Shown here: positions 1 through 64,000 of the stretch, piece after piece
How the letters are laid out: each line of letters opens with the position of its first letter
Position numbering within the stretch: position 1 is the stretch's first letter
Source of the DNA: Alphaproteobacteria bacterium
GTDB lineage: Bacteria; Pseudomonadota; Alphaproteobacteria; Rhizobiales; Xanthobacteraceae
Reading direction: 5' to 3'
DNA length: 64,000 nt
Assembly (NCBI GenBank): GCA_016869215.1
Contig: VGEP01000010.1
Location: 1-64,000, forward strand
The notes under the pieces: generated by a model
The model's input: the letters and a program-made list of their open reading frames with translations, nothing else
Databases searched by the model: none
What the model was told of the DNA's origin: nothing
Position numbers and translations under genes: made by a program

Positions 1-34
1 GCTCGCGCAAATCGGTGGAAAGAGGTCGGGTCAT
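1..34 (-). CDS. IS630-like transposase, N-terminal fragment cut by the window edge
   Basis: Read leftward from an ATG at 34, the only visible residues are MTRPLSTDLRE. They match the usual opening of IS630-family transposases of Rhizobiales (a M-x-R-P-L-S-x-D-L-R-E type start followed by a helix-turn-helix). A GGAGG sits 10 bases upstream, between the arms of a GCTGCTGGC/GCCAGCAGC inverted repeat (35-66). The rest of the gene lies outside the window, so intactness cannot be judged. The identification rests on eleven residues and is tentative. Confidence 0.5.
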   Translation of the reverse strand, partial: MTRPLSTDLRE

Positions 35-122
35 GAGCTGCTGGCCTCCAACCCAGCCAGCAGCTTGAATCACAATCCGTAGCCCAACGGAATCCCTATC
101 GATTCAGAAAAACGGTGAACCG

Positions 123-231
123 CTCTAAAGCGTTTTCGAGCGAAGTGGAAACCGGTTCGCGTAATGAAAACGCGTCAAAACAAAAAGCTGGAGCCTCGGC
201 TTTGATTCCATCAAAGCCGGAAAGGCTCTAG
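123..231. repeat. Rhizobiales-type dispersed intergenic repeat
   Basis: The stretch has two inverted repeats: GCGTTTTC (130-137) with GAAAACGC (166-173), and GGCTTTGAT (198-206) with ATCAAAGCC (210-218), the latter nested inside GAGCCT/AGGCTC (191-196, 223-228). The GCGTTTTCGAGCGAAGTGG core and the CCGGTTCGCG that follows are, from memory, widespread in intergenic DNA of Bradyrhizobium and relatives. It has no coding signature. It lies between the IS630-like edge and the HAD gene. Confidence 0.6.
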
Positions 232-253
232 ACACCGCGCTCAGCATTCGCCA

Positions 254-937
254 ATGCGGCGGCCGGATCGGGGGCCTCCCGTGTTCATCTTCGACTGCAA
301 CGGCGTTCTGGTCGACAGTGAAGCGATCGCCGCCACGGTTGCGTCGCACGAACTCACTCGCGCCGGATTTGCCGTCTCGCCCGACATCGTCGCGCGGTTT
401 TTCGCCGGCCGGCGGCCGAACGACATGCTGGCCGACATCGAAGCCGCGACCCAGCGCAAGCTGCCGGCGAATTTCGCCACTGTGCTTGCTGCGGCGACGC
501 TGCGCCGGCTGCGCGCGGAACTGCGCGCCACGGCCCATGTCGAGCACGCGCTGACCTGGCTGCGCGGCCCAAAATGCGTGGCTTCGTCCTCGCCGATCGA
601 CCGGGTCCGGCTGAGCCTGGAGAGCACTGGGCTGCTGCGGTTCTTCGATCCTTATCTGTTTTCGGCCAGCGACGTGCCACGCGGCAAGCCCGCGCCGGAC
701 CTGTTCCTCTACGCGGCCGCGAAGATGCGGGTCCGGCCGGCCGATTGCATCGTGGTCGAGGATTCGCCTGCGGGCGTGGCCGCGGCGACGGCGGCGGGCA
801 TGCTCGCCATCGGGTTCGTTGGCGGCAGCCACTACAATCCGAGCCTCGGCGCGCACCTGACCGGAGCCGGTGCGCGCGCGGTGATCGCCGACATGCGCGC
901 GCTCAAGAGCACTGTGGTCGCTCTGCGCGGCTGGTGA
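254..937 (+). CDS. HAD-superfamily hydrolase, beta-phosphoglucomutase/phosphatase-like
   Basis: This is a 227-residue HAD subfamily IA protein, the class that dephosphorylates small phosphometabolites in the cytoplasm. Motif I is FDCNGVLVDSE near residue 13, followed by a helical cap domain. Motif II is the ASSS near residue 112, the motif III lysine lies in RGKPAPDLF, and motif IV is VVEDSPAGV. In family members motif I normally reads DxD; here the second Asp, the general acid/base, is Asn (GAC TGC AAC at 293-301), so activity may be altered. An in-frame GTG at 281 is an alternative start just before motif I. The substrate is unknown. A T-rich terminator follows. Confidence 0.85.
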   Translation: MRRPDRGPPVFIFDCNGVLVDSEAIAATVASHELTRAGFAVSPDIVARFFAGRRPNDMLADIEAATQRKLPANFATVLAAATLRRLRAELRATAHVEHALTWLRGPKCVASSSPIDRVRLSLESTGLLRFFDPYLFSASDVPRGKPAPDLFLYAAAKMRVRPADCIVVEDSPAGVAAATAAGMLAIGFVGGSHYNPSLGAHLTGAGARAVIADMRALKSTVVALRGW

Positions 938-945
938 ATCCCTGG

Positions 946-987
946 AGACTGAATCAACTGCGTTGAATCAGTCTTTGGTTTCTTCTT
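946..987 (+). terminator. Rho-independent terminator after the HAD gene
   Basis: A 13-bp stem (arms 946-958 and 962-974, one A-A mismatch, TGC loop) is followed by a T-rich run (TTTGGTTTCTTCTTT). It begins 9 bases after the HAD stop codon. Confidence 0.75.
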
Positions 988-988
988 T

Positions 989-1037
989 GGGCATGATCTT
1001 TTCCGAAAACCGGTTCCCATTTTTCGGGATCATGCCC
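989..1037. repeat. Palindromic repeat with an ACCGGTTCCCA-type core
   Basis: Perfect outer arms GGGCATGATC (989-998) and GATCATGCCC (1028-1037) enclose TTTTCCGAAAACCGGTTCCC and a T-rich segment. The same core recurs at 31206-31256 with different outer arms. It is a known kind of Rhizobiales intergenic palindrome. Here it separates the convergent HAD and lipoprotein genes and may help end transcription on the lower strand. Confidence 0.7.
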
Positions 1038-1045
1038 CGTTCACT

Positions 1046-1738
1046 TCAGGATTGCTGACGAGGCCGCGGCGATCGCTGAGGCGCCTGGCGCTGCGGCGCG
1101 CGCCGGCGGTCCAAATCGCGTGCGCCGAGAGGGTCGAACCCGACATAGATCACGTAGGAGTCGATGTCGGCGCCTTTGGGCATCGGGAACGACAGATTTT
1201 CCTCGACGTGCGTGAACAGCACATTGGTATTGCCCGGGGCGATGGCGACGGAAAGCCGTTCGAGCTTGGTCACGATGGGCTTGGGGTCGACGCCTTCGTG
1301 CACCACGGCGAAGCGGATCGGCACGTCGACCTGCGCCGGCGCACCGGCCGGTCCGACGATCAGCCGGCCCTGCACGCCGACCTTGATGGAGACGATGTTG
1401 TTCGCCACCCGGCATTCGCGCGCAGTCTGACCGAAGCCGACCTGGTATCGCATGTTCATCGCGTTCTGCTCGGCGCCGTCCGACGTCGAGGTCAACGTCG
1501 ATGCGCCCTGGCGGATCGAAACGCCGGGACACTCGAAGTCGGCCGGTGTCTGCACGCCGGCCAGTGCGTTGCTGCCGGCCGCCTCCGAGCCGGAACTCGT
1601 GCCGGAACCCGTGCCGAACACCGACGCAAACGAGGGCGCGGACGGCAGCGACGGCGTCGACGCGCAGCCCGCCAGCGCCAGTCCCGTCAGGACCAGTGCA
1701 AACGACAGCCCGGTGCCCCGGTGTCCATCCTCACGCAT
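1046..1738 (-). CDS. Putative outer-membrane lipoprotein of unknown function
   Basis: From an ATG at 1738 the product has 230 residues. It starts with a short basic segment, a hydrophobic stretch and the lipobox LALAGC, so it should be lipidated on Cys and exported. A Ser/Gly-rich linker (about residues 28-55) leads into a soluble domain holding two further Cys (in the ECPG and RECRV segments). The reading frame is open further upstream, but only this start places the signal peptide at the N-terminus, and a purine-rich GGGTGGGGT precedes it. The basic, Gln/Arg-rich tail is probably disordered. I do not recognise a specific family. It is the last gene of the leftward block and ends beside a palindromic repeat. 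Confidence 0.75.
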   Translation of the reverse strand: MREDGHRGTGLSFALVLTGLALAGCASTPSLPSAPSFASVFGTGSGTSSGSEAAGSNALAGVQTPADFECPGVSIRQGASTLTSTSDGAEQNAMNMRYQVGFGQTARECRVANNIVSIKVGVQGRLIVGPAGAPAQVDVPIRFAVVHEGVDPKPIVTKLERLSVAIAPGNTNVLFTHVEENLSFPMPKGADIDSYVIYVGFDPLGARDLDRRRAPQRQAPQRSPRPRQQS

Positions 1739-1848
1739 ACCCCACCCTACCCTTACGCCCCGTATTGGCCCGGAAAGGCTAAATCCCGGTAAATCCGCGG
1801 GCTTTATAGCAAGCCGACCGTGGCAGCCCCAAGGCGCGCCGCGGCGCA

Positions 1849-2436
1849 TTATGGCGCAGGATCGTCCTGCAGGCGGGCATAGAGCAGATGATCCTGCCAG
1901 ATGCCGTTGATGCAGAGGTATCCGCGCGCATATCCCTCGCGCCGGAAGCCGGTCTTTTCCAGAAGCCGCATCGAAGCCAGATTGGTCGGGATACAGGCCG
2001 CCTCCAGCCGGTGCAGCCGCAACATTTCGAATGCGGCTGGCGCCAGCGCCCGCACCGCAGCACTCATATGGCCGCGCCGGATATGCGGCAAGCCACACCA
2101 GTATCCGAGGCTTCCGGACTGGGCGACGCCCCGGCGCACGTTGGCAAGCGTCACGCCTCCGACCAGCACGTTGTCGTCCTTGCGGAACACAAAGAACGGA
2201 TAGGCCTGATCGGTCCGCATATCTTCAGAGTATCGCCGGATGCGTTGCCGAAACGCCCCGCGGGTCAGGTCGTCGGCCGGCCAGATCGGCTCCCACGGGG
2301 TGAGAAACTTGCGGCTGACCTCGCGCAGCTCCGACCAGGCCGGATAGTCCGTCATCTGCGGCAAACGCAGGATAACGCCGTCGCCGACGATCGGCGGCAG
2401 AGGTTCAGGAGAACTGAGCGTGAGAAACAGCGCCAT
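1849..2436 (-). CDS. GNAT N-acetyltransferase, RimJ/RimL type
   Basis: This 195-residue protein has the RimJ/RimL layout: an N-terminal GVILRLPQMTDYPAW strand, a central acetyl-CoA binding segment with IRRGHMSAAVRAL (a degenerate RGxG pyrophosphate loop) near residue 120, and the C-terminal TNLASMRLLEKTGFRREGYAR motif typical of the family. Such enzymes acetylate N-terminal residues of ribosomal or other proteins; the real substrate cannot be read from sequence. It lies 9 bases downstream of the M16 peptidase gene and is probably co-transcribed with thrC and that gene. The length is normal and no break is seen. Confidence 0.85.
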   Translation of the reverse strand: MALFLTLSSPEPLPPIVGDGVILRLPQMTDYPAWSELREVSRKFLTPWEPIWPADDLTRGAFRQRIRRYSEDMRTDQAYPFFVFRKDDNVLVGGVTLANVRRGVAQSGSLGYWCGLPHIRRGHMSAAVRALAPAAFEMLRLHRLEAACIPTNLASMRLLEKTGFRREGYARGYLCINGIWQDHLLYARLQDDPAP

Positions 2437-2445
2437 GGTGCGTCA

Positions 2446-3717
2446 TCAAGCGGCCCGGCGCTTCAAACTGTCCACGATTGCCTCGGCGCCCTCAAGGCCC
2501 TTGGCCGGCCCCAGCGCGGCCACGGCGGGACGCGCCCGCGCGATCAGGGCTTTGCCCGCGGCGCGCGCGCTATCCACCGTGACGGCGTCGACCCGGGCGA
2601 CCAGTTCTTCGATCGGCAGCGGGCGGCCGTGGATCAGGATCTGGTTGGCAAGCTGGCGCGCCCGCGCGCCCGAGCTTTCCAGCGCCATCAGCAGGCCGAC
2701 CTTGAGCTGCGACTTGGCGCGGGCGACCTCAGCCTCGGTGAGATCGACGCTGCAGGCGGCGGTCTGGTCCACCACCACGCTCATGAGTTCCTTCACGTCG
2801 GCGGCATCGGTGCCCGCGTAGATGCCGAACATTCCGGTGTCGACATACGGCGCGTGAAACGCGGAAACCGTGTAGCAAAGGCCGCGATTCTCGCGCACCT
2901 CCTGGAACAGGCGCGAGGACATTCCGCCGCCGAGCACGATGGAAAAAACCTGAAGGCTGTAGAGGTCGGAATCGCGCTGCGGCAGGCCCTCCAGCGCGAG
3001 CGCGATATGAACCTGCTCCAGATCGCGGGCTTCGAGCTTGGCGCCGCCGCCGAACTTGGCCGATTGCGGCACCGGCGCCGCCGGCCCGTTGAACGCCGCG
3101 AAGTTCTTCCCGACCTCCGCAACGACCGCAGCGTGTTCGACCGCGCCGGTCGCCGCCACGACCATGTCCGGCCCGCGATAGTTCCGCGCCAGATAAGTCT
3201 GCAGGTTCTGGGCCCCGAACGAGGACACGCTCTCCGGCGTACCCAGAATCGGCCGCCCCATCGGCTGGTTCGGGTATGCGATCGATTGCAGATAGTCGAA
3301 CACCAGATCGTCGGGATTGTCCTCGGTCGCACCGATCTCCTGGACGATCACATTCTGCTCGCGCTTGAGCTCCGCCGGATCGAACGCCGGATTGGCGAGA
3401 ATGTCCGCGATCACGTCGAGCGCGAGCGGAATGTCGGCCTTGAGCACGCTCGCATAATAGGCCGTGGTCTCGAAGCTGGTCGCCGCGTTGATGTCGCCGC
3501 CGACCGCCTCGATTTCCTCGGCAATCCGGCGCGCGCTGCGCCGCTTGGTGCCTTTGAAGGCCATGTGCTCCAAAAGGTGCGAGATGCCGTGCTCGTTGCT
3601 CTGTTCGTCGCGGCTTCCGGAACCGACCCAGCAGCCCAGCGTCGCGGTCTGCAGATGCGGCATGTCGTCCGTGATCACGGTCAGGCCCGAGGGGAGGCGC
3701 GTGACTTCTACGCTCAT
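2446..3717 (-). CDS. M16-family zinc peptidase, processing-peptidase-like
   Basis: This 423-residue protein belongs to the pitrilysin/insulinase family, close to mitochondrial processing peptidase beta. The inverted zinc motif HLLEH lies at residues 47-51, and the distal glutamates are within EQNVIVQEIGATEDNP near residue 125. The second half-domain carries the GGGMSSRLFQEVRENRGLCY signature. Both M16 halves are present, so a single-chain enzyme is expected. Its ATG overlaps the thrC stop (ATGA, 3714-3717), which indicates translational coupling. The threonine synthase - M16 peptidase - GNAT order is common in Bradyrhizobium-type genomes. The physiological substrate is unknown. Confidence 0.93.
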   Translation of the reverse strand: MSVEVTRLPSGLTVITDDMPHLQTATLGCWVGSGSRDEQSNEHGISHLLEHMAFKGTKRRSARRIAEEIEAVGGDINAATSFETTAYYASVLKADIPLALDVIADILANPAFDPAELKREQNVIVQEIGATEDNPDDLVFDYLQSIAYPNQPMGRPILGTPESVSSFGAQNLQTYLARNYRGPDMVVAATGAVEHAAVVAEVGKNFAAFNGPAAPVPQSAKFGGGAKLEARDLEQVHIALALEGLPQRDSDLYSLQVFSIVLGGGMSSRLFQEVRENRGLCYTVSAFHAPYVDTGMFGIYAGTDAADVKELMSVVVDQTAACSVDLTEAEVARAKSQLKVGLLMALESSGARARQLANQILIHGRPLPIEELVARVDAVTVDSARAAGKALIARARPAVAALGPAKGLEGAEAIVDSLKRRAA

Positions 3718-5129
3718 GCCGCTGCTCCTTCGCGCGCGGCACGGCTGGCCGCCAGTACGGTTCGTTCAAGAATTGCTTGATCGGCGGGCATCGCCGACAC
3801 GCGCTCGCGGCGCGACGGCAGGTCGGCGAGCCAATCCGGCAGCGCCGGCCGCACACCGCACGCCGCCTCGACCGCATCCGGAAACTTTGCGGGATGGGCG
3901 GTTCCGAGCACGATCATGGGTGTTGCCGGATTGCGCTGTTCCTTCTCGGCGACCGCGAGCCCGACCGCGGTGTGCGGATCGACGAGGCGCGAGGTCTCGC
4001 GCAGCGTGGTGCGGATCGCGGACGCGGTCTCGTTCTCGTCGGCGCGTCCGGCCGAGAACAACGCCCGGATCTCGGACAAGGCCGCATCCGACATAGAAAA
4101 CCGCCGCGACTGCGCAAGCGAGGCCATCAGGCCCCGCACGGCGCCGGCGTCGCGGCCGTTCGCCTCGAACAGCAGCCGTTCGAAATTCGACGAGACCTGG
4201 ATGTCCATCGATGGCGACGACGTCGGAACCACATCGCGCACCTCGTAGGTCCCGGTCGCAAGCGTCCGCGCCAGGATGTCGTTGACGTTGGTGGCGACCG
4301 TCAGCCGCTCGACCGGCAGGCCCATGCGGGCCGCCACATAGCCCGCGAACACATCGCCGAAGTTGCCGGTCGGCACCGTGAACGCAACCTTGCGATGCGG
4401 CGCGCCGAGCGTGGCAGCAGCGGTAAAGTAATAGACGACTTGCGCGAGCAGGCGCGCCCAGTTGATCGAGTTGACGCCGGACAAGCGGACCCGATCGCGG
4501 AAGGCATGATGGTTGAACAGGCCCTTCACCAGCGCCTGACAGTCGTCGAACGTGCCTTCGACCGCGATGGCGTGCACGTTGTCGTCGGGCGCCGTCGTCA
4601 TCATCAGGCGCTGCACGTCGGAAATTCGGCCGTGCGGAAACAGCACGAACAGGTCGGCGCGGGCGCGGCCGCGGAAGGCTTCGACCGCAGCGCCGCCGGT
4701 GTCGCCCGAGGTCGCAACGACGATGGTGGTGCGTTCGCCGCGCGCCGCCAGCGCATGATCCATCAGCCGCGCCAGGAACTGCATGGCGACGTCCTTGAAC
4801 GCCAACGTCGGGCCATGAAACAGCTCCAGCAGGAAGGTGTTGGTCCCGACCTGGCTGACGGGGACCACAGCTGGATGACGGAAGGTTCCGTAAGCCTCGC
4901 GGGCCAAGCGCGCGAGATCGGGCTCGGTCAGACCGTCGCCGACGAACGGCCTCATCACTTCGATGGCGACTTCGGCATAGGGCCGCCCGGCCAACGCAGC
5001 GATCGCCTCCGGCGACAGCCTTGGCCAATAGTCCGGCACATAAAGCCCGCCATCGCGGGCAAGTCCCGCGAGCATGACGTCAATGAAGCCGAGCGGCGAG
5101 GCCTCGCCGCGGGTGGAGACGTAGTGCAC
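3714..5129 (-). CDS. thrC: Threonine synthase
   Basis: This enzyme converts O-phosphohomoserine to threonine with pyridoxal phosphate, in the cytoplasm. The 471-residue product begins with the family signature MHYVSTRGEASPLGF. It carries the PLP-binding lysine K112 in HGPTLAFKDVAMQF and the phosphate-binding ATSGDTGGAAVEAF loop. The length fits the long bacterial ThrC type. It is the first gene of a coupled trio with the M16 peptidase (4-base overlap) and the GNAT. About 150 bases separate it from SURF1, including an AT-rich patch near 5186-5215 that may hold its promoter. Nothing unusual is seen. Confidence 0.96.
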   Translation of the reverse strand: MHYVSTRGEASPLGFIDVMLAGLARDGGLYVPDYWPRLSPEAIAALAGRPYAEVAIEVMRPFVGDGLTEPDLARLAREAYGTFRHPAVVPVSQVGTNTFLLELFHGPTLAFKDVAMQFLARLMDHALAARGERTTIVVATSGDTGGAAVEAFRGRARADLFVLFPHGRISDVQRLMMTTAPDDNVHAIAVEGTFDDCQALVKGLFNHHAFRDRVRLSGVNSINWARLLAQVVYYFTAAATLGAPHRKVAFTVPTGNFGDVFAGYVAARMGLPVERLTVATNVNDILARTLATGTYEVRDVVPTSSPSMDIQVSSNFERLLFEANGRDAGAVRGLMASLAQSRRFSMSDAALSEIRALFSAGRADENETASAIRTTLRETSRLVDPHTAVGLAVAEKEQRNPATPMIVLGTAHPAKFPDAVEAACGVRPALPDWLADLPSRRERVSAMPADQAILERTVLAASRAAREGAAA

Positions 5130-5280
5130 GAACGATCCCTGAGTCTGATCGCCGGACCTTAGGCGGCCCGATCCGGTTTCACAAGAAATCCATTAACACC
5201 ATGAATTTATGAAGGAAACCGGCTTCAGTCCGGATCGGTCCGCCGGTTGCATGGCCTTGGGATGTGCAACCGTAGCGGTG

Positions 5281-6015
5281 CTATCCGGCCGGCTCGTTCG
5301 CCCGCCGGCGACTGCTCCACCAGACCGCAAAAACGGCGGCGAGAACGCCCGCAAGGCTGAACCAAGTCAGCGCGTATTGCAGATGGTCGTTGCGCAGGCG
5401 GACCTTCAGCGCGGCGGGACGCGGCGACCCGCCTTCGGGAACCGGCGACTCTTGCTCGATATAGAACGGCGCCACCGGACCCCAGTTCCGGACCTGCGCC
5501 ATCTTCCCCGGATCGCGCACAAACCAGATCGAACCGCCGGAGTCATGATCCGCGACGAACCAGCTCGGCGCCTCCGGCCAGCGTAGCACGCCCACAATGT
5601 CGAGCGAGCCGGACGGCCGCGGATAGGTCCGGTCCGCGGCAAAGCCACGGTTGACCACCACCTGCTCGCCGGACGGCAGGCGTCCGGGCGCGAGCACGAA
5701 GTAGCCTGGCGACTTGATGTCGTCGCGCAAGGGAGAGCCGCCCGTGTACAACAGCGCATCGTCGGCGTTCGCAAACTGCACCGTCAGGCGCACACGCAGG
5801 AACTCGGAATCGCCCACTCGCAGCCGCGGCCACTCGGCCGGCGGCGGCAATGCGATTGGCGCGGCCGACAGACGCCGATCGAGTTGCGCGATCAGCGCCT
5901 CCTTCCAGGCCTTGCGCTCAAGTTGCCAAAGGCCGAGCCCGACCAGCACAGCCAGCCCTGCGAGCGTCATAACCGCGGGAACGATTGCCGCGTTGGACTG
6001 GCGCGAGACGATCAC
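5281..6015 (-). CDS. surf1: SURF1-family cytochrome oxidase assembly protein
   Basis: SURF1 proteins bind heme a and help insert it into oxidase subunit I. The 244-residue product has the family shape: an N-terminal membrane helix (VMTLAGLAVLVGLGLWQLERKAWK), a periplasmic domain with VNRGFAAD and the GSIWFVRDPGKMAQ segment, and a C-terminal helix starting at NDHLQYALTWFSLAG. I chose the GTG at 6015 because it overlaps the DUF983 stop as GTGA and gives a normal N-terminus. The open frame runs further upstream but only through DUF983 coding sequence. It is the last gene of the oxidase block. Confidence 0.92.
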   Translation of the reverse strand: MIVSRQSNAAIVPAVMTLAGLAVLVGLGLWQLERKAWKEALIAQLDRRLSAAPIALPPPAEWPRLRVGDSEFLRVRLTVQFANADDALLYTGGSPLRDDIKSPGYFVLAPGRLPSGEQVVVNRGFAADRTYPRPSGSLDIVGVLRWPEAPSWFVADHDSGGSIWFVRDPGKMAQVRNWGPVAPFYIEQESPVPEGGSPRPAALKVRLRNDHLQYALTWFSLAGVLAAVFAVWWSSRRRANEPAG

Positions 6016-6377
6016 TGTCCGCGGCCCTCGGCGGCCTTGTGCCGGTACTGCAACGCAATCATCAGGCCTTTCATCGGCCGCAGCGGCAAGAGCGTGACGG
6101 CCAGGATCGACGGACCCCACAACAGGGCATGCACCCAAAACGGCGGCTCGTATTTGAACTCCACGATCAGCGCCGCGCCGACCACCACCAGTCCCGCCAG
6201 CAGGATCACGAACACGGCCGGCCCGTCTCCGGAATCCGCAAAGGCCAAATCCAGCCCGCAATGCTCACAACGCGGACGGAGCTCCAGGAAGCCCTGGAAC
6301 AGGCGGCCCTGGCCGCAGCGCGGGCAGCGGCAGGTAAGCCCGGTGCAAAACGGCGACAGCTCAGGCATCTCGGTCAT
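6012..6377 (-). CDS. DUF983 zinc-ribbon membrane protein
   Basis: The 121-residue protein has two CxxC pairs (CPRCGQG and CEHCG, residues 18-41) forming a zinc ribbon. Two membrane segments follow (about residues 52-72 and 82-102) separated by KYEPPFWVHALLWGP, a DUF983 hallmark. In alphaproteobacteria this family sits between oxidase subunit III and SURF1, as here. The role is unproven, and involvement in oxidase biogenesis is inferred only from position. Its stop overlaps the SURF1 start. A strong hairpin lies between it and ctaE. Confidence 0.9.
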   Translation of the reverse strand: MTEMPELSPFCTGLTCRCPRCGQGRLFQGFLELRPRCEHCGLDLAFADSGDGPAVFVILLAGLVVVGAALIVEFKYEPPFWVHALLWGPSILAVTLLPLRPMKGLMIALQYRHKAAEGRGQ

Positions 6378-6396
6378 CCGGTCCTCTCAACGCAAA

Positions 6397-6416
6397 GGGG
6401 CGGCTTGCGCCGCCCC
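6397..6416 (-). terminator. GC-rich hairpin between ctaE and DUF983
   Basis: GGGGCGGC (6397-6404) and GCCGCCCC (6409-6416) form a perfect 8-bp stem with a 4-base loop. On the lower strand only three T residues follow, so it may be a partial terminator or an mRNA-stabilising hairpin that lowers expression of DUF983/SURF1 relative to the oxidase subunits. Confidence 0.4.
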
Positions 6417-6444
6417 CCCCCGGTCGCCGCAAACCACGGCAAGC

Positions 6445-7305
6445 TTAGTGCGCCAGCGGCGTCCCCGCCGCCCACACGTAGATGCATGCGAACAGAAACA
6501 GCCAGACCACGTCGACGAAATGCCAGTACCAGGCGGCGAATTCGAAGCCGAGATGATGCGTCGGCGTGAAGTGCCCCTTGTAGGCGCGGACCAGGCACAC
6601 GATCAGGAACGCGGTCCCGATCAGAACGTGCGCGCCGTGGAACCCGGTCGCCATGAAGAACGTCGCGCCGTAGATGTGCCCACCGTAGGTGAAAGCCGCG
6701 TGCGCGTACTCGTAGGCCTGCACGCAGGTGAACAGGGCGCCAAGAATGATGGTGAGCCACAGGCCGTTGATCAGGCCCTTGCGGTCGCCGTGCAGCAGCG
6801 CGTGGTGCGCCCAGGTCACCGTGGTTCCCGAGGTGAGCAGGATCAGCGTGTTGAGCAGCGGCAGGTGCCACGGATCGAACGTGCCCTTGAAGTGCTCGCT
6901 CGGGACCGGCGGCCAGACATTGCCGAGCAGCTCGGCGCGCAAGAACTGGTTCGCATCGGCCGGAAACAGCGCGGTGTTGAAATAGGCCCAGAACCACGCG
7001 ACGAAGAACATCACCTCGGAGGCGATGAACAGGATCATCCCGTAGCGGTGGGAAATCTGCACCACGCGCGTATGGAAGCCGCCGTGCTCGGCCTCTTTCA
7101 CGACGTCGCGCCACCACGCGAACATGGTGTAGAGCACGCCGATCACGCCGATACCGAACACCAGCGACGCCGCCGGGAACATCTTGTGCATCCAGGCAAT
7201 CAGCCCGACCGCCATGATGAAAGCCGAGACGGAACCGACCGCCGGCCACGGGCTCGGATCGACCAGGTGGTAATCGTGTTTCGGCTTGGCGTGCGCGTCA
7301 GCCAT
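6445..7305 (-). CDS. ctaE: Cytochrome c oxidase subunit III
   Basis: Subunit III is a seven-helix membrane subunit of the aa3-type terminal oxidase that stabilises proton uptake at subunit I. The 286-residue product starts [20 protein letters not shown]. It contains the conserved [11 protein letters not shown] segment near residue 100, [15 protein letters not shown], and the C-terminal [16 protein letters not shown] helix. The length is the usual one for alphaproteobacteria. It lies in the order ctaC-ctaD-ctaB-coxF-ctaG-ctaE, 69 bases after ctaG, and clearly belongs to the same transcription block. Confidence 0.97.
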
Positions 7306-7374
7306 TTCGTTCTCCGTTCAATCCTTGTCTCGGTCGTGCGCCGTATTCGGTTTCGTGTCGGTCCATCCGCGGAT

Positions 7375-7965
7375 TCAGATCGCTCCCGGCCGCGCGGCGG
7401 CCGCGACCGGCCGTGCCGGCTCGCGCTGCGGATAGAAGGTGTAGGACAATGTGATCGAGCTCGCGCCCACGCCGTCGGCGTCCTTGACCAGCGCCGGATC
7501 GATGTAGAACACCACCGGCATGTCGCGCTTCTCGCCTGCCTTGAGCGTCTGGTCCGTGAAGCAGAAGCAATTGATCTTTTGGAAGAACACGCCGAGGTTC
7601 AGCGGCGCGACGTTGTAACCGGCGGCGGCCGTGATCTCGCGCGCGGCCTGATTGATCACCCGGTAGTTGACCGTCACGACTTCGCCGAGGCGGACCTCGA
7701 TCGAATTGACCTCCGGCTCGAAGCGCCACGGCAGTCCGGGGCCGGTGTTGGCGTCGAAGCGCACCGTGATCTTGCGGTCGACCGTGTAGCCCGGCAGCGA
7801 GGTCGCCACCTGGGTCCGGCCGTTAAAACCGGTCACGCGGCAAAACCAGTCGTACAGCGGAACCGCGGCATAGGCCGCGCCGACCATCATGGCCACGCAC
7901 GCACCGCAGGCCGCGGCGACGGCGAGGTCGCGGCGGCGGACGACGGTTTCGGGCGAAGCGGCCAT
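7375..7965 (-). CDS. ctaG: Cytochrome c oxidase assembly protein CtaG/Cox11
   Basis: Cox11 delivers copper to the CuB site of oxidase subunit I from the periplasmic side. The 196-residue protein has one N-terminal membrane helix (AAACGACVAMMVGAAYAAVPLYDWFCRVTG, shared family core VPLYDWFCRVTGF). Its copper motif is CFCF within FQKINCFCFTDQTL, and the C-terminal LSYTFYP is also present. The ATG at 7965 is used here. A GTG at 7977 overlapping the upstream stop (GTGA) would add four residues and is equally plausible, since tight coupling is the rule in this block. Confidence 0.93.
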   Translation of the reverse strand: MAASPETVVRRRDLAVAAACGACVAMMVGAAYAAVPLYDWFCRVTGFNGRTQVATSLPGYTVDRKITVRFDANTGPGLPWRFEPEVNSIEVRLGEVVTVNYRVINQAAREITAAAGYNVAPLNLGVFFQKINCFCFTDQTLKAGEKRDMPVVFYIDPALVKDADGVGASSITLSYTFYPQREPARPVAAAARPGAI

Positions 7966-7973
7966 GGCGCGGA

Positions 7974-8156
7974 TCACAATGGGCGGTTCATGACGCCGGG
8001 TCCGAGCTTGACCACGGTGACGATGTAAACGAGTAGAACCAGCACGCCGAGCGTCAGCGCAAGCGCGATCGAGCGCGCGCGGCGGCGGCGCTTCTGTTCT
8101 TCGGTGAGCACGATGCCCGGCTCGGTCGGCTGCTGCTCGCTCATGGCCATGCTCAT
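7974..8156 (-). CDS. CoxF-like small membrane protein
   Basis: The 60-residue product (MSMAMSEQQ...) has a basic patch QKRRRRARS and one membrane helix [23 protein letters not shown] small one-helix protein at this spot between ctaB and ctaG is standard in Rhizobiales and is often called CoxF. Its function is not established, and a part in oxidase assembly is inferred from position. The ATG at 8156 overlaps the ctaB stop (ATGA). ATGs at 8150 and 8144 are alternatives. Confidence 0.8.
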
Positions 8157-9117
8157 GCGAAAACCCGGCCGACGAAGGCGGCCGCGCCGCGCTCGACCAG
8201 CAGCGTAGCGAACAGCACGAAGAGATAGAGGATCGAGAGGCCGAACAGGCGCTTGGCGGCACCGTCGGCAACGTCGCCCGCGGGCGCGCGATAGAGCCGC
8301 CAGGCCGACGCGATCACGAGTGCGCCGGCCAAGGCCGCCACCAGCCCGTAGGCCCAGGTGGCGTAGCCCAAGAGCCACGGCGACGCCCCGACCGGCGCCA
8401 GCACGAGAGAGTAGATCAGGATCTGCCGCCGCGTTTCGGCCACGCCCGCGACCACCGGCAGCATCGGCACGCCGGCGCGCGCGTATTCGTCGGCACGCAG
8501 CAAACCGAGCGCCCAGAAGTGCGGCGGCGTCCAGAAGAAGATGATGAGGAACAGCAGGATCGGCTCGATGCCGAGACCGCCGGTCGCGGCGGCCCAGGCG
8601 ATCATCGGCGGAAATGCGCCGGCGGCCCCGCCGATCACGATGTTCTGGGGCGTCCAGCGCTTGAGCCACATCGTGTAGACGACGGCATAGAAGAAAATGG
8701 TGAAGGCCAGCAGCCCCGCGGCCAGCACGTCGACCATGAGGCCGAGCATCACAACCGAGCCGACGGCGAGCGTCACCCCGAACGCCAGCGCCTCGCCCGG
8801 CTGGACGCGGCCCGCCGGAATCGGCCGCCCGACCGTGCGTGACATCTTTGCGTCGATGTCGGCGTCGTACCACATGTTCAGCGCGCCGGCGGCGCCGGCG
8901 CCCACGGCGATGCAAAGCAGTGCAAAGAAGCCGAGCACCGGATGCAGCTGCCCCGGCGCGAGCATCAGGCCGGCGAGCGCCGTGAAGACGACCAGCGACA
9001 TCACGCGAGGCTTGAGCAGCGCCAGATAGTCGCCGACGCCCGCCATGCTCGGTTCGGCGCGCGCGGCGCCGGCCGGGATGGCGGGATCGAGACTGGCGTG
9101 CTCGCTCGCGAACGTCA

Positions 9118-9118
<1 letters not shown>
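8153..9118 (-). CDS. ctaB: Protoheme IX farnesyltransferase (heme O synthase)
   Basis: CtaB transfers a farnesyl group to heme b to give heme O, the precursor of heme A. The 321-residue UbiA-family membrane protein carries the first Asp-rich motif as [15 protein letters not shown], followed by GRPIPAG. Several hydrophobic helices follow and a second polar motif occurs near [13 protein letters not shown]. The ATG at 9118 shares one base with the ctaD stop (TGATG), which fixes the start. The open frame extends upstream, but that would read inside ctaD. Its presence implies an a- or o-type heme oxidase, in agreement with ctaC/ctaD. Confidence 0.95.
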
Positions 9119-10755
<1,637 letters not shown>

Positions 10756-10775
10756 TTATCGTTGTCGCCAGCCGC

Positions 10776-11633
10776 TTACTGCGAGTCGCGGACGGTCAGC
10801 CCGGCCGAGGCGAGCGTCGTCGCCTGCGGGGCGTCGTTGGCCGCGTATTTCTTCTTCGACGCTTCGAGCCAGGTGGCGTATTCCTTCTCGCTGACCACCC
10901 GGACGGCGATCGGCATGAAGGCGTGATCCTTGCCGCAGAGCTCGGAGCACTGGCCGTAGTAGATGCCTTCGCGCGTCGCCTTGAACCAGGTTTCGTTCAG
11001 ACGGCCGGGAACCGCGTCGATCTTGATGCCGAACGACGGCACCGCGAAGGCGTGAATCACGTCGGCGCCGATGACCTGGACCCGGATCACTTTGTTGACC
11101 GGCACCACCATGTCGTTGTCGACGGCGAGCAGGCGCGGCTGGTCGGGCTTGCGCTCGTTGTCCTTCAGCATCAGCGAGTCGAACTCGAACTTACTGTCGG
11201 GATACGAGTAGCTCCAGTACCACTGCTTGCCGGTGGCCTTCACCGTGACGTCGGCCTCCGGAATGTTGAGCTGCAGGAACAGGAGCTTGAAAGACGGAAC
11301 CGCGATCGCCACGAGGATGATCACCGGGACCAGCGTCCAGGCCACTTCGAGCAGGGTGTTGTGCGTGGTCTTGGACGGCGTCGGATTGGCGCGCGAATTG
11401 AACCGGACGAAGACGATCAGCAGCAGCGCAAGCACGAACAGAGAGATGATGGCGATGATCCAGAGCAGGAAGTCATGGAACCAAGTGATATTGTCCATCA
11501 CCTGGGTCGCGGACTGCTGAAATCCGAGCTGCCAATTGGTCGGCTGACCCATGCTGGCTTGAGCCGTCCCGCTCCCGGCGATCAGGGCCGGCATCGCAGC
11601 CGCCACGGCGGCCCACCGCTTGCGCATCAGCAT
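10776..11633 (-). CDS. ctaC: Cytochrome c oxidase subunit II
   Basis: Subunit II accepts electrons from cytochrome c at its CuA centre in the periplasm. The 285-residue product has an N-terminal signal peptide ending near GTAQAS, two membrane helices (about residues 48-72 and 93-115), and the aromatic KQWYWSYSYP patch. The complete CuA motif is CSELCGKDHAFM. No C-terminal cytochrome c domain is present. I chose ATG 11633 (ATG CTG ATG) because GGAG lies 11 bases upstream and the signal peptide follows at once. It is the first gene of the leftward oxidase block. Confidence 0.96.
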   Translation of the reverse strand: MLMRKRWAAVAAAMPALIAGSGTAQASMGQPTNWQLGFQQSATQVMDNITWFHDFLLWIIAIISLFVLALLLIVFVRFNSRANPTPSKTTHNTLLEVAWTLVPVIILVAIAVPSFKLLFLQLNIPEADVTVKATGKQWYWSYSYPDSKFEFDSLMLKDNERKPDQPRLLAVDNDMVVPVNKVIRVQVIGADVIHAFAVPSFGIKIDAVPGRLNETWFKATREGIYYGQCSELCGKDHAFMPIAVRVVSEKEYATWLEASKKKYAANDAPQATTLASAGLTVRDSQ

Positions 11634-12035
11634 CGTCGTTTTCGCTCCTTCGACGAAATCGGTCATGTCGCGTCCATGCCGCACTGGCCTGCGTGATTGC
11701 GGGTCAAGACCGGCTGCCGATGGGCGTCCCGATCGGGGGTCGCGCGCGTCGGCGGGCGGGGCGGCGGGAGGGAATTTCCCGGGCCTCTCAAACCATAATT
11801 CCGGCGCAGTCGCAATGCGCATAGCCCCCGCTCCAATGCGACATTCTCCACATTTCGAACATTTCCCCGGCCCGTCCCCGGAATGCCGCAGCCGAAGGGT
11901 GAGACGGCCGCTCTGGAGACCGCTTGCATTCTTGACATGGCAGGCCCGCCATGTAGGTGAAGCGGACGCTTCATGGGCGCCCGCGCAGCGCCGATTCGCG
12001 GGCCATCGCCGGGTTTCCGGCCATGCAGGAACGGC
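11634..12035. other. Divergent intergenic region between ctaC and the IalB-family gene
   Basis: This 402-base region must hold the promoter of the oxidase block (leftward) and that of the IalB-family gene (rightward). Apart from the TTGACA/palindrome element at 11932-11954, I see no convincing sigma-70 pair, RNA gene or ORF. It is as GC-rich as the coding DNA. Confidence 0.5.
11932..11954 (+). promoter_or_regulatory. TTGACA box overlapping a 7-bp palindrome upstream of the IalB-family gene
   Basis: TTGACA (11932-11937) overlaps the perfect inverted repeat ACATGGC/GCCATGT (11935-11941, 11948-11954; 6-base spacer). No good -10 box stands at the right distance, so this could be an operator, a promoter with a poor -10, or chance. 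Confidence 0.3.
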
Positions 12036-12578
12036 ATGATGGGCAGATTTGACCGCATTCGTATTACTTTTGCCGTCCGGGGCCCGGTTTCCTGGCTATT
12101 CGCCGCAGCGGTGCTGACCGGCGCCGTGGGCCACACCGGCGCCCTGGCCCAGGGAACGGTCCGCTCCGTCCACAACGACTGGCAGATTCGTTGCGACAAT
12201 CCCCCGGGCGCGCAGTCCGAGCAATGTGCGCTGATCCAGAGCGTCACAGCCGATGACCGGCCCAATATCGGCCTGACGGTCATCGTCCTGAAGACCGCCG
12301 ACAAGAAGTCCCGCCTGATGCGGGTGATCGCGCCGCCGGGAGTCCTCCTGCCGTCCGGCCTCGGCCTGAAGATCGACAACGCCGAGATCGGCCGCGCCGG
12401 ATTCGTGCGTTGCGTTCCGAACGGATGCATCGCCGAGGTTATCATGGACGATCAACTGGTGGGACGGCTCCGGACCGGCAAGGCGGCGACCTTCATCATT
12501 TTCCAGACGCCGGAAGAGGGCATCGGGTTTCCGATCAGCCTGAGAGGCTTCGGCGAAGGCTTCGACAAGCTGCCATAA
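12036..12578 (+). CDS. IalB-family (invasion-associated locus B) secreted protein
   Basis: The 180-residue protein begins with a basic segment and a signal peptide (VSWLFAAAVLTGAVGHTGALAQG), so it is probably periplasmic or surface-located. The mature part has the IalB pattern: HNDWQIRCD near the start, a Cys at EQCALIQ, the RVIAPPGVLLPSGLGLKID segment, and the Cys pair FVRCVPNGCIAEV. It ends with ISLRGFGEGFDKL. Named for Bartonella, the family is widespread in harmless Rhizobiales, and its molecular role is unknown. ATG 12036 is preceded by AGGA at 12027-12030. It starts the rightward set of genes but is 137 bases from the next one. Confidence 0.88.
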   Translation: MMGRFDRIRITFAVRGPVSWLFAAAVLTGAVGHTGALAQGTVRSVHNDWQIRCDNPPGAQSEQCALIQSVTADDRPNIGLTVIVLKTADKKSRLMRVIAPPGVLLPSGLGLKIDNAEIGRAGFVRCVPNGCIAEVIMDDQLVGRLRTGKAATFIIFQTPEEGIGFPISLRGFGEGFDKLP

Positions 12579-12715
12579 CCCCAGCGGGCTGCGTCCCATC
12601 GGAACGGGAGCAGACGGCCGGGCTTGTGCCGTCCGTCCGCACCTTTAGTCTTTCCAGGCAAACGAAATGCTGGCGCCGGGAACGGTCCCGTGCGCGTCGA
12701 TGTGGAGAGACCGTC

Positions 12716-13612
12716 TTGAACATTGGATTTGTCGGCCTTGGCGCCATGGGCGAGTTGATCGTGCCGCGCCTGATGGAGGCCGGGCACCGCGTCACCGGCT
12801 GGAACAGAACACACGACAAGGCCAAGCCGCTGATCGCAGCCGGCATGCGCTTTGCCCCGACGCCGCGGCAGGTGGCCGAGGAAGCCGAAATCGTGTTCTC
12901 CATCGTCACCGACTCGGCGGCGGTGAAGGCGATCGCGCTCGGCACGGACGGCGTCATCGCGGGGCTGCGCAAGGGCGGCATCTTCATCGACATGAGCACC
13001 ATCGAACCGGACGCGAGCCGCGCGGTCGCCGCCGAGTTCGCCAAGGCCGGATCGATCATGCTGGACGGCCCGCTCTCCGGCAGCCCCGTGACCGTGAAGG
13101 CCGGACAGGCTTCGATCATGATCGGCGGCGACGAGGCGGCGTTCGAGCGCGTGAAGCCGGTCCTGCTCGCCATCGGGCCGAAGGTCACGCGGATCGGCGG
13201 CAACGGCTTGGCCTGCCAGATGAAGATCGCCGTCAACCTGCTGCTGATGGTCGAGGTGATCTGCTTCGGCGAGGCAGTCGCGCTGGCCGAGAAGGGCGGC
13301 GTGGCCCGCGACGTCGCGGTCGACGCCATCCTCAAGAGTGTCGCGGCCTCCCCGGTGCTGGGCTACCGTGGGCCATTCATCCTCGAAGGCAAGATGCCCG
13401 CGGTGCCGCTCGCCGACGTGACGCTGCAACAGAAGGACATGATTCTTGCGCTCAACCTTGGCCGCCAGCTCGGCAGTCCGGTGCCGCTTGCCGCAGCCGC
13501 CAACGAACTGATGAACGCCTGCCGCGGGCTGGGCATCGACGCCAACGATTTCGTGGTGGCGCATCGGGTCTATCGCAGGCTCGGCGGGCAGGATTCGGGA
13601 GGACGGTCTTGA
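12716..13612 (+). CDS. NAD(P)-dependent oxidoreductase, 3-hydroxyisobutyrate dehydrogenase family
   Basis: This 298-residue beta-hydroxyacid dehydrogenase has a Rossmann motif GFVGLGAMG at residues 4-12, the substrate loop DGPLSGSPVTVKAGQ, and the catalytic lysine in GLACQMKIAVNLL near residue 170. I chose TTG 12716 because GGAGAGA lies 5 bases upstream. The next ATG, at 12747, would cut off the nucleotide-binding loop. Its stop overlaps the cupin start (TTGA). It is the first of four tightly coupled genes, and the context points to catabolism of a hydroxy- or keto-acid. The substrate is unknown. Confidence 0.9.
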   Translation: MNIGFVGLGAMGELIVPRLMEAGHRVTGWNRTHDKAKPLIAAGMRFAPTPRQVAEEAEIVFSIVTDSAAVKAIALGTDGVIAGLRKGGIFIDMSTIEPDASRAVAAEFAKAGSIMLDGPLSGSPVTVKAGQASIMIGGDEAAFERVKPVLLAIGPKVTRIGGNGLACQMKIAVNLLLMVEVICFGEAVALAEKGGVARDVAVDAILKSVAASPVLGYRGPFILEGKMPAVPLADVTLQQKDMILALNLGRQLGSPVPLAAAANELMNACRGLGIDANDFVVAHRVYRRLGGQDSGGRS

Positions 13613-14094
13613 CGAACAGAGGTGAAAAGATCGGAGCCGCCCTGGCCAAGGCGGTGAAAGCGGCGACCGGCATCACATCCGCCACCTTGGGCGCCAAGAT
13701 GTACCGAACCAACATCAAGGATGTGCCGAAAGTCGAAGGCCTCAAGCGCGACGACGGCTGGATCGACATGCAGGTGCAGTTCCTGATCGACAAAAAGTCG
13801 GCGGGCGCCGATCACGTCGTCGGCTGGACGGTGCTCAAGCCCGGCGCGAGCCACGAGTGTCACCGGCATCGCAACTGCGACGAGTTCTTCATCGTGCTGA
13901 AGGGCAAGGGCCACATCATCACCGACAATGGCCTGGAGCCGTCGGGCGAAGGCGACGTGGTCTATTCGCCGCGCGGCTGCTGGCACGGCTTCAACAACAC
14001 ATCGACCGAGGATGTTGTGCTGGTCTGGGGCTGGATGGGCGCGGGCTCGATCGCGGATTCCGGCTACGAGGTGCCGGCCGAGGGTCATCGATGA
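13609..14094 (+). CDS. Cupin-domain protein
   Basis: The 161-residue protein is a single-domain cupin. Motif 1 is ASHECHRHRNCDEFFIVLKGKG (metal ligands H, H and E) and motif 2 is YSPRGCWHGFNN with the last His ligand. Cupins include dioxygenases, isomerases and sensors, so no reaction is assigned. I start it at TTG 13609, which overlaps the previous stop and has GGGAGGA 5 bases upstream. ATG 13699 is an alternative that would remove 30 residues outside the cupin barrel. It is coupled to the hydratase downstream (ATGA). Confidence 0.82.
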   Translation: MTNRGEKIGAALAKAVKAATGITSATLGAKMYRTNIKDVPKVEGLKRDDGWIDMQVQFLIDKKSAGADHVVGWTVLKPGASHECHRHRNCDEFFIVLKGKGHIITDNGLEPSGEGDVVYSPRGCWHGFNNTSTEDVVLVWGWMGAGSIADSGYEVPAEGHR

Positions 14095-14804
14095 GCGGTC
14101 CGTTTGACGATGAGCGCATCGCCGCCGGCATGCGTGCGCAGATGGAGCTGCGCCGCACCCGGTTTGCCGACGGGGCGCTGATGGTCGGCTGGAAGGCCGG
14201 GTTCGGCGCTCCGGCCGCCCGGCAGAGCCTTCGCATCCGGATGCCGCTGGTCGGCTTTCTGGTGGACAGTGCGCTCATCGACACCGGCGCCACGGTTTCG
14301 CTCGAAGGCTGGCGGAAGCCCATCGCCGAGGCCGAGATCGCGGCCTACATCGGCCGCGACCTGCCGGCCAACGCCGACCGAGAGACCGTGCGCCGTGCCA
14401 TCGTTGCGATCGGACCGGCGATCGAGCTGATCGACGTCGACGGCCCCATGGACGACGTGCCGGCCATCCTGGCCGGGGACATCTTCCAGCGCCATGTCAT
14501 CCTCGGCCGGCGCGACATCATGCGCAGCGGGGCGCGGCTCGACGGCCTGAAGGCTCGCGTGTTTCAGAGCGGCAAGGAAATCGTCGCGCCGGCCGATCTC
14601 GAAACCAACACCGGCCGGGTGCACGAAACCGTCGCCCATGTCGCCGACATCGCGGCGGCGCTGGGCGAAGGCCTGCGCGCCGGACAGGTCATCATCTGCG
14701 GCTCGATCACGCCGCCGATGTTCCTGCAGCCGGGCGAGACCGGCGTGAGCTATACCTTGGAACCGGTCGGCTCCATTTCGGTACGATTCTCAGGCGGGGC
14801 ATGA
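14091..14804 (+). CDS. 2-keto-4-pentenoate hydratase-like protein
   Basis: The 237-residue product resembles the hydratase/FAH-fold family of meta-cleavage pathways (MhpD type). It shows GWKAGFGAPAARQSL near residue 27, EAEIAAYIGRDLP, IGPAIELIDVD with the metal-ligand type Glu, and the C-terminal LRAGQVIICGSITPPMFLQPGETG. Such enzymes add water to 2-keto-4-pentenoates or decarboxylate related acids. The start ATG 14091 overlaps the cupin stop and the stop overlaps the next start, so all four genes should be made together. The exact substrate is not readable. Confidence 0.82.
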   Translation: MSGPFDDERIAAGMRAQMELRRTRFADGALMVGWKAGFGAPAARQSLRIRMPLVGFLVDSALIDTGATVSLEGWRKPIAEAEIAAYIGRDLPANADRETVRRAIVAIGPAIELIDVDGPMDDVPAILAGDIFQRHVILGRRDIMRSGARLDGLKARVFQSGKEIVAPADLETNTGRVHETVAHVADIAAALGEGLRAGQVIICGSITPPMFLQPGETGVSYTLEPVGSISVRFSGGA

Positions 14805-15967
14805 AGCGGAGCGACACCCGCATCCTGACCACCCACACGGGCAGCCTCCCGCGTCCCGGCAGCCTCACCGAACTTTTTACCGCGCGCGCATCCGGCGCGG
14901 CGGTCGACGAGGAGCGCCTCAAGGCCGAGGGCCGTTCGGCCGTCGCCGCGGCGCTGGCGCACCAGCGCGAATGCGGGATCGACGTGGCGGGCAACGGCGA
15001 GCAGCAGCGGGAATCCTTCGTCCTCTATCTTCGCCACAGGCTCAGCGGATTGGCCGGCGAAGGCGACCGGACGGGAGTCGCCGACGTCGAGTCCTATCCG
15101 GAATTCCAGAAGGCGCGCAGTGCGCTGCTCTCGTCCAGGCCGGCCGTCAGCAATTTCGCCCGCCTGCCCAAGGCCGTCGGGCCGATCGCCTATACCGGGC
15201 ATGGGGCGCTCGACGATGAGTGCGAAACCTTCGCGCACGCACTCGAATCGGAAGGCGCGGGATTTTCCGAAACCTTCATGACCGCGCCCTCGCCCGGAAT
15301 CCTGGCGGCCATCGTCCGGAACGAGCACTACGAGACGACCGAAGCCTATGTCGCAGCGGTGGCGGACGCGCTTCGGGTCGAATACGAGCGGATCGTCGAG
15401 CGGGGCCACCTGTTGCAGCTCGACTGCCCCGACCTCGCGCTCGAACGGCACGTGTCGTTCAAGGCCAAGCCGCTATCGCAGTTTCTCGAGTTCGTAGAGC
15501 TTGTCGTCGCAGCCATCAACCGCGCGCTGCGCAACGTTCCGCGCGACCGGGTGCGGCTGCACGTCTGCTGGGGCAACTACGAAGGCCCGCACGACCGCGA
15601 CGTGCCGCTGAACGAGATCCTGCCGATCCTGCTGCGCGCCAACGTCGGCGGGCTGGTGCTGCCGTTTGCGAACCCGCGTCACGCCCATGAATTCAAATGC
15701 CTCCGGACGACGCCGCTCGCACCCGACCAGATTCTGGTGGCAGGCGTCATCGACGTGCTGACGAATTTCGTCGAGCATCCGGAGGTCGTCGCCGACCGGC
15801 TGATCCGCATCGCCGAAGCCGTCGGCGATCCAAGCCGCGTGCTGGCGGGAACCGACTGCGGCTTCGACACCTCGGCCGGGATGGGCCGGGTGGCGCCGGA
15901 CGTGGCCTGGGCCAAGTTCAAGTCGCTGCGCGACGGCGCAAGACTCGCCTCCGAAGCGATGTTTTAG
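14801..15967 (+). CDS. MetE-like cobalamin-independent methionine synthase family protein
   Basis: This 388-residue protein has the C-terminal catalytic barrel of MetE only: an N-terminal RILTTHTGSLPRPGSLTELF, then HVCWGNYEGPHDRD with the zinc-type H-x-C, and GTDCGFDTSAGMGRV with the last Cys ligand. The long N-terminal half of true MetE is absent. Such short paralogs can transfer or cleave alkyl-thiol groups (for example the epoxyalkane:coenzyme M transferase relatives) and often sit in catabolic operons. Its ATG overlaps the hydratase stop. A role in splitting or transferring a methyl or thioether group is only inferred. Confidence 0.85.
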   Translation: MKRSDTRILTTHTGSLPRPGSLTELFTARASGAAVDEERLKAEGRSAVAAALAHQRECGIDVAGNGEQQRESFVLYLRHRLSGLAGEGDRTGVADVESYPEFQKARSALLSSRPAVSNFARLPKAVGPIAYTGHGALDDECETFAHALESEGAGFSETFMTAPSPGILAAIVRNEHYETTEAYVAAVADALRVEYERIVERGHLLQLDCPDLALERHVSFKAKPLSQFLEFVELVVAAINRALRNVPRDRVRLHVCWGNYEGPHDRDVPLNEILPILLRANVGGLVLPFANPRHAHEFKCLRTTPLAPDQILVAGVIDVLTNFVEHPEVVADRLIRIAEAVGDPSRVLAGTDCGFDTSAGMGRVAPDVAWAKFKSLRDGARLASEAMF

Positions 15968-16043
15968 CGGGAACCGACGGGTTGAAATCTGTCGCGGCCC
16001 GTATCCGATCCCTATATTGAGGCGGTTCGCCAGGGAGCCGCTC

Positions 16044-17462
16044 ATGAACTCGACCACGTCCCTCCTCGACCGCGCCGGCCTCAACCGCATCCGCGTCGGC
16101 AATCTGATCGAGCGCGGGCTCGAAGGCGCCGACGATGGCGAACTGTTCCTGGAGTACAAGCAGTCCGAGATGCTGCTGTTCGACAACGGGCGGCTCAAAC
16201 AGGCGACCTACGACACCAACCAGGGCTTCGGCCTGCGGGCGGTGAAGGACGAAGCGGTAGGCTATGCGCACGCCTCTGACGTCTCCGAAGCCGCCATTGC
16301 CCGCGCCGCAGATGCCGTGCGCGCGGTCAAGGGCGGCCACTCCGGCCACTTCGCCGAGGCCCCGGCCCGCACCAACCGCAAGCTCTATGCCGACGACAAT
16401 CCGCTCGAAGCGCCTGGCTTCGATGCCAAGGTCAAGCTGCTCGAAACCATCGACGCCTACGCCCGCTCCAAGGACGAGCGCGTGCGGCAGGTGACGGCGA
16501 GCATTGCCGCATCGTGGCAGGTGGTGGAAATCGTGCGGCCGGACGGCGAAACCTATCGCGACGTTCGCCCGCTGGTACGGGTCAACGTATCCGTGGTGGC
16601 GGGTTCAGGCGAACGCCAGGAGACCGGCTCCTACGGTTACGGCGGGCGCGAGGGTTATCAGCGCTTCATCGAGGCCGGAACGTGGCACCACGCCGTGGAC
16701 GAAGCGGTGCGGCAGGCGCTGATCAACCTCGAATCGATCCCCGCTCCGGCCGGCGAGATGGATGTGGTGCTCGGCCCGGGCTGGCCCGGCGTGATGCTGC
16801 ACGAGGCTGTCGGCCACGGGCTTGAAGGCGACTTCAACCGCAAGCAGACCTCGGCCTTCGCGGGACTCTTGGGCCAGCAGGTTGCGGCCAAGGGCGTCAC
16901 CGTCGTGGACGACGGCACAATGCAGAGCCGCCGCGGATCGCTCTCAATCGACGACGAGGGCACGCCGACCGGCCGCACCGTGCTGATCGAGGATGGCATT
17001 CTCGTCGGCTACATGCAGGACCGCCAGAACGCGCGGCTGATGAACATGAGGCCGACCGGCAACGGCCGGCGCGAGAGCCACGCCCACGTGCCGATGCCGC
17101 GCATGACCAACACCTACATGTTGGCCGGCGGCCGCGACCCGCAGGAAATTCTCGCATCGGTGAAGAACGGCATCTACGCCGTCAATTTCGGCGGCGGCCA
17201 GGTCGACATCACGTCGGGCAAGTACGTGTTCCAGGTCACCGAGGCCTACAAGATCGAGAACGGCAAGCTCGGCGCGCCGCTGAAGGGCGCGATGCTGATC
17301 GGCAACGGCCCGACCGACCTGCACCGGGTCTCGATGGTCGGCAACGATCTGCAACTCGACACCGGCATCGGAACCTGTGGCAAGAACGGCCAGGGCGTGC
17401 CGGTCGGCGTCGGCCAGCCGACGCTGCGCATGGACCGGATCACGGTCGGCGGGACAGGCTGA
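16044..17462 (+). CDS. tldD: Metalloprotease TldD
   Basis: TldD with its partner TldE/PmbA forms a zinc protease that degrades unfolded peptides and processes some modified peptides. The 472-residue product has the zinc motif HEAVGHGLEGDFNRK near residue 254 and the conserved RRGSLSIDDEGTPTGRTVLIEDG segment. GGGQVDITSGKYVFQVTEAY and the C-terminal GTCGKNGQGVPVGVGQPTLR are also typical. No tldE is in the window. I chose ATG 16044 since GGGAG lies 6 bases upstream; an earlier in-frame ATG at 16017 lacks a ribosome site. It is 76 bases from the catabolic unit and may have its own promoter. Confidence 0.95.
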   Translation: MNSTTSLLDRAGLNRIRVGNLIERGLEGADDGELFLEYKQSEMLLFDNGRLKQATYDTNQGFGLRAVKDEAVGYAHASDVSEAAIARAADAVRAVKGGHSGHFAEAPARTNRKLYADDNPLEAPGFDAKVKLLETIDAYARSKDERVRQVTASIAASWQVVEIVRPDGETYRDVRPLVRVNVSVVAGSGERQETGSYGYGGREGYQRFIEAGTWHHAVDEAVRQALINLESIPAPAGEMDVVLGPGWPGVMLHEAVGHGLEGDFNRKQTSAFAGLLGQQVAAKGVTVVDDGTMQSRRGSLSIDDEGTPTGRTVLIEDGILVGYMQDRQNARLMNMRPTGNGRRESHAHVPMPRMTNTYMLAGGRDPQEILASVKNGIYAVNFGGGQVDITSGKYVFQVTEAYKIENGKLGAPLKGAMLIGNGPTDLHRVSMVGNDLQLDTGIGTCGKNGQGVPVGVGQPTLRMDRITVGGTG

Positions 17463-17477
17463 AGGAGCTTTCACTTC

Positions 17478-17498
17478 AGACGCGGTCGCGCCGCGTCT
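17478..17498. terminator. Hairpin between convergent tldD and PAN-repeat genes
   Basis: AGACGCGG (17478-17485) and CCGCGTCT (17491-17498) form a perfect 8-bp stem with a 5-base loop. The 3' arm ends at the stop codon of the leftward gene. No clear T tract is seen on either strand, but the placement between two converging genes suggests a shared terminator. Confidence 0.5.
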
Positions 17499-18058
17499 TA
17501 ACGCACCACACCCGACATGCAGCACGGCTTGCGCCGCGGGCGCGTAACCCGGTCCTTGAGATAGCAGCGCGGGTTCGAGCCGAGATAGCCCGGCCGCACA
17601 TAGGTCCAGGCGCGGCAGCGGTTCTCGTCCTCGCAGGCCTGCTTGCACATTTGCGGATCGGGCTTGGCCGGCACAAAATTGCGGTAGTCGCCGCCGGTGC
17701 GGTCGATCGCATTCTCGATCGGACCGGGCCGCAATTCGACAAGACCGGCCCCTTTGACACCGGACACGCAGCACGCATTCTCGACGCGCGGCGTGACCTC
17801 GCTCTTCAGCCAGCACATCGCGCTGGAATTGCCGCGGATCGACACCGTGCCGGGATAGGAGAACGTCCAGGCGCGGCAGCGCGGATCGCGGTCGCAGCGC
17901 GCGGCGCAGACCTTGGGGTCGCCGGACGGCACCACAAAGCGCGTGTAGTCGCCACCGGGGCGATCGGTTCCGGTCTGGGCCGCCGCAGACACAATCGCCG
18001 CCGCAAGCCAGCACAACGCGGATATGGTGACGGAGAATCGCGACAAGGCGACCGCCAT
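17498..18058 (-). CDS. Secreted protein with two PAN/Apple-like repeats
   Basis: The 186-residue product has a signal peptide (ISALCWLAAAIVSAAAQ) and then two copies of one Cys-rich module, at about residues 32-105 and 119-185. Each copy follows the same scheme: D-R-x-GGDY, F-V-P, DP-x-x-C, C-x-x-x-x-x-C-R-A-W-T, a proline-glycine turn, C-x-LK, and a terminal CC-x-SGV. This is the pattern of PAN_4/Apple domains, which bind proteins or carbohydrates and are held by disulfides. It therefore probably acts in the periplasm or outside the cell. The ligand is unknown. It ends at a hairpin shared with tldD. Confidence 0.82.
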   Translation of the reverse strand: MAVALSRFSVTISALCWLAAAIVSAAAQTGTDRPGGDYTRFVVPSGDPKVCAARCDRDPRCRAWTFSYPGTVSIRGNSSAMCWLKSEVTPRVENACCVSGVKGAGLVELRPGPIENAIDRTGGDYRNFVPAKPDPQMCKQACEDENRCRAWTYVRPGYLGSNPRCYLKDRVTRPRRKPCCMSGVVR

Positions 18059-18225
18059 TTCAACGAGGCCCCTGGTTTCAGTCTAGCTAAGCCAGGTTCG
18101 CGAAGCGAGGGCTCCGGCATTGTGCGGCGGATCGACGCTGCAACGCATGATCCTCGCGTGCAATTCGCGCCGAGCGACAAATCACGCGACCGAACGCGGT
18201 CGGCACTGCGGATCGCCTGACGTCC

Positions 18226-18262
18226 AGAAAAGATTGCGCCCGCCGGGGGGCGGCGGGCGCAA
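18226..18262 (-). terminator. Rho-independent terminator for the DUF1127 gene
   Basis: TTGCGCCCGCCG (18234-18245) and CGGCGGGCGCAA (18251-18262) make a perfect 12-bp stem. On the lower strand it is followed by TCTTTTCT (18233-18226), as expected for a leftward intrinsic terminator about 75 bases past the DUF1127 stop. Confidence 0.8.
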
Positions 18263-18338
18263 CATCCGGAGGGCGAGAGGGGATATCGCTGGTCTCCGAA
18301 CCATGGCCGGCGGGAGAACCGGCCAAGCCGAAAATCCG

Positions 18339-18683
18339 TCACATCAGGTAGCGCGCCGGCCGATCGGTCGGCGGCCGGCACCATTCCGGACTCGATTCCG
18401 CGGCCGAACGCGCCGGCTTGCTGCGCGAACCGCGGCTCGTGCGCCGCTCTGCGGCCCGCCTGGCCAGAACATCCGTCGGGTCGTGCCAGAGCGGCTCGGC
18501 ATAGGCGTCGCGCAGGTCGCTGCGGGTCAGGCCGATATCGGCCAGCATGCGGTCGTCGAGGCCAGACAACTGACCCGCCATCCGCCGATTACGGAATCGG
18601 CGCACCAGCCACGCGACGGCACAGGCCACCGAACGGCCGGCCTTGAGGGCGGTTGAAGCGGCAATCGCGGCGATCGCAGGCAC
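18339..18683 (-). CDS. DUF1127-domain protein
   Basis: The 114-residue protein carries the DUF1127 core at about residues 45-70: RRMAGQLSGLDDRMLADIGLTRSDLRD. This small Arg-rich module in alphaproteobacteria acts in RNA-linked phosphate/carbon control in the few cases studied. A basic, Ser/Arg-rich tail follows. I use the GTG at 18683, which has GGAG 6 bases upstream (GGAGACTGCC). The ATG further up, at 18737, has no such site. The gene diverges from a LysR regulator over a perfect palindrome and ends at a strong terminator, so it is a single-gene unit probably controlled by that regulator. Confidence 0.82.
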   Translation of the reverse strand: MPAIAAIAASTALKAGRSVACAVAWLVRRFRNRRMAGQLSGLDDRMLADIGLTRSDLRDAYAEPLWHDPTDVLARRAAERRTSRGSRSKPARSAAESSPEWCRPPTDRPARYLM

Positions 18684-18799
18684 GGCAGTCTCCGTTCGTC
18701 CGTTCGAAACCGGAGATGCTCCGCCGCACGGCTGCATTGCTGCGGCGCCGACCGGATGCCTCTCCGTGTCTCTGAACGCCGCACCGTCGCAAATTCCGA

Positions 18800-18828
18800 T
18801 TGATAAGTGAGACGAATGTTTTTAATCT
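18800..18828 (+). promoter_or_regulatory. Putative sigma-70 promoter of the LysR gene
   Basis: TTGATA (18800-18805) and TAATCT (18823-18828) are separated by 17 bases, in an AT-rich patch unlike the surroundings. The expected start of transcription falls inside the palindrome at 18832-18853. Confidence 0.5.
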
Positions 18829-18831
18829 GAC

Positions 18832-18853
18832 CAATCATCAAATATGATGATTG
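18832..18853. promoter_or_regulatory. Perfect palindrome with LysR T-N11-A spacing
   Basis: CAATCATCA (18832-18840) and TGATGATTG (18845-18853) form a perfect 9-bp inverted repeat with an AATA spacer. It contains T-N11-A (T18835, A18847), the classic LysR-type operator form. It lies just after the predicted lysR promoter and upstream of the divergent DUF1127 gene. Confidence 0.65.
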
Positions 18854-18897
18854 TGGGAGCGGCCGCCTCCCCTCCAGCCGGTCCGGGAGTCGCCGCC

Positions 18898-19779
18898 ATG
18901 AGCGCGCTGATCGACATCGACCAACTGCGCACCTTCATCGCCATTGTCGAGACCGGCAGCTTCACCAAAGCGGCGGAAATCGTTCACAAGACGCAGTCCG
19001 CGGTGTCGATGCAGATGAAGCGGCTGGAAGAACGCGTCGGCCGCCCGGTGTTCGCCCGTGACGGCCGTGCCTCGAAGCTCACCGAGGACGGCGAGAGATT
19101 GCTCGACTATGCGCGCCGGATCGTGAAGCTCAACATCGAGGCGCTCGCGGCCTTCGACGACGCCAAGCTCACCGGCCGCGTGCGGCTCGGCCTGCCCGAC
19201 GATTACGCCGACCGCTACTTGCCGGAGATCATGGCGCGGTTCTCGCGCGCCTATCCCGGCGTCGAGCTGACCGTGATGTGCGAGCCGTCGGTCGAACTGG
19301 TCGACCTGATCGACGCCAACGAACTCGATCTCGCCATCGTGACCGACTGCGGAACCGCGCGCGCCTCGGAGACGTTTCGGCGCGAGCGGCTGTTGTGGGT
19401 GACTTCGAACCGGCATTCGCCGCATCTGGAGGAGCCGCTGCCGCTGGCGCTCGGGCGCACCAGTTGCGGGTGGCGGCGCGCGGCGATCGAGTGCCTCGAG
19501 ACGATGGGGCGGCCGCATCGCATCCTCTACACCAGCGCCAATGTCGGGGCGGTGTCGGCGGCGGTGCTGTCGGGTCTTGCCGTCTCGGTGTTTCCGGAAT
19601 CGGCGCTGCGGCCCGGAATGCGCGTGCTCAGCCCGGGCGACGGCTTCCCCGAACTGCCCGCCTGCCGCGTCGGACTGATCCGCAATCCGCACGAGAGTTC
19701 GGCGCTGGCCGACGCGCTCGCCGAGCATATCGTGTCTTCGCTCGACAACCTGTCGGAAGCCGCGCAGGCGGCGGAGTGA
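18898..19779 (+). CDS. LysR-family transcriptional regulator
   Basis: The 293-residue protein has the LysR winged helix at residues 8-65 (LRTFIAIVETGSFTKAAEIVHKTQSAVSMQMKRLEE...) and a periplasmic-binding-type effector domain behind it. The HTH and linker are complete. The first ATGs of the open frame (18844, 18847) lie within the palindrome; I chose ATG 18898, with GGGAG 8 bases upstream, because it gives the standard N-terminus. Its most likely targets are itself and the divergent DUF1127 gene. The effector is unknown. It ends 6 bases from the convergent gshA stop. Confidence 0.92.
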   Translation: MSALIDIDQLRTFIAIVETGSFTKAAEIVHKTQSAVSMQMKRLEERVGRPVFARDGRASKLTEDGERLLDYARRIVKLNIEALAAFDDAKLTGRVRLGLPDDYADRYLPEIMARFSRAYPGVELTVMCEPSVELVDLIDANELDLAIVTDCGTARASETFRRERLLWVTSNRHSPHLEEPLPLALGRTSCGWRRAAIECLETMGRPHRILYTSANVGAVSAAVLSGLAVSVFPESALRPGMRVLSPGDGFPELPACRVGLIRNPHESSALADALAEHIVSSLDNLSEAAQAAE

Positions 19780-19785
19780 CAGACC

Positions 19786-21150
19786 TCAATAGGCGTATTC
19801 GTCGAACACCGGTTCGACCGAACCGCTCCAAGCACCGCGGTACTTCTCCAGCAATTCCTCGGCGGGCGTGACGCCGCGCTCGGCGATTTCCTGCAAGGGA
19901 CGAAGATAGCGCGTCTCGTCGCGGCCGTTGCGGTCGAGGCGCTTGCGGCGGACCAGACCCTGCTCGGCGAGAGCCAGAGTCTCCCGCGTGATGTCCAGCA
20001 GCGTGCGGCCTCGGATCGTGGCCTTGAAGCCGAGCCTCGGCACCTCGTCGCGCAACTTCTGACGCTCGGCCGCAGTCCAGTCCTTCACGATCTGCCAGCA
20101 GGCGTCGAGGTTGGCATCGTCGTAGATCAGCCCGACCCAGAACGCCGGCAGCGACGGCAGTCGCCGCCACGGACCGCCGTCGGAGCCGCGCATCTCGATG
20201 TAGCGCTTGAGCCGCACTTCCGGAAAGATCGTGGAGACGTGGTTGGCCCAATCCGAAATTGTCGCGCGCTCTCCGGGCAGAAGCTTGCCGGCCAGATGAT
20301 CGTGGAACGACTTGCCCGAGACGTCGATGTAGCTGTCGCCGCGCTTGACGAAGTACATCGGCACGTCGAGCGCATAGTCCACGTAGCGCTCGAAGCCGAA
20401 GCCGTCCTCGAACGCGAACGGCAGCATGCCGGAGCGCGCGTTGTCGGTATCCCGCCAGATCTCGGAACGGAACGACAGAAAGCCGTTCGGTTTGCCCTCG
20501 GTGAACGGCGAGTTGGCGAACAGAGCGGTAGCGACCGGCTGCAGCGCCAGCGCCACCCGCATCTTCAAGACCATGTCGGCCTCGGACGAGAAGTCGTGGT
20601 TGGTCTGCACCGTGCAGGTCCGGTACATCATGTCGAGACCGAGCGTGCCGACCTTCGGCATGTACGCGGTCATGATCTTGTAGCGGCCCTTGGGCATCGC
20701 CGGCATGTCGGCGCGCGTCCAGTTCGGCGTCATGCCGAGCCCAAGAAATCCAATGCCGAGCGGCCTTGCGACCTCCCGCAACTGCGCCAGATGCGCGAAC
20801 AGCTCCGCCGCGGTTTGGTGCACGTTCTCGACCGGCGCGCCGGACAGTTCGAACTGACCGCCCGGTTCGAGCGAGATCGCGCCGCCGCCGGTGACGTCGG
20901 CAAGCCCGATGATGTTCTCGCCCTCCATGATCGGCTTCCAGCCGAGCAGGTGCTCCATGCCGTCGAGCAATGCGCGAATGCCGCGCGGCCCGCCGTAGGG
21001 CACGGGCGCGTGGCTGCCGTTTGCGAACGGAAATTTCTCGTGCTCGGTACCGACGCGGAATTGCGCCTTCGGCTTGCAGCCCGCCTCGAACCACGCGACC
21101 AGTTCGTCGCGCGTATCGATCGGCGTCATGTCGATCTGGTCACGGGCCAT
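19786..21150 (-). CDS. gshA: Glutamate-cysteine ligase
   Basis: GshA joins glutamate and cysteine with ATP, the first step of glutathione synthesis. The 454-residue product is of the plant/alphaproteobacterial type (GCS2 clan). It shows FRVGTEHEKFPF at residues 32-43, GGAISLEPGGQFELSGAP, TCTVQTNHDFSSEADM, and RGSDGGPWRRLPSLPAFWVGL. ATG 21150 gives the usual start MARDQIDMTPI; the open frame continues upstream without a better start. Family enzymes are redox-regulated by disulfides. No gshB is in the window. Confidence 0.94.
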   Translation of the reverse strand: MARDQIDMTPIDTRDELVAWFEAGCKPKAQFRVGTEHEKFPFANGSHAPVPYGGPRGIRALLDGMEHLLGWKPIMEGENIIGLADVTGGGAISLEPGGQFELSGAPVENVHQTAAELFAHLAQLREVARPLGIGFLGLGMTPNWTRADMPAMPKGRYKIMTAYMPKVGTLGLDMMYRTCTVQTNHDFSSEADMVLKMRVALALQPVATALFANSPFTEGKPNGFLSFRSEIWRDTDNARSGMLPFAFEDGFGFERYVDYALDVPMYFVKRGDSYIDVSGKSFHDHLAGKLLPGERATISDWANHVSTIFPEVRLKRYIEMRGSDGGPWRRLPSLPAFWVGLIYDDANLDACWQIVKDWTAAERQKLRDEVPRLGFKATIRGRTLLDITRETLALAEQGLVRRKRLDRNGRDETRYLRPLQEIAERGVTPAEELLEKYRGAWSGSVEPVFDEYAY

Positions 21151-21237
21151 GCAGGGTTCCGGCGCAAAAGGGCCGCGACCATAACCACGGCGGCGGCGAT
21201 TGGGCAATCCGGGATGCGTGGGGAACGCATGGCCGAA

Positions 21238-22446
21238 TCAGGCCAGCCGTCGCACCAGCGGCAGGGCGCACAGCGCAACCGCGGTAATAACCGCGCCGGC
21301 AAGGAACGTGGCCTGCGGGCCGGCGGCGTCCCAAAGCAATCCGGCGATGACGCTTGCTGCCAGCATCGCCAGGCCCGTCACCAGATGAAATACGCCGAAC
21401 GCCGTGCCGCGCAGATGTTCCGGGGCGGTATCCGCGATCAGCGCAGCAAACAGACCTTGCGTCAGCCCCATGTGCAGGCCCCATAGCGCGACGCCGATGC
21501 CGATCGCCGCGACACTGGTCCCATAGGCCAGAATCAAGTCCGCCAGCACCAGAACCGCGAGACCTGCCGCCAGCATGCCGTAACGGCCAAGGCTGTCGGA
21601 CAGCGCGCCGGCCGGCCATGCCGCGACCGCATAGACGACATTCATCAGGACCATGACCGCCGGCACCAGCGCGAGCGCAAGCCCCACCGACTGCGCGCGC
21701 AACAACAGGAAGGCCTCGCTGAATCGCGCCAGCGTGAACACGGCGGCCAGGGCGACGACGACCCAGAACGCGCGATCCAGATGCCGCAACGCGCTTCGCG
21801 TCAGCGGAAACCGCGCGGGCTTGGCGCTGGCAGCACGCTGCGGTTCGCGCACAGCGAAGATCACCACCGCAAACGAAAGGACTGCGGGAATGACCGCGAT
21901 CCAGAATATGAGGGTGAAGTCGTTAGCGAACAGCAGCATTAGGCCTACGACCACGAGCGGCCCCAGCAGCGCGCCAACCGTGTCGAGCGACTGACGCAGG
22001 CCGAAGCTCGCGCCGCGAACCTCCGGCGGGCTCAGGTCCGCCACCAGCGCGTCGCGTGGGGCGCCGCGGATGCCCTTGCCGACCCGGTCGACGAAGCGCG
22101 CGGCAACCAGCCAGGAAATCGTCGGCGCCAGCGGAAAGACCGGCTTGGTCAGCGCGGCCATGCCGTAGCCGAGCGCGACCAGAAACTTCCGTTTGCCCAG
22201 AAAGTCGCTGAGCGCGCCGGAGAAAATCCGCACGATCGACGCTGTGGCTTCCGCGATGCCCTCCACGATCCCCACCGTCAGCATCGAGGCGCCCATGACG
22301 GTGACGAGGTAGAGCGGTAGAAGCGCATGGATCATCTCGGATGAGAGATCCATCAGCAGCGAGACAAACCCGAGCGCCCATACGCCCGGCGGAATCTCGC
22401 GCCAGCGCAAGAACGACGCGCCGGCCTTCGGCGCGTTGCCGGACAC
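21238..22446 (-). CDS. MFS transporter
   Basis: The 402-residue protein has about twelve hydrophobic helices and the MFS loop motifs GALSDFLGKRKFLVALGYG (between helices 2 and 3) and DRVGKGIRGAPRDALVADLSP (helix 4-5 region). The latter is typical of a subgroup often annotated as MFS efflux carriers. The second half repeats the pattern with GALSDSLGRYGM. Its ATG abuts the stop of the FadJ-type gene with no gap, so it is probably translated from the same mRNA. The substrate is unknown; context would allow an organic acid. Confidence 0.88.
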   Translation of the reverse strand: MSGNAPKAGASFLRWREIPPGVWALGFVSLLMDLSSEMIHALLPLYLVTVMGASMLTVGIVEGIAEATASIVRIFSGALSDFLGKRKFLVALGYGMAALTKPVFPLAPTISWLVAARFVDRVGKGIRGAPRDALVADLSPPEVRGASFGLRQSLDTVGALLGPLVVVGLMLLFANDFTLIFWIAVIPAVLSFAVVIFAVREPQRAASAKPARFPLTRSALRHLDRAFWVVVALAAVFTLARFSEAFLLLRAQSVGLALALVPAVMVLMNVVYAVAAWPAGALSDSLGRYGMLAAGLAVLVLADLILAYGTSVAAIGIGVALWGLHMGLTQGLFAALIADTAPEHLRGTAFGVFHLVTGLAMLAASVIAGLLWDAAGPQATFLAGAVITAVALCALPLVRRLA

Positions 22447-24660
22447 CTAGGCCGCCTTTCGGCCCGGGGCGAAGCGGCGATAGAAGCTGTCGCCGTCCTT
22501 GGCCATCTCAAGGAGCAGCTTCGCGGGCGCAAAGCGCGGGCCGTGCTTGGCCTCAAGCCTCCGGCACAATTCGACGAAACGCGCCGTGCCCATCATGTCG
22601 ATGTAGGACAAGGTGCCGCCCGAGTACGGCGCAAATCCGAATCCGAGGATCGAGCCGACGTCGGCCTCGCGCACGTCGGTGACCACGCCCTCCTCGAAGG
22701 TTCGCGCCGCCTCCAGCGCCTGCACCACCAGAAAACGCTGCTTCAGCTCCTCGACGTCGAGCGCCTCGACCTGCTCGCGGGTGAGCCGCTTCGGCTGGAG
22801 TTCTGCAATCCCCGGCCACAACCGCTTGGGCTGGCCGGGCGTGTAGTCGTAGAAGCCCTTGCCGTTCTTGCGGCCGAGCCGGCCGTGCTTTTCGACCATG
22901 TCCTCCAGGAGCTTCTTCTGCCCTGGATCGATCGCGCCCGCCCCGAGATCGGCTTCGGCCGCCCGCACGATCCGGAGGCCCAGGTCCAGCGCGGTCTCGT
23001 CGTTGAGCGACAGCGGGCCGACCGGCATGCCGGCCATGCGCGCGGTGTTCTCGATCATCGCCGCGGGAATGCCTTCCAGCAGCATCAGGTGGCCTTCCTG
23101 GATGTAGTTCAGCACGCAGCGGTTGGCGTAGAAGCCGCGCGTGTCGTTGACCACGATCGGCGTCTTGCGGATCGCGCGCACGAAATCGAGCGCGGTGGCA
23201 AGCGCGAGGTCGCCGGTCTTCTTGCCGACGATGATCTCGACCAGCATCATGCGCTCGACCGGCGAAAAGAAATGAATGCCGATGAACCTGGCCGGGTCCT
23301 TCGCCGTCTCGGCGAGCGAGGTGATCGGCAAGGTCGAGGTGTTCGATCCGAACACGACGTCGGGCACGACCGCCTGCACCTTCGCCGTCGCCTCGGCCTT
23401 CACCTTGCGGTCCTCGAACACCGCCTCGACGATCAGGTCGCAGCCTTTCAGCGCGCCGTAGTCGGCGGTGGCCGCGATCTTCGAAAGCACCGCGTCGCGT
23501 TGCGCGGCGGTGGCGCGGCCCTTGTTGACCTGGTCGGTCAGGCTCTTCTGGATACCGGCCTTGCCCTTGTCGGCGCTCTCCTGGTCGCGGTCGATCAGCA
23601 CCACGTCGATGCCGGCCTGCGCGCTGACCGAAGCGATGCCCGCGCCCATGAAGCCCGCGCCGATGATGCCGACCTTCCTGAGTTGCGTGGGCGCGACATT
23701 GGCAGGACGCCTCGCGCCCTTGTTCAGGTCCTGCATCGACACGAACAGCGAGCGAATCATGGCCGCGGCTTCCGGCGAGCGCAGCACCTTGGCGAAGTAG
23801 CGCGACTCGACGGTCAGCGCGCGGTCGAACGGCAGCAGCAGGCCCTCGTACACCACCTGCAGGATGGCGCGCGCGGCGGGATAATTGTCGTAGGTCTCGC
23901 GGCGGTAGATCGCATTCGCCGCTGGGAACGTCATCATTCCCGCCTTCGAATAGACCATGCCGCCGGGCAGCCGGAATCCTTCGGCGTCCCATGGCGCCTT
24001 GGCCTTCGGATTGGCCTTGGCCCATTCCTTCGCGGCTTTGATCAGATCGCCCGCGGGCACGACCGCATCGACGAGCTTCATCGTCTTGGCGCGGTTGAGC
24101 CGAAGCTGGTCGCCCTTGAGGAGGAATTGCAGGGCATCGGCCGGCGCGACCATGCGCGCGACGCGCTGCGTGCCGCCTGCGCCGGGGAACAGCCCGATCT
24201 TGACTTCGGGCAGGCCGACGCGGGTCTTGTCGTTGTCCGCGGCAATACGCTGATGGCAGGCGAGACAAAGCTCGAAGCCGCCGCCGAGCGCGGTGCCGCC
24301 GATCGCGGCGACCCATGGCTTGCCGCTGGTCTCGATCCGCCGGTAGACCTGCGACAGCTTGCGGCTCTCGTCGAACAGCAGCTTCGCCGCCGACTCCTCG
24401 CCCTGGCTCTTCGCCATGTCGCGGAAGGCTTTGTTCAGCGACTCGAGCAGGGTCAGGTCCGCGCCGGCGCAGAACATGTCCTTTCCGGAGGCGATGACCG
24501 CGCCCTTGATCGCGGCGTCGTTTGCGACCTGCTCGACGATCTTCGACAGTTCGTCAATCGTCGAGAGATTGATCAGGTTGGCCGACCGCCCGGCCATGTC
24601 CCAGGTGACGAGCGCGATGCCGTCGGCGTCCACGTCGAGCTTGAAGTTTTCGTAGGCCAT
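22447..24660 (-). CDS. Bifunctional enoyl-CoA hydratase/3-hydroxyacyl-CoA dehydrogenase (FadJ/FadB type)
   Basis: This enzyme performs two consecutive steps of fatty-acid beta-oxidation. The 737-residue product starts with a crotonase domain (residues 1-190) holding the oxyanion segment GTALGGGFELCLACHQRIA and the catalytic Glu segment PEVKIGLFPGAGGTQR. It continues with an NAD-binding domain from about residue 330 (KVGIIGAGFMGAGIA) and the catalytic His motif IGIHFFSPVERMMLVEI. Two C-terminal 3HCDH domains follow. It is complete. Neighbours encode a thiolase and an acyl-CoA dehydrogenase, making a full cycle together. Confidence 0.95.
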   Translation of the reverse strand: MAYENFKLDVDADGIALVTWDMAGRSANLINLSTIDELSKIVEQVANDAAIKGAVIASGKDMFCAGADLTLLESLNKAFRDMAKSQGEESAAKLLFDESRKLSQVYRRIETSGKPWVAAIGGTALGGGFELCLACHQRIAADNDKTRVGLPEVKIGLFPGAGGTQRVARMVAPADALQFLLKGDQLRLNRAKTMKLVDAVVPAGDLIKAAKEWAKANPKAKAPWDAEGFRLPGGMVYSKAGMMTFPAANAIYRRETYDNYPAARAILQVVYEGLLLPFDRALTVESRYFAKVLRSPEAAAMIRSLFVSMQDLNKGARRPANVAPTQLRKVGIIGAGFMGAGIASVSAQAGIDVVLIDRDQESADKGKAGIQKSLTDQVNKGRATAAQRDAVLSKIAATADYGALKGCDLIVEAVFEDRKVKAEATAKVQAVVPDVVFGSNTSTLPITSLAETAKDPARFIGIHFFSPVERMMLVEIIVGKKTGDLALATALDFVRAIRKTPIVVNDTRGFYANRCVLNYIQEGHLMLLEGIPAAMIENTARMAGMPVGPLSLNDETALDLGLRIVRAAEADLGAGAIDPGQKKLLEDMVEKHGRLGRKNGKGFYDYTPGQPKRLWPGIAELQPKRLTREQVEALDVEELKQRFLVVQALEAARTFEEGVVTDVREADVGSILGFGFAPYSGGTLSYIDMMGTARFVELCRRLEAKHGPRFAPAKLLLEMAKDGDSFYRRFAPGRKAA

Positions 24661-24706
24661 CGTTGTCTCCCCTTCCCTCCCGGCAATTGGGGAGGGTCAA
24701 AGATGC

Positions 24707-25171
24707 TCATTCCTTGATCGGCGTACCGTCCTTGCGCATCCAGCGGCGTCCGGACGGATCGCGCTCGATGCGGAAATCGACGTCGAGGTAATGCACCCGG
24801 TCGGCCGGCAGCCGCGTGCCGACTTCGAGATAGAGCGCGTCGCGGCCGGTGCGGTTGATCAGGCAATGGCCGACGCCGCCGTTGGCTTTCCAGCCCGCCG
24901 CATCGCCCGGCCTGAGCACGGTCTCGCCGTCGTTCTCGTGCAGCACAAGCTCGCCTTCGAGCATGAAAATGAATTCGTCCTCATTCTCGTGCCAGTGGCG
25001 CAGCGCCGACTTCGAATGCGCCTTGATGCGCGCGATGTTGACGCCGAACTGCGTCAGCCCCGCGGCGTCGCCGACTTTCTGCTTCTCGCGGCCGGCGATG
25101 ACGGGCGCGAATTCCTTCGGATAGGACGCGAAGTTGGTCCAGGGAATCGTGCTGCGATCGATCTTCGGCAT
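24707..25171 (-). CDS. Cupin-domain protein (first of a tandem pair)
   Basis: The 154-residue single-domain cupin shows motif 1 as LRHWHENEDEFIFMLEGEL (ligands H, H, E) and motif 2 as GVGHCLINRTGRDALYLEVG, preceded by ETVLRPGDAAGW. It is a close paralog of the next gene, with the same length, motif layout and C-terminal sequence pattern (D-x-R-x-ERD...). The pair lies within a beta-oxidation block, three bases apart. An enzyme acting on an acyl or sugar-like substrate is possible, but no reaction is assigned. Confidence 0.85.
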   Translation of the reverse strand: MPKIDRSTIPWTNFASYPKEFAPVIAGREKQKVGDAAGLTQFGVNIARIKAHSKSALRHWHENEDEFIFMLEGELVLHENDGETVLRPGDAAGWKANGGVGHCLINRTGRDALYLEVGTRLPADRVHYLDVDFRIERDPSGRRWMRKDGTPIKE

Positions 25172-25174
25172 GGG

Positions 25175-25648
25175 TCAGGGTTTCCGCGGCGGATACGGCT
25201 CGCCGTTCTTGTGCAGGTAACGCGGGCCGTGCTTGTCGCGTTCGAGCCGCATGTCGATGTCGGAATAGACCACCGTGTCGCTGGGCTTGCGGGTTCCCAC
25301 CTCGATATAGACCGCGTCCTTGTCAGTGCGATTGATCAGGCAATGACCGTCGCCGCCGCCGGCCTTCCAGCCCGCGCAATCGCCGGCTTTCAAGACGGTC
25401 TCGCCGTGGTTCTCTTTCAGCACCAGTTCGCCTTCGAGCACGTAGATGAATTCGTCCTCGGTCGCGTGCCAATGGCGTTGCGACGACCAGGAACCGGGCT
25501 TGAGCGTCGTGAGATTGACGCCGAACTGCGAGATCGCGACCGCGTTGCCCAACCGCTGGCGCGAGCGGCCCGCGAGCGGCTTGTGGAACGGATCGGGATA
25601 GAGAGTGACGGTCTCGACCGGCAGATTCTTGACGTCGATCTTGGGCAT
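25175..25648 (-). CDS. Cupin-domain protein (second of a tandem pair)
   Basis: The 157-residue product starts MPKIDVKNLPVETVTLYPDP and has cupin motif 1 QRHWHATEDEFIYVLEGEL and motif 2 DGHCLINRTDKDAVYIEVG. I use ATG 25648, which has AGGA 6 bases upstream; a TTG two codons earlier is less likely. It lies 21 bases downstream of the thiolase gene and 3 bases from its paralog. The two share the phrases GETVL, GD-x-AGWKA and GHCLINRT, indicating an old tandem duplication rather than a recent one. Confidence 0.85.
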   Translation of the reverse strand: MPKIDVKNLPVETVTLYPDPFHKPLAGRSRQRLGNAVAISQFGVNLTTLKPGSWSSQRHWHATEDEFIYVLEGELVLKENHGETVLKAGDCAGWKAGGGDGHCLINRTDKDAVYIEVGTRKPSDTVVYSDIDMRLERDKHGPRYLHKNGEPYPPRKP

Positions 25649-25669
25649 TTCCAATCCTGGCCGCTGAGA

Positions 25670-26878
<1,209 letters not shown>

Positions 26879-26900
26879 TGGGCGGTGTCTCCTGCCTCTC

Positions 26901-26939
26901 CGTCATTCCGGCCGAACGAAGCGGCTATCCGGAATGACG
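26901..26939. repeat. Inverted repeat between thiolase and acyl-CoA dehydrogenase genes
   Basis: CGTCATTCCGG (26901-26911) and CCGGAATGACG (26929-26939) are a perfect 11-bp inverted repeat with a 17-base loop. TCATTCCGG-type arms are frequent in intergenic repeats of alphaproteobacteria. It may act as a transcript-processing or attenuating hairpin, since no T tract follows. Confidence 0.6.
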
Positions 26940-26963
26940 CCGAGTGGTTGGCCAAGCCTGTGC

Positions 26964-28121
26964 TTACAAACTTCTCGCGATCAACAGCTTCATGATCTCG
27001 TTCGTCCCCGCATAAATGCGCATCACGCGGGCGTCGCGGTAGAGGCGCGAGATCGGGTATTCGTCCATATAGCCGTAACCGCCGAACAATTGCAGGCAGC
27101 GGTCGGCGACGCTGCACAGCAGGTCGGTGGTCCAGTATTTCGCCATCGATGCGGTTTCGGTGTCGAGCTCGCCATGGATGTGGCGCTCGATGCAATGGTC
27201 CACGAACACCCTGGCCACGATCGCCTCGGTCTTGCATTCGGACAGCACGAACTGGGTGTTTTGGAACTCGATGATCTTCCTGCCAAAAGCCTCGCGCTGC
27301 TTGACGTAGTCGGTCGTCAGCGCCACCGCCCTTTCCATCATGGCAACGGCGTGCAGGGCCACGATCAGCCGCTCCTGCGGCAGCTCCTGCATGAGCTGCA
27401 CGAACCCATGCCCTTCCTCGTTGCCAAGCAGGTTCTCGGCTGGAAGCGACACGTCCTCGAAGAACAGCTCCGAGGTGTCGGCGGAGTCCATGCCGAGCTT
27501 CTTGAGCTTGCGGCCGCGGCGGAAGCCCTGCGCGTCGCCGGTTTCGACGACCATGAGCGAAATGCCCTTGGCGCGTTCCTTGGGGTCGGTCTTGGCGACC
27601 ACCACAATCAGATTGGCGTGCTGGCCGTTGGTGATGAAGGTCTTGGAGCCGTTGAGGAGGTAGCGGTTGCCCTTTTTCACCGCTGTCGTGCGTACGCCCT
27701 GCAGATCGGAGCCGGTGCCGGGCTCGCTCATCGCGATAGCGCCGACCAGTTCGCCGGTGGCGAGCTTCGGCAGCCAGCGCTTCTTCTGGTCCTCGGTGCC
27801 GTAATGCAGGATGTAGGGCGCGACGATTCCCGAATGCAGCGGCGCGCCGAAGGTGTCGAAGCCGGCGTAGCTGAGTTCGCGGTTGATCACGGCCTCGTGC
27901 GCAAAGGTTCCGCCCGCGCCGCCATACTCCTCCGGAATCGAGGCGCACAGGAGCCCGGCCTCCCCGGCCTTGGTCCAGACTTCGCGCGGATACATGTGCG
28001 CCTCGTGCCACGCCTCGAAATGCGGGCCGAACTCCGACGCGATGTAGCGCCGGGCCTGATCCTCGAGCAGGACGAGGTCCTCGGTCATCCAGGCCGGACG
28101 GGGAAGATTGAGCGGGCTCAT
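26964..28121 (-). CDS. Acyl-CoA dehydrogenase
   Basis: This flavoenzyme introduces the first double bond in acyl-CoA and passes electrons to ETF. The 385-residue product has the N-terminal helical domain, the FAD/substrate segment GAIAMSEPGTGSDLQGVRT, the middle beta domain, and a C-terminal helical domain. The latter has REAFGRKIIEFQNTQF, LQLFGGYGYMDEYPISRLYRDARV, and the catalytic Glu in YAGTNEIMKLLIA. The length is the usual one. It is separated from the thiolase by an 85-base gap with an inverted repeat and probably heads the leftward beta-oxidation block. Confidence 0.95.
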   Translation of the reverse strand: MSPLNLPRPAWMTEDLVLLEDQARRYIASEFGPHFEAWHEAHMYPREVWTKAGEAGLLCASIPEEYGGAGGTFAHEAVINRELSYAGFDTFGAPLHSGIVAPYILHYGTEDQKKRWLPKLATGELVGAIAMSEPGTGSDLQGVRTTAVKKGNRYLLNGSKTFITNGQHANLIVVVAKTDPKERAKGISLMVVETGDAQGFRRGRKLKKLGMDSADTSELFFEDVSLPAENLLGNEEGHGFVQLMQELPQERLIVALHAVAMMERAVALTTDYVKQREAFGRKIIEFQNTQFVLSECKTEAIVARVFVDHCIERHIHGELDTETASMAKYWTTDLLCSVADRCLQLFGGYGYMDEYPISRLYRDARVMRIYAGTNEIMKLLIARSL

Positions 28122-28273
28122 GGGCTGCCGGATCGCGGGAACGAATCTGTCCGGGGCCAGAATAGCCGCGCGCGACCCGCAGCGCGAGGCCGCTCTCTAT
28201 CGCGCGACCGGCCGGGGCAGTATGCTGCCATACCAAACGGACCCACGAATCCGTTCTTCGACGGGAGGATTTT

Positions 28274-29245
28274 ATGGCTGCGACATCTCGCCTGCTGTTG
28301 GCGGCGGCGCTTGTTGCCTGCATGGGCCTCGGCGCCAACGCGCAGACCTGGCCCGACCGGCCGGTGAAATTCATCAGCTCGCAGGCTGCCGGCGGCGGCA
28401 CGGACATGATCGGCCGGATGGTCGCCGACCAGCTCTCCGCCAAGATCGGCCAGCCCATCGTCTACGAGAACCGTCCCGGCGGCGGCAACGTCATCGGCAC
28501 GCAGGCCGCGGCCCGTTCGGCGCCCGACGGCTACACGTTCTTCTATGCAAGCGCGGCGGCCATCGTCACCGACCCGCACACCTACAAGACCCTGCCCTAC
28601 GACCCGATGAAGGCCTTCGACCCGGTCTCCAACATCGCGGAAGTCTCGTTCATGATCCTGGCGCACCCGGATGTGCCGGCGAAGACGCTGCCGGAACTGA
28701 TCGCATACGCCAAGGCCAATCCCGACAAGCTGCAGATCGCGACCGACGGCCCGCGCCGCTTCTCGGGCCTGATCGCGGCCTGGGTCAACAAGCTCGCGGG
28801 CACGTCCATTGGCTACGTTCCCTATGTGCAGATGACCCAGGGCGTGCAGGACGTGCTGACCGGTCGCGTGCAGCTCATCATCCTTGCGATCCCCGCCGCA
28901 CGCGGGCACATCGCGGCCGGCAAACTCGTGCCGCTGGCGGTGACTTCGGGCAAACGCCAGGAGGCCTATCCGAACGTGCCCGCCGTCGCCGAGACCTTCC
29001 CCGGCTTCGACTTCGCCGGCTGGTGGATTCTTGCCGCGCCCGCGGGCGTCCCCGCCGCGATCCAGCAGCGGGTCAATCGCGAGCTCGACACGATCCTCAA
29101 GGCGCCCGAACTGGTGGGGAAGCTGCGCAACATCGGCTTCCGCAGCCGCGGCGGCGGCACTATTCAAGAGACCAAGGACTATGTCGCCACGCAGTACGCC
29201 GCCTGGGGCAAGCTCGTGAAGGAAATCGGCCTGCAGCCGGAGTGA
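28274..29245 (+). CDS. Tripartite tricarboxylate transporter substrate-binding protein (Bug family)
   Basis: The 323-residue protein has a signal peptide ending at GANAQ and then the Bug fold: WPDRPVKFISSQAAGGGTDMIGR, ENRPGGGNVIGTQAAARSAPDGYTF, and LPYDPMKAFDPVS. The Bug-type Pro/Gly loops are all present. GGGAGG lies 5 bases ahead of the ATG. Bug proteins capture organic acids or aromatic acids in the periplasm. No TctA/TctB membrane partners are in the window, so it either serves a remote transporter or acts as a sensor. It converges with the MBL-fold gene (4-base gap). Confidence 0.93.
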   Translation: MAATSRLLLAAALVACMGLGANAQTWPDRPVKFISSQAAGGGTDMIGRMVADQLSAKIGQPIVYENRPGGGNVIGTQAAARSAPDGYTFFYASAAAIVTDPHTYKTLPYDPMKAFDPVSNIAEVSFMILAHPDVPAKTLPELIAYAKANPDKLQIATDGPRRFSGLIAAWVNKLAGTSIGYVPYVQMTQGVQDVLTGRVQLIILAIPAARGHIAAGKLVPLAVTSGKRQEAYPNVPAVAETFPGFDFAGWWILAAPAGVPAAIQQRVNRELDTILKAPELVGKLRNIGFRSRGGGTIQETKDYVATQYAAWGKLVKEIGLQPE

Positions 29246-29249
29246 GGCT

Positions 29250-30137
29250 TCAGCCCTCGCCGTCGAACACGAAGCGGTAGGCCTTGCCGTCGCGTTCGAT
29301 GGTGCCGCCGGTCGGGCTCGGGAAGTGGGTCGGAAAGATCAGCCGCCCGCTGCCGGCGTTGGCGGCGAGAAAGTTCATGCGCGTGCGCCGCGCTTCGTCC
29401 GGATCGACGCAGAACCGCGTGCTCCATTCCGGGTAGCGAAGCTGCAGCGGATGATGCATCAGGTCGGCGATCAAGAGCGCCTCGCGCGCGCCGCCGGTAA
29501 GCCGCAGCATCTTCTGGCCGGGCGTGTGGCCGTGCGCGGGCTCGACCGAAATGTCGCTCTTGATCGCGTGCGTGTCGCCGATCATCTCGGCCTGCCCGCT
29601 TTCGACGATCGGCAGCACGCTGTCCGTGATGAAGTCGCCGGTGCGCTGCAAGGCCGCCGGACCTGCGTTCCGCCAGTAGTCCCACTCGCGCTGCGCGATC
29701 AGGTAGCGCGCGTTGGGAAAAGTCGGCACCCAGCGGCCGTTCTCGAGCCGCGTATTCCAGCCGACATGATCGACGTGCAGATGCGTGCATAGCACGACGT
29801 CGATCTGCTCCGGTCCGACGCCTGCCGCGCGTAGCGTGTCGAGCCATGGCCGCTTCTGCATGTGGAAGTGAGGGCGTACACGCTGCTTGTCGTTGCCGCC
29901 GCAGGAGTCGACGAGGATGGTCAATCCACCCTGCCGGATCAGGAAGCTCTGGATCGTAAGTCTTAGCAGCCCGGTCGCGCCGTCCTGGAAGCGCGGCACC
30001 AGCCAGTCCCGGTTGGCGTCGAGGTGGGCCTGTGTGCAATCGCCGAAAATCTCGAACGGCGGCATCTCCGCGTCATCGAGTTCGACGACACGGTGAAGCG
30101 TCGTCGCGCCGATGGTCCAGTGCAATTGCCGGTTCAT
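29250..30137 (-). CDS. MBL-fold metallo-hydrolase
   Basis: The 295-residue protein has the metallo-beta-lactamase metal motif THLHVDHVGW near residue 118. Further ligands lie in EPAHGHTPGQKMLR (His), LLIADLMHHPLQL (Asp) and LIFPTHFPSPTGG (His), so a dinuclear site is expected. The fold serves lactonases, esterases and thioesterases, and this subtype is commonly annotated only to family level. No signal peptide is seen. It sits between two Bug receptor genes, convergent with one and divergent from the other, which hints at a common organic-acid theme without proof. Confidence 0.9.
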   Translation of the reverse strand: MNRQLHWTIGATTLHRVVELDDAEMPPFEIFGDCTQAHLDANRDWLVPRFQDGATGLLRLTIQSFLIRQGGLTILVDSCGGNDKQRVRPHFHMQKRPWLDTLRAAGVGPEQIDVVLCTHLHVDHVGWNTRLENGRWVPTFPNARYLIAQREWDYWRNAGPAALQRTGDFITDSVLPIVESGQAEMIGDTHAIKSDISVEPAHGHTPGQKMLRLTGGAREALLIADLMHHPLQLRYPEWSTRFCVDPDEARRTRMNFLAANAGSGRLIFPTHFPSPTGGTIERDGKAYRFVFDGEG

Positions 30138-30221
30138 CGGTGCGGATTATGACTCAAGCTTCCGGTCGAAAGCGATACCGATATGGCCTAGAGTTGCCGC
30201 GCCGTTTACGGGGAGACGTCC

Positions 30222-31193
30222 ATGCCGAAAGTGAAGGCGCTAGTGCTGAAGACCGCGGGCCTCCTGCTCGCGCTCACGACTGCCGCCGCCGCGCAGGACT
30301 TTCCGACCAGGCCGATCCGCCTGCTGGTGCCGTTCACGCCGGGCGGCAGCGTCGACACCGTCGCGCGCGCGCTTGCGACGCGGCTCGGCGAGCGGCTCGG
30401 AAGACAAGTGATTGTCGACAACCGGTCGGGCGCGAGCGGCATCATCGCGACGGAAATTGCGGTGAAGGCTCCGGCCGACGGCCACACGCTGCTGATGATC
30501 TCGTTCACGCACGCGGTCAGCCCGTGGATGTACGACAAGCTGCCCTACAACCCGCGCCGCGACTTTGTGCCGGTCACGATGCTCGCCAAGGGCGTGAGCC
30601 TCCTGAGCATTCATCCTTCGGTGCCCGCCAATTCGGTCAAAGAGCTGGTCGCGCTCGCCAGGAGCAAGCCGAAGGAATTGCATTTCGCGAACGCCGGCTC
30701 GGGCACCTACACGCACGTCTCGTCCGCGCTGTTCGCCATGATGGCCGGCATCGACATCGTGCATGTGCCGTTCAAGGGCACGGGGCCGGCGATGACCGAC
30801 GTGATCGGCGGCCACACGCAGGTTCTGCTCAACTCCATCGTGACCGCGCTGCCGCACGTGCGCTCGGGCCGGCTCAAGGCGTTGGGCATTAGCGACACCA
30901 AGCGCTCTCCGCTGCTGCCCGACCTGCCGACCGTCGACGAGGCCGGCGTGCCGGGCTACGAGGCGACCAACTGGTGGGGCGTGGCGATCGCGGCCGGAAC
31001 GCCGCCGGCCATCGTCGAGCGCCTGCACCGCGAGATCGCGGCGGTGCAGAACTCCGACGACATGAAGGCGCAATTCGCCAAGGACGGCGCGACGCCGATG
31101 CAGCTCAGCGCAGCCGAGTCCGGACGCTTCTTCCTGAGCGAGATGGAGAAGTGGGGCAAGGTCGTGAAGGCGGCGAACATCCAGCGGCAGTGA
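30222..31193 (+). CDS. Tripartite tricarboxylate transporter substrate-binding protein (Bug family)
   Basis: This second Bug-type periplasmic receptor, 323 residues, has the signal peptide VLKTAGLLLALTTAAAAQ and then FPTRPIRLLVPFTPGGSVDTVAR, VDNRSGASGIIATEIAVKAPADGHTLL and LPYNPRRDFVPVTML. It is only moderately similar to the receptor at 28274-29245, so the two probably bind different ligands. A GGGGAGA stands 6 bases before the ATG. It diverges from the MBL-fold gene, sharing an 84-base promoter region. No membrane partners are nearby. Confidence 0.93.
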   Translation: MPKVKALVLKTAGLLLALTTAAAAQDFPTRPIRLLVPFTPGGSVDTVARALATRLGERLGRQVIVDNRSGASGIIATEIAVKAPADGHTLLMISFTHAVSPWMYDKLPYNPRRDFVPVTMLAKGVSLLSIHPSVPANSVKELVALARSKPKELHFANAGSGTYTHVSSALFAMMAGIDIVHVPFKGTGPAMTDVIGGHTQVLLNSIVTALPHVRSGRLKALGISDTKRSPLLPDLPTVDEAGVPGYEATNWWGVAIAAGTPPAIVERLHREIAAVQNSDDMKAQFAKDGATPMQLSAAESGRFFLSEMEKWGKVVKAANIQRQ

Positions 31194-31205
31194 CGCCGCT
31201 TACTT

Positions 31206-31256
31206 TGAGCGTGATCTGGTCCGAAAACCGGTTCCCACTTTTCCGGATCACGCTCA
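31206..31256. repeat. Palindromic repeat with an ACCGGTTCCCA core, overlapping a stop codon
   Basis: Perfect arms TGAGCGTGATC (31206-31216) and GATCACGCTCA (31246-31256) flank a CCGAAAACCGGTTCCCACTT core. It is the same repeat family as 989-1037 with different outer arms. Its last three bases are the stop codon of the leftward acyl-CoA dehydrogenase, and it lies 12 bases past the Bug receptor stop, so it may end both transcripts. Confidence 0.75.
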
Positions 31257-33050
31257 GAACTGCTCAGCCTTCAACTCCATCGTGCTCGCCGCGCCCGACT
31301 GGATGCGCGCCAGTTGCGCCTGCGTCTCCGGCAGCACGCGCTCCATGAAGAAGCGCCCGGTGACGAGCTTGGCGTTCATCCTGTCGGCCGATCCGTTGGC
31401 GCCGGCCTTCAGCTTGGCGCGCGCCGCCGCCGCCATCTTGGCCCACATGTAGCCGAGCGCAACCAGGCCGAAGAGGTGCATGTAGTCGGTCGAACCCGCG
31501 CCGGCGTTCTCGGGCTTGGCGAGCGCGTTCTGCATGAACCACATGGTCGCGGCCTGCAGATGGCCGATCGCCTTGCCGAGCGGCTCGACATAGACCTTCA
31601 TGCCGTCGTCGGCAGCCTGGTCCTTGATGAAGCCCTGCACCTCGGCGAAGAACGCCTGCAAGGCGCGGCCGCCGTCCTTCGGCAGCTTGCGGCCCACGAG
31701 GTCGAGCGCCTGAATGCCGTTCGCGCCCTCGTACAGCATGGTGATGCGCGCGTCGCGCACAAACTGCTCCATCCCGTGCTCGGCGATGTAGCCGTGGCCG
31801 CCGAACATCTGCTGCGCCATCACAGTGTTGGCGAAGCCCAGGTCGGTGAACACGCCTTTGATGACCGGCGTCAGTAGGCCCATGTGGTCGTCCGCCGCCT
31901 GCCGGGTCTTGTCGTCCTCGGAGCGATGATGGAGATCGGACGCGAGCGCCGTCCACATCACCAGCGCACGCGCGGCCTCGTTGAACGAACGGATGGTCAT
32001 CAGCGTGCGCCGCACGTCCGGATGAACGATGATCGGATCCGCCGGCTTGTCCTTGAACTTCGCACCGCCAAGCGCGCGGCCCTGCAGGCGCTCCTTCGCG
32101 TAGGCCGCGGCGTTCTGGTAGGCGACCTCGGACAACGCAAGGCCCTGCACACCGACGCCGAGCCGCGCCTCGTTCATCATCGTGAACATCGCGGGCAGGC
32201 CGCGGTTCTCCTCGCCGAGCAGCCAGCCGGTCGCACCGTCGTAGTTCATCACGCAGGTCGAATTGCCGTGGATGCCCATCTTCTCTTCGAGCGAACCGCA
32301 CACGACCGCGTTGCGCGCGCCGGGCGAGCCGTCGGCGTTCGGCAGCATCTTGGGGACCACAAACAACGAAATGCCCTTGGTGCCCTCCGGCGCGCCCTCG
32401 ATGCGCGCCAGCACCAGATGCACGATGTTCTCCGCGAGATCGTGCTCGCCGGCCGAGATGAAAATCTTGGTGCCGGTGATTTTATAGCTGCCGTCCGGCT
32501 GCTTCGCGGCCTTGGTGCGAAGGAGCCCCAGGTCGGTGCCGCAATGCGGCTCGGTGAGATTCATCGTGCCGGTCCATTCGCCGGCGATCATCTTGGGCAG
32601 GTACAGCGCCTTCTGCTCGGGCGTGCCGTGCGCGATCAGGGCGGCGATCGCGCCCTGCGTCAGGCCCGGATACATCGCAAACGACATGTTGGCCGAGCAC
32701 AGGAACTCATTGACGATCTGGGTCACGACGATCGGCAGGCCCAGGCCGCCGAACTCAGCCGGCGCGGAAACGCCGATCCAACCGCCCTCGACGAACTGCT
32801 TGAAGGCCTCCTTGAAGCCGTCGGGCGTGGTCACCGCGCCGTCGGGCGCGCGCGCGCAGCCCTGCTTGTCGCCGATCCGGTTGAGCGGGGTCAGCACCTC
32901 CTCGCAATACTTGGCCGACTCTTCGAGAATCGCCGACACCACGTCGGGCGATGCGTCCGAAAAGCCCGGCAGGTTGGCGTGGCGGTCGATTCCGAACACG
33001 TCGTTCCAAAGGAACATCACGTCTTCGACGGGAGCCTTATAGGTCGGCAT
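31254..33050 (-). CDS. Long acyl-CoA dehydrogenase (DmdC/ACAD C-terminal-domain type)
   Basis: The 598-residue product has the extended acyl-CoA dehydrogenase layout seen in 3-methylmercaptopropionyl-CoA dehydrogenase (DmdC) and relatives. It comprises the N-terminal MPTYKAPVEDVMFLWNDVF, the flavin segment GTMNLTEPHCGTDLGLLRTK, ARLGVGVQGLALSEVAYQNA, the catalytic region MLYEGANGIQALDLVGRKL, and an added C-terminal helical domain. The usual substrates vary, so DmdC activity should not be assumed. ATG 33050 matches the family start; the upstream open frame comes from a 12-bp tandem repeat. Its stop codon lies inside a palindromic repeat. Confidence 0.93.
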   Translation of the reverse strand: MPTYKAPVEDVMFLWNDVFGIDRHANLPGFSDASPDVVSAILEESAKYCEEVLTPLNRIGDKQGCARAPDGAVTTPDGFKEAFKQFVEGGWIGVSAPAEFGGLGLPIVVTQIVNEFLCSANMSFAMYPGLTQGAIAALIAHGTPEQKALYLPKMIAGEWTGTMNLTEPHCGTDLGLLRTKAAKQPDGSYKITGTKIFISAGEHDLAENIVHLVLARIEGAPEGTKGISLFVVPKMLPNADGSPGARNAVVCGSLEEKMGIHGNSTCVMNYDGATGWLLGEENRGLPAMFTMMNEARLGVGVQGLALSEVAYQNAAAYAKERLQGRALGGAKFKDKPADPIIVHPDVRRTLMTIRSFNEAARALVMWTALASDLHHRSEDDKTRQAADDHMGLLTPVIKGVFTDLGFANTVMAQQMFGGHGYIAEHGMEQFVRDARITMLYEGANGIQALDLVGRKLPKDGGRALQAFFAEVQGFIKDQAADDGMKVYVEPLGKAIGHLQAATMWFMQNALAKPENAGAGSTDYMHLFGLVALGYMWAKMAAAARAKLKAGANGSADRMNAKLVTGRFFMERVLPETQAQLARIQSGAASTMELKAEQF

Positions 33051-33063
33051 GGCTCGTTCCCCA

Positions 33064-33099
33064 GGTTCTGGATCAGGTGCTGGATCAGGTTCTGGATCG
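33064..33099. repeat. Three tandem 12-bp units
   Basis: GGTTCTGGATCA, GGTGCTGGATCA and GGTTCTGGATCG follow each other without gaps, 14 bases upstream of the acyl-CoA dehydrogenase start. Read leftward they would encode a spurious Pro/Asp/Glu repeat. Confidence 0.85.
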
Positions 33100-33318
33100 G
33101 GCAAGTATCCCAAAAGGGCATGTAGGTGCCGTTAAGGGCCGATGCAGGGAAAAGCGAGACGGCGTAGCCCGCTGCCAGGAAAGCCCCGGTGCCCGGCGGG
33201 CCAGAGGCTAATTCAACTACAGATAGTATTTTTTTCCTCATGTTCTCAGAAAGCGAGGCCCTGCCACCCGGCCTTCAAAGCGACATCGAGCGCTAATTCT
33301 CCGTTCCGGACCAAACGG

Positions 33319-33333
33319 TTAACCACTTGTTTA
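33319..33333. promoter_or_regulatory. Possible CtrA-type site upstream of the PodJ-like gene
   Basis: TTAA (33319-33322), a 7-base spacer and TTTA (33330-33333) match the TTAA-N7-TTAA consensus at 7 of 8 positions, in an AT-rich patch about 130 bases before the gene. CtrA regulates cell-cycle and polarity genes in alphaproteobacteria. The match is suggestive only. Confidence 0.3.
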
Positions 33334-33460
33334 CCATCGTGAACAAAAGATCGCTCGGGGACATCTGGGCGCGCCTGTCGCCACCTTTTCGTTTGCACGC
33401 GCCGGCTCCAAGGGACTTTCGAGGTCCCTGCGTCGAGGCTTCAGCGATCCGAAGGACGGC

Positions 33461-36400
33461 GTGCGGCATAAACGCAGATCATACCGAGAGCCCGAGAGCG
33501 ACGACGAGGACGCGATCAGCGACAACCTCGCCGCCGTCAACGAGCGTCTTGACGACCTGACGCGCCAGCTCGAGCGCATGGCGCAGCTTGGCACGGAGCC
33601 GCGTGCGGGCGCGGGCGCGCGTTCGACCGATCGCGTCGCAGAAGCGCTGGCACGGCTCGACCGCAGGCTCGACGAGATCGACGAGGACGACGACGTTCAC
33701 GAGCGCGAACCCGTGCCGCCGCGCCGGCGCAAGCAGGCTCCCCGGCAGAAGGTCGTGCCGCCGCCTGTGGCGCCGCCCGGGCCCGCCGGCTGGGCCGCGC
33801 AGATTTCGGCGCGGCAACGCGCGCTCGACGGTGACGTCGATGAACCCGAGCCGGACGCAGACACACCGCCCGTGAGACGCCGGACCGCGCTGCCGGCCGG
33901 ACCGGACCTTTCCGGTGTCGAGCAGCAGCTTCGCCAGATCACCAGCCAGATCGCGACGCTGCATCAGCCATACGAAGACGGCCTGACCGTCCTTCGCAAC
34001 GACCTTGCCGAAATCGGCCGATTGTTGACCGAGGCCATGCCCAAGCGCGCGATTGAGGACTTGGAAGCGCAAGTGCGCGCGCTCGCCGAACGCATCGACC
34101 GCAGCCGGCAGGCCGGCGCCGACGCCAACGCACTCGCCGGAGTCGAGCAAGGCCTCGCCGAGGTGCGCGATGCGCTGCGAACGCTGACCCCGGCCGAAAA
34201 TCTGGTCGGCTTCGAGGACGCGGTTCACGCGCTCTCCCACAAGATCGATCAGATCGCGGCGTCGGCCCAGGCGCCGCAGGATCCGCTGGCGTTCAAGCAG
34301 CTTGAACAGGCCGTGGTGTCGCTGCGCGGGATCGTCGCCAACGTGGCGTCGGACGGCGCGCTGGCGCAATTGTCCGCCGAGGTGCATGGGCTCGCCGACC
34401 GCTTCGAACGCGCGGCCGCGGAAAGCAGCAGCGAGGCGCTGGGCCGGCTGGAATCCAGGATCGCCTCTCTGATGGAGAGCGGACGCACCGTTCCGCCGGA
34501 GCTTGAAGGATCGATCCGCTCGCTCAGCGAGCGCCTCGACCGGCTCAATCTGAACAAGGGCGATCAGCTGGCGCTGGAAGCGCTCGAGGACCGCATCGCC
34601 AAGCTGTCGGAGAAGCTCGACGCATCGGACGCCCGGTTCGGCAATCTCGCGGCCATGGAGCGCGGCATGGCTGAGCTGCTGGTCCACCTCGAAGTCATGC
34701 GCAACGGCGGCGTGCCGCAGCCCGCGCCCGCCGCGGCGGATGGCGCGACCGATCCGATCCATGCTGCCGCGCCGCTGCCGCAGCCCGAGGCTCCGCCATA
34801 CCAGCTTCAGGCGCCGGCCTACGAGCCGCCTCCGCCCGTGCAAACGCCGGTCGTCTACGCCCCGCCGCCTCACGCCGCCGCCCCGCGTCAGGCGCCGCGG
34901 CCGGCCCCCCGCGCATTCCGGCAGGAGCCGATCGATCCCGATCTGCCGCCCGACACGCCGCTCGAACCGGGCGGCGGCGCGCCGCGCCTGCGTCCGGGCT
35001 CGCCGGCCGCGCGCATCGCCGCTTCCGAAGCCGCGCTCGGTCAGGCCCGGCCCTCGCCGTCGGATTCCGGCGCCAAGTCGGCCGCCATAGCCGCGGCGCG
35101 CAGCGCGGCCATGTCCGCCTACCTCGACGATCCGCCAGGTTCGCCGAAGAGCGACGGCGGCAAGCGTCGCGGCTGGTTCAAGCGGCGGCGCCAGGCCGAG
35201 CCGGAACTGCCGACAGTGAAAATTCCGGAGCCGCGGCGCCCCGTTGTCGACGCCGACGAAATTTTGCCCCCGCGCAAGCGCGCGATGAAGCATTTCAAGA
35301 CGATCCTGATCACGATCAGCGTCGCGATCATCGTGATCGGAGCGGTGCAGACTGCGCTCGAACTGCTGCTGCCCAGCCAGCCATCGTCGCCGCCGCCAGC
35401 CGTCGAGCGTTCCCAGGAACGCTCCCAGACGCGGCCCCCGGCGCCGCAAACGCGCCCGTCGCCCGGCCGTCCGATGCCCACGCCCGGCGGCCCGGCGGCT
35501 CCGTCCGTCCCGGCGCCAGAACCCGTCGCGCCGGCCGGACGCTCGTCGCTGCTGCAACCCTCGACGGTCGCGCAACTGCCGTTCGTCGACGTGACCGGCT
35601 CGATCCCGCCGCAACCGGCGCCGGTCCAGCCCGCACCGCCGCGCACCTCCAGCCCGGCCACCACGCCGGACATCGCACCGCCGCCGGGCGGCCAGACCGA
35701 CACACTGGCTTTGCCGGCGTCCGTAGGGCCGGCGCTGCGGGCCGCGGTCCTCGCCAACGATCCGGCCGCGTTCTACGAGCTTGGCGCCCGTTACGCCGAG
35801 GGCCGCGGCGTCAGCCCGTCGCAGACCGAGGGCGTGCGCTGGCTGCAGCGCGCCGCCAATGCCGGCTTCGCACCGGCCCAGTTCCGGCTCGCGGGCCTGA
35901 ACGAAAAGGGCGACGGCATCAAGAAGGACGTGCAGGCGGCCCGCCGTCTGTACCTAGCGGCTGCCGAAAAAGGGCACGCCAAGGCCATGCATAACCTTGC
36001 CGTGCTTTATGCCGAGGGTGTGGACGGCAGGCCCGACTACAAGGCCGCGTCGCAATGGTTCCGCAAGGCCGCGGGCTACGGCATCTCCGACAGCCAGTAC
36101 AACCTGGCCATCCTCTACGCCCGCGGCATCGGCGTAGAGGCGAATCTCGCGGAATCCTACAAGTGGTTCGCCTTGGCCGCTGCCAAGGGCGACGCCGACG
36201 CCGCCAAGAAGCGCGACGAGGTGGGCTCGCGGTTGAGCCAGCAGGTCCTGACCGCAGCCAAGCTTGCGGCCCAGACCTTCACACCCGAGCGCGAGCCCGC
36301 TGCGGCGACGGACCTGAAGGTCCCGCCCGGCGGCTGGGATCGGGCGCCGGCGACGCAGGTCCGCGCAAACCGCCGCCCGCCCGCGCCGGCGGCGCGTTGA
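33461..36400 (+). CDS. PodJ-like polarity/localisation protein with Sel1 repeats
   Basis: The 979-residue protein has four parts. An acidic/coiled-coil N-terminal region (about residues 15-425) repeats segments such as NERLDDLTRQLERM and SLSERLDRLNL. A Pro/Ala-rich linker (430-530) follows. One membrane helix lies near 610-635 (ILITISVAIIVIGAVQTALELLL), and a periplasmic part carries a Pro-rich stretch and about four Sel1 repeats (770-905). This is the layout of Caulobacter PodJ, which organises the old cell pole, though sequence identity cannot be judged here. The start is GTG 33461, preceded by AAGGA; the frame is open back to 33323 without a better start codon. Confidence 0.82.
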   Translation: MRHKRRSYREPESDDEDAISDNLAAVNERLDDLTRQLERMAQLGTEPRAGAGARSTDRVAEALARLDRRLDEIDEDDDVHEREPVPPRRRKQAPRQKVVPPPVAPPGPAGWAAQISARQRALDGDVDEPEPDADTPPVRRRTALPAGPDLSGVEQQLRQITSQIATLHQPYEDGLTVLRNDLAEIGRLLTEAMPKRAIEDLEAQVRALAERIDRSRQAGADANALAGVEQGLAEVRDALRTLTPAENLVGFEDAVHALSHKIDQIAASAQAPQDPLAFKQLEQAVVSLRGIVANVASDGALAQLSAEVHGLADRFERAAAESSSEALGRLESRIASLMESGRTVPPELEGSIRSLSERLDRLNLNKGDQLALEALEDRIAKLSEKLDASDARFGNLAAMERGMAELLVHLEVMRNGGVPQPAPAAADGATDPIHAAAPLPQPEAPPYQLQAPAYEPPPPVQTPVVYAPPPHAAAPRQAPRPAPRAFRQEPIDPDLPPDTPLEPGGGAPRLRPGSPAARIAASEAALGQARPSPSDSGAKSAAIAAARSAAMSAYLDDPPGSPKSDGGKRRGWFKRRRQAEPELPTVKIPEPRRPVVDADEILPPRKRAMKHFKTILITISVAIIVIGAVQTALELLLPSQPSSPPPAVERSQERSQTRPPAPQTRPSPGRPMPTPGGPAAPSVPAPEPVAPAGRSSLLQPSTVAQLPFVDVTGSIPPQPAPVQPAPPRTSSPATTPDIAPPPGGQTDTLALPASVGPALRAAVLANDPAAFYELGARYAEGRGVSPSQTEGVRWLQRAANAGFAPAQFRLAGLNEKGDGIKKDVQAARRLYLAAAEKGHAKAMHNLAVLYAEGVDGRPDYKAASQWFRKAAGYGISDSQYNLAILYARGIGVEANLAESYKWFALAAAKGDADAAKKRDEVGSRLSQQVLTAAKLAAQTFTPEREPAAATDLKVPPGGWDRAPATQVRANRRPPAPAAR

Positions 36401-36540
36401 ATAAGACGTTACGTCCCGCTGTTACATTTAGGTGCAGACTGACGCATTCGCGCCTATACAAAGCCGGGCGCGAGTTGCCGTGATCTGCGGCGACCTGACG
36501 CAACAGGCGCGAACCCTGCAATCCCGGCCGGACCGCACGC

Positions 36541-37464
36541 GTGCAGATCTACCTTCCGATCGCCGAACTGCCCGTCAACATCTTCCTGGTCCTCGCCATG
36601 GGCCTGGCGATCGGGTTCATCTCCGGGATGTTCGGCATCGGCGGCGGCTTCCTGATGACGCCGCTGCTGATCTTCATCGGCATTGCGCCTGCGGTCGCGG
36701 TCGCAAGCGTCGCGAGCCATATCGCGGCGTCGTCGTGCTCTGGCGCGCTCAACTACTGGCGGAGAAACGCCGTCGACCTTGCGCTTGCGCTCATGCTGCT
36801 GGCCGGCGGCATATTGGGTACCGCGGTGGGTGTCTGGCTGTTCACGATGCTTCGTGCGCTCGGGCAACTCGACCTCACCATCGGTGTCTCCTACGTGGTG
36901 CTGCTGACCTCCGTCGGCGCGCTGATGATCAACGAGAGCGTACGCGCGATCGTGCGCCAGCAACAGGGCCTGGTCGCCGCACCGCGGCGCGGCGGCACCC
37001 ATACCTGGGTCCACGGCCTGCCGCTGAAGATGCGCTTCAAGCGCTCGAAGATTTACGTGTCCGCAATTCCGGTCTGGCTGATCGGTTTCGTCATCGGCTT
37101 CGTCGGCGCCATCATGGGCATTGGCGGCGGCTTCCTCCTGGTCCCGATGCTGATCTATTTCCTGCGAGTCCCGACCGCGACCGTCATCGGAACCTCGATG
37201 GTGCTCACGCTGATCACCATGGCGTCGGCGACCGTCATGCATGCCGCCACCAACCAGCTCGTCGACGCCGTGCTGGCGCTGATCCTGATGATCGGCGGTG
37301 TGGTCGGCGCGCAGTTCGGCACGCGCGCAGGCCAGAACATGCGCGGCGAGCGCCTGCGGCTTCTGCTGGGGCTCCTGGTCCTGGCGGTCGGGCTGCGGTT
37401 CGCCTACCAGCTCGTGATCCAGCCGGAGGACCTCTATTCCATTCGCATGCTGGGAGGCGCCTGA
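36541..37464 (+). CDS. TauE/SafE-family membrane carrier (with TIGR02186 partner)
   Basis: The 307-residue membrane protein shows the two internal TauE/SafE signatures: FISGMFGIGGGFLMTPLLIF near residue 25 and FVGAIMGIGGGFLLVPMLIY near residue 190. A polar loop between the halves holds RGGTHTWVHGLPLKMRFKRS. The family exports sulfite, sulfoacetate and related organosulfur anions. GTG 36541 is the first start in the frame but has no clear ribosome site; ATG 36598 is a shorter alternative. It overlaps the next gene by one base (TGATG), a pairing seen in many Rhizobiales. Confidence 0.88.
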   Translation: MQIYLPIAELPVNIFLVLAMGLAIGFISGMFGIGGGFLMTPLLIFIGIAPAVAVASVASHIAASSCSGALNYWRRNAVDLALALMLLAGGILGTAVGVWLFTMLRALGQLDLTIGVSYVVLLTSVGALMINESVRAIVRQQQGLVAAPRRGGTHTWVHGLPLKMRFKRSKIYVSAIPVWLIGFVIGFVGAIMGIGGGFLLVPMLIYFLRVPTATVIGTSMVLTLITMASATVMHAATNQLVDAVLALILMIGGVVGAQFGTRAGQNMRGERLRLLLGLLVLAVGLRFAYQLVIQPEDLYSIRMLGGA

Positions 37465-38246
37465 TGCGGCGGCTCGCCATCGCGCTCGCAGCGGCTGCGG
37501 CGCTCGCCGCCGGGACGCTTCAGGCGTCCGCCGAACGGCTGATCACCTCGATCTCGAGACACCAGGTGCTGGTGAGTTCGAACTTTACCGGCACCTCGAT
37601 CGTCCTGTTCGGCACGATCGAGCCTGACACGCCCACCGCGCGCCGCCGCGCCGCGACTTACAATCTCGTCGCCGTCGTGTCCGGACCCAAGCAGACCACC
37701 GTAACGCGCCGCAAGGAGCGCGTGCTGGGAATTTGGACGAATGCCGACTCGCGCACGTTCGTCGGCGTTCCGAGCTATCTCGCGGTTTTGGCCAACCGGG
37801 CGATCCCCGACATTGCCAGCGCCGATCTCCTGCGCCGCCTTCAGATCGGATTCGACAACACCGTTCTGCCGCAGCAGATCGGCGCCGATGTGGGAGACGT
37901 GGCGCGCGACGATCCGTTCCGCGCCAATTTCATCCGGCTGAAGCGGCAGCAGGGCCTGTACATGGAAGTGACGAACGGCGTGACGTTCCTCACTCCGACG
38001 GTGTTCCGCGCCGGCATCCCGCTGCCGGCGGGAACGCCGGTCGGCAACTACGATGTCACGGTCCGCGTGTTCGCCGACGGCAACCAGCTTGCACAGGCGA
38101 ATTCCGCGTTCGAGGTCGTCAAGGTCGGGTTCGAGCAGTTTATCGCAGGCGCCGCGCACGACTATGGCCTGCTCTACGGTATCGCCACCGCGATCATGGC
38201 GATCTTCACCGGCTGGCTCGCCAGCGTGATGTTCCGCAAGGACTAG
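37464..38246 (+). CDS. TIGR02186-family membrane-anchored protein
   Basis: The 260-residue product has a signal peptide (LAIALAAAAALAAGTLQASA), a beta-rich periplasmic domain with LITSISRHQVLVSSNFTGTSIVLFG near its start, and a C-terminal membrane helix (LLYGIATAIMAIFTGWLASVMF). This is the TIGR02186 pattern. The family is normally encoded next to a TauE/SafE carrier, as here with a 1-base overlap. It could be a periplasmic accessory of that carrier, but its role has not been shown. Confidence 0.85.
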   Translation: MRRLAIALAAAAALAAGTLQASAERLITSISRHQVLVSSNFTGTSIVLFGTIEPDTPTARRRAATYNLVAVVSGPKQTTVTRRKERVLGIWTNADSRTFVGVPSYLAVLANRAIPDIASADLLRRLQIGFDNTVLPQQIGADVGDVARDDPFRANFIRLKRQQGLYMEVTNGVTFLTPTVFRAGIPLPAGTPVGNYDVTVRVFADGNQLAQANSAFEVVKVGFEQFIAGAAHDYGLLYGIATAIMAIFTGWLASVMFRKD

Positions 38247-38254
38247 GTCGCGCA

Positions 38255-39400
38255 ATGACGGAGCGGAGGTACCGCCCTTCGTTACCGGCAATTGCGCTCG
38301 GTGCGATCGCCGGCATCGCCGCGCTGATGGCCGCGATGACGCTGGTGCCGCGCAAAGCCTCTGAAGCCGGTTTCGGGATCGATACCTATGCGGTGTTCGA
38401 CAGCCACAGCAAGGGCAAGTTTCACTTCGCAGCCGCCGACGAGCCAGACGTTCTCGAAACCGTCCGGCAACTCAAGGCGCAAAGGATCGTGCTCTGGCTG
38501 GGTGCTTCGCAGGTCTTCGGAATCAATGGATACAAACCGCCGGAACGCACGGTCGCATACCGCGTCTTTGATGCGCTGATACCGGACGGCGTGGCCGTAA
38601 TCGCGGTGACGTTCCCGCAGGCATCGCCGCAAGAACACCTGATTTCTCTCCAGTACATGATCGGCAGATTTCAGATCTCCGGTCTGATCGTGGGCGCCGC
38701 ATTCGGCGACATGCGTCACAACAGCGTTCGACCCAACGTCGCAGGCCTGCTTGACGACACGCCGACGCGCGAGGGTTTGCGCGCCGTCGGCTCGCCGCTT
38801 GCGACGGCGCCTCTCGGTGCGTCCCAGCCGGCGGTTGCGCAGCCGGACCGAAGCGCCAGCTTGGCGGAGCGCAGCGAGGCCCACCTGACGCGCACACTCG
38901 AAGACTGCTGTGGCTTTGAGACGTTTCGGCAGACCGGCCGGGCCTGGATCCTCCTTGGACTGCAGGACACCAGGCGCGGTATCGAGAGCCTGCGCGCCAG
39001 ATTGACGCGCGACTTGAGCCGTTACCGGGTCGGCATGGTCGAGCGGCACTATGCAAACAACCGCTAGGCCTGGCGACACATGCTGGACATTGCCCGGATG
39101 CGGAACATTCCGGCGCTGGTTTACATTGCGCCGCGGCCGACCGACTTTTTTCCGTTCGACCCGACGGCCTACGCGGCGTTCAAACAGGACCTTGCTGCGC
39201 TGGCTGCGGAGCGCGAGGCCGGTTTTGCAAACATCGAGGATGCCGTATTCCCTGACGACAAGTTCGGCATGGCGGATCTCGCATTCGGTTTTTATGCGCG
39301 CGATCCGTTTCATTTCTCCGCCGACGGGCACGCGCAGATGGCCGACGCGCTGCTTCCGCACATCCGCCGCCACATTGTTGAGCGTCGCGACCGCCGATGA
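38255..39400 (+). pseudogene. SGNH/AlgJ-like protein interrupted by an in-frame amber codon
   Basis: One reading frame runs from ATG 38255 to the TGA at 39398-39400 but contains TAG at 39065-39067. The first part (270 residues) has an N-terminal membrane anchor and the SGNH Ser block VLWLGASQVFGIN. The second part, in the same frame, continues AWRHMLDIARMRNIPALVYI and holds the catalytic D-x-x-H as ARDPFHFSADGHAQM. The stop thus separates the triad residues of a normal 381-residue protein. The second part has an ATG at 39080 but no ribosome site. A nonsense mutation, read-through or a sequence error would each explain it. The gene end overlaps the MBOAT start. Confidence 0.7.
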
Positions 39401-40890
39401 TCTTCAATTCTCTGACATACATCGCGTTCCTGTTCGTCGCGACCGTCCTGTACTGGATGCTGCCGCGCGGCCCGCGGCTTTGGATGATCTTTCTGGCGTC
39501 GATCACGTTCTACGGATTCTGGAGCTTCAGCTTCGTGCCGCTGCTGATGGCCTCCGTGGTCCTGGACTATGTGGCGGCACTTTGGATCGCCGCCTTGCCC
39601 GACGGCCGGAAGCGCAACGCGATCCTGACCGCCGCGATCGCGGCCAACCTGGGCTTCCTGTTCGTCTCCAAGTATCTCGTGTTCGTCCTCGGCCAAGCGG
39701 AGGGCCTTGCGCGATGGCTCGGGATTGAACCGGGAATCGGATTTTCCCTGCCATTCCACGTCATCCTGCCGCTCGGCATCAGCTTCTATACGTTCCAGTC
39801 GATGAGCTACACGATCGACGTGTGGCGACGTGCAATCGCGCCGACACGCGATTTCATCCTGTTTGCGGACTATGTGCTGTATTTCCCGCAACTGGTGGCC
39901 GGGCCGATCCTGCGCGCGGGCGAAGTGATCTGGCAGCTCGACCGCCGGCCGGAGTTCTCCTGGAGCCACGTCTCTGCCGGATTGCAGAGCGTCATAGCCG
40001 GGCTGTTCCTTAAATGCGTCCTGGCCGACAATATCGCGCCGCTGGTCGACTCCGGATTTGGCGCTCGCGACGGAAGCGACCTCGGCGCCGTCGATGTCAT
40101 CGTCATCTCCTTCCTGTTCGGATTTCAAATCTACTTCGACTTCGCGGGCTATTCGCTGATCGCGATCGGATCGGCCCGCATCATGGGGCTTCGCTTCCCG
40201 AACAACTTCGATTTCCCCTATCTCGCCGCAAACCCGCGGGACTTCTGGCGGCGCTGGCACATTTCGCTTTCAAGCTGGATACGCGACTATCTTTACCTGC
40301 CGCTATGCCGCGTTCGCGGCCGGTCTCATTCCGAAGGCGGACTTGACGTCGCGCCGGGCGCGGACGCCGGGCGGCGGCGGCGCACTATGGCGCTCTGGGT
40401 TACCTGGACGCTGATGGGCTTCTGGCACGGCGCGAACTGGACATTCCTGCTGTGGGGCTTGTGGCACGCGGCGCTGGTCTCGCTGCACCGTCTGTTCGCG
40501 GCGCGCCTGCCTTGGAGCGTTCCGGGGCCGTTGTCGTGGGCTGCGACCTTGCCGCTCGTGATGCTCGGCTGGATTCCATTTCGCGCAACGAGCCTCGATC
40601 ATGCACTGGAACTCTGGGGGCGGCTCCTGGTCTGGGAAGGCTGGTTCCATAAGTCAGCCCAGGGTGGCCTGCCGATCCGGCTCGCCCTGCATCGCGACTC
40701 GTATTACGTGGCAGCGATCGTCATGATTCTGATCGTCGCGGCATGGGCCGTGCACCGATATGTCTTGCCGCGAATGGGCGACCGGCCGCGTATGAATTTG
40801 GCGCTTCAAGGGATCGCAATGGCCGTGGCAGTGCCGTTGATCGTCCTGTTCCTGCGCCCGATCCACCAGTTCATCTATTTCCAGTTCTGA
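39397..40890 (+). CDS. MBOAT-family O-acyltransferase (AlgI/DltB type)
   Basis: This 497-residue membrane-bound acyltransferase moves acyl groups across the membrane to O-acetylate an extracellular polysaccharide. Its signatures are LGISFYTFQSMSYTIDVWR, PQLVAGPILRAGEV, NFDFPYLAANPRDFWRRWHISLSSWIRDYLYLPL, and the catalytic-type His in LMGFWHGANWTFLLWGLWHA. AlgI-type proteins work with SGNH/AlgJ proteins, and the interrupted SGNH gene lies just upstream with an ATGA overlap. The polymer is unknown. The gene is intact. Confidence 0.94.
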   Translation: MIFNSLTYIAFLFVATVLYWMLPRGPRLWMIFLASITFYGFWSFSFVPLLMASVVLDYVAALWIAALPDGRKRNAILTAAIAANLGFLFVSKYLVFVLGQAEGLARWLGIEPGIGFSLPFHVILPLGISFYTFQSMSYTIDVWRRAIAPTRDFILFADYVLYFPQLVAGPILRAGEVIWQLDRRPEFSWSHVSAGLQSVIAGLFLKCVLADNIAPLVDSGFGARDGSDLGAVDVIVISFLFGFQIYFDFAGYSLIAIGSARIMGLRFPNNFDFPYLAANPRDFWRRWHISLSSWIRDYLYLPLCRVRGRSHSEGGLDVAPGADAGRRRRTMALWVTWTLMGFWHGANWTFLLWGLWHAALVSLHRLFAARLPWSVPGPLSWAATLPLVMLGWIPFRATSLDHALELWGRLLVWEGWFHKSAQGGLPIRLALHRDSYYVAAIVMILIVAAWAVHRYVLPRMGDRPRMNLALQGIAMAVAVPLIVLFLRPIHQFIYFQF

Positions 40891-40899
40891 TCGCCGCGT

Positions 40900-41628
40900 T
40901 CAATCCGGCAGGCAGTGCCTGCCTGCGACCGCATAGACGCGCCGCTCTCCGAGCATGTGCGCCGTGAACGCGAGCGTCGTGAACAGCTCTGCGAACGCGC
41001 GATCCCGCACATTGAGCCCGCCCGCATAGGCCCCGAACGCCGGCATCACGACGCGCGAGCCGTCGACCGCGAAGCAGCGGCGGCTGACCGACCGGCCGCG
41101 CCGCGCCACCCGCGCCACCGGGTGCAAGTGGCCCGCGATCTCGCCAGTGGCTTTCGGCGACGGCAGATGCCGGAACGTCACCGCACCGACCGGCAGCGCC
41201 GCGACGAAGCGGCCGCCGATGCCCGCCGCAGGCTCCGGATCGTGGTTGCCCGCGATCCAGACCCAGTCGCGGCCGCGTTGCAGGCCCTTGAGCGCGGCGC
41301 GGTCGGTGTCGGCGAGCCGTGCCGGGCCGCCGCCGTCGTGGAAATTGTCGCCGAGCGCGACCATCACGCGCGGCGCATAGCGCGAGATGAGGCGCGACAG
41401 CCGCGCCAGCGTCGCCGCGGTATCGTAAGGCGGCAGCAGGATGCCACGTGCGGCGAAGCTCGAACCCTTTTCCAGATGCAGGTCGGACACCGCCAGCAGG
41501 CGATGCTCGGGCCAGTACAGTGCACCGGCCGGATCGGCCGCGAATTCCGCGCCGGTCAAGTACAGAGGCGAATCGAGCCTTTCGGGGCGCCGGGCCGGCG
41601 CGGCAACGGAAGCAGGCTTTGCCGGCAC
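40900..41628 (-). CDS. pdeM: Ligase-associated DNA damage response endonuclease PdeM
   Basis: The 242-residue protein is a calcineurin-like phosphoesterase with the metal motifs LLAVSDLHLEKG, VALGDNFHDGG, WIAGNHDPEP and GEIAGHLHP. An AFGAYAGGLNVRD segment is typical of the PdeM group. In bacteria it occurs with an ATP-dependent DNA ligase, an exonuclease and a DEXH helicase. Here the helicase lies 500 bases upstream on the same strand with one small gene between, while the ligase and exonuclease are not in the window. The role in repair is inferred from that association. Confidence 0.9.
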   Translation of the reverse strand: MPAKPASVAAPARRPERLDSPLYLTGAEFAADPAGALYWPEHRLLAVSDLHLEKGSSFAARGILLPPYDTAATLARLSRLISRYAPRVMVALGDNFHDGGGPARLADTDRAALKGLQRGRDWVWIAGNHDPEPAAGIGGRFVAALPVGAVTFRHLPSPKATGEIAGHLHPVARVARRGRSVSRRCFAVDGSRVVMPAFGAYAGGLNVRDRAFAELFTTLAFTAHMLGERRVYAVAGRHCLPD

Positions 41629-41634
41629 GATGGC

Positions 41635-42120
41635 CTACCTTTGCGGCGCTTTCGGTTTGGCCTGCTGGCGGGCCGGTTTCTTGTCAGCCTTCTTGTCGGG
41701 CTTGGCCGCGGCCTTGCCTGCGGTGAACAGAAGCCGCGCGGCCTCGCCTTCCACGATCAGCCGCTGGCCGTCGACGCGCCAGCGCTGCGCCGACCGCAAC
41801 GAAGTGAGGAAGGCCTGCTCGGTCTTCATGCGCGCACCGCCGCAGGACTTCCGCGTGGTCGCGATGTTGACGATATCGATCCGGTCCTCGCGGATGACGA
41901 CGCCGGCATTCCAGGTGTTGCATCCGGCGTTGCCCGACCCGCGCAACTCGTCGCCGCGGCGCGTGACCGTCAACGTGATCCCGGACTTTTGAACGTCGAA
42001 GCCGCTGATGGAGATCGCCCGGTAGGCTGTATCCAGCGGGAACCCGCGCGGCGCATCCTGCGCGGCCGCTGGAACCGCCATCGCGAAACAGGCCAATAAC
42101 AAAGCGACGATGCGCATCAT
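41635..42120 (-). CDS. META/HslJ-like secreted protein
   Basis: The 161-residue product has a signal peptide (MMRIVALLLACFAMAVPAAAQ) and a small beta domain resembling the META fold: SITLTVTRRGDELRGSGNAGCNTW, then a second Cys at RKSCGGARM, which could form a disulfide with the first. It ends in a Lys/Ala/Pro-rich tail. Heat-shock HslJ and related lipoproteins share this domain, but the function is unknown. The start ATG 42120 overlaps the helicase stop, with AGGAGG 7 bases ahead inside the helicase gene. It separates helicase and PdeM genes. Confidence 0.75.
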   Translation of the reverse strand: MMRIVALLLACFAMAVPAAAQDAPRGFPLDTAYRAISISGFDVQKSGITLTVTRRGDELRGSGNAGCNTWNAGVVIREDRIDIVNIATTRKSCGGARMKTEQAFLTSLRSAQRWRVDGQRLIVEGEAARLLFTAGKAAAKPDKKADKKPARQQAKPKAPQR

Positions 42121-44636
42121 TCCATCGCCTCCTTGATCAGATCGCCGGCCGCCTCGGCCATCACGTCCTCCGCCGCCTCGCCATAGACCGGTTCGCGGCC
42201 GATTTCCAGAAGCGCCGGCACCGCGAGCGGAGACACCCGGTCGAGCGATTTATGGACGATTCGGCCCTCGATGCGCGAGAGCATTTCGCTCAAGCGCCGG
42301 ATGTCGAGCAGCCCGGTCGCGGCGTCCGCCCGCGCCGCGCGCAACAGCAGATGGTCGCCCTGGTGCTTGCGCAGCACGTCGTACACGAGGTCGGTCGAAA
42401 TCGTGAGCTGGCGCCGCGACTTTTCCTCGCCGGGAAAACGCTTCTCGATCAAGCCGGCAATGATGGCGCAGTTCCGGAACGTGCGTTTCATCAGGGACGA
42501 TTCGGCAAGCCAGGCCTCCAGGTCGTCGCCCAGCATGTCGGCGTCGAACAGCGCGGACAACGACAGCTCGCCGTTGCGGATGCGCTGAGCGATGTCACCG
42601 AAGCCCCAGACCGCCAGCGCATACTCGTTGGCGACGAAGCCGAGCGGCTTCAGCCGCGCGCGCTCGAGCCTGCGCGTCAGCAGCATGCCGAGCGTCTGGT
42701 GGGCGAGCCGGCCCTCGAACGGATAGCAGACGAGATAATGCTTGTCGGCGCGCGGGAAGGTCTCCACCAGCAGGTCGCTCACGCCCGGAACCACCGAGCG
42801 CCATTGCTGGATGCTGAGCCACTCGCGCACCGGATCGGGCAGCGCCTGCCACTGCCGCGGATCGGCCAGGATGCCGCGCACGCGCGCAGCGAGATAAGTC
42901 GACAGCGGGAACTTGCCGCCCTCGTAGGTCGGGACCTTCGGCTCCTTGGCGGTGCTGCGCGAGACGTAGACCTCGTCCTCGACGATGGCCTCGAACTTCA
43001 GGATTTCGCCTGCGAACACGAAGGTATCGCCCGGCACCATCATCTCGACGAAATACTCCTCGACCTCGCCGAGCAGGCGGCCGCCGCGCGCGATCGGACC
43101 GGTCGACCCGGCGCCGCTTGCACGCGAGCGCACGAGCCGCACCTTCAGCATGTCGGCCTCGACGATGGTGCCGACGTTCATGCGGTAGCGCTGCGCTACC
43201 ATGGGATGGGCGATGCGCCAGCGGCCGTCTTTCGTCTGCCGGACCTTGGCGAAACGCTCGTAGGCTTTGAGCGCGTAGCCGCCGGTTGCGACGAAGTCGA
43301 CCGTGGCGTCGAAATCGGCGCGGGTGAGCCCGGCGTAAGGCGCCGCGGCCTTCACCTCGCGATAGAGATCGTCGGCCAGGAACGCCTCGCCGCAGGCGCA
43401 GCCCAATACATGCTGCGCCAGCACGTCGAGCGCGCCGGTCCGCAATGGCGGTGTGTCCTGTGCATTTTCTGCGACCGCCGCGATCGCGGCACTGCATTCC
43501 AGCACCTCGAAGCGATTGGCGGGCACGAGAATGCCGCGCGAGGGCTCGTCGAGCCGGTGGTTGGCGCGCCCGATCCGCTGCAGGAGCCGCGAGGAGCCTT
43601 TCGGCGCGCCGACGTTGACGACGAGATCGATGTCGCCCCAGTCGACGCCGAGGTCGAGCGACGACGTGCATACCACCGCTCGCAGGCGCCCGGCGGTCAT
43701 TGCGTCTTCGACCTTGCGGCGCTGCGCCACGTCGAGCGAGCCGTGATGCAACGCGATCGGCAGCGTGTCGTCGTTCAGGCTCCAGAGCGCGTTGAAGATC
43801 ATCTCGGCCTGACTGCGGGTGTTGACGAACACCAGCGTCATCTTGTGGCGCTTGATCAGTTCGTAGATCTGCGGAAACGCATGCGCCGCGGTGTGGCCCG
43901 ACCACGGCAGGTATTCGCCCGGCGCCATCATGGTGACATGCGGCTCCGCCCCGCCGTCCGCAACGACGAGATCGGCGCGGCGCGCCTCGCCTTCGGTCTG
44001 CGGCACGAGATAGCGGCAAAGGTCATCCGGCTCGGCCACGGTCGCGGACAGGCCCGTGGCGGTGAGCCCAGGAGCGAGCCGGAACAGCCGCGCCAGACCG
44101 AGCGAGAGCAGATCGCCGCGCTTCGACGTCACCAGCGCGTGCAATTCGTCGAGCACCACGCGCTTGAGATCACCGAATAAATAGGGCGCGTCGGCGCTCG
44201 CCAGCAGCAGCGCCAACTGCTCCGGCGTGGTCAGAAGAATGTCCGGCGGATCGCGGCGCTGGCGCTGGCGCTTCGAGGCCGGCGTGTCGCCGGTGCGGGT
44301 CTCGATGCGGATGGGCAGTCCCATCTCGCGGACCGGCGTCTCCAGGTTGCGCGCGATGTCGACGGCAAGGGCCTTGAGCGGCGAGATGTAGAGCGTGTGC
44401 AGTCCGGTCCTTCGCCCAGAGCGTGCACGCGCCATGGCGGAAAATTGCTCGCTCAATTCCACCAGCGTCGGCAGGAATCCCGCCAGCGTCTTGCCGCCAC
44501 CGGTCGGCGCGATCAGCAGCACAGAGCGCCGGTCGCGCGCCCGCGCCAGCAATTCGAGCTGATGGGCTCGGGGCGTCCAGCCGCGGGCGGAAAACCAGCG
44601 TGCGAAGCGCTCGGGCAAGAGCGCTTCCGCCGGCAT
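42117..44636 (-). CDS. Ligase-associated DNA damage response DEXH-box helicase (Lhr-like)
   Basis: The 839-residue SF2 helicase shows the P-loop LLIAPTGGGKTLAGFLP, DELH in VVLDELHALVTSKRGDL, SAT in LTATGLSATVAEP, and QRIGRANHR (motif VI), followed by the long Lhr-type winged-helix and C-terminal region. It unwinds nucleic acid 3' to 5' in the related Lhr enzymes. I start at ATG 44636 (MPAEALLPERFARWF), the usual N-terminus. ATG 44705 is possible but overlaps the divergent DHODH-like start. It forms a unit with META-like and PdeM genes. Confidence 0.92.
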   Translation of the reverse strand: MPAEALLPERFARWFSARGWTPRAHQLELLARARDRRSVLLIAPTGGGKTLAGFLPTLVELSEQFSAMARARSGRRTGLHTLYISPLKALAVDIARNLETPVREMGLPIRIETRTGDTPASKRQRQRRDPPDILLTTPEQLALLLASADAPYLFGDLKRVVLDELHALVTSKRGDLLSLGLARLFRLAPGLTATGLSATVAEPDDLCRYLVPQTEGEARRADLVVADGGAEPHVTMMAPGEYLPWSGHTAAHAFPQIYELIKRHKMTLVFVNTRSQAEMIFNALWSLNDDTLPIALHHGSLDVAQRRKVEDAMTAGRLRAVVCTSSLDLGVDWGDIDLVVNVGAPKGSSRLLQRIGRANHRLDEPSRGILVPANRFEVLECSAAIAAVAENAQDTPPLRTGALDVLAQHVLGCACGEAFLADDLYREVKAAAPYAGLTRADFDATVDFVATGGYALKAYERFAKVRQTKDGRWRIAHPMVAQRYRMNVGTIVEADMLKVRLVRSRASGAGSTGPIARGGRLLGEVEEYFVEMMVPGDTFVFAGEILKFEAIVEDEVYVSRSTAKEPKVPTYEGGKFPLSTYLAARVRGILADPRQWQALPDPVREWLSIQQWRSVVPGVSDLLVETFPRADKHYLVCYPFEGRLAHQTLGMLLTRRLERARLKPLGFVANEYALAVWGFGDIAQRIRNGELSLSALFDADMLGDDLEAWLAESSLMKRTFRNCAIIAGLIEKRFPGEEKSRRQLTISTDLVYDVLRKHQGDHLLLRAARADAATGLLDIRRLSEMLSRIEGRIVHKSLDRVSPLAVPALLEIGREPVYGEAAEDVMAEAAGDLIKEAME

Positions 44637-44703
44637 TGCGAGGTCTGCGATGGCGCTGGCGGGTTGCAAGCGGCGCGGTCCTGATTTCCAATCGCAGCCT
44701 ACC

Positions 44704-45801
44704 ATGGGCTTCTATTCGGCAATTGTACGACCGCTGGCCTTCCATCTGGAGGCGGAGCGCGCGCACGACACGGCGCTCCGGCTCGGCGGCGCGTTGGCAT
44801 GGGCCGCGCCGGCGCTCCGGCCGCTGCTGTCAGTCAACGATCCGCGGCTCGCGACCGAAGTCGCGGGCCTGAAATTCCCGCATCCCATCGGGCTTGCGGC
44901 GGGCTTCGACAAGAGCGCCCAGGCGATCGAGCTTCTGGCGTCGCTCGGCTTCGGCAGCCTCGAGATCGGGTCGGTGTCGATTGACCCCTCCGACGGCAAT
45001 CCGAAGCCGAGGCTTTGGCGGCTGCCGCAGGACCATGCCCTGTTGGTGCACTACGGCCTGCCGAATCACGGAGCACGGGCTGTGGCCGCGCGCATTGCCG
45101 GCGAGAAACTGCCGGTGCCGCTCGGGGTCAACATCGCCGTCACCAACCGCGGGCCGGGCGCGCCGCCGCTTTCCGCCGAGCGCATCATCGCCGAATACGC
45201 TGGCGCCGCGCGGCTGCTTGCGCCGCACGCCGACTACCTAATGCTCAACCTGAGCTGCCCCAACACCGAGGACGGCCGCGACTTTTTTCTCGACGGCCGC
45301 AACATCGACGCCTGCCTTGCGGCGCTGGGTAAACTCGGCCTCCAACTGCCGGTTTTCGTGAAGGTGTCGTCGCTCGGCGGCGTCGAGGCGGTCGAGCGCG
45401 TGCTCGCCGCCGCCGACCGGCACGCCTTCGTCAAAGGCTTCATGTTCAACCAGCCGCCCGGCAAACCGGAGCGGATGCGCACGCCGGAGGCGCTGTGGCG
45501 GCATCTGCCGGGCACGGTCGCAGGCCTGCCGTCGCTCTACCGCCCGCCGGAACTCTGCACCGCCGAATGCTTCCGCCGCATGGACCGCAGCCGCCACGTG
45601 CTGCTCGCGGCGGGCGGCGTCGATTCGGCCGAGAGCGCCTACGCCAAGATTCGCGGCGGCGCGTCGCTGGTGCAGATTTTCACCGCGATGGTCTATGAGG
45701 GGCCGCTGCTGGCGCGCCGCATCGCGCGCGGGCTCTCGCGGCTCTTGGAACGCGACGGCTTCAAGTCGGTCGCGGACGCGGTCGGCGCGGACGTGCGTTA
45801 A
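44704..45801 (+). CDS. Dihydroorotate dehydrogenase-like protein with Cys in the catalytic site
   Basis: The 365-residue product follows the class 2 (quinone-linked) DHODH plan: an N-terminal helical region [42 protein letters not shown], and GNPKPRLWRLPQDHALLVHYGLPNHGA. At the active-site loop it reads NLSCPNTEDGRDFF, where class 2 enzymes have SSPNT; Cys is the class 1 base. A complete second copy with Ser is encoded at 48395-49489, so this one may have another substrate or electron acceptor. Its ATG lies close to the divergent helicase start, and its stop overlaps the convergent methyltransferase stop by 3-4 bases. Confidence 0.85.
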   Translation: MGFYSAIVRPLAFHLEAERAHDTALRLGGALAWAAPALRPLLSVNDPRLATEVAGLKFPHPIGLAAGFDKSAQAIELLASLGFGSLEIGSVSIDPSDGNPKPRLWRLPQDHALLVHYGLPNHGARAVAARIAGEKLPVPLGVNIAVTNRGPGAPPLSAERIIAEYAGAARLLAPHADYLMLNLSCPNTEDGRDFFLDGRNIDACLAALGKLGLQLPVFVKVSSLGGVEAVERVLAAADRHAFVKGFMFNQPPGKPERMRTPEALWRHLPGTVAGLPSLYRPPELCTAECFRRMDRSRHVLLAAGGVDSAESAYAKIRGGASLVQIFTAMVYEGPLLARRIARGLSRLLERDGFKSVADAVGADVR

Positions 45802-46715
45802 CCCGCTACGGCCAACAGGCCTGGCACCGGCACGCCTTTCTCGGTGCGGGTCGAAACGGATTGCGCTTTCAATACGCGCAATCCCGCACCTTCGATTGCA
45901 GCACGCACATGTTCGGCGCCATGGGCGTAGCGCAATGTTTCTTGCAGCCGCACGCCGGGATCGTCATGGGTCTCGACCGTGAAGGCGAACAGCCCGCCGG
46001 GCTTCAGCACGCTCGCCACAGCGGCACAAACCGGCGCGAGGTCAGCGACATAAACGAACACGTCGGAGGCAAGGACGAGATCGTAGTCTGCAGCCGCTTC
46101 GCCCGCGAGGAACGCCATCAATTCGGCAGCGGCAAGACGGTCGTAGACGCTCTTGCCGAGCGCCTGCTCGATCATGCCGGGCGAAACGTCAACGCCCGTG
46201 AGCCGCACGCAGTACGGCTTGAACGCAACACCGGCGAGCCCCGTGCCACAGCCGAGATCGAGCACCGCCTCGAACCGCATCGACGCCGGCGCGAGTTCTT
46301 GCACCGCCTCCAGAAGCAACTCCGGTCCGCGATAGCCGAGCCGCCCGACCAGCGCCTCGTCGAATTCCGGCGCATGTTGGTCGAACAGCCGGCGCACAAA
46401 ATCCGCGGCCATGGCCGACGTCGCCCGACCCACGCCGAGCCTTGCAAGATGCAGCCGCGCGCCGTGGCGATCCTCGGGGTCGGCGTCGCGCGCCGCCACG
46501 AACGCCGCGATAGCGCCATTGCGGTCGCCCGTCCGCTCGCGAATCGTCGCCAATGCGAACCACGCCGCGGCGAAGCCCGGCGCATCCTCGACAACCTGCC
46601 GAAGGATATCGGCGGAGGCCGCCGCATCGCCGCGGTCGAGATAGTCCAGCGCCCAGCGATAACGCCGGTCGGCGACCAGATCGCCGGACGAGACGAACAC
46701 GGGCTGCACGGACAT
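45798..46715 (-). CDS. TPR-linked SAM-dependent methyltransferase
   Basis: The 305-residue protein has an N-terminal TPR-like helical part (about residues 15-85: YRWALDYLDRGDAAASADIL, AAWFALATIRERTGDRNGA) and a class I methyltransferase domain. The SAM loop is AVLDLGCGTGLAGVAF and the acidic strand-2 end is TGVDVSPGMIEQA; the later motif is VLASDVFVYV. The target is unknown. I use ATG 46715 (MSVQPVFVSSGD), since residues before it have no family pattern. It converges with the DHODH-like gene, overlapping at the TTAA. Confidence 0.85.
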   Translation of the reverse strand: MSVQPVFVSSGDLVADRRYRWALDYLDRGDAAASADILRQVVEDAPGFAAAWFALATIRERTGDRNGAIAAFVAARDADPEDRHGARLHLARLGVGRATSAMAADFVRRLFDQHAPEFDEALVGRLGYRGPELLLEAVQELAPASMRFEAVLDLGCGTGLAGVAFKPYCVRLTGVDVSPGMIEQALGKSVYDRLAAAELMAFLAGEAAADYDLVLASDVFVYVADLAPVCAAVASVLKPGGLFAFTVETHDDPGVRLQETLRYAHGAEHVRAAIEGAGLRVLKAQSVSTRTEKGVPVPGLLAVAG

Positions 46716-46791
46716 CGGACGGCTGTTCACAACCTTGAAAGCGCCGCGATCATTCCATGCTAGATTGGCCTCCGACGCAACGGAGGTCCGA

Positions 46792-47064
46792 ATGGCCGGA
46801 CGACTCGATAATTTTCTCGGTGGATCGCCGCTTGCAGTGATTTTCAAGCTGGTGCTGCTGTCGATTCTGATCGGCGTAGTTCTCTCTGCGCTCGGCCTCG
46901 ACCCATGGAACATCGTCAAGAGCATCCAGAACCTGGTGCGGGCGATCTGGGACATGGGTTTCGACGCGATCCATATCGTCTGGCGCTATTTCCTTCTCGG
47001 CGCTGTGCTGGTGATCCCGATCTGGCTGGTGCTGCGCCTGATCCGGACGCCGAAGGGCCGCTGA
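46792..47064 (+). CDS. DUF6460-type small membrane protein
   Basis: The 90-residue product has two membrane helices (FKLVLLSILIGVVLSALGL and FLLGAVLVIPIWLVLRLI) joined by a helix-rich segment DPWNIVKSIQNLVRAIWDMGFDAIHIVW. This matches the DUF6460 family as I recall it, which has no known function. ATG 46792 has GGAGG 5 bases upstream; the longer open frame has no ribosome site. It lies two bases or so ahead of the possible MATE reading frame, so the two could be coupled. Confidence 0.8.
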   Translation: MAGRLDNFLGGSPLAVIFKLVLLSILIGVVLSALGLDPWNIVKSIQNLVRAIWDMGFDAIHIVWRYFLLGAVLVIPIWLVLRLIRTPKGR

Positions 47065-47137
47065 AATTTCCGCGCAGGCGACAATCGACGCGACGGCCGT
47101 CACCCATCGCCGGGTATTCGCGATCGCGGCGCCGGCG

Positions 47138-48394
47138 ATGCTCGCCAATCTCACCACGCCGCTGCTCGGCGTGGTCGGCACGGCCGTCATCGGGCGGCTC
47201 GGCGAGGCGCATCTGCTCGGCGCGGTCGCGCTCTCGGCGCTGGTGTTCGACTGCATCTTCTGGCTGTTCGGGTTTCTACGGCTGAGCACGGTCGCGCTGA
47301 CCGCGCAGGCGCTGGGGGCAGGCGACGCGGCCGAGCAACGCACGGTGCTGGCGCGCGCGTTCCTGATCGCGGGCGTCATCGGTCTTTCGCTGATCGCGCT
47401 GCAGGTGCCGCTGGCCGCCCTGATCTATCCAGCGATGGGCGGCAGTGCTGCGGTGACTGAGGCCGCGCAGGCCTATTTCTTCATCCGCATCTGGTCGGCG
47501 CCGTTCGTGCTGGCGAACTATACGATCCTCGGCTGGCTGATCGGGCTCGCCCGCGCCGGCACCGCGCTCGGCATCCAGATCGCCGTCAACGTGCTCAATA
47601 TGGCGATCACCGCCACGCTGGTGCTGGCCTACGACTGGGGCGTCGCGGGTGCGGCCATGGGCGCGCTGATTGCCGAATCCGCGGGCACGGCGCTCGGCCT
47701 CGCCGTGGTCGCGCTGCTGTCGCGCGGCGGACGAATCGAGCGCGCGGCGGTGCTCGACCGCAACAAGCTCGTCCGCCTGCTCGCCATCAACCGCGACATC
47801 ATGATCCGGACCGCGGCGCTGATCGCGGCGTTCCTGTTCTTCACCGCACAAGGCGCGCGCAAGGGCGACACCCTGCTCGCGGCCAACGCCGTGCTGCACA
47901 ACTTCACCCTGATCGGCGCCTTCTTCCTCGACGGCTTCGCCACCGCGGCCGAGCAGCTCTGCGGCCATTCGCTCGGCGCGCGAAACCGCGCGGCGTTTGC
48001 GCGCGCGGTGCGGCTGATCGTCGGCTGGGGCTTTGCGTTCGGCGTTGCGGCCACCATGGCGTTCTTCGCCTTCGGCGGCCTGCTGATCGACCTGATGACC
48101 GCGAGCCCTGAGGTGCGGGAGGTGGCACGGACCTTCATGGGACTTGCGGCGCTGGCTCCTGTCGCGGGCGTTCTGGCTTTCGCCTTCGACGGCATCTACG
48201 TGGGCGCCACCTGGACCCGAGACATGCGCAATCTGATGCTGCTGTCGCTCGCGGCCTTCCTCGCCGCGTGGTGGCTGCTCACACCGCTCGGCAATGCCGG
48301 GCTGTGGCTGTCGCTGCTGGTGTTCTTCGTCGCGCGCGGCGCGCTGCAAGGCGCGCGCTATCCGGCATTGCTGCGCGCGACTTTCCGGACCTGA
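47138..48394 (+). CDS. MATE-family efflux transporter (DinF-like)
   Basis: The protein has about twelve helices and the MATE signatures LTTPLLGVVGTAVIGRLGEAHLLGA, ALTAQALGAGDAAEQRTVLAR, and FFLDGFATAAEQLCGHSLGARN. MATE carriers expel cationic drugs using Na+ or H+. The first standard start, ATG 47138, gives 418 residues but removes the start of helix 1. The frame is open upstream, reading THRRVFAIAAPA just before that ATG, as full-length relatives do. An ATT at 47066 behind a GAAGGG could be the real start (442 residues). The stop touches the convergent pyrD stop. Confidence 0.88.
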   Translation: MLANLTTPLLGVVGTAVIGRLGEAHLLGAVALSALVFDCIFWLFGFLRLSTVALTAQALGAGDAAEQRTVLARAFLIAGVIGLSLIALQVPLAALIYPAMGGSAAVTEAAQAYFFIRIWSAPFVLANYTILGWLIGLARAGTALGIQIAVNVLNMAITATLVLAYDWGVAGAAMGALIAESAGTALGLAVVALLSRGGRIERAAVLDRNKLVRLLAINRDIMIRTAALIAAFLFFTAQGARKGDTLLAANAVLHNFTLIGAFFLDGFATAAEQLCGHSLGARNRAAFARAVRLIVGWGFAFGVAATMAFFAFGGLLIDLMTASPEVREVARTFMGLAALAPVAGVLAFAFDGIYVGATWTRDMRNLMLLSLAAFLAAWWLLTPLGNAGLWLSLLVFFVARGALQGARYPALLRATFRT

Positions 48395-49489
48395 TCAAGC
48401 CGGCCAATCCTCGGCCGTTACCGCCGCGGCATTGACACCGACGAGGTCGGACAGGGCCTTCGCCTCGCCGCGGTCGAGCAATGCAACCAGCGCCGCCTTG
48501 ATCTCGTTGACGAGGCCAAGCCCGCGGAAGACGAGCGCGCTGTAAAGCTGCAACAGGTCCGCGCCGGCGCGCATCTTGGCGATCGCAGCAGCACCCGAAT
48601 CGATGCCGCCGGCTCCGATCAGCGGGAACGCGCCTTCGACCCGCACGTAGGTCTCCGCCAGCATCCTCGTCGACAGCGCAAACAGCGGCCGGCCGGACAG
48701 ACCGCCGCCCTGCCTGGCGGTGTCGCGGTCGCGCAGGCCCTTGGGCCGGCCCACGGTCGTGTTGCCGACGATCATGCCGTCGATCCTGCGCGCGCGCGCC
48801 ACGCCGACCATGTCGTCCAGCTCGGTGAGCGTGAGGTCCGGCGCGATCTTGAGCAGCACCGGCGTCGGCCCCGCATGCGGCACGACGCGGTCGCGCGCCT
48901 CAACGATGCGTCCGAGCAGGTCGTTCAACGCCTCGGCGCGCTGCAGGTCGCGCAGGCCGGGTGTGTTGGGCGAGGACACGTTGACGGTGACGTAGCTTGC
49001 GACCGGCGCCACGGCTTCGAGCAGCCGCACATAGTCCGCGCTGCGATCGAGCGAGTCCTTGTTCGCCCCGACGTTGACCCCGACGATGCCGCCTCGCCCG
49101 GCCCGGGCCGCGAGCCGCCGCAGCGCCACGTCGGCGCCATGGCTGTTGAAACCGAACCGATTGATCACCGCCTCGTCGGGCTCAAGCCGAAACAGACGCG
49201 GCCGCGGATTGCCCGGCTGCGGCAGCGGCGTCACGGTGCCGATTTCGACGAAGCCGAAGCCGAGCCGCAGCAGCGCGTCGGCCACCTCGGCGTGCTTGTC
49301 GAAACCCGCCGCCAGCCCGACCGGATTCGGAAAATTCAGCCCGAAGGCGCGCACCGAGAGCCGCGGATCGTCCGGCGCGGGGCGGCCATGCGGCGCCACC
49401 TTGAGGGCCGCAATGGCCAGCGTATGGGCGGTTTCCGGATCGAACGCCCGCAGCACAGGCCGGGCCAGCCGGGCGAAAAGTCCAATCAC
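48395..49489 (-). CDS. pyrD: Dihydroorotate dehydrogenase (quinone), class 2
   Basis: PyrD oxidises dihydroorotate to orotate at the membrane, passing electrons to ubiquinone. The 364-residue product has [42 protein letters not shown], and [15 protein letters not shown]. The class 2 active-site loop is [14 protein letters not shown] with the catalytic Ser, followed by KIAPDLT and [10 protein letters not shown] use GTG 49489, which has GGAG 6 bases upstream and gives [22 protein letters not shown], the usual N-terminal membrane-binding region. The open frame goes further but enters the hairpin array. Confidence 0.94.
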
Positions 49490-49502
49490 GGCGCGCTCCG
49501 GG

Positions 49503-49578
49503 CTAGTGGCCCGATTCCAACATTCGCATCCCGTTTCGGCATGCGTGTTTGCGAATGTTGGAATCAAAGGACCACTAG
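49503..49578 (+). repeat. Hairpin 1 of the 49.5 kb array
   Basis: The outer arms CTAGTGGCCC (49503-49512) and GGACCACTAG (49569-49578) pair with one C-A mismatch. The inner arms GATTCCAACATTCGCA (49513-49528) and TGCGAATGTTGGAATC (49550-49565) pair perfectly. An AAA bulge lies on the 3' side, and the loop has 21 bases. It shares its last CTAG with hairpin 2. Confidence 0.9.
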
Positions 49579-49650
49579 TGTCGCGATTCGGAAGTTCGCC
49601 TGAATGCTCTGCTTATTCCGTAGCGAACTTCCGAATCAAAGCGACACTAG
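49575..49650 (+). repeat. Hairpin 2 of the 49.5 kb array
   Basis: The outer arms CTAGTGTCGC (49575-49584) and GCGACACTAG (49641-49650) and the inner arms GATTCGGAAGTTCGC (49585-49599) and GCGAACTTCCGAATC (49623-49637) pair perfectly. AAA bulges on the 3' side and the loop has 23 bases. The design is that of hairpin 1, while the paired bases differ at several positions. Confidence 0.9.
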
Positions 49651-49663
49651 CAACATTATGATT

Positions 49664-49740
49664 CTAGTGTCCCTTTTGAACCCGAAGTTCGCAATCGAGC
49701 TTGCCGCGCAATCGGGCGAACTTCGGGTTCGGGACACTAG
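49664..49740 (-). repeat. Hairpin 3 of the 49.5 kb array (inverted)
   Basis: The outer arms CTAGTGTCCC (49664-49673) and GGGACACTAG (49731-49740) and the inner arms GAACCCGAAGTTCGC (49678-49692) and GCGAACTTCGGGTTC (49716-49730) pair perfectly. The bulge is TTTT on the 5' side, that is AAAA on the 3' side of the lower strand, so this copy points the other way. The loop has 23 bases. Confidence 0.9.
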
Positions 49741-49752
49741 CAAATATATGTG

Positions 49753-49831
49753 CTCGTGGAGCTTTGGATTTGACATTCGCTTCGCGGGTTCGCGACAAGG
49801 TGGGTAGCGAATGTCAAATCCGCTCCACGAG
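49753..49831 (-). repeat. Hairpin 4 of the 49.5 kb array (inverted)
   Basis: The outer arms CTCGTGGAGC (49753-49762) and GCTCCACGAG (49822-49831) and the inner arms GGATTTGACATTCGCT (49766-49781) and AGCGAATGTCAAATCC (49806-49821) pair perfectly. The TTT bulge on the 5' side marks the same orientation as hairpin 3. The loop has 24 bases. Confidence 0.9.
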
Positions 49832-49869
49832 GGCGCGCGGACCCTATCGGCCTGAGCGGTGTTCATCAA

Positions 49870-49905
49870 GCAAGGCACTGGACAGACGCCTTGCAAGGCT
49901 ATAAT
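49870..49905 (+). promoter_or_regulatory. Promoter with GCAAGGC half-sites upstream of the S24 regulator
   Basis: TATAAT (49900-49905) has TGGACA (49879-49884) 15 bases ahead. The palindrome GCCTTGCAAGGC (49888-49899) fills the space between the two boxes, and a further GCAAGGC stands at 49870-49876. These three half-sites suit an operator for repression, perhaps by the regulator encoded just downstream. Confidence 0.6.
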
Positions 49906-49951
49906 TCCTAGTACTGGATCAAAGTCTTAGCACCCGAGTCGAGAGGCACCG

Positions 49952-50590
49952 ATGCCGAGCGCCCCGCTGACGCACAACCAGATCTGGACCGCACTCGACC
50001 GGCTCGCAGCGCGCGCCAAACTGTCGCCGTCGGGCCTTGCCAAGCGGTCCGGCCTCGACCCCACCACCTTCAACAAGTCCAAGCGCATCACGCCGGACGG
50101 AAGGCCGCGCTGGCCATCGACCGAATCGGTCGCGAAGGCCCTGGCCGCGACCGGCGTCAGCGTCGAGATCTTCGTGTCGCTGATCGGCGACTCCAAGGGC
50201 TCGGCGCAGGCGGTACCGCTGATCGGCTTCGCCGAAGCCGGTGCCGGCGGCTATTTCGACGACGGCGGCTTCCCGGTCGGCAAGGGCTGGGACGAGATTG
50301 CGTTTCCCGCGGTCAACGACGAGCACGCCTACGCGCTGGAGATTTCCGGCGACTCGATGATGCCGGCCTACCGCGACGGCGATGTGATCATCGTGTCGCC
50401 GGCGGCACCGGTGCGGCGCGGCGACCGCGTCGTGGTCAAGACGAAAAAGGGCGAGGTGCTGGTCAAGGAGCTCAAGCGCCAGACCGCCAAGCTCGTGGAG
50501 TTAAAGTCGCTCAACGCCGCTCACGCCGACCGCTCGCTGTCGCTCGACGACGTGCTGTGGATCGCGCGGATCGTTTGGGCGAGCCAGTGA
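49952..50590 (+). CDS. S24/LexA-like helix-turn-helix regulator with peptidase domain
   Basis: The 212-residue protein has an N-terminal HTH-like part (residues 8-75: IWTALDRLAARAKLSPSGLAKRSGL) and a C-terminal S24 domain. The catalytic Ser135 is in ISGDSMMPAYRDGDVIIV and Lys163 in RRGDRVVVKTKKGEVLVKEL. An Ala-Gly pair in FAEAGAGG (residues 93-100) may be the self-cleavage site. Such proteins are repressors inactivated by cleavage, often after DNA damage, though many Rhizobiales copies are chromosomal and of unknown stimulus. The promoter ahead carries palindromic half-sites. A phage origin is possible, but no phage genes are near. Confidence 0.88.
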   Translation: MPSAPLTHNQIWTALDRLAARAKLSPSGLAKRSGLDPTTFNKSKRITPDGRPRWPSTESVAKALAATGVSVEIFVSLIGDSKGSAQAVPLIGFAEAGAGGYFDDGGFPVGKGWDEIAFPAVNDEHAYALEISGDSMMPAYRDGDVIIVSPAAPVRRGDRVVVKTKKGEVLVKELKRQTAKLVELKSLNAAHADRSLSLDDVLWIARIVWASQ

Positions 50591-50615
50591 TCTTCCTGCG
50601 AAACGGAGGCATCGC

Positions 50616-51176
50616 ATGACGTTGCAAACGATCCATCCGAACGCATGCCCCTGCTGCGAGGACATGCTGCGTGGCCGGCTGAGCCGCCGCCGCTTCATCC
50701 AGACCGCGGCCGCCGGAAGCGCGGCGGCGTTGCTGTCGCCGTACTTTGCGGTCGCTGCTGAGGGAAATTACGAAGCGATGGTGCTGGCCTGCATCGACCC
50801 GCGCGTCCAGGCGCCGGTGCGGCGCGCCATGGTCCGGCGCGGGCTGTCGGGCCAATACAGCCAGTTCGTCATCGCGGGCGCCGCGATCGGCGTCGTCGCC
50901 GAACCTTTCAAGGACTGGCACAAGGCGTTCTGGGACAATCTCGCGACCTCGATCCAGCTTCACAAGATCAAGCGCGTGATCGCGCTCGACCACCGCGACT
51001 GCGGCGCTGCCAAGATCGCCTATGGCGCGGACAAGGTCGCCAATCCGAAGATCGAGACCGAGACCCACCGCGCCGCGCTTGCCGAATTCCGCAAGCAGGT
51101 CGCCGCGCGCCATTCGGCACTCAAGGTCGAGACCGGGCTGATGGCTCTCAACGGCCGGATCCAGATGTTCGCGTAA
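50616..51176 (+). CDS. Tat-exported beta-carbonic-anhydrase-like protein
   Basis: The 186-residue product has a twin-arginine type signal (SRRRFIQTAAAGSAAALLSPYFAVAA, residues 23-48) preceded by a CPCC motif. The domain behind it keeps the zinc ligands of beta-carbonic anhydrase: C59-I-D61-P-R63 in LACIDPRVQ, then H126 and C129 in ALDHRDCGAAK. The family's RNAGN loop reads VIAGAAIG, so it is divergent and carbonic anhydrase activity is uncertain. A periplasmic site is expected. It lies 25 bases after the S24 gene on the same strand and might be co-transcribed. Confidence 0.8.
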   Translation: MTLQTIHPNACPCCEDMLRGRLSRRRFIQTAAAGSAAALLSPYFAVAAEGNYEAMVLACIDPRVQAPVRRAMVRRGLSGQYSQFVIAGAAIGVVAEPFKDWHKAFWDNLATSIQLHKIKRVIALDHRDCGAAKIAYGADKVANPKIETETHRAALAEFRKQVAARHSALKVETGLMALNGRIQMFA

Positions 51177-51186
51177 CGGTTGGCCC

Positions 51187-51930
51187 TTACTGCCCCGTCC
51201 AAAGCATCCATCCGCCGCGCGCGAGGTAAACGACGGAAAGTCCGTAGATGATCCAGAGCGTCCATTGCCGGAAGCCGTGGTCGCTCATGCGCTCGACCAC
51301 ATAGGGCGCGGCCATGGCGCCGATCAGCGCCAGCACGATGGCCGGCAGCCACATGGTGGCGCTCAGTTCGCCGACGCCTGCGATCGAGCCGAAATAGAGT
51401 CCCCGCAGCACATGGCTGAAGGTCTGCGTCACCGCCTTGGTGGCGTTGGTGGTCTTGCGGTCGAGTTGGCTCTTCTGAAAGAAGATATCGAGGAACAGCC
51501 CGCCGACGCCGGACAGAAACTGGATCACCGTGGTCACCACGCCGGTGAACACCGGGACGCCGCGCCACTCGATGCTCGGCCGCATCGACTTGGGCAGCAC
51601 GTCGACAAAGAACGGCATGGCGCCGAGCAGGATGTAGACCACTGCCTTGTCGGGCACGTAGGCGATGGTCCGCATGACCGCGAAGGCTACGATCGCGCCG
51701 GCGAAATAGCCCCAGAAGATCGGCCACCGCACGAAGCTGCGCCAGTGAAAGGCGCGCCAGCCGTTGGTGCCGAGCTGGATGATCGAGAACAGCACCATCG
51801 CGGTGGCGACGTCGAAATAAACGAGCAGCACGCCGAGCAGCACCATGCCGCCGGCCATGCCGAACACGCCGGAGATGAACGACGAGACGACGATGGTGGT
51901 GCCGATGATGGCGAGCGCTGCGGCGGTCAT
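51187..51930 (-). CDS. TauE/SafE-family membrane carrier
   Basis: The 247-residue protein has about seven to eight helices with the half-signatures SSFISGVFGMAGGMVLLGVLL near residue 20 and FLSGVGGLFLDIFF near residue 140. These are a less usual TauE/SafE variant in which the second GGG is altered. Putative cargo is a sulfur-containing or organic anion. It lies 10 bases downstream of lysK on the same strand and may be read through from it. It is not closely related to the carrier at 36541-37464. Confidence 0.83.
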   Translation of the reverse strand: MTAAALAIIGTTIVVSSFISGVFGMAGGMVLLGVLLVYFDVATAMVLFSIIQLGTNGWRAFHWRSFVRWPIFWGYFAGAIVAFAVMRTIAYVPDKAVVYILLGAMPFFVDVLPKSMRPSIEWRGVPVFTGVVTTVIQFLSGVGGLFLDIFFQKSQLDRKTTNATKAVTQTFSHVLRGLYFGSIAGVGELSATMWLPAIVLALIGAMAAPYVVERMSDHGFRQWTLWIIYGLSVVYLARGGWMLWTGQ

Positions 51931-51940
51931 CGGCGCGGGC

Positions 51941-53575
51941 TTAAGCCGACCGCGCCAGCGCGCCGTCGATCATGTCGACGGTGTTCTTCAGCCCGTACAC
52001 CGCCACGAACGAACCGAAGCGCGGGCCTTTCTCCTGGCCGAGCAGCACCTGGTAGAGCATGTTGAACCAATCGAGCGAGACGCCGGGCTTGCCGTCCTTG
52101 GCCTTCTTCTTCTCGTCGAGGAACGGCGGCCGGCGGCCGATCTCGTAGACCACGTCCTGGATTTTCTCGGCCGGCGCGTCGACCGGCAGTTCGCCAAGCG
52201 CGTCGCGCAAGTCGAGCAGCGCCTTGCGCTCGTCCTGGCTCGGTTCGCGGAACTTCTTTTCCGGCAGCACGAAGTCGCGAAAATAATGGATGGCGTATTC
52301 GACCGCGGCGTTGAGCTTGGGATGCGTCTGCGGCGTCACGCCGGGACGATAACGCCCGATGAATCCCCACAGCGTCTCGGCATTCTCCGCGTTCGACGAC
52401 GACACCAGCGTGAGAAGCATCGAGAACGAAATCGGCATCGAGGGCTTGGGCGGCTCGCCCGTATGAATGTGCCACACCGGATTGGAAAGCCGTTGCCGCG
52501 CGTCCTGTCGCTCGTAGCCATCGAGGAACTGCTCGTACTCGTCGACATGACGCGGGATGACGTCGAAGTAGAGCCGCTTCGCCGACTTCGGCTCGCGGTA
52601 CATGAACAGCGACAGGCTCTCGGGCGAGGCGTAACGCAGCCATTCGTCGATGGTGAGCCCGTTGCCCTTCGACTTGGAAATCTTCTGGCCCTTCTCGTCG
52701 AGGAACAGTTCGTAATTGAAGCCTTCCGGCGGCATGCCACCGAGCGCGCGGCAGATCTCGCCCGAGAGCTTCACCGAGTCGATCAGGTCCTTGCCGGCCA
52801 TCTCGTAGTCGACGCCCAGCGCGACCCAGCGCATCGCCCAGTCCGGCTTCCATTGCAGCTTGCAGCGCCCGCCGGTGACCGGAACGGTGAAACGCTCCTC
52901 GGTGCCGGGCTCCTCGTAGGTGATGGTGCCGTGCCTGGCGTCGTGCGCCAGCACCGGCACCTGCAGGACGACGCCGGTGCGCGGATCGATCGGCAGGAAC
53001 GGCGAGTAGGTCTGCGCGCGCTCCTCGCGCAGCGACGGCAGCATGATGTTCATCACCGCGTCGAAGTTTTCGAGCATCTTGAGCAGCGTCGCGTCGAAAC
53101 GGCCGGATTTGTAGCACTGCGTCGACGACAGGAACTCGTACTCGAAACCGAAATGATCGAGGAACGCGCGCAGCCGCGCGTTGTTGTGCTCGCCGAACGA
53201 CGGGTGCGTGCCGAACGGATCGCGCACCTTGGTCAGCGGCTTGCCGAGGTCCTCTGTCAGCATCTCCTTGTTCGGCACGTTGTCGGGCACCTTGCGCAGC
53301 CCGTCCATGTCGTCGGAGAACGCGATCAGCCGGGTCTTGACCTTGTCGTCGGTCAGCACGCGGAAGGCATGCCGCACCATGGTGGTGCGTGCGACCTCGC
53401 CGAAGGTGCCGATGTGCGGCAGGCCCGAGGGCCCGTAGCCGGTCTCGAAGATCACCTCGTCTTTGGGCTTGCGCTTAAGCCGCGCGACGATCTTGCGCGC
53501 CTCCTCGAACGGCCAGGCGTTCGACTGTTCGGCAAGCTCGCGCAGCGAGGCGGCGGTTTCGGCAACGGACATCAT
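51941..53575 (-). CDS. lysK: Lysyl-tRNA synthetase, class I
   Basis: This enzyme charges tRNA-Lys. It is the class I form found in archaea and many alphaproteobacteria, instead of the common class II LysS. The 544-residue protein has the class I signatures as [15 protein letters not shown] (HIGH-like PHIG) near residue 45 and KISKSKGN (KMSKS-like) near residue 290. I use ATG 53575 ([14 protein letters not shown]), which has GGAG close upstream; ATG 53599 lacks one. The length is normal. No class II gene is in the window. Confidence 0.95.
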
Positions 53576-53646
53576 GGGCTCCGGGGACGGCCCCTTCATA
53601 GGAACCGGCCGAAGGGGCGTCAATCGCCGGCCTGAAACGTGCAGGT

Positions 53647-54507
53647 CTACAGCGGGCTGTCGGGATGTGCGGGATGCGACCGCAGCTTCATGGCGTCGCC
53701 GAACACGCCGAGCGTGATGGCGCGAGCGAGATACTGGGCCAGGCAGATATAGCCGGCCTCGCTCTGCTGAAACTCGTCCGGGATCAGTCCGCCGCCGCTG
53801 CCCTTGGCCTGATTGAGCAGGCGCTGCGCCTCGTAGCGCCGCACGATCATGACGTTTTCCCGGGTGGCGATCGTCCGGAGCAATTCCCGGACCGCCTTGT
53901 AGTTCGTGTCCTGCTCCATGCGGTCGACATACTGCAGGCCGACCAGCACGACGTCGACCTTGTGATCGCGCAGCCAGCGCAGAGTCTCGACGACCGTGTT
54001 CTCCAGTTCGTCGAGCGGCACGTAGGCCAGCGCATCGTTGGTGCCGACCTGCCAGAGCACCAGGTCCGGCTCGGTCAATGCGACCTCGTTCTGAATGCGC
54101 GCCGCGGCTTGCGCCGACAATTCGCCGGAGACTCCGCGGTTGATCATCACCACGTCGAGACCCTTGATGGCGTGCTGCAGGATCTCCCTTGCCTCGTCGG
54201 TGTGTCCGCCACGCCTGGCGGTGCGCCGCACCAGCGTCGACGCGCCGATGGCCAGAATCTTGATCTTCTGGTGCTGCCGGAGCGCTTCCGAGACGTTGGG
54301 CAACGGCGACTCGACCGCAATCGCAGCATTGCCGACCTGGCAATCCTGCGAAAACGGCGCCGGCATGGGCGGCGTGCCCTGCAGCGGGGCCGCACTCTGC
54401 CCCTGCGCCGACGGCGCGAGGAGCAGCGCGGTCAGGATGCAGGCGCCGGCGAGGACGCCAGCGAAGACACCCTTGTTCCCCTGCGTGCCTTGAAGCTCTC
54501 CCTCCAT
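53647..54507 (-). CDS. SGNH/GDSL hydrolase-like protein with an altered catalytic His
   Basis: The 286-residue product has a signal peptide ([20 protein letters not shown]) and SGNH blocks: Ser block [12 protein letters not shown] near residue 78, Gly block [10 protein letters not shown], and Asn block [16 protein letters not shown]. Block V is [13 protein letters not shown], where D-x-x-H would be expected; CAG codes Gln at the His position. ATG 54507 (or 54519) lies inside the opgC-like gene, giving an overlap of 76-88 bases in another frame, and no later start would keep the signal peptide. It probably works with the OpgC-type acyltransferase on a cell-surface glycan. Confidence 0.83.
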
Positions 54508-55565
54508 TCCGGAAGCCATGCGGTAAAGACCAGGATCGCGATGCCGAAGATTACCACAGCGGTATCGACCGCAATATTGCCTTGGAAAATGAAACGTATG
54601 ATTTGCCCGGCCAAGCTCAAGATTGAGCCCATGCAAAATACGTACAGCGAGTTGCGCCCCAGCATCGACAGGACCTCGACCAGGCGGGATGCAAACCGCA
54701 GGATGTATGGGTAGGTCACCGACATCACCGCGATCAACGCCAGGAATTGGATGATCCTGGGCGGCGTGACATAGGTCTTGCTGAGCAGGAAAAACAGGCG
54801 CGGCTGCGGGAATTTGGTCGGATCGGGCCACCAATTATAGAGCACCACGAACAGGCCGGCGACGACGATCGGCAGCGCGATCAGCCGGATCGGGAATATG
54901 TGGCGGCGCACAAATCCGCCGACGCCGTCCTCCCGCGCCAGCACGAATCCGAGCACAAACACGAGCTGCCAGGCCAGCGGATTGAAAAACCAGCCGCCCT
55001 CCACCGGCCAAGTTGGCACCGAGATGCGGAACGTCAACGTGACCGCGTAGACCAGCAGCGAGATCGGGAGCAGCCAGTTCGGGGCGTAGCGGTCGATCAG
55101 AACGATGACCGGGGCCGCCATCATCAGGACCACGTACAGTGGCAGGATGTCGAAATAGCCGAGCTGGTGGGTGAGTAGCGCAAGTCCGACATGCGTCGGC
55201 ACCGGATCCTGAAAGATGGCCGCCGCATTGTGCCATTCCAGCAGCAGCGGGTTGTCGCGCCACAACGCCACGCCCGCCAGCATGGCGATCGCAACCATGG
55301 TGATCATCACCTGGGCGGCGTAGAGCGTCAGAGCGCGGCCGCTGACCCGCAATACGATGTACCAGGCGGTGGGCTGGTTGCCGGGCGATCCGACCATGTA
55401 ACGCATGGCCCAACCGGCGAGGAACACGAACAGGTCGGCGGAATCGGAAATCGAATAGTTGGCGTGCGTGAAGCGCGAATAATAGATACCTGGAATGTGG
55501 TTGATGAAGATCGCGACCAGCGCGAGGCCGCGCCAAAAGTCGACGGGATTGGCTTGACGGCTCAT
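54432..55565 (-). CDS. OpgC-family membrane acyltransferase
   Basis: The 377-residue, about ten-helix protein starts [26 protein letters not shown] and matches the OpgC domain: the D-x-x-R-G-x-x-L-x-x-I-F-x-N-H start, [15 protein letters not shown], and [15 protein letters not shown]. OpgC succinylates or otherwise substitutes periplasmic glucans in enterobacteria, and related proteins modify other surface glycans. It overlaps the downstream SGNH gene by 76 or more bases. AlgI/AlgJ-type logic (a membrane acyltransferase plus an exported SGNH protein) is thus present twice in this window. Confidence 0.88.
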
Positions 55566-55669
55566 CCGAAGTCCAAGATCGATCGGGCCCCGATAAGGTT
55601 AGAACCCGCGCCGGGCTTTGAATAGCGCCGACCGCGAGGTTCCACGATTTTTGATTTCCGGCGCGGCCG

Positions 55670-56572
55670 TCAGAACGGACCAATCGGGAAGTAGCGTAGC
55701 CACAGGTCGCTGAAGCGGCCACGCTCCCACAGCCGGAACAACGCCCAATTGAACGCAAGCCGAAGCGTGTCGTTCCCGCGCCTGACGGCGATGCCGACAC
55801 CCTCCCCGAAATAGCGGCTCTCGGTGAACGGGCCGCCCTTGAAGACGCAGCAGCCTTGGGAGTCGGTGCCGTTGAGCCAGAACGCCAGCGAGATGCCGTC
55901 GCCAAACAGGAGATCGACGTCGCCGCGCCGCAGCGCCTCCCGCGCAAGTTCGGCGGAGGCGTAGGTCCGCAGATCGGCTTCCGTGAACAAGGCTTTGAGG
56001 AAGGCTTCGTGCGCGGTGCCCGCCACCACTGCAACTTCGCGGCCTTCGAGCTGCTCCGGCCGCACGTCGTCCAGCACCACGTCCTTGCGGGCCACGAACC
56101 GCGCCGGCGTGCGGTAATAGGCGTCGCTGAAATCCGCGCGCTGCCGGGTCTGTGCGGTGACCGCGATCGAGGCCATCACGGCGTCGCCGCGATTGTCGTT
56201 CAGCGAGTCCAGCACGGTGTCGAAACGCCGCATCTGGATCGTGCACGGCACCTTCAGCTCTTCGCAGATCATGCGCGCCAGATCGACGTTGAAGCCGGCG
56301 GGATTGCCGTCGGGCCCGGCGTAGTTGAACGGCGGGTAGTCGATCTCGGTGAGGAACCGGATCAGGGTGATGCGCGTCAGGTCGGGGCGCTCGGGCCGCC
56401 GCTTGGGATCCCAGAACCCCGGCAGCGTGACGGCCGCGCCCGGCGCGGGACCTCCCGACTGCGCCGCAGCCGGGTTAGCCGCCGTCCAGGACCCGACCTG
56501 CAGCACGGAATGAGCCACAACCAAAAGAAGAACAAACGTTCTTATTCCCGCTTTCAAAAACATATTTATCAT
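55670..56572 (-). CDS. Periplasmic solute-binding protein, amino-acid ABC type
   Basis: The 300-residue protein has a signal peptide (TFVLLLVVAHSVLQVGSWTAA) and an SBP family 3 fold: IRFLTEIDYPPFNYAGPDGNPAGFNVDLAR, MRRFDTVLDSLNDNRGDAVMAS, DFSDAYYRTPARFVARKD, and EGREVAVVAGTAHEAFLKALF. The expected ligand is an amino acid or similar small polar molecule. No permease or ATPase genes are adjacent, so it is an orphan, which may serve a remote transporter or a sensor. It lies between opgC-like and glycosyltransferase genes. Confidence 0.88.
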   Translation of the reverse strand: MINMFLKAGIRTFVLLLVVAHSVLQVGSWTAANPAAAQSGGPAPGAAVTLPGFWDPKRRPERPDLTRITLIRFLTEIDYPPFNYAGPDGNPAGFNVDLARMICEELKVPCTIQMRRFDTVLDSLNDNRGDAVMASIAVTAQTRQRADFSDAYYRTPARFVARKDVVLDDVRPEQLEGREVAVVAGTAHEAFLKALFTEADLRTYASAELAREALRRGDVDLLFGDGISLAFWLNGTDSQGCCVFKGGPFTESRYFGEGVGIAVRRGNDTLRLAFNWALFRLWERGRFSDLWLRYFPIGPF

Positions 56573-56668
56573 CGCAGGTTGTATCGAACGGCCGGGACCA
56601 ATCGCCCGGCCCTTTTATAGCTCAATCGTTCGATCGGGGCAGCGTCGGGAATCGGTCGGGGGGCCGGG

Positions 56669-58684
56669 ATGGCGTACCGGGAGGGGGACGGCGCGGTCGT
56701 CGACCGCAGCCGCCGGAGGGTTCGTTTCGCGGCTGTGCCGGTCCTGCCGGCCGCATCCGGCTATTTCGCAAAGCCGGATTGGCCCGTACGCGCACGCCGC
56801 GCGCGCGCCGCCCTGCCCCGCTGTCCCGAACTCGACTGCCTCCGCCGCAGCATCGCGCCGGGTGTTCTGGCATTCGCGGAACTGCGCGCGGCGGAAGCGG
56901 GCGTGGGCGCCGACGAGGTTCTAATCGCGGCGGGGATCGTCGACGAGGAGACCTACGCCAGGGCGCTCGCCGCCGACCTCGGCATTGCGTTCGAGCCTCT
57001 GGGTAGGATCGCGCGCAGGCAATGCCCCGCTGCGGACGGCCACTTGATCGCGGCAGCATGCACCGGCCTCCTCCACGTTGCCGCCGCCGGCGAACTCATC
57101 ATCGTCGTTGCGCCACACCTCGTTGACAGCCGTCGGCTGATCGCCGCGGTCCGGGCCAGCAACGGCCTTCGCACCCGGATGCGGATCACCGGCGCCGGAC
57201 GGTTGCGACACTTCGTGGCCCGGCACTGCGCCGGCGAGATCGAACGCCGCTCGGTCGATGCATTGCGGACGGCCCGGCCCGCGTTATCCGCGCACAGCTC
57301 GCGCCCGCGGCGGCGCGCGCTGTCGGCCCTGGCCGCCAGCGCGGTGCTCGCGCTGACCGCGCCGGCGACCGCGCTGGTTGTCGTAGAGGTCGCGTTGGCG
57401 GCGGTGTTTCTCGCCTGGACGGGATTGCGAGTGTTCGGCCTGTTGAGCGAGCGCATGGCGCGCTGGCGGCCGCACGCCATCGCGGACTCCGACCTGCCGG
57501 TCTACTCGGTGATCGTGGCGCTGCACCGCGAGGCCGCGATCGTACCGAAGCTCGTCGCATCTCTGCAGGCGCTCGATTACCCGGCGGAGAAACTGCAGAT
57601 CGTCCTTGCACTGGAGCCGGACGACACGGAAACCCGCGACGCAATCGTCCGGCTCCGGCTCGGCGCACCGTTTGAGATTGCGATCGCGCCGGTGCGCGGA
57701 CCCCGTACCAAGCCGAAGGCGCTCAACGCCGCGCTGCAGTTTGTGCGCGGCACGTTTGTCGCCGTCTACGATGCCGAAGACCGGCCGGAGCCGGACCAGC
57801 TTCGCCGCGCGCTGGCAGCCTTCGTAGCCAGTGACCGGCGGCTGGCCTGCGTGCAGGCGCGGCTTACGATCGACAACACCGAAGACTCGTGGTTGGCCCG
57901 GATGTTTACGGCGGAATACGCCGGGTTATTCGATGTTTTCCTGCCGGGACTCGCCGCGTGGCGCCTGCCGCTGCCGTTGGGCGGATCGTCCAACCATTTC
58001 CGGGCGGCCTCGTTGCGCGCGATCGGCGCGTGGGATCCGTACAACGTCACCGAGGACGCCGATCTCGGAATGCGGCTGGCGCGGTTCGGATATCGTACGA
58101 CGGTCATCCCGTCGACGACCCATGAGGAAGCGCCGGCTCAATTCGGTATTTGGCTCCGGCAACGCACACGCTGGTTCAAGGGCTGGATGCAGACCTGGCT
58201 GGTGCACATCCGCACGCCGGTCCGCCTCCTGCGCGAACTCGGGATCTCCGGTTTCGCCGTTTTCCAGCTTGTGGTGGGCGGGACCGTTCTCGCGGCGCTG
58301 GTGCACGCGCCGTTCGCCGCCTACCTTGCCTGGGAGATCGCGACTGCGCCGGCAGGCGCTATCCTCACGCAGGCGCTCACCGCCATCTACGCAACATCGC
58401 TGTTCGCAGGCTACCTGATCGCGGCAATTCTGGGTCTGATCGGCCTGGCGCGCCGCGGGCTTATCGGTAGCGCCTGGGCACTGCTGCTGATGCCGCTCTA
58501 CTGGCTGCTGCTGTCGGCGGCCGCGTGGCGCGCGCTCTATCAGCTCGTCCGCGATCCCTATCGCTGGGAAAAAACCGAGCACGGGTTGGCGCGAAATTCG
58601 CGGCTGGCCAGGATCACGCGCCCACAACCGACGGTCACAGGTAACGGCGCAGGTCATCCGCGGCGTCCTTCGGGCGCCGCTTGA
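56669..58684 (+). CDS. MshEN-domain fused to a BcsA-like family 2 glycosyltransferase
   Basis: The 671-residue protein begins with an MshEN/GspE-N-like domain (about residues 60-190: LLHVAAAGELIIVVAPHLVDSRRLIAAVRA). In other proteins this domain binds cyclic-di-GMP or type II secretion parts. Membrane helices follow (225-265), then a GT2 domain with YDAEDRPEPDQ near residue 366, TEDADLGMRLARFGY near 460 and QRTRWFKGWMQTW near 496 (the processive-synthase QxxRW). Four or more C-terminal helices close it. It probably builds an exopolysaccharide; donor and product are unknown. Its 3' end overlaps the convergent SCO gene by 50 bases. Confidence 0.87.
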   Translation: MAYREGDGAVVDRSRRRVRFAAVPVLPAASGYFAKPDWPVRARRARAALPRCPELDCLRRSIAPGVLAFAELRAAEAGVGADEVLIAAGIVDEETYARALAADLGIAFEPLGRIARRQCPAADGHLIAAACTGLLHVAAAGELIIVVAPHLVDSRRLIAAVRASNGLRTRMRITGAGRLRHFVARHCAGEIERRSVDALRTARPALSAHSSRPRRRALSALAASAVLALTAPATALVVVEVALAAVFLAWTGLRVFGLLSERMARWRPHAIADSDLPVYSVIVALHREAAIVPKLVASLQALDYPAEKLQIVLALEPDDTETRDAIVRLRLGAPFEIAIAPVRGPRTKPKALNAALQFVRGTFVAVYDAEDRPEPDQLRRALAAFVASDRRLACVQARLTIDNTEDSWLARMFTAEYAGLFDVFLPGLAAWRLPLPLGGSSNHFRAASLRAIGAWDPYNVTEDADLGMRLARFGYRTTVIPSTTHEEAPAQFGIWLRQRTRWFKGWMQTWLVHIRTPVRLLRELGISGFAVFQLVVGGTVLAALVHAPFAAYLAWEIATAPAGAILTQALTAIYATSLFAGYLIAAILGLIGLARRGLIGSAWALLLMPLYWLLLSAAAWRALYQLVRDPYRWEKTEHGLARNSRLARITRPQPTVTGNGAGHPRRPSGAA

Positions 58685-59231
58685 GGCTGAAGGGCGCGAC
58701 GAAGCGGCCCTCCTTGTTCATCAGGTACACGATGGTCGTGTGGTCCATGGTGTAGCCGCCGCCGTCGAGCGGAACCTTCTTGGAATAGACGCGGTAAGCC
58801 CGCTCTACGGAACGGATCGCGTCGGCGTCTCCGGTGGCCCCTACGACTCGAGGGTCGAAGCTCGACAGATAATCCTTGAGCTTGTCCGGAGTGTCGCGCT
58901 CCGGATCGACGGTGACGAACAGCGCGCGCACGCCCTTGGCATCCGGCCCGAGCTCGCGCAGCACCTCGGAGACCTCGAACAACGTCGTCGGACACACGTC
59001 CGGACAATGGGTGAAGCCGAAGAACACCAGGAACGGATTGCCCTTGAGGTCCTGATCGGTGATCGGCCTGGAATTATGGTCGGTCAGTTTGAAGGGGCCG
59101 CCGACTGCCGACTGAAGCACCACCGGTGCGGGGCTGCGCCCGGTGACGATGAAGATCACCGCAAAGAACAGCACCAGACCTGCGACGAACGCGCCTAGGA
59201 GCAGCAACAAGCGTGCGGTACGGGGTCCCAT
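58635..59231 (-). CDS. SCO1/SenC-family copper chaperone
   Basis: The 198-residue protein has an N-terminal anchor helix (LLLLLGAFVAGLVLFFAVIFIVTG) and a thioredoxin-like periplasmic domain with the copper motif C76-P-D-V-C80 in FGFTHCPDVCPTTL and the distal His in GYTMDHTTIVYLM. SCO proteins load copper into the CuA site of oxidase subunit II, here most likely the one encoded at 10776-11633. It ends inside the last 50 bases of the glycosyltransferase gene on the other strand. A small membrane-protein gene lies 12 bases upstream. Confidence 0.94.
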   Translation of the reverse strand: MGPRTARLLLLLGAFVAGLVLFFAVIFIVTGRSPAPVVLQSAVGGPFKLTDHNSRPITDQDLKGNPFLVFFGFTHCPDVCPTTLFEVSEVLRELGPDAKGVRALFVTVDPERDTPDKLKDYLSSFDPRVVGATGDADAIRSVERAYRVYSKKVPLDGGGYTMDHTTIVYLMNKEGRFVAPFSLKRRPKDAADDLRRYL

Positions 59232-59243
59232 GGTCCCGGGGCC

Positions 59244-59402
59244 TCAGCCGAAGCAGGCCACGAAGCCCGCCCGGATCATTTCGAAGAACACCGTCGTGCC
59301 GTAGTGCGCCCAAAGCGCCACCGTCCCGGCCAGAATCAGTCCCGCGACAGTCGCGGCCAGAACGATCGGTACCGCGGAGCGCGTCGTTATGGCCTCGGAC
59401 AT
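59244..59402 (-). CDS. Small one-helix membrane protein upstream of SCO
   Basis: A 52-residue frame starts at ATG 59402, with GGGAG 8 bases upstream, and ends at TGA 59244. The product MSEAITTRS... has one hydrophobic helix (AVPIVLAATVAGLILAGTVALW), then AHYGTTVFFEMIRAGFVACFG. The start, ribosome site and 12-base gap to the SCO gene suggest a real, co-expressed gene. It might assist copper or oxidase assembly, but only the position supports that. I do not recognise a family. Confidence 0.6.
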   Translation of the reverse strand: MSEAITTRSAVPIVLAATVAGLILAGTVALWAHYGTTVFFEMIRAGFVACFG

Positions 59403-59580
59403 GGAACGGTCTCCCGACGGGCGGCCCCGGCAACGCTTGCCTCCGGCCGCGCCGGCAAACCTTCACATAAGACCGATCCGGAGCGCCGGCAACCCGCGCC
59501 TGGGCCGCACCGCCAAACGCATCGAGGCACCGCCCGGAGGGGACAGCGCCTCGGATCGTGGGTGCAACGGTCGTGGCGTC

Positions 59581-62469
59581 CTATGACGCCAACGCGGTTG
59601 GAGAGTGGTCCGCGCCGTTGGTGCGTGCGGACGGGCTGCGGCGTGTGGCTGCGGGCCGCGACGCACCTTGGGCGTGCCCGCCGTCGATGCGGAAGAAGCT
59701 CACCCGCTCGGTCATCGCCTGCGACTGCTGCTCCAGGGACTTGGCGGCGGCGGCGTTCTGCTCCACCAGCGCCGAGTTCTGCTGCGTCACGTGGTCCATC
59801 TGGGTGAGCGCACGGTTGACCTGATCGATGCCGCCGGCCTGCTCGGCGCTGGCGTAGGCGATCTCGGACACGATGCCCGCAACCCGCTTGATCGATTCCA
59901 CGATCTCCTTCAGCGAGTCGCCGGCCCGGTTGACGAGCTGCACCCCCGACTGCACCTGCGACGAACTGTTGGTGATCAGGTTCTTGATGTCGTTGGCCGC
60001 CTGCGACGACCGTTGCGCGAGGCTGCGCACCTCCGACGCCACCACCGCGAACCCCCGCCCCGCTTCGCCCGCCCGCGCCGCCTCCACGGCGGCATTCAAG
60101 GCCAGCAGGTTGGTCTGCCGCGCGATCTCGTCGATCACCCCGATGATGTCGGAGACCTGCCGCGACGACTCCTCGATCCGCGCCATCGCCTCGATCGCCT
60201 GCGTCACCACCTGACCCCCTCGGCCCGCGATCTCGTGGGTGTCGACCGCGAACTTGTTGGCCTGCTGGGCGTTCTCGGCGTTCTTCTTCACCGTCGCAGA
60301 GATCTCCTCCATCGACGCCGAGGTCTGTTCCAGGCTCGCCGCCTGCTCCTCGGTGCGCTGCGACAGGTCGGTGGTGCTGGTCGAGATCTCGCTCGCGGTG
60401 CTCGCCACCTCCCGCGTCGCGGTCAGGATCGAGCTGATGGTCTCCTGCAGCTGCGCAATCGTGGCGTTGAAGTCGTCCTTGATCTGGGCGTAGGCCTCCG
60501 TGAACCCGCCGTCCAGCCGATACACCAGGTCCCCGCTCGACAGCTTGCCAAGCCCCTCGGCCAGGTTCTGCACGATCCGCATCTGCTCTTCGGCGGTCTT
60601 GGCCTGGGCCTGGGCCTGCTCCTCGGCGGCCTGCGCCCGGGCCCGCGCCTGCTCCTGCTCGGCCTTGGCCTGCGCGTCGGCGTTCGCCCGCCGCTCCTCG
60701 TCGGCCAGCCGCTTCTGTTCCTCGGCCTGCTTGCGGTGCTCCTCGGCGTCGCGGCGCTGCTCCTCCGCCTGCGCCTCCAGCCGCTTCTTCTCCACCGCCG
60801 CATCGCGGAACACCACCACCGAGCGCGCCATCGAGGCGACCTCGTCCTTGGTGCGGATTTCCGGCAGCGCCAGTTCGGTGTCGCCCGACGTCAGCCGGCG
60901 CATGCTCTGGTCGATCGCCGTCAGCGGCTTCACCAGCCGACGCTGCACGTAGAACATCCCGATCGCGCCAGCCGCCAGAATGCTCACAAGCGCGACAATC
61001 AGGAGAAGATTGCGATTGTGGCCGAGGCTCGACAGCAACTGCTGCTCGCTCTTCGACATGCTGCTCTCGGCCGCAGTCACGAGTTCGCCCACCGCCTTGT
61101 CGAGCGCACCCTGGATGGTGGCGTTCTCGGTGACGGCGCGGTTCGCCGCCATATTGGCCTGCAGTTCGCTGTTGCGCAGCGCAAAGATGCCGTCGGCGGC
61201 GGTTCCAAATGCGACCAGCTGGTCGATCATCGCGCCGACTTCCTTGTCGCCGATCGACTTGGAGACCTTCCTCAGGAGGTCCGCCGCGGCGACGAACCGC
61301 TCGCGGATCGGTGTGAGCCCGCTCGCTTCGCGCGCCACCACGCCTTCGCTGATCAGGCTGGTCAGCAGATGGGTCTGCGATGCGGTCTCGAGCGAATTGC
61401 GCAAGGCGGCGATCTGCGTGCCGGCAAGGGTCTTAAGCAATGCGCCCGACTGCTTGATGGCCTCTTCGCCCGCCATCATCATGGCGAGGTTCAGGTCGTC
61501 GACCACCTTGTTCAGCACGCTCGTCAGCAGCACGTGAGCGCGGAAGATGTGGCTCAGCCGCTCGGCGCTTTCGGTTTCGGGGCGGCCGGAGGTCTTGAAG
61601 TCGGCAAACGACATCAGCGTCGTGACCTGCTTCCTGAGCTGCTCGACGTCGGGGTCGGATGGCATGTCGGCCAGGAGCTGACGCACGCGCTCCGCAGTCG
61701 AGGTATATCGCGTCTCCAGAACCCCGAGCAGTTGCGGCGACGACGCCGCAGCGCCCGCCACCAGCAGACCGGACACGAGGTTGATCTCGGACACGACGTT
61801 CAGCGTCGTTTGCAGCCGCTGCAATCCGCCGTCGATGAACGATCGCGTGGCGCGGTTGCCGACCTTTGCGACGTCTTCGACCGCCGAGGCCACGTCGGCA
61901 TGCGACTTGTCCACAATCGGCGCGAGCTTCTCGGATATCTTGCCGTGCACCTGGTGCAGCTCGTGCTGCTTCGCGGCGATCTTGGAGCGCAGCTCGGTCC
62001 GATTGATGATCGCCCGCTCCATCGCCTGGAGATTCTGGTCCAGCTGGCGCGCCGAATTCTCGACCGCAGAGAAGGAGGCGTTGCCTTCCTGCTTGGTCTT
62101 CAGCCGCTCCACGATCGCAGCCAGGCCGCGACGCCGCTCCGACATCGTGTTGGCGATCGTGCGCTGCTCTTCGACGGTTGCCGCACCGACGAAGCGCGCG
62201 GCGGCGGCCGCGATCTCTCCGGTCATGCCCGACATCCGCAGCGCGTCCGCCATCATCGGCACATCCGAGCCGGCGACCTGCCGGAATTCGCGTTCGATGG
62301 CCGAGAAGGACACGATCGCGACCCCGGCCGCGACAACGGTCATCAGCGCCACCGCGCCGAAGGCCGTTTGCAGCTTGCCCTTGACGCCGAAGCGAATGGC
62401 GCCGTCCGTCTTCGCCTTCGCCGCAGGCTTGGCAGATTTCGCGTCGCGCTTATTCCGGAGCTTGAACAT
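59581..62469 (-). CDS. Methyl-accepting chemotaxis protein
   Basis: The 962-residue receptor has a first membrane helix (about residues 33-56), a long periplasmic helical sensor domain, a second helix near 484-507, HAMP from about 508, and an Ala/Glu/Gln-rich coiled coil (563-640). A further HAMP-like segment [20 protein letters not shown] and the signalling domain with the CheA-contact tip [38 protein letters not shown] (near 780-820) follow. I chose ATG 62469 ([14 protein letters not shown]), preceded by GGGGGA; the longer frame has no signal. The sensed ligand is unknown. It is a near twin of the next gene in its C-terminal half. Confidence 0.93.
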
Positions 62470-62848
62470 CGGTCCCCCAGAGTCCAGTGGTCGCCGCGGC
62501 GGTGAAACCGCGTACGGGATGGCAGGTGAGTTTCGCAATTCCCGATCCGGCCTTGCCGCCGCCGGCAGTTGCGACTGCGCGTGCAAGGACGTCCCGCAAC
62601 CTCGGGATGCCGCATGCGACCAACGCAGAAGCCAATGTCCGCGGCCTGCACTGCACGGCGTGTCCCCTCCATTCGTCAGCTTTGCCGGAGATTTGGCCGG
62701 AAGCGGCCGCCTCGCGGGTGCCCGACACGGAACCAGGAAGTTTGAGGGACGCTAGAAATTTATGACTAATAAATGGTTAACGCCTTATTGATTAACGCCG
62801 CCGGTTGCCCGGCGGCGTTTGTGCGATGGGTCGCTCGATCGTCCGCGT
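62470..62848. other. Intergenic region between the two chemoreceptor genes
   Basis: These 379 bases hold a hairpin for ending the upstream receptor transcript (62794-62819), then an AT-rich stretch (about 62745-62795) that may contain the promoter of the receptor at 59581-62469. No ORF in it resembles a known family. Confidence 0.5.
62794..62819 (-). terminator. Hairpin after the truncated chemoreceptor gene
   Basis: AACGCCGCCGG (62794-62804) and CCGGCGGCGTT (62809-62819) form a perfect 11-bp stem with a TTGC loop. It lies 29 bases past the stop of the leftward receptor gene at 62849. The T tract is poor (TT then AATCAATAA), so termination strength is uncertain. Confidence 0.6.
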
Positions 62849-64000
62849 TCACGAGGCTATCGCGACGGGATCATGCCCGTTGGCGCCTTTGTGACGGGCG
62901 GACGGGCTGCGGCGGCCGGCCGCAGTCCGCGACGCATCCTGGGAATGGCCGCCGTCGATCCGGAAAAATCTCACCCGCTCGTTCATGCCTTCCGACTGCT
63001 GTTCGAGGGACTTGGCGGCGGCGGCGTTCTGCTCCACCAGCGCCGAGTTCTGCTGGGTCACCTGATCCATCTGCGCCAGCGCCTTGTTGACCTGGTCGAT
63101 GCCGCCCGCCTGCTCCGCGCTGGCGTTGGCGATCTCGGAGACGATGCCGGCCACACGCTTGATCGATTCCACGATCTCTTTGAGCGAGTCTCCGGCCCGG
63201 TTCACGAGTTGCACGCCCGACTGGACCTGCGACGAGCTGTTGGTGATCAGGTTCTTGATGTCGTTGGCGGCCTGCGATGAGCGCTGTGCCAGCGAACGGA
63301 CTTCCGAGGCCACCACCGCGAACCCGCGGCCCGCTTCGCCCGCCCGCGCTGCTTCCACCGCGGCGTTCAGCGCGAGAAGGTTTGTCTGGCGTGCGATCTC
63401 GTCGATCACCCCGATGATGTCGGCGACCTGGCGTGACGACTCTTCGATCCGCGCCATCGCCTCGATCGCCTGCGTCACCACCTGCCCGCCCCGGCCCGCG
63501 ATTTCTCGCGTGTCGACGGCGAACTTGTCGGCCTGCTGGGCGTTCTCGGCGTTCTTCTTCACCGTCGCGGAGATTTCCTCCATCGACGCCGAGGTCTGCT
63601 CCAGGCTCGCGGCCTGTTCCTCGGTGCGCTGTGACAGGTCGGTCGTGCTGGTGGAGATTTCGCGCGCCGTGTTTGCGACCTCGCGGGTTGACGTCAGGAT
63701 CGAGCTGATGGTCTCCTGAAGTTGCGCGATCGTGGCGTTGAAGTCGTCCTTGATTTGCGCGTAGGCGTCGGTGAAGCCGCCGTCCAGCCGGTACACCAAG
63801 TCGCCGCTCGACAGCTTGCCGAGACCCTCGGCTAGGTTCTTGACGATCTGCGCCTGCTCTGCAGCGGTCTTGGCCTGGGCCAGCGCCTGCTCTTCGGCAG
63901 CCTGCGCCCATGCGCGGGCCTGCTCGCGCTCGGCCTTGGCCTGGGCCTCGGCGTTCGCGCGCCGCTCCTCGTCGGCCAGCCGCTTCTGTTCCTCGGCCTG
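62849..64000 (-). CDS. Methyl-accepting chemotaxis protein, C-terminal part (runs off the window)
   Basis: The last 383 residues of a chemoreceptor are visible. They begin in the Ala/Glu/Gln-rich coiled coil ([17 protein letters not shown]...), continue through the HAMP-like [18 protein letters not shown], and reach the full signalling domain with [20 protein letters not shown]. Compared with the neighbouring receptor, I count about 15 differing residues over roughly 290 from the HAMP-like segment to RIDGG, so this is a tandem duplicate or a gene-conversion pair. The start and sensor domain lie beyond base 64000. Confidence 0.92.

Follow-up and report, generated by a model that had tools for sequence, protein, structure and literature searches.

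Introduction

Two-armed intergenic repeats of Alphaproteobacteria have long been known; Bru-RS dates from 1994, RIME from 1995 and CIR from 2003. The RIME design consists of two palindromes. RIMEs are described as repeated intergenic elements of rhizobia (PMC2573895). CIRs, which are associated with CcrM and occur in Caulobacter and other alphaproteobacteria, are characterized in one review as two long inverted-repeat arms joined by a linker, with TA termini and GANTC sites, and as absent from genes; the same review states that more information is needed on their mobility mechanism (PMC2229807). Bru-RS1 and Bru-RS2 of Brucella are given as palindromic repeats of 103-106 bp that serve as insertion site for IS711, an insertion sequence with YTAR as its reported target (PMC3163539, PMC2266754, PMC10800456). 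REPs are smaller (20-40 bp) and are described as carrying GTAG or CGTC tags, those with GTAG being linked to tyrosine transposases (PMC3733652). IS630 is reported to duplicate TA at insertion, and the title of a paper cited in the same source gives its preference as the TA in CTAG (PMC2170065). Among the MITEs ascribed to this family, RUP is one for which an IS630 transposase has been suggested as the mover. In the open-access literature that we searched, no CTAG double-hairpin family of the size described below is named.

Results

Two nested elements between pyrD and an S24 regulator gene

The window analyzed here is a stretch of 64,000 nucleotides from an alphaproteobacterium of the Xanthobacteraceae (contig VGEP01000010.1, positions 1 to 64,000). 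An array of four long hairpins lies, as the original prediction placed it, between pyrD and a gene for an S24 regulator, and the two genes are divergent. The start of pyrD, placed by eye, is most likely the GTG at 49489 on the minus strand, 13 nt from the array. The features, in window coordinates, are:

48395-49489, minus strand: pyrD, dihydroorotate dehydrogenase (PF01180, 256.8 bits)
49503-49831, no strand: entire array, element A split by element B, in the divergent gap between pyrD and the S24-regulator gene
49503-49578, plus strand: A left hairpin (unit 1; model R1, 88.4 bits)
49503-49527, plus strand: A left-end outer arm (terminal inverted repeat)
49566-49568, plus strand: AAA bulge on the inner arm of the A left hairpin (position from alignment)
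49575-49578, no strand: CTAG, with TA at 49576-49577, inner foot of the A left hairpin and target of B (from comparison with uninterrupted A copies)
49575-49740, plus strand: element B (units 2 and 3) within A (solo copies elsewhere in the genome)
49575-49650, plus strand: B left hairpin (unit 2)
49651-49663, no strand: B linker, 13 nt (the gap is 13 in 92 of 170 elements)
49664-49740, minus strand: B right hairpin (unit 3), TTTT bulge at 49674-49677
49737-49740, no strand: CTAG/TA target, second copy, produced when B inserted
49741-49752, no strand: A linker, 12 nt, parted by B from the A left hairpin
49753-49831, minus strand: A right hairpin (unit 4), TTT bulge at 49763-49765, feet CTCG/CGAG and not CTAG/CTAG
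49807-49831, minus strand: A right-end outer arm (terminal inverted repeat)
49952-50590, plus strand: S24-family regulator gene, divergent from pyrD (PF00717, 86 bits)

The hairpins have the arms, bulges and loops that had been claimed for them. The four units are 76, 76, 77 and 79 bases long, and each consists of a 10-bp outer stem, a bulge (AAA in units 1 and 2, TTTT in unit 3, TTT in unit 4), an inner stem of 15-16 bp and a loop of 21-24 bases. Pairing is near perfect, also as claimed: the four stems, about 102 bp in all, contain a single mismatch, C.A, which lies in unit 1. One CTAG (49575-49578) belongs to units 1 and 2 alike, so that the two overlap there.

The array had been read as four copies of one unit. 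The shared hairpin design holds, but the units are not independent: unit 1 belongs with unit 4, and unit 2 with unit 3. A BLAST search of the host genome finds array positions 1-76 fused elsewhere to positions 233-329, and positions 73-240 as a separate element; where units 1 and 4 are joined, their two matches overlap by 6 bp. The array is made up of a pair of small mobile DNA elements, one of which has inserted within the other. Element A (units 1 and 4) has a length of 168 bp, and element B (units 2 and 3) is inserted at the first inner CTAG of A. Each element is built from two facing hairpins of about 76 nt with a linker of 12-13 nt between them (166-170 bp in total); the hairpin feet are CTAG or an altered CTAG, and the inner arm carries the A-rich bulge. 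In an alignment of the copies with their flanks, uninterrupted A reads GGACCACTAGCAAGT at this place, and the window reads GGACCACTAG, then B, then CACTAGCAAAT. Model R1, which was built from the wider family with the four units of the window included, lists units 1, 3 and 4 when run on both strands of the 64-kb window, unit 2 not being listed apart from the unit 1 that it overlaps; the model finds no further credible copy in the window, the one extra place having an E value of 0.52.

Upstream of pyrD, a CTTGAA/CTTGAT...GATAGGG block that appears conserved by eye is found at window 49840-49880 (minus strand) and in the orthologous loci L227-L235. This block sits beyond the array, which suggests that the array is perhaps inside the pyrD leader, to which it may add 329 nt of hairpins.

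Copies, empty sites and the CTAG target

The host genome (5.15 Mb in 123 contigs, 100% complete) contains at least 18 other full A copies and at least 11 other full B-type copies, two of the 11 diverged; both counts are lower bounds taken from 40 of the 53 first-look candidates, and full copies are matches above 60 bits that span nearly the whole model. The existence of a palindromic-element family that inserts at CTAG, one of the readings offered originally, is thus borne out by 29 further full copies in the host besides those in the window, by copies in relatives, and by stem changes that are compensated.

The array is missing in 8 of the 10 genus relatives searched, where the flanks of the pyrD gap are directly adjacent. 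The flanks are on separate contigs in one of the other two relatives (G007), and the second (G008) has no flank match among the matches listed. For four other host copies, 20 orthologous loci were obtained from relatives, and 18 of these are without the element; the query for this comparison comprised 12 of 14 flank segments plus 8 bases of a thirteenth, from 29 host copies, and relatives were fetched for the four. At L216 and L217, two loci orthologous to the site of host copy A_L037, two relatives carry an unrelated insert (CCCCCGGTCATTCCGGGG...) instead.

In L212, the cleanest empty site, one CTAG stands at exactly the place that is taken up, in the filled site, by an element and its two feet. 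At the junctions of the remaining 17 empty loci CTAG is missing, for which divergence may be the reason, and L212 is the one case of an intact target outside nesting. The nested insertions are stronger evidence for the CTAG target than the empty sites. Four more of them occur at inner feet (L042, L136, L144 and L173), and they comprise B in A as well as A in B-type elements; tandem insertion is observed too. In the window CTAG occurs 18 times, compared to 54.0 occurrences expected under a second-order Markov model, and 5 of the 18 are inside the array. Nesting can be attributed to this rarity of CTAG in the window outside the array, together with its provision by the elements themselves.

The insertion of an element adds one CTAG-type foot, and duplication of TA and duplication of CTAG give the same sequence outcome. 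Target duplication of variable feet was considered and rejected: of the 21 elements in which neither outer foot is CTAG, only 1 has two identical feet. The host copies had also hinted at covariation between the base outside and the base inside the right foot, and this did not hold up (P 0.34 for 133 A elements, P 0.83 for 25 B elements).

Distribution and variants

The family occurs patchily across Alphaproteobacteria. A DNA search gave matches in 20 of 61 genomes, and a search with model R1 found the hairpin in 20 of 289 alphaproteobacterial genomes and in 16 of 219 genera, which are lower bounds obtained with strict filters; the host is included in both genome counts. A pattern scan of named genomes returned at least 116 stretches, from Xanthobacteraceae, Bradyrhizobium, Afipia, Rhodoplanes and others. 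A elements are also present on contigs labelled Betaproteobacteria and Marinimicrobia (L117, L125 and L161), which are probably mis-binned.

Matches to the A consensus were found in 16 plasmid records, 5 of them at 80% or more of its length (Aminobacter, two Martelella, Bradyrhizobium and Rhizobium), with partial matches on plasmids of Ochrobactrum, Agrobacterium, Roseibium and Labrenzia. A rescan of five plasmid stretches showed a facing pair of hairpins in each, the pair being incomplete in Bradyrhizobium and Roseibium. Whole B had no match in the plasmid records, where only partial low-identity matches to its left arm were found, and the array had none in the phage records; one IMG/VR contig shows the pattern of the A right hairpin.

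The 1.31 Mb that were scanned contain 170 double elements and 35 solo hairpins, 8 of which are halves of nested cases and 7 of which are no more than 110 bp from the end of a locus. Two elements are hybrids of a B-like left hairpin and an A-type right hairpin (A_L197_7616 and A_L204_7061), which reveals that the hairpins act as modules. Shorter, distant relatives of roughly 120-133 bp occur in G105 and G343. In G307, three elements of 72 bp consist of the two outer arms only, one of each type, and have no inner arms:

L326, 1813-1884: 72-bp outer-arm element of G307
L327, 2004-2075: 72-bp outer-arm element of G307
L328, 1647-1718: 72-bp outer-arm element of G307

This suggests that the outer arms are perhaps enough for movement.

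The array contains five GANTC sites of the CcrM type (window 49513, 49561, 49585, 49633 and 49660). The density of GANTC in the family is 10.5/kb, whereas the loci around the elements have 2.45/kb and elements after shuffling 3.5/kb, and 194 of the 196 sites in A left hairpins are located at the base of the inner stem.

A candidate IS630-type mover

The elements are short, dispersed and devoid of a transposase gene. Judged from their sequences, the two nested copies are quite probably MITE-like, non-autonomous elements mobilized in trans by an IS630-type transposase. The outer arms would be terminal inverted repeats recognized by a trans-acting transposase of the IS630 family (Tc1/mariner-type DDE), which would excise the element, insert it at the TA within CTAG, and duplicate the TA. 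The inner arms are the outer arms in inverted order with an insertion of 3-4 nt, a bulge that would displace the arm halves by 3-4 nt; this makes the outermost pair of arms the one likely used for mobility.

The likeness of the terminal repeats to IS630 ends was tested and found. In G343, elements of 270 bp (L312 745-1014, and L313-L317) have terminal repeats of about 45 bp that start CTAGTGTGGTGG and are family-like in the style of their ends; no double hairpins were seen in these elements, and the 270-bp element had no match in the plasmid records. In the sister species G351, five contig ends (L342, L343, L344, L346 and L347) stop 72-77 bp into a common repeat that starts CTAGTCACCTGGAACTGAAGTTCG, and the end of this repeat shares its core with the ends of the G343 elements. 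The G351 repeat is longer, and its interior was not found in the G351 assembly. Its end matches plasmid termini weakly (E 0.004 to 0.2); in three of the four plasmid stretches that were fetched, from Sinorhizobium, Sphingobium and Komagataeibacter, the match corresponds to both ends of annotated IS630-family elements, and the fourth (L371) has no annotated transposase. The transposases of the IS630 elements match PF13358 in 5 of 5 cases and NF033545 in both of the two scanned.

Eight further IS630 elements were fetched by protein similarity regardless of their ends, and in three of them no convincing terminal repeat was found. They include ISMex18, whose ends are CTAGTGGTGTGAGTTGGAAGTTTC and CTAGTGGTCTGAGTTGGAAGTTCG. 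An element of Rhizobium anhuiense, with a transposase 90-92% identical to ones annotated as IS870 and ISAr1, has the right end CTAGTGGATTGATTCCAACGTTTG; the best A arm has the same base as this end at 20 of 24 positions, among them those of CTAGTG. IS870 requires CTAG.

We scored 16 IS630 ends against a profile of 318 outer arms over positions 7-24; a G003 end padded with filler letters is not among the 16. The shuffle floor (P = 0.0002) is reached by seven ends, and P is ≤ 0.01 for 12; 8 of the same 16 have a negative profile score. Poor fits are the right end in Azospirillum (P 0.096), the left end in B. septentrionale (P 0.21) and the left end in R. anhuiense (score 0.0 over 24 positions). 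The ends from S. meliloti, Sphingobium and Komagataeibacter came from a search seeded with an end, so that only the protein-found ends are independent; in this set of five elements, 4 of the 10 ends are at the shuffle floor and 6 of 10 have P ≤ 0.01. Under the 24-position profile, the two ends of ISMex18 score 15.8 and 24.1, the best match of an IS630 element at both ends, and 443 kb of reversed control DNA contain no match above 15 and four above 10.

After a search of 37 genomes, 30 DDE_3 loci of relatives were retrieved, some of them cut by contig ends, in which no matching ends were found, the sole strong profile match being an adjoining hairpin; the ends present at the IS630 loci of relatives are of the CTAGAGCG type. 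The only DDE_3 match in the host is a fragment that scores 22.8 bits and falls below the cut-off. As no intact matching transposase was found in its genome, the host copies are probably immobile relics. A long autonomous copy with hairpin ends was not present in the 1.31 Mb scanned, and no transposase was recognized by eye in the ORF lists beside the solo hairpins L019, L020 and L038. Copies at contig ends of G307 were considered as a candidate autonomous element and rejected, since they are ordinary short copies wherever both halves are visible. At L238 (107-181), the outer CTAG of a solo hairpin abuts an IS630-type element with a CTAGAGCG end, which suggests that the CTAGs of the family may serve another IS630 as well.

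An alternative explanation is that the mover belongs to another DDE family that prefers CTAG and that the similarity to IS630 ends is convergence. IS5- and IS481-like elements are examples of DDE families favoring CTAG. No cognate IS630 was found in close relatives, as this explanation would have it, and IS711 of Brucella is reported with a YTAR target and a TA duplication (PMC3163539, PMC2266754). However, in several of the protein-found IS630 elements the similarity of the ends extends over positions 7-24, beyond the target, and we consider convergence unlikely.

A second alternative is that these are REP or REPIN-type elements, moved on single-stranded DNA by a RAYT (Y1 HUH) transposase. 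Inverted hairpins with a one-sided bulge and a tetranucleotide foot do resemble REP doublets and the ends of IS200/IS605, and six carriers (G013, G018, G021, G023, G025 and G006) have PF01797 matches. However, six other carriers (G004, G008, G017, G020, G028 and G034) are without such a match, as is the 100%-complete host genome; a linked RAYT-type transposase was among the things that the original prediction proposed to look for. Moreover, it is IS630 ends that the outer arms match, and hairpins of the family do not flank the RAYT-like genes present in relatives, with the exception of a weak partial match in L076 about 2.2 kb away (E 0.13; 0.0012 in a second search). A RAYT mover therefore has very little probability. 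The palindromes found in the G021 and G025 stretches that carry RAYT-like genes (L074 1188-2836, L075 1991-2073) are of other kinds and do not resemble the family.

What keeps the stems paired

We aligned 98 hairpins, 94 chosen from 318 (below 86% string similarity, 68-84 nt) plus the four of the window, to a structure written from one member. In this alignment 93.4% of cells pair and both sides have changed in 24 of the 26 pairs; 514 cells are altered on both sides, compared to 162 in shuffles, and structures that were slid along the alignment pair in 39% at most. The compensated stem changes first noticed in the four units are found in the other copies as well.

The feet covary as well. In 134 A elements, P is ≤0.001 at five of the eight foot positions and 0.0005 at a sixth; of the remaining two, an outermost position on the left has P 0.054 and the other is invariant. 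Covariation was not seen at flanks 1-5 of these 134 elements, and no foot position was significant in 25 B elements. Where a foot has changed on both sides, the two sides are exact complements in 11 of 28 cases on the left and 20 of 35 on the right; the cross-hairpin controls give 3 of 21 and 6 of 27.

Strong compensatory change of this kind could reflect selection for a structured RNA, be it a leader, an RNase III site or a terminator. The fold is very stable (the array reaches -220.4 kcal/mol, compared to a mean of -144.6, sd 5.5, for 100 dinucleotide shuffles, none of which folds as low; z -13.7), and the array adjoins the start of pyrD. However, selection on RNA would favor G·T, and G·T pairs are fewer than A·C: among the 8228 cells of 318 hairpins, G.T/T.G accounts for 106 and A.C/C.A for 173, and in the 21 core pairs the counts are 60 and 83 (P 0.065). 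There is no excess of G·T, and nothing here points to RNA selection, which was one of the possibilities raised in the original prediction. Against Rfam there was no match at gathering level, and below it matches were at chance level only.

The gene context is mixed. By a crude ORF caller, 158 of 159 full elements do not fall within a predicted ORF; 14 of the 158 lie at the edge of a locus. For 102 of the 159 elements, gaps above 600 bp being dropped, the numbers observed and expected by length are 11 and 25.6 in convergent gaps, 60 and 50.8 in tandem gaps, and 31 and 25.6 in divergent gaps (P 0.004). The depletion of convergent gaps is not a terminator-like pattern, and the proposal that the array insulates pyrD from its neighbor is likewise not supported, as these two genes are divergent. 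Since, in addition, the array is absent in relatives, a structured RNA is a highly improbable reason for the pairing of the stems. A chance cluster of inverted repeats is refuted, for practical purposes, by the fold that beats every shuffle, by the dispersed homologous copies, and by the change on both sides in nearly all pairs.

The comparison of nearest-neighbor hairpins points to constraint on both arms, at the level of DNA. The stems are identical in 93 of 261 such pairs, whose loops differ at 22% of positions. Counted against the commonest pair and summed over four groups, 156 changes affect the outer arm only, 200 the inner arm only, and 391 both. Palindromy may be kept through recognition of a cruciform or folded DNA, or through templated correction of one arm by the other.

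Discussion

Of the systems already known, CIR, Bru-RS and RIME repeats come closest to the elements described here. Like CIRs, these elements have two arms and a linker, are intergenic, end in TA and contain GANTC sites. However, CIRs are about 110 bp long, whereas the elements of the window span 166-170 bp with loops of 21-24 nt, and GANTC is located at or in the terminal loop of one stem-loop in CIRs but at the base of the inner stem in A left hairpins. We therefore do not file the elements as CIRs, with which they are compared by description only. The same kind of comparison, by description only, applies to two other systems: Bru-RS repeats, which are smaller, share the palindromic build and the role as insertion hot spot, and RIMEs share the repeated and intergenic occurrence. 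With REPs, BIMEs and REPINs the elements have in common that they are palindromic and intergenic and form inverted doublets; unlike REPs they have hairpins of 76-79 nt and CTAG as the commonest foot, with GTAG rare, and unlike REP/RAYT systems they have no linked Y1 transposase flanked by its own repeats.

In terms of movement, the elements resemble IS630 elements (ISMex18 and the IS870/ISAr1-like ones) and the MITEs ascribed to them, such as RUP, which have CTAG-footed terminal repeats and insert at TA. From the likeness of the ends, our elements would work like an IS630-type MITE. They differ from IS630 in one respect: the IS630 ends we read are not doubled into hairpins, whereas the elements carry an inverted, bulged second copy of the end. 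Mobility through the outer arms leaves the near-equal conservation of the inner arms unexplained. As a tentative idea, an IS630-type transposase might use doubled, foldable ends, that is, a hairpin with a bulged inner copy of the terminal repeat, and the arms might be kept alike by cruciform recognition or by template switching within the hairpin; this might be the mobility mechanism of the class that includes CIR, Bru-RS and RIME.

The mobile-element family is real and well supported, and the new part is its link to IS630. The comparison of G·T with A·C cells tells constraint at the DNA level from constraint at the RNA level, and the family is a caution that strong covariation with a fixed geometry need not imply a structured RNA. 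The match to IS630 ends, the CTAG target, the empty sites and the mini-elements made of outer arms together make the question of CIR mobility directly testable.
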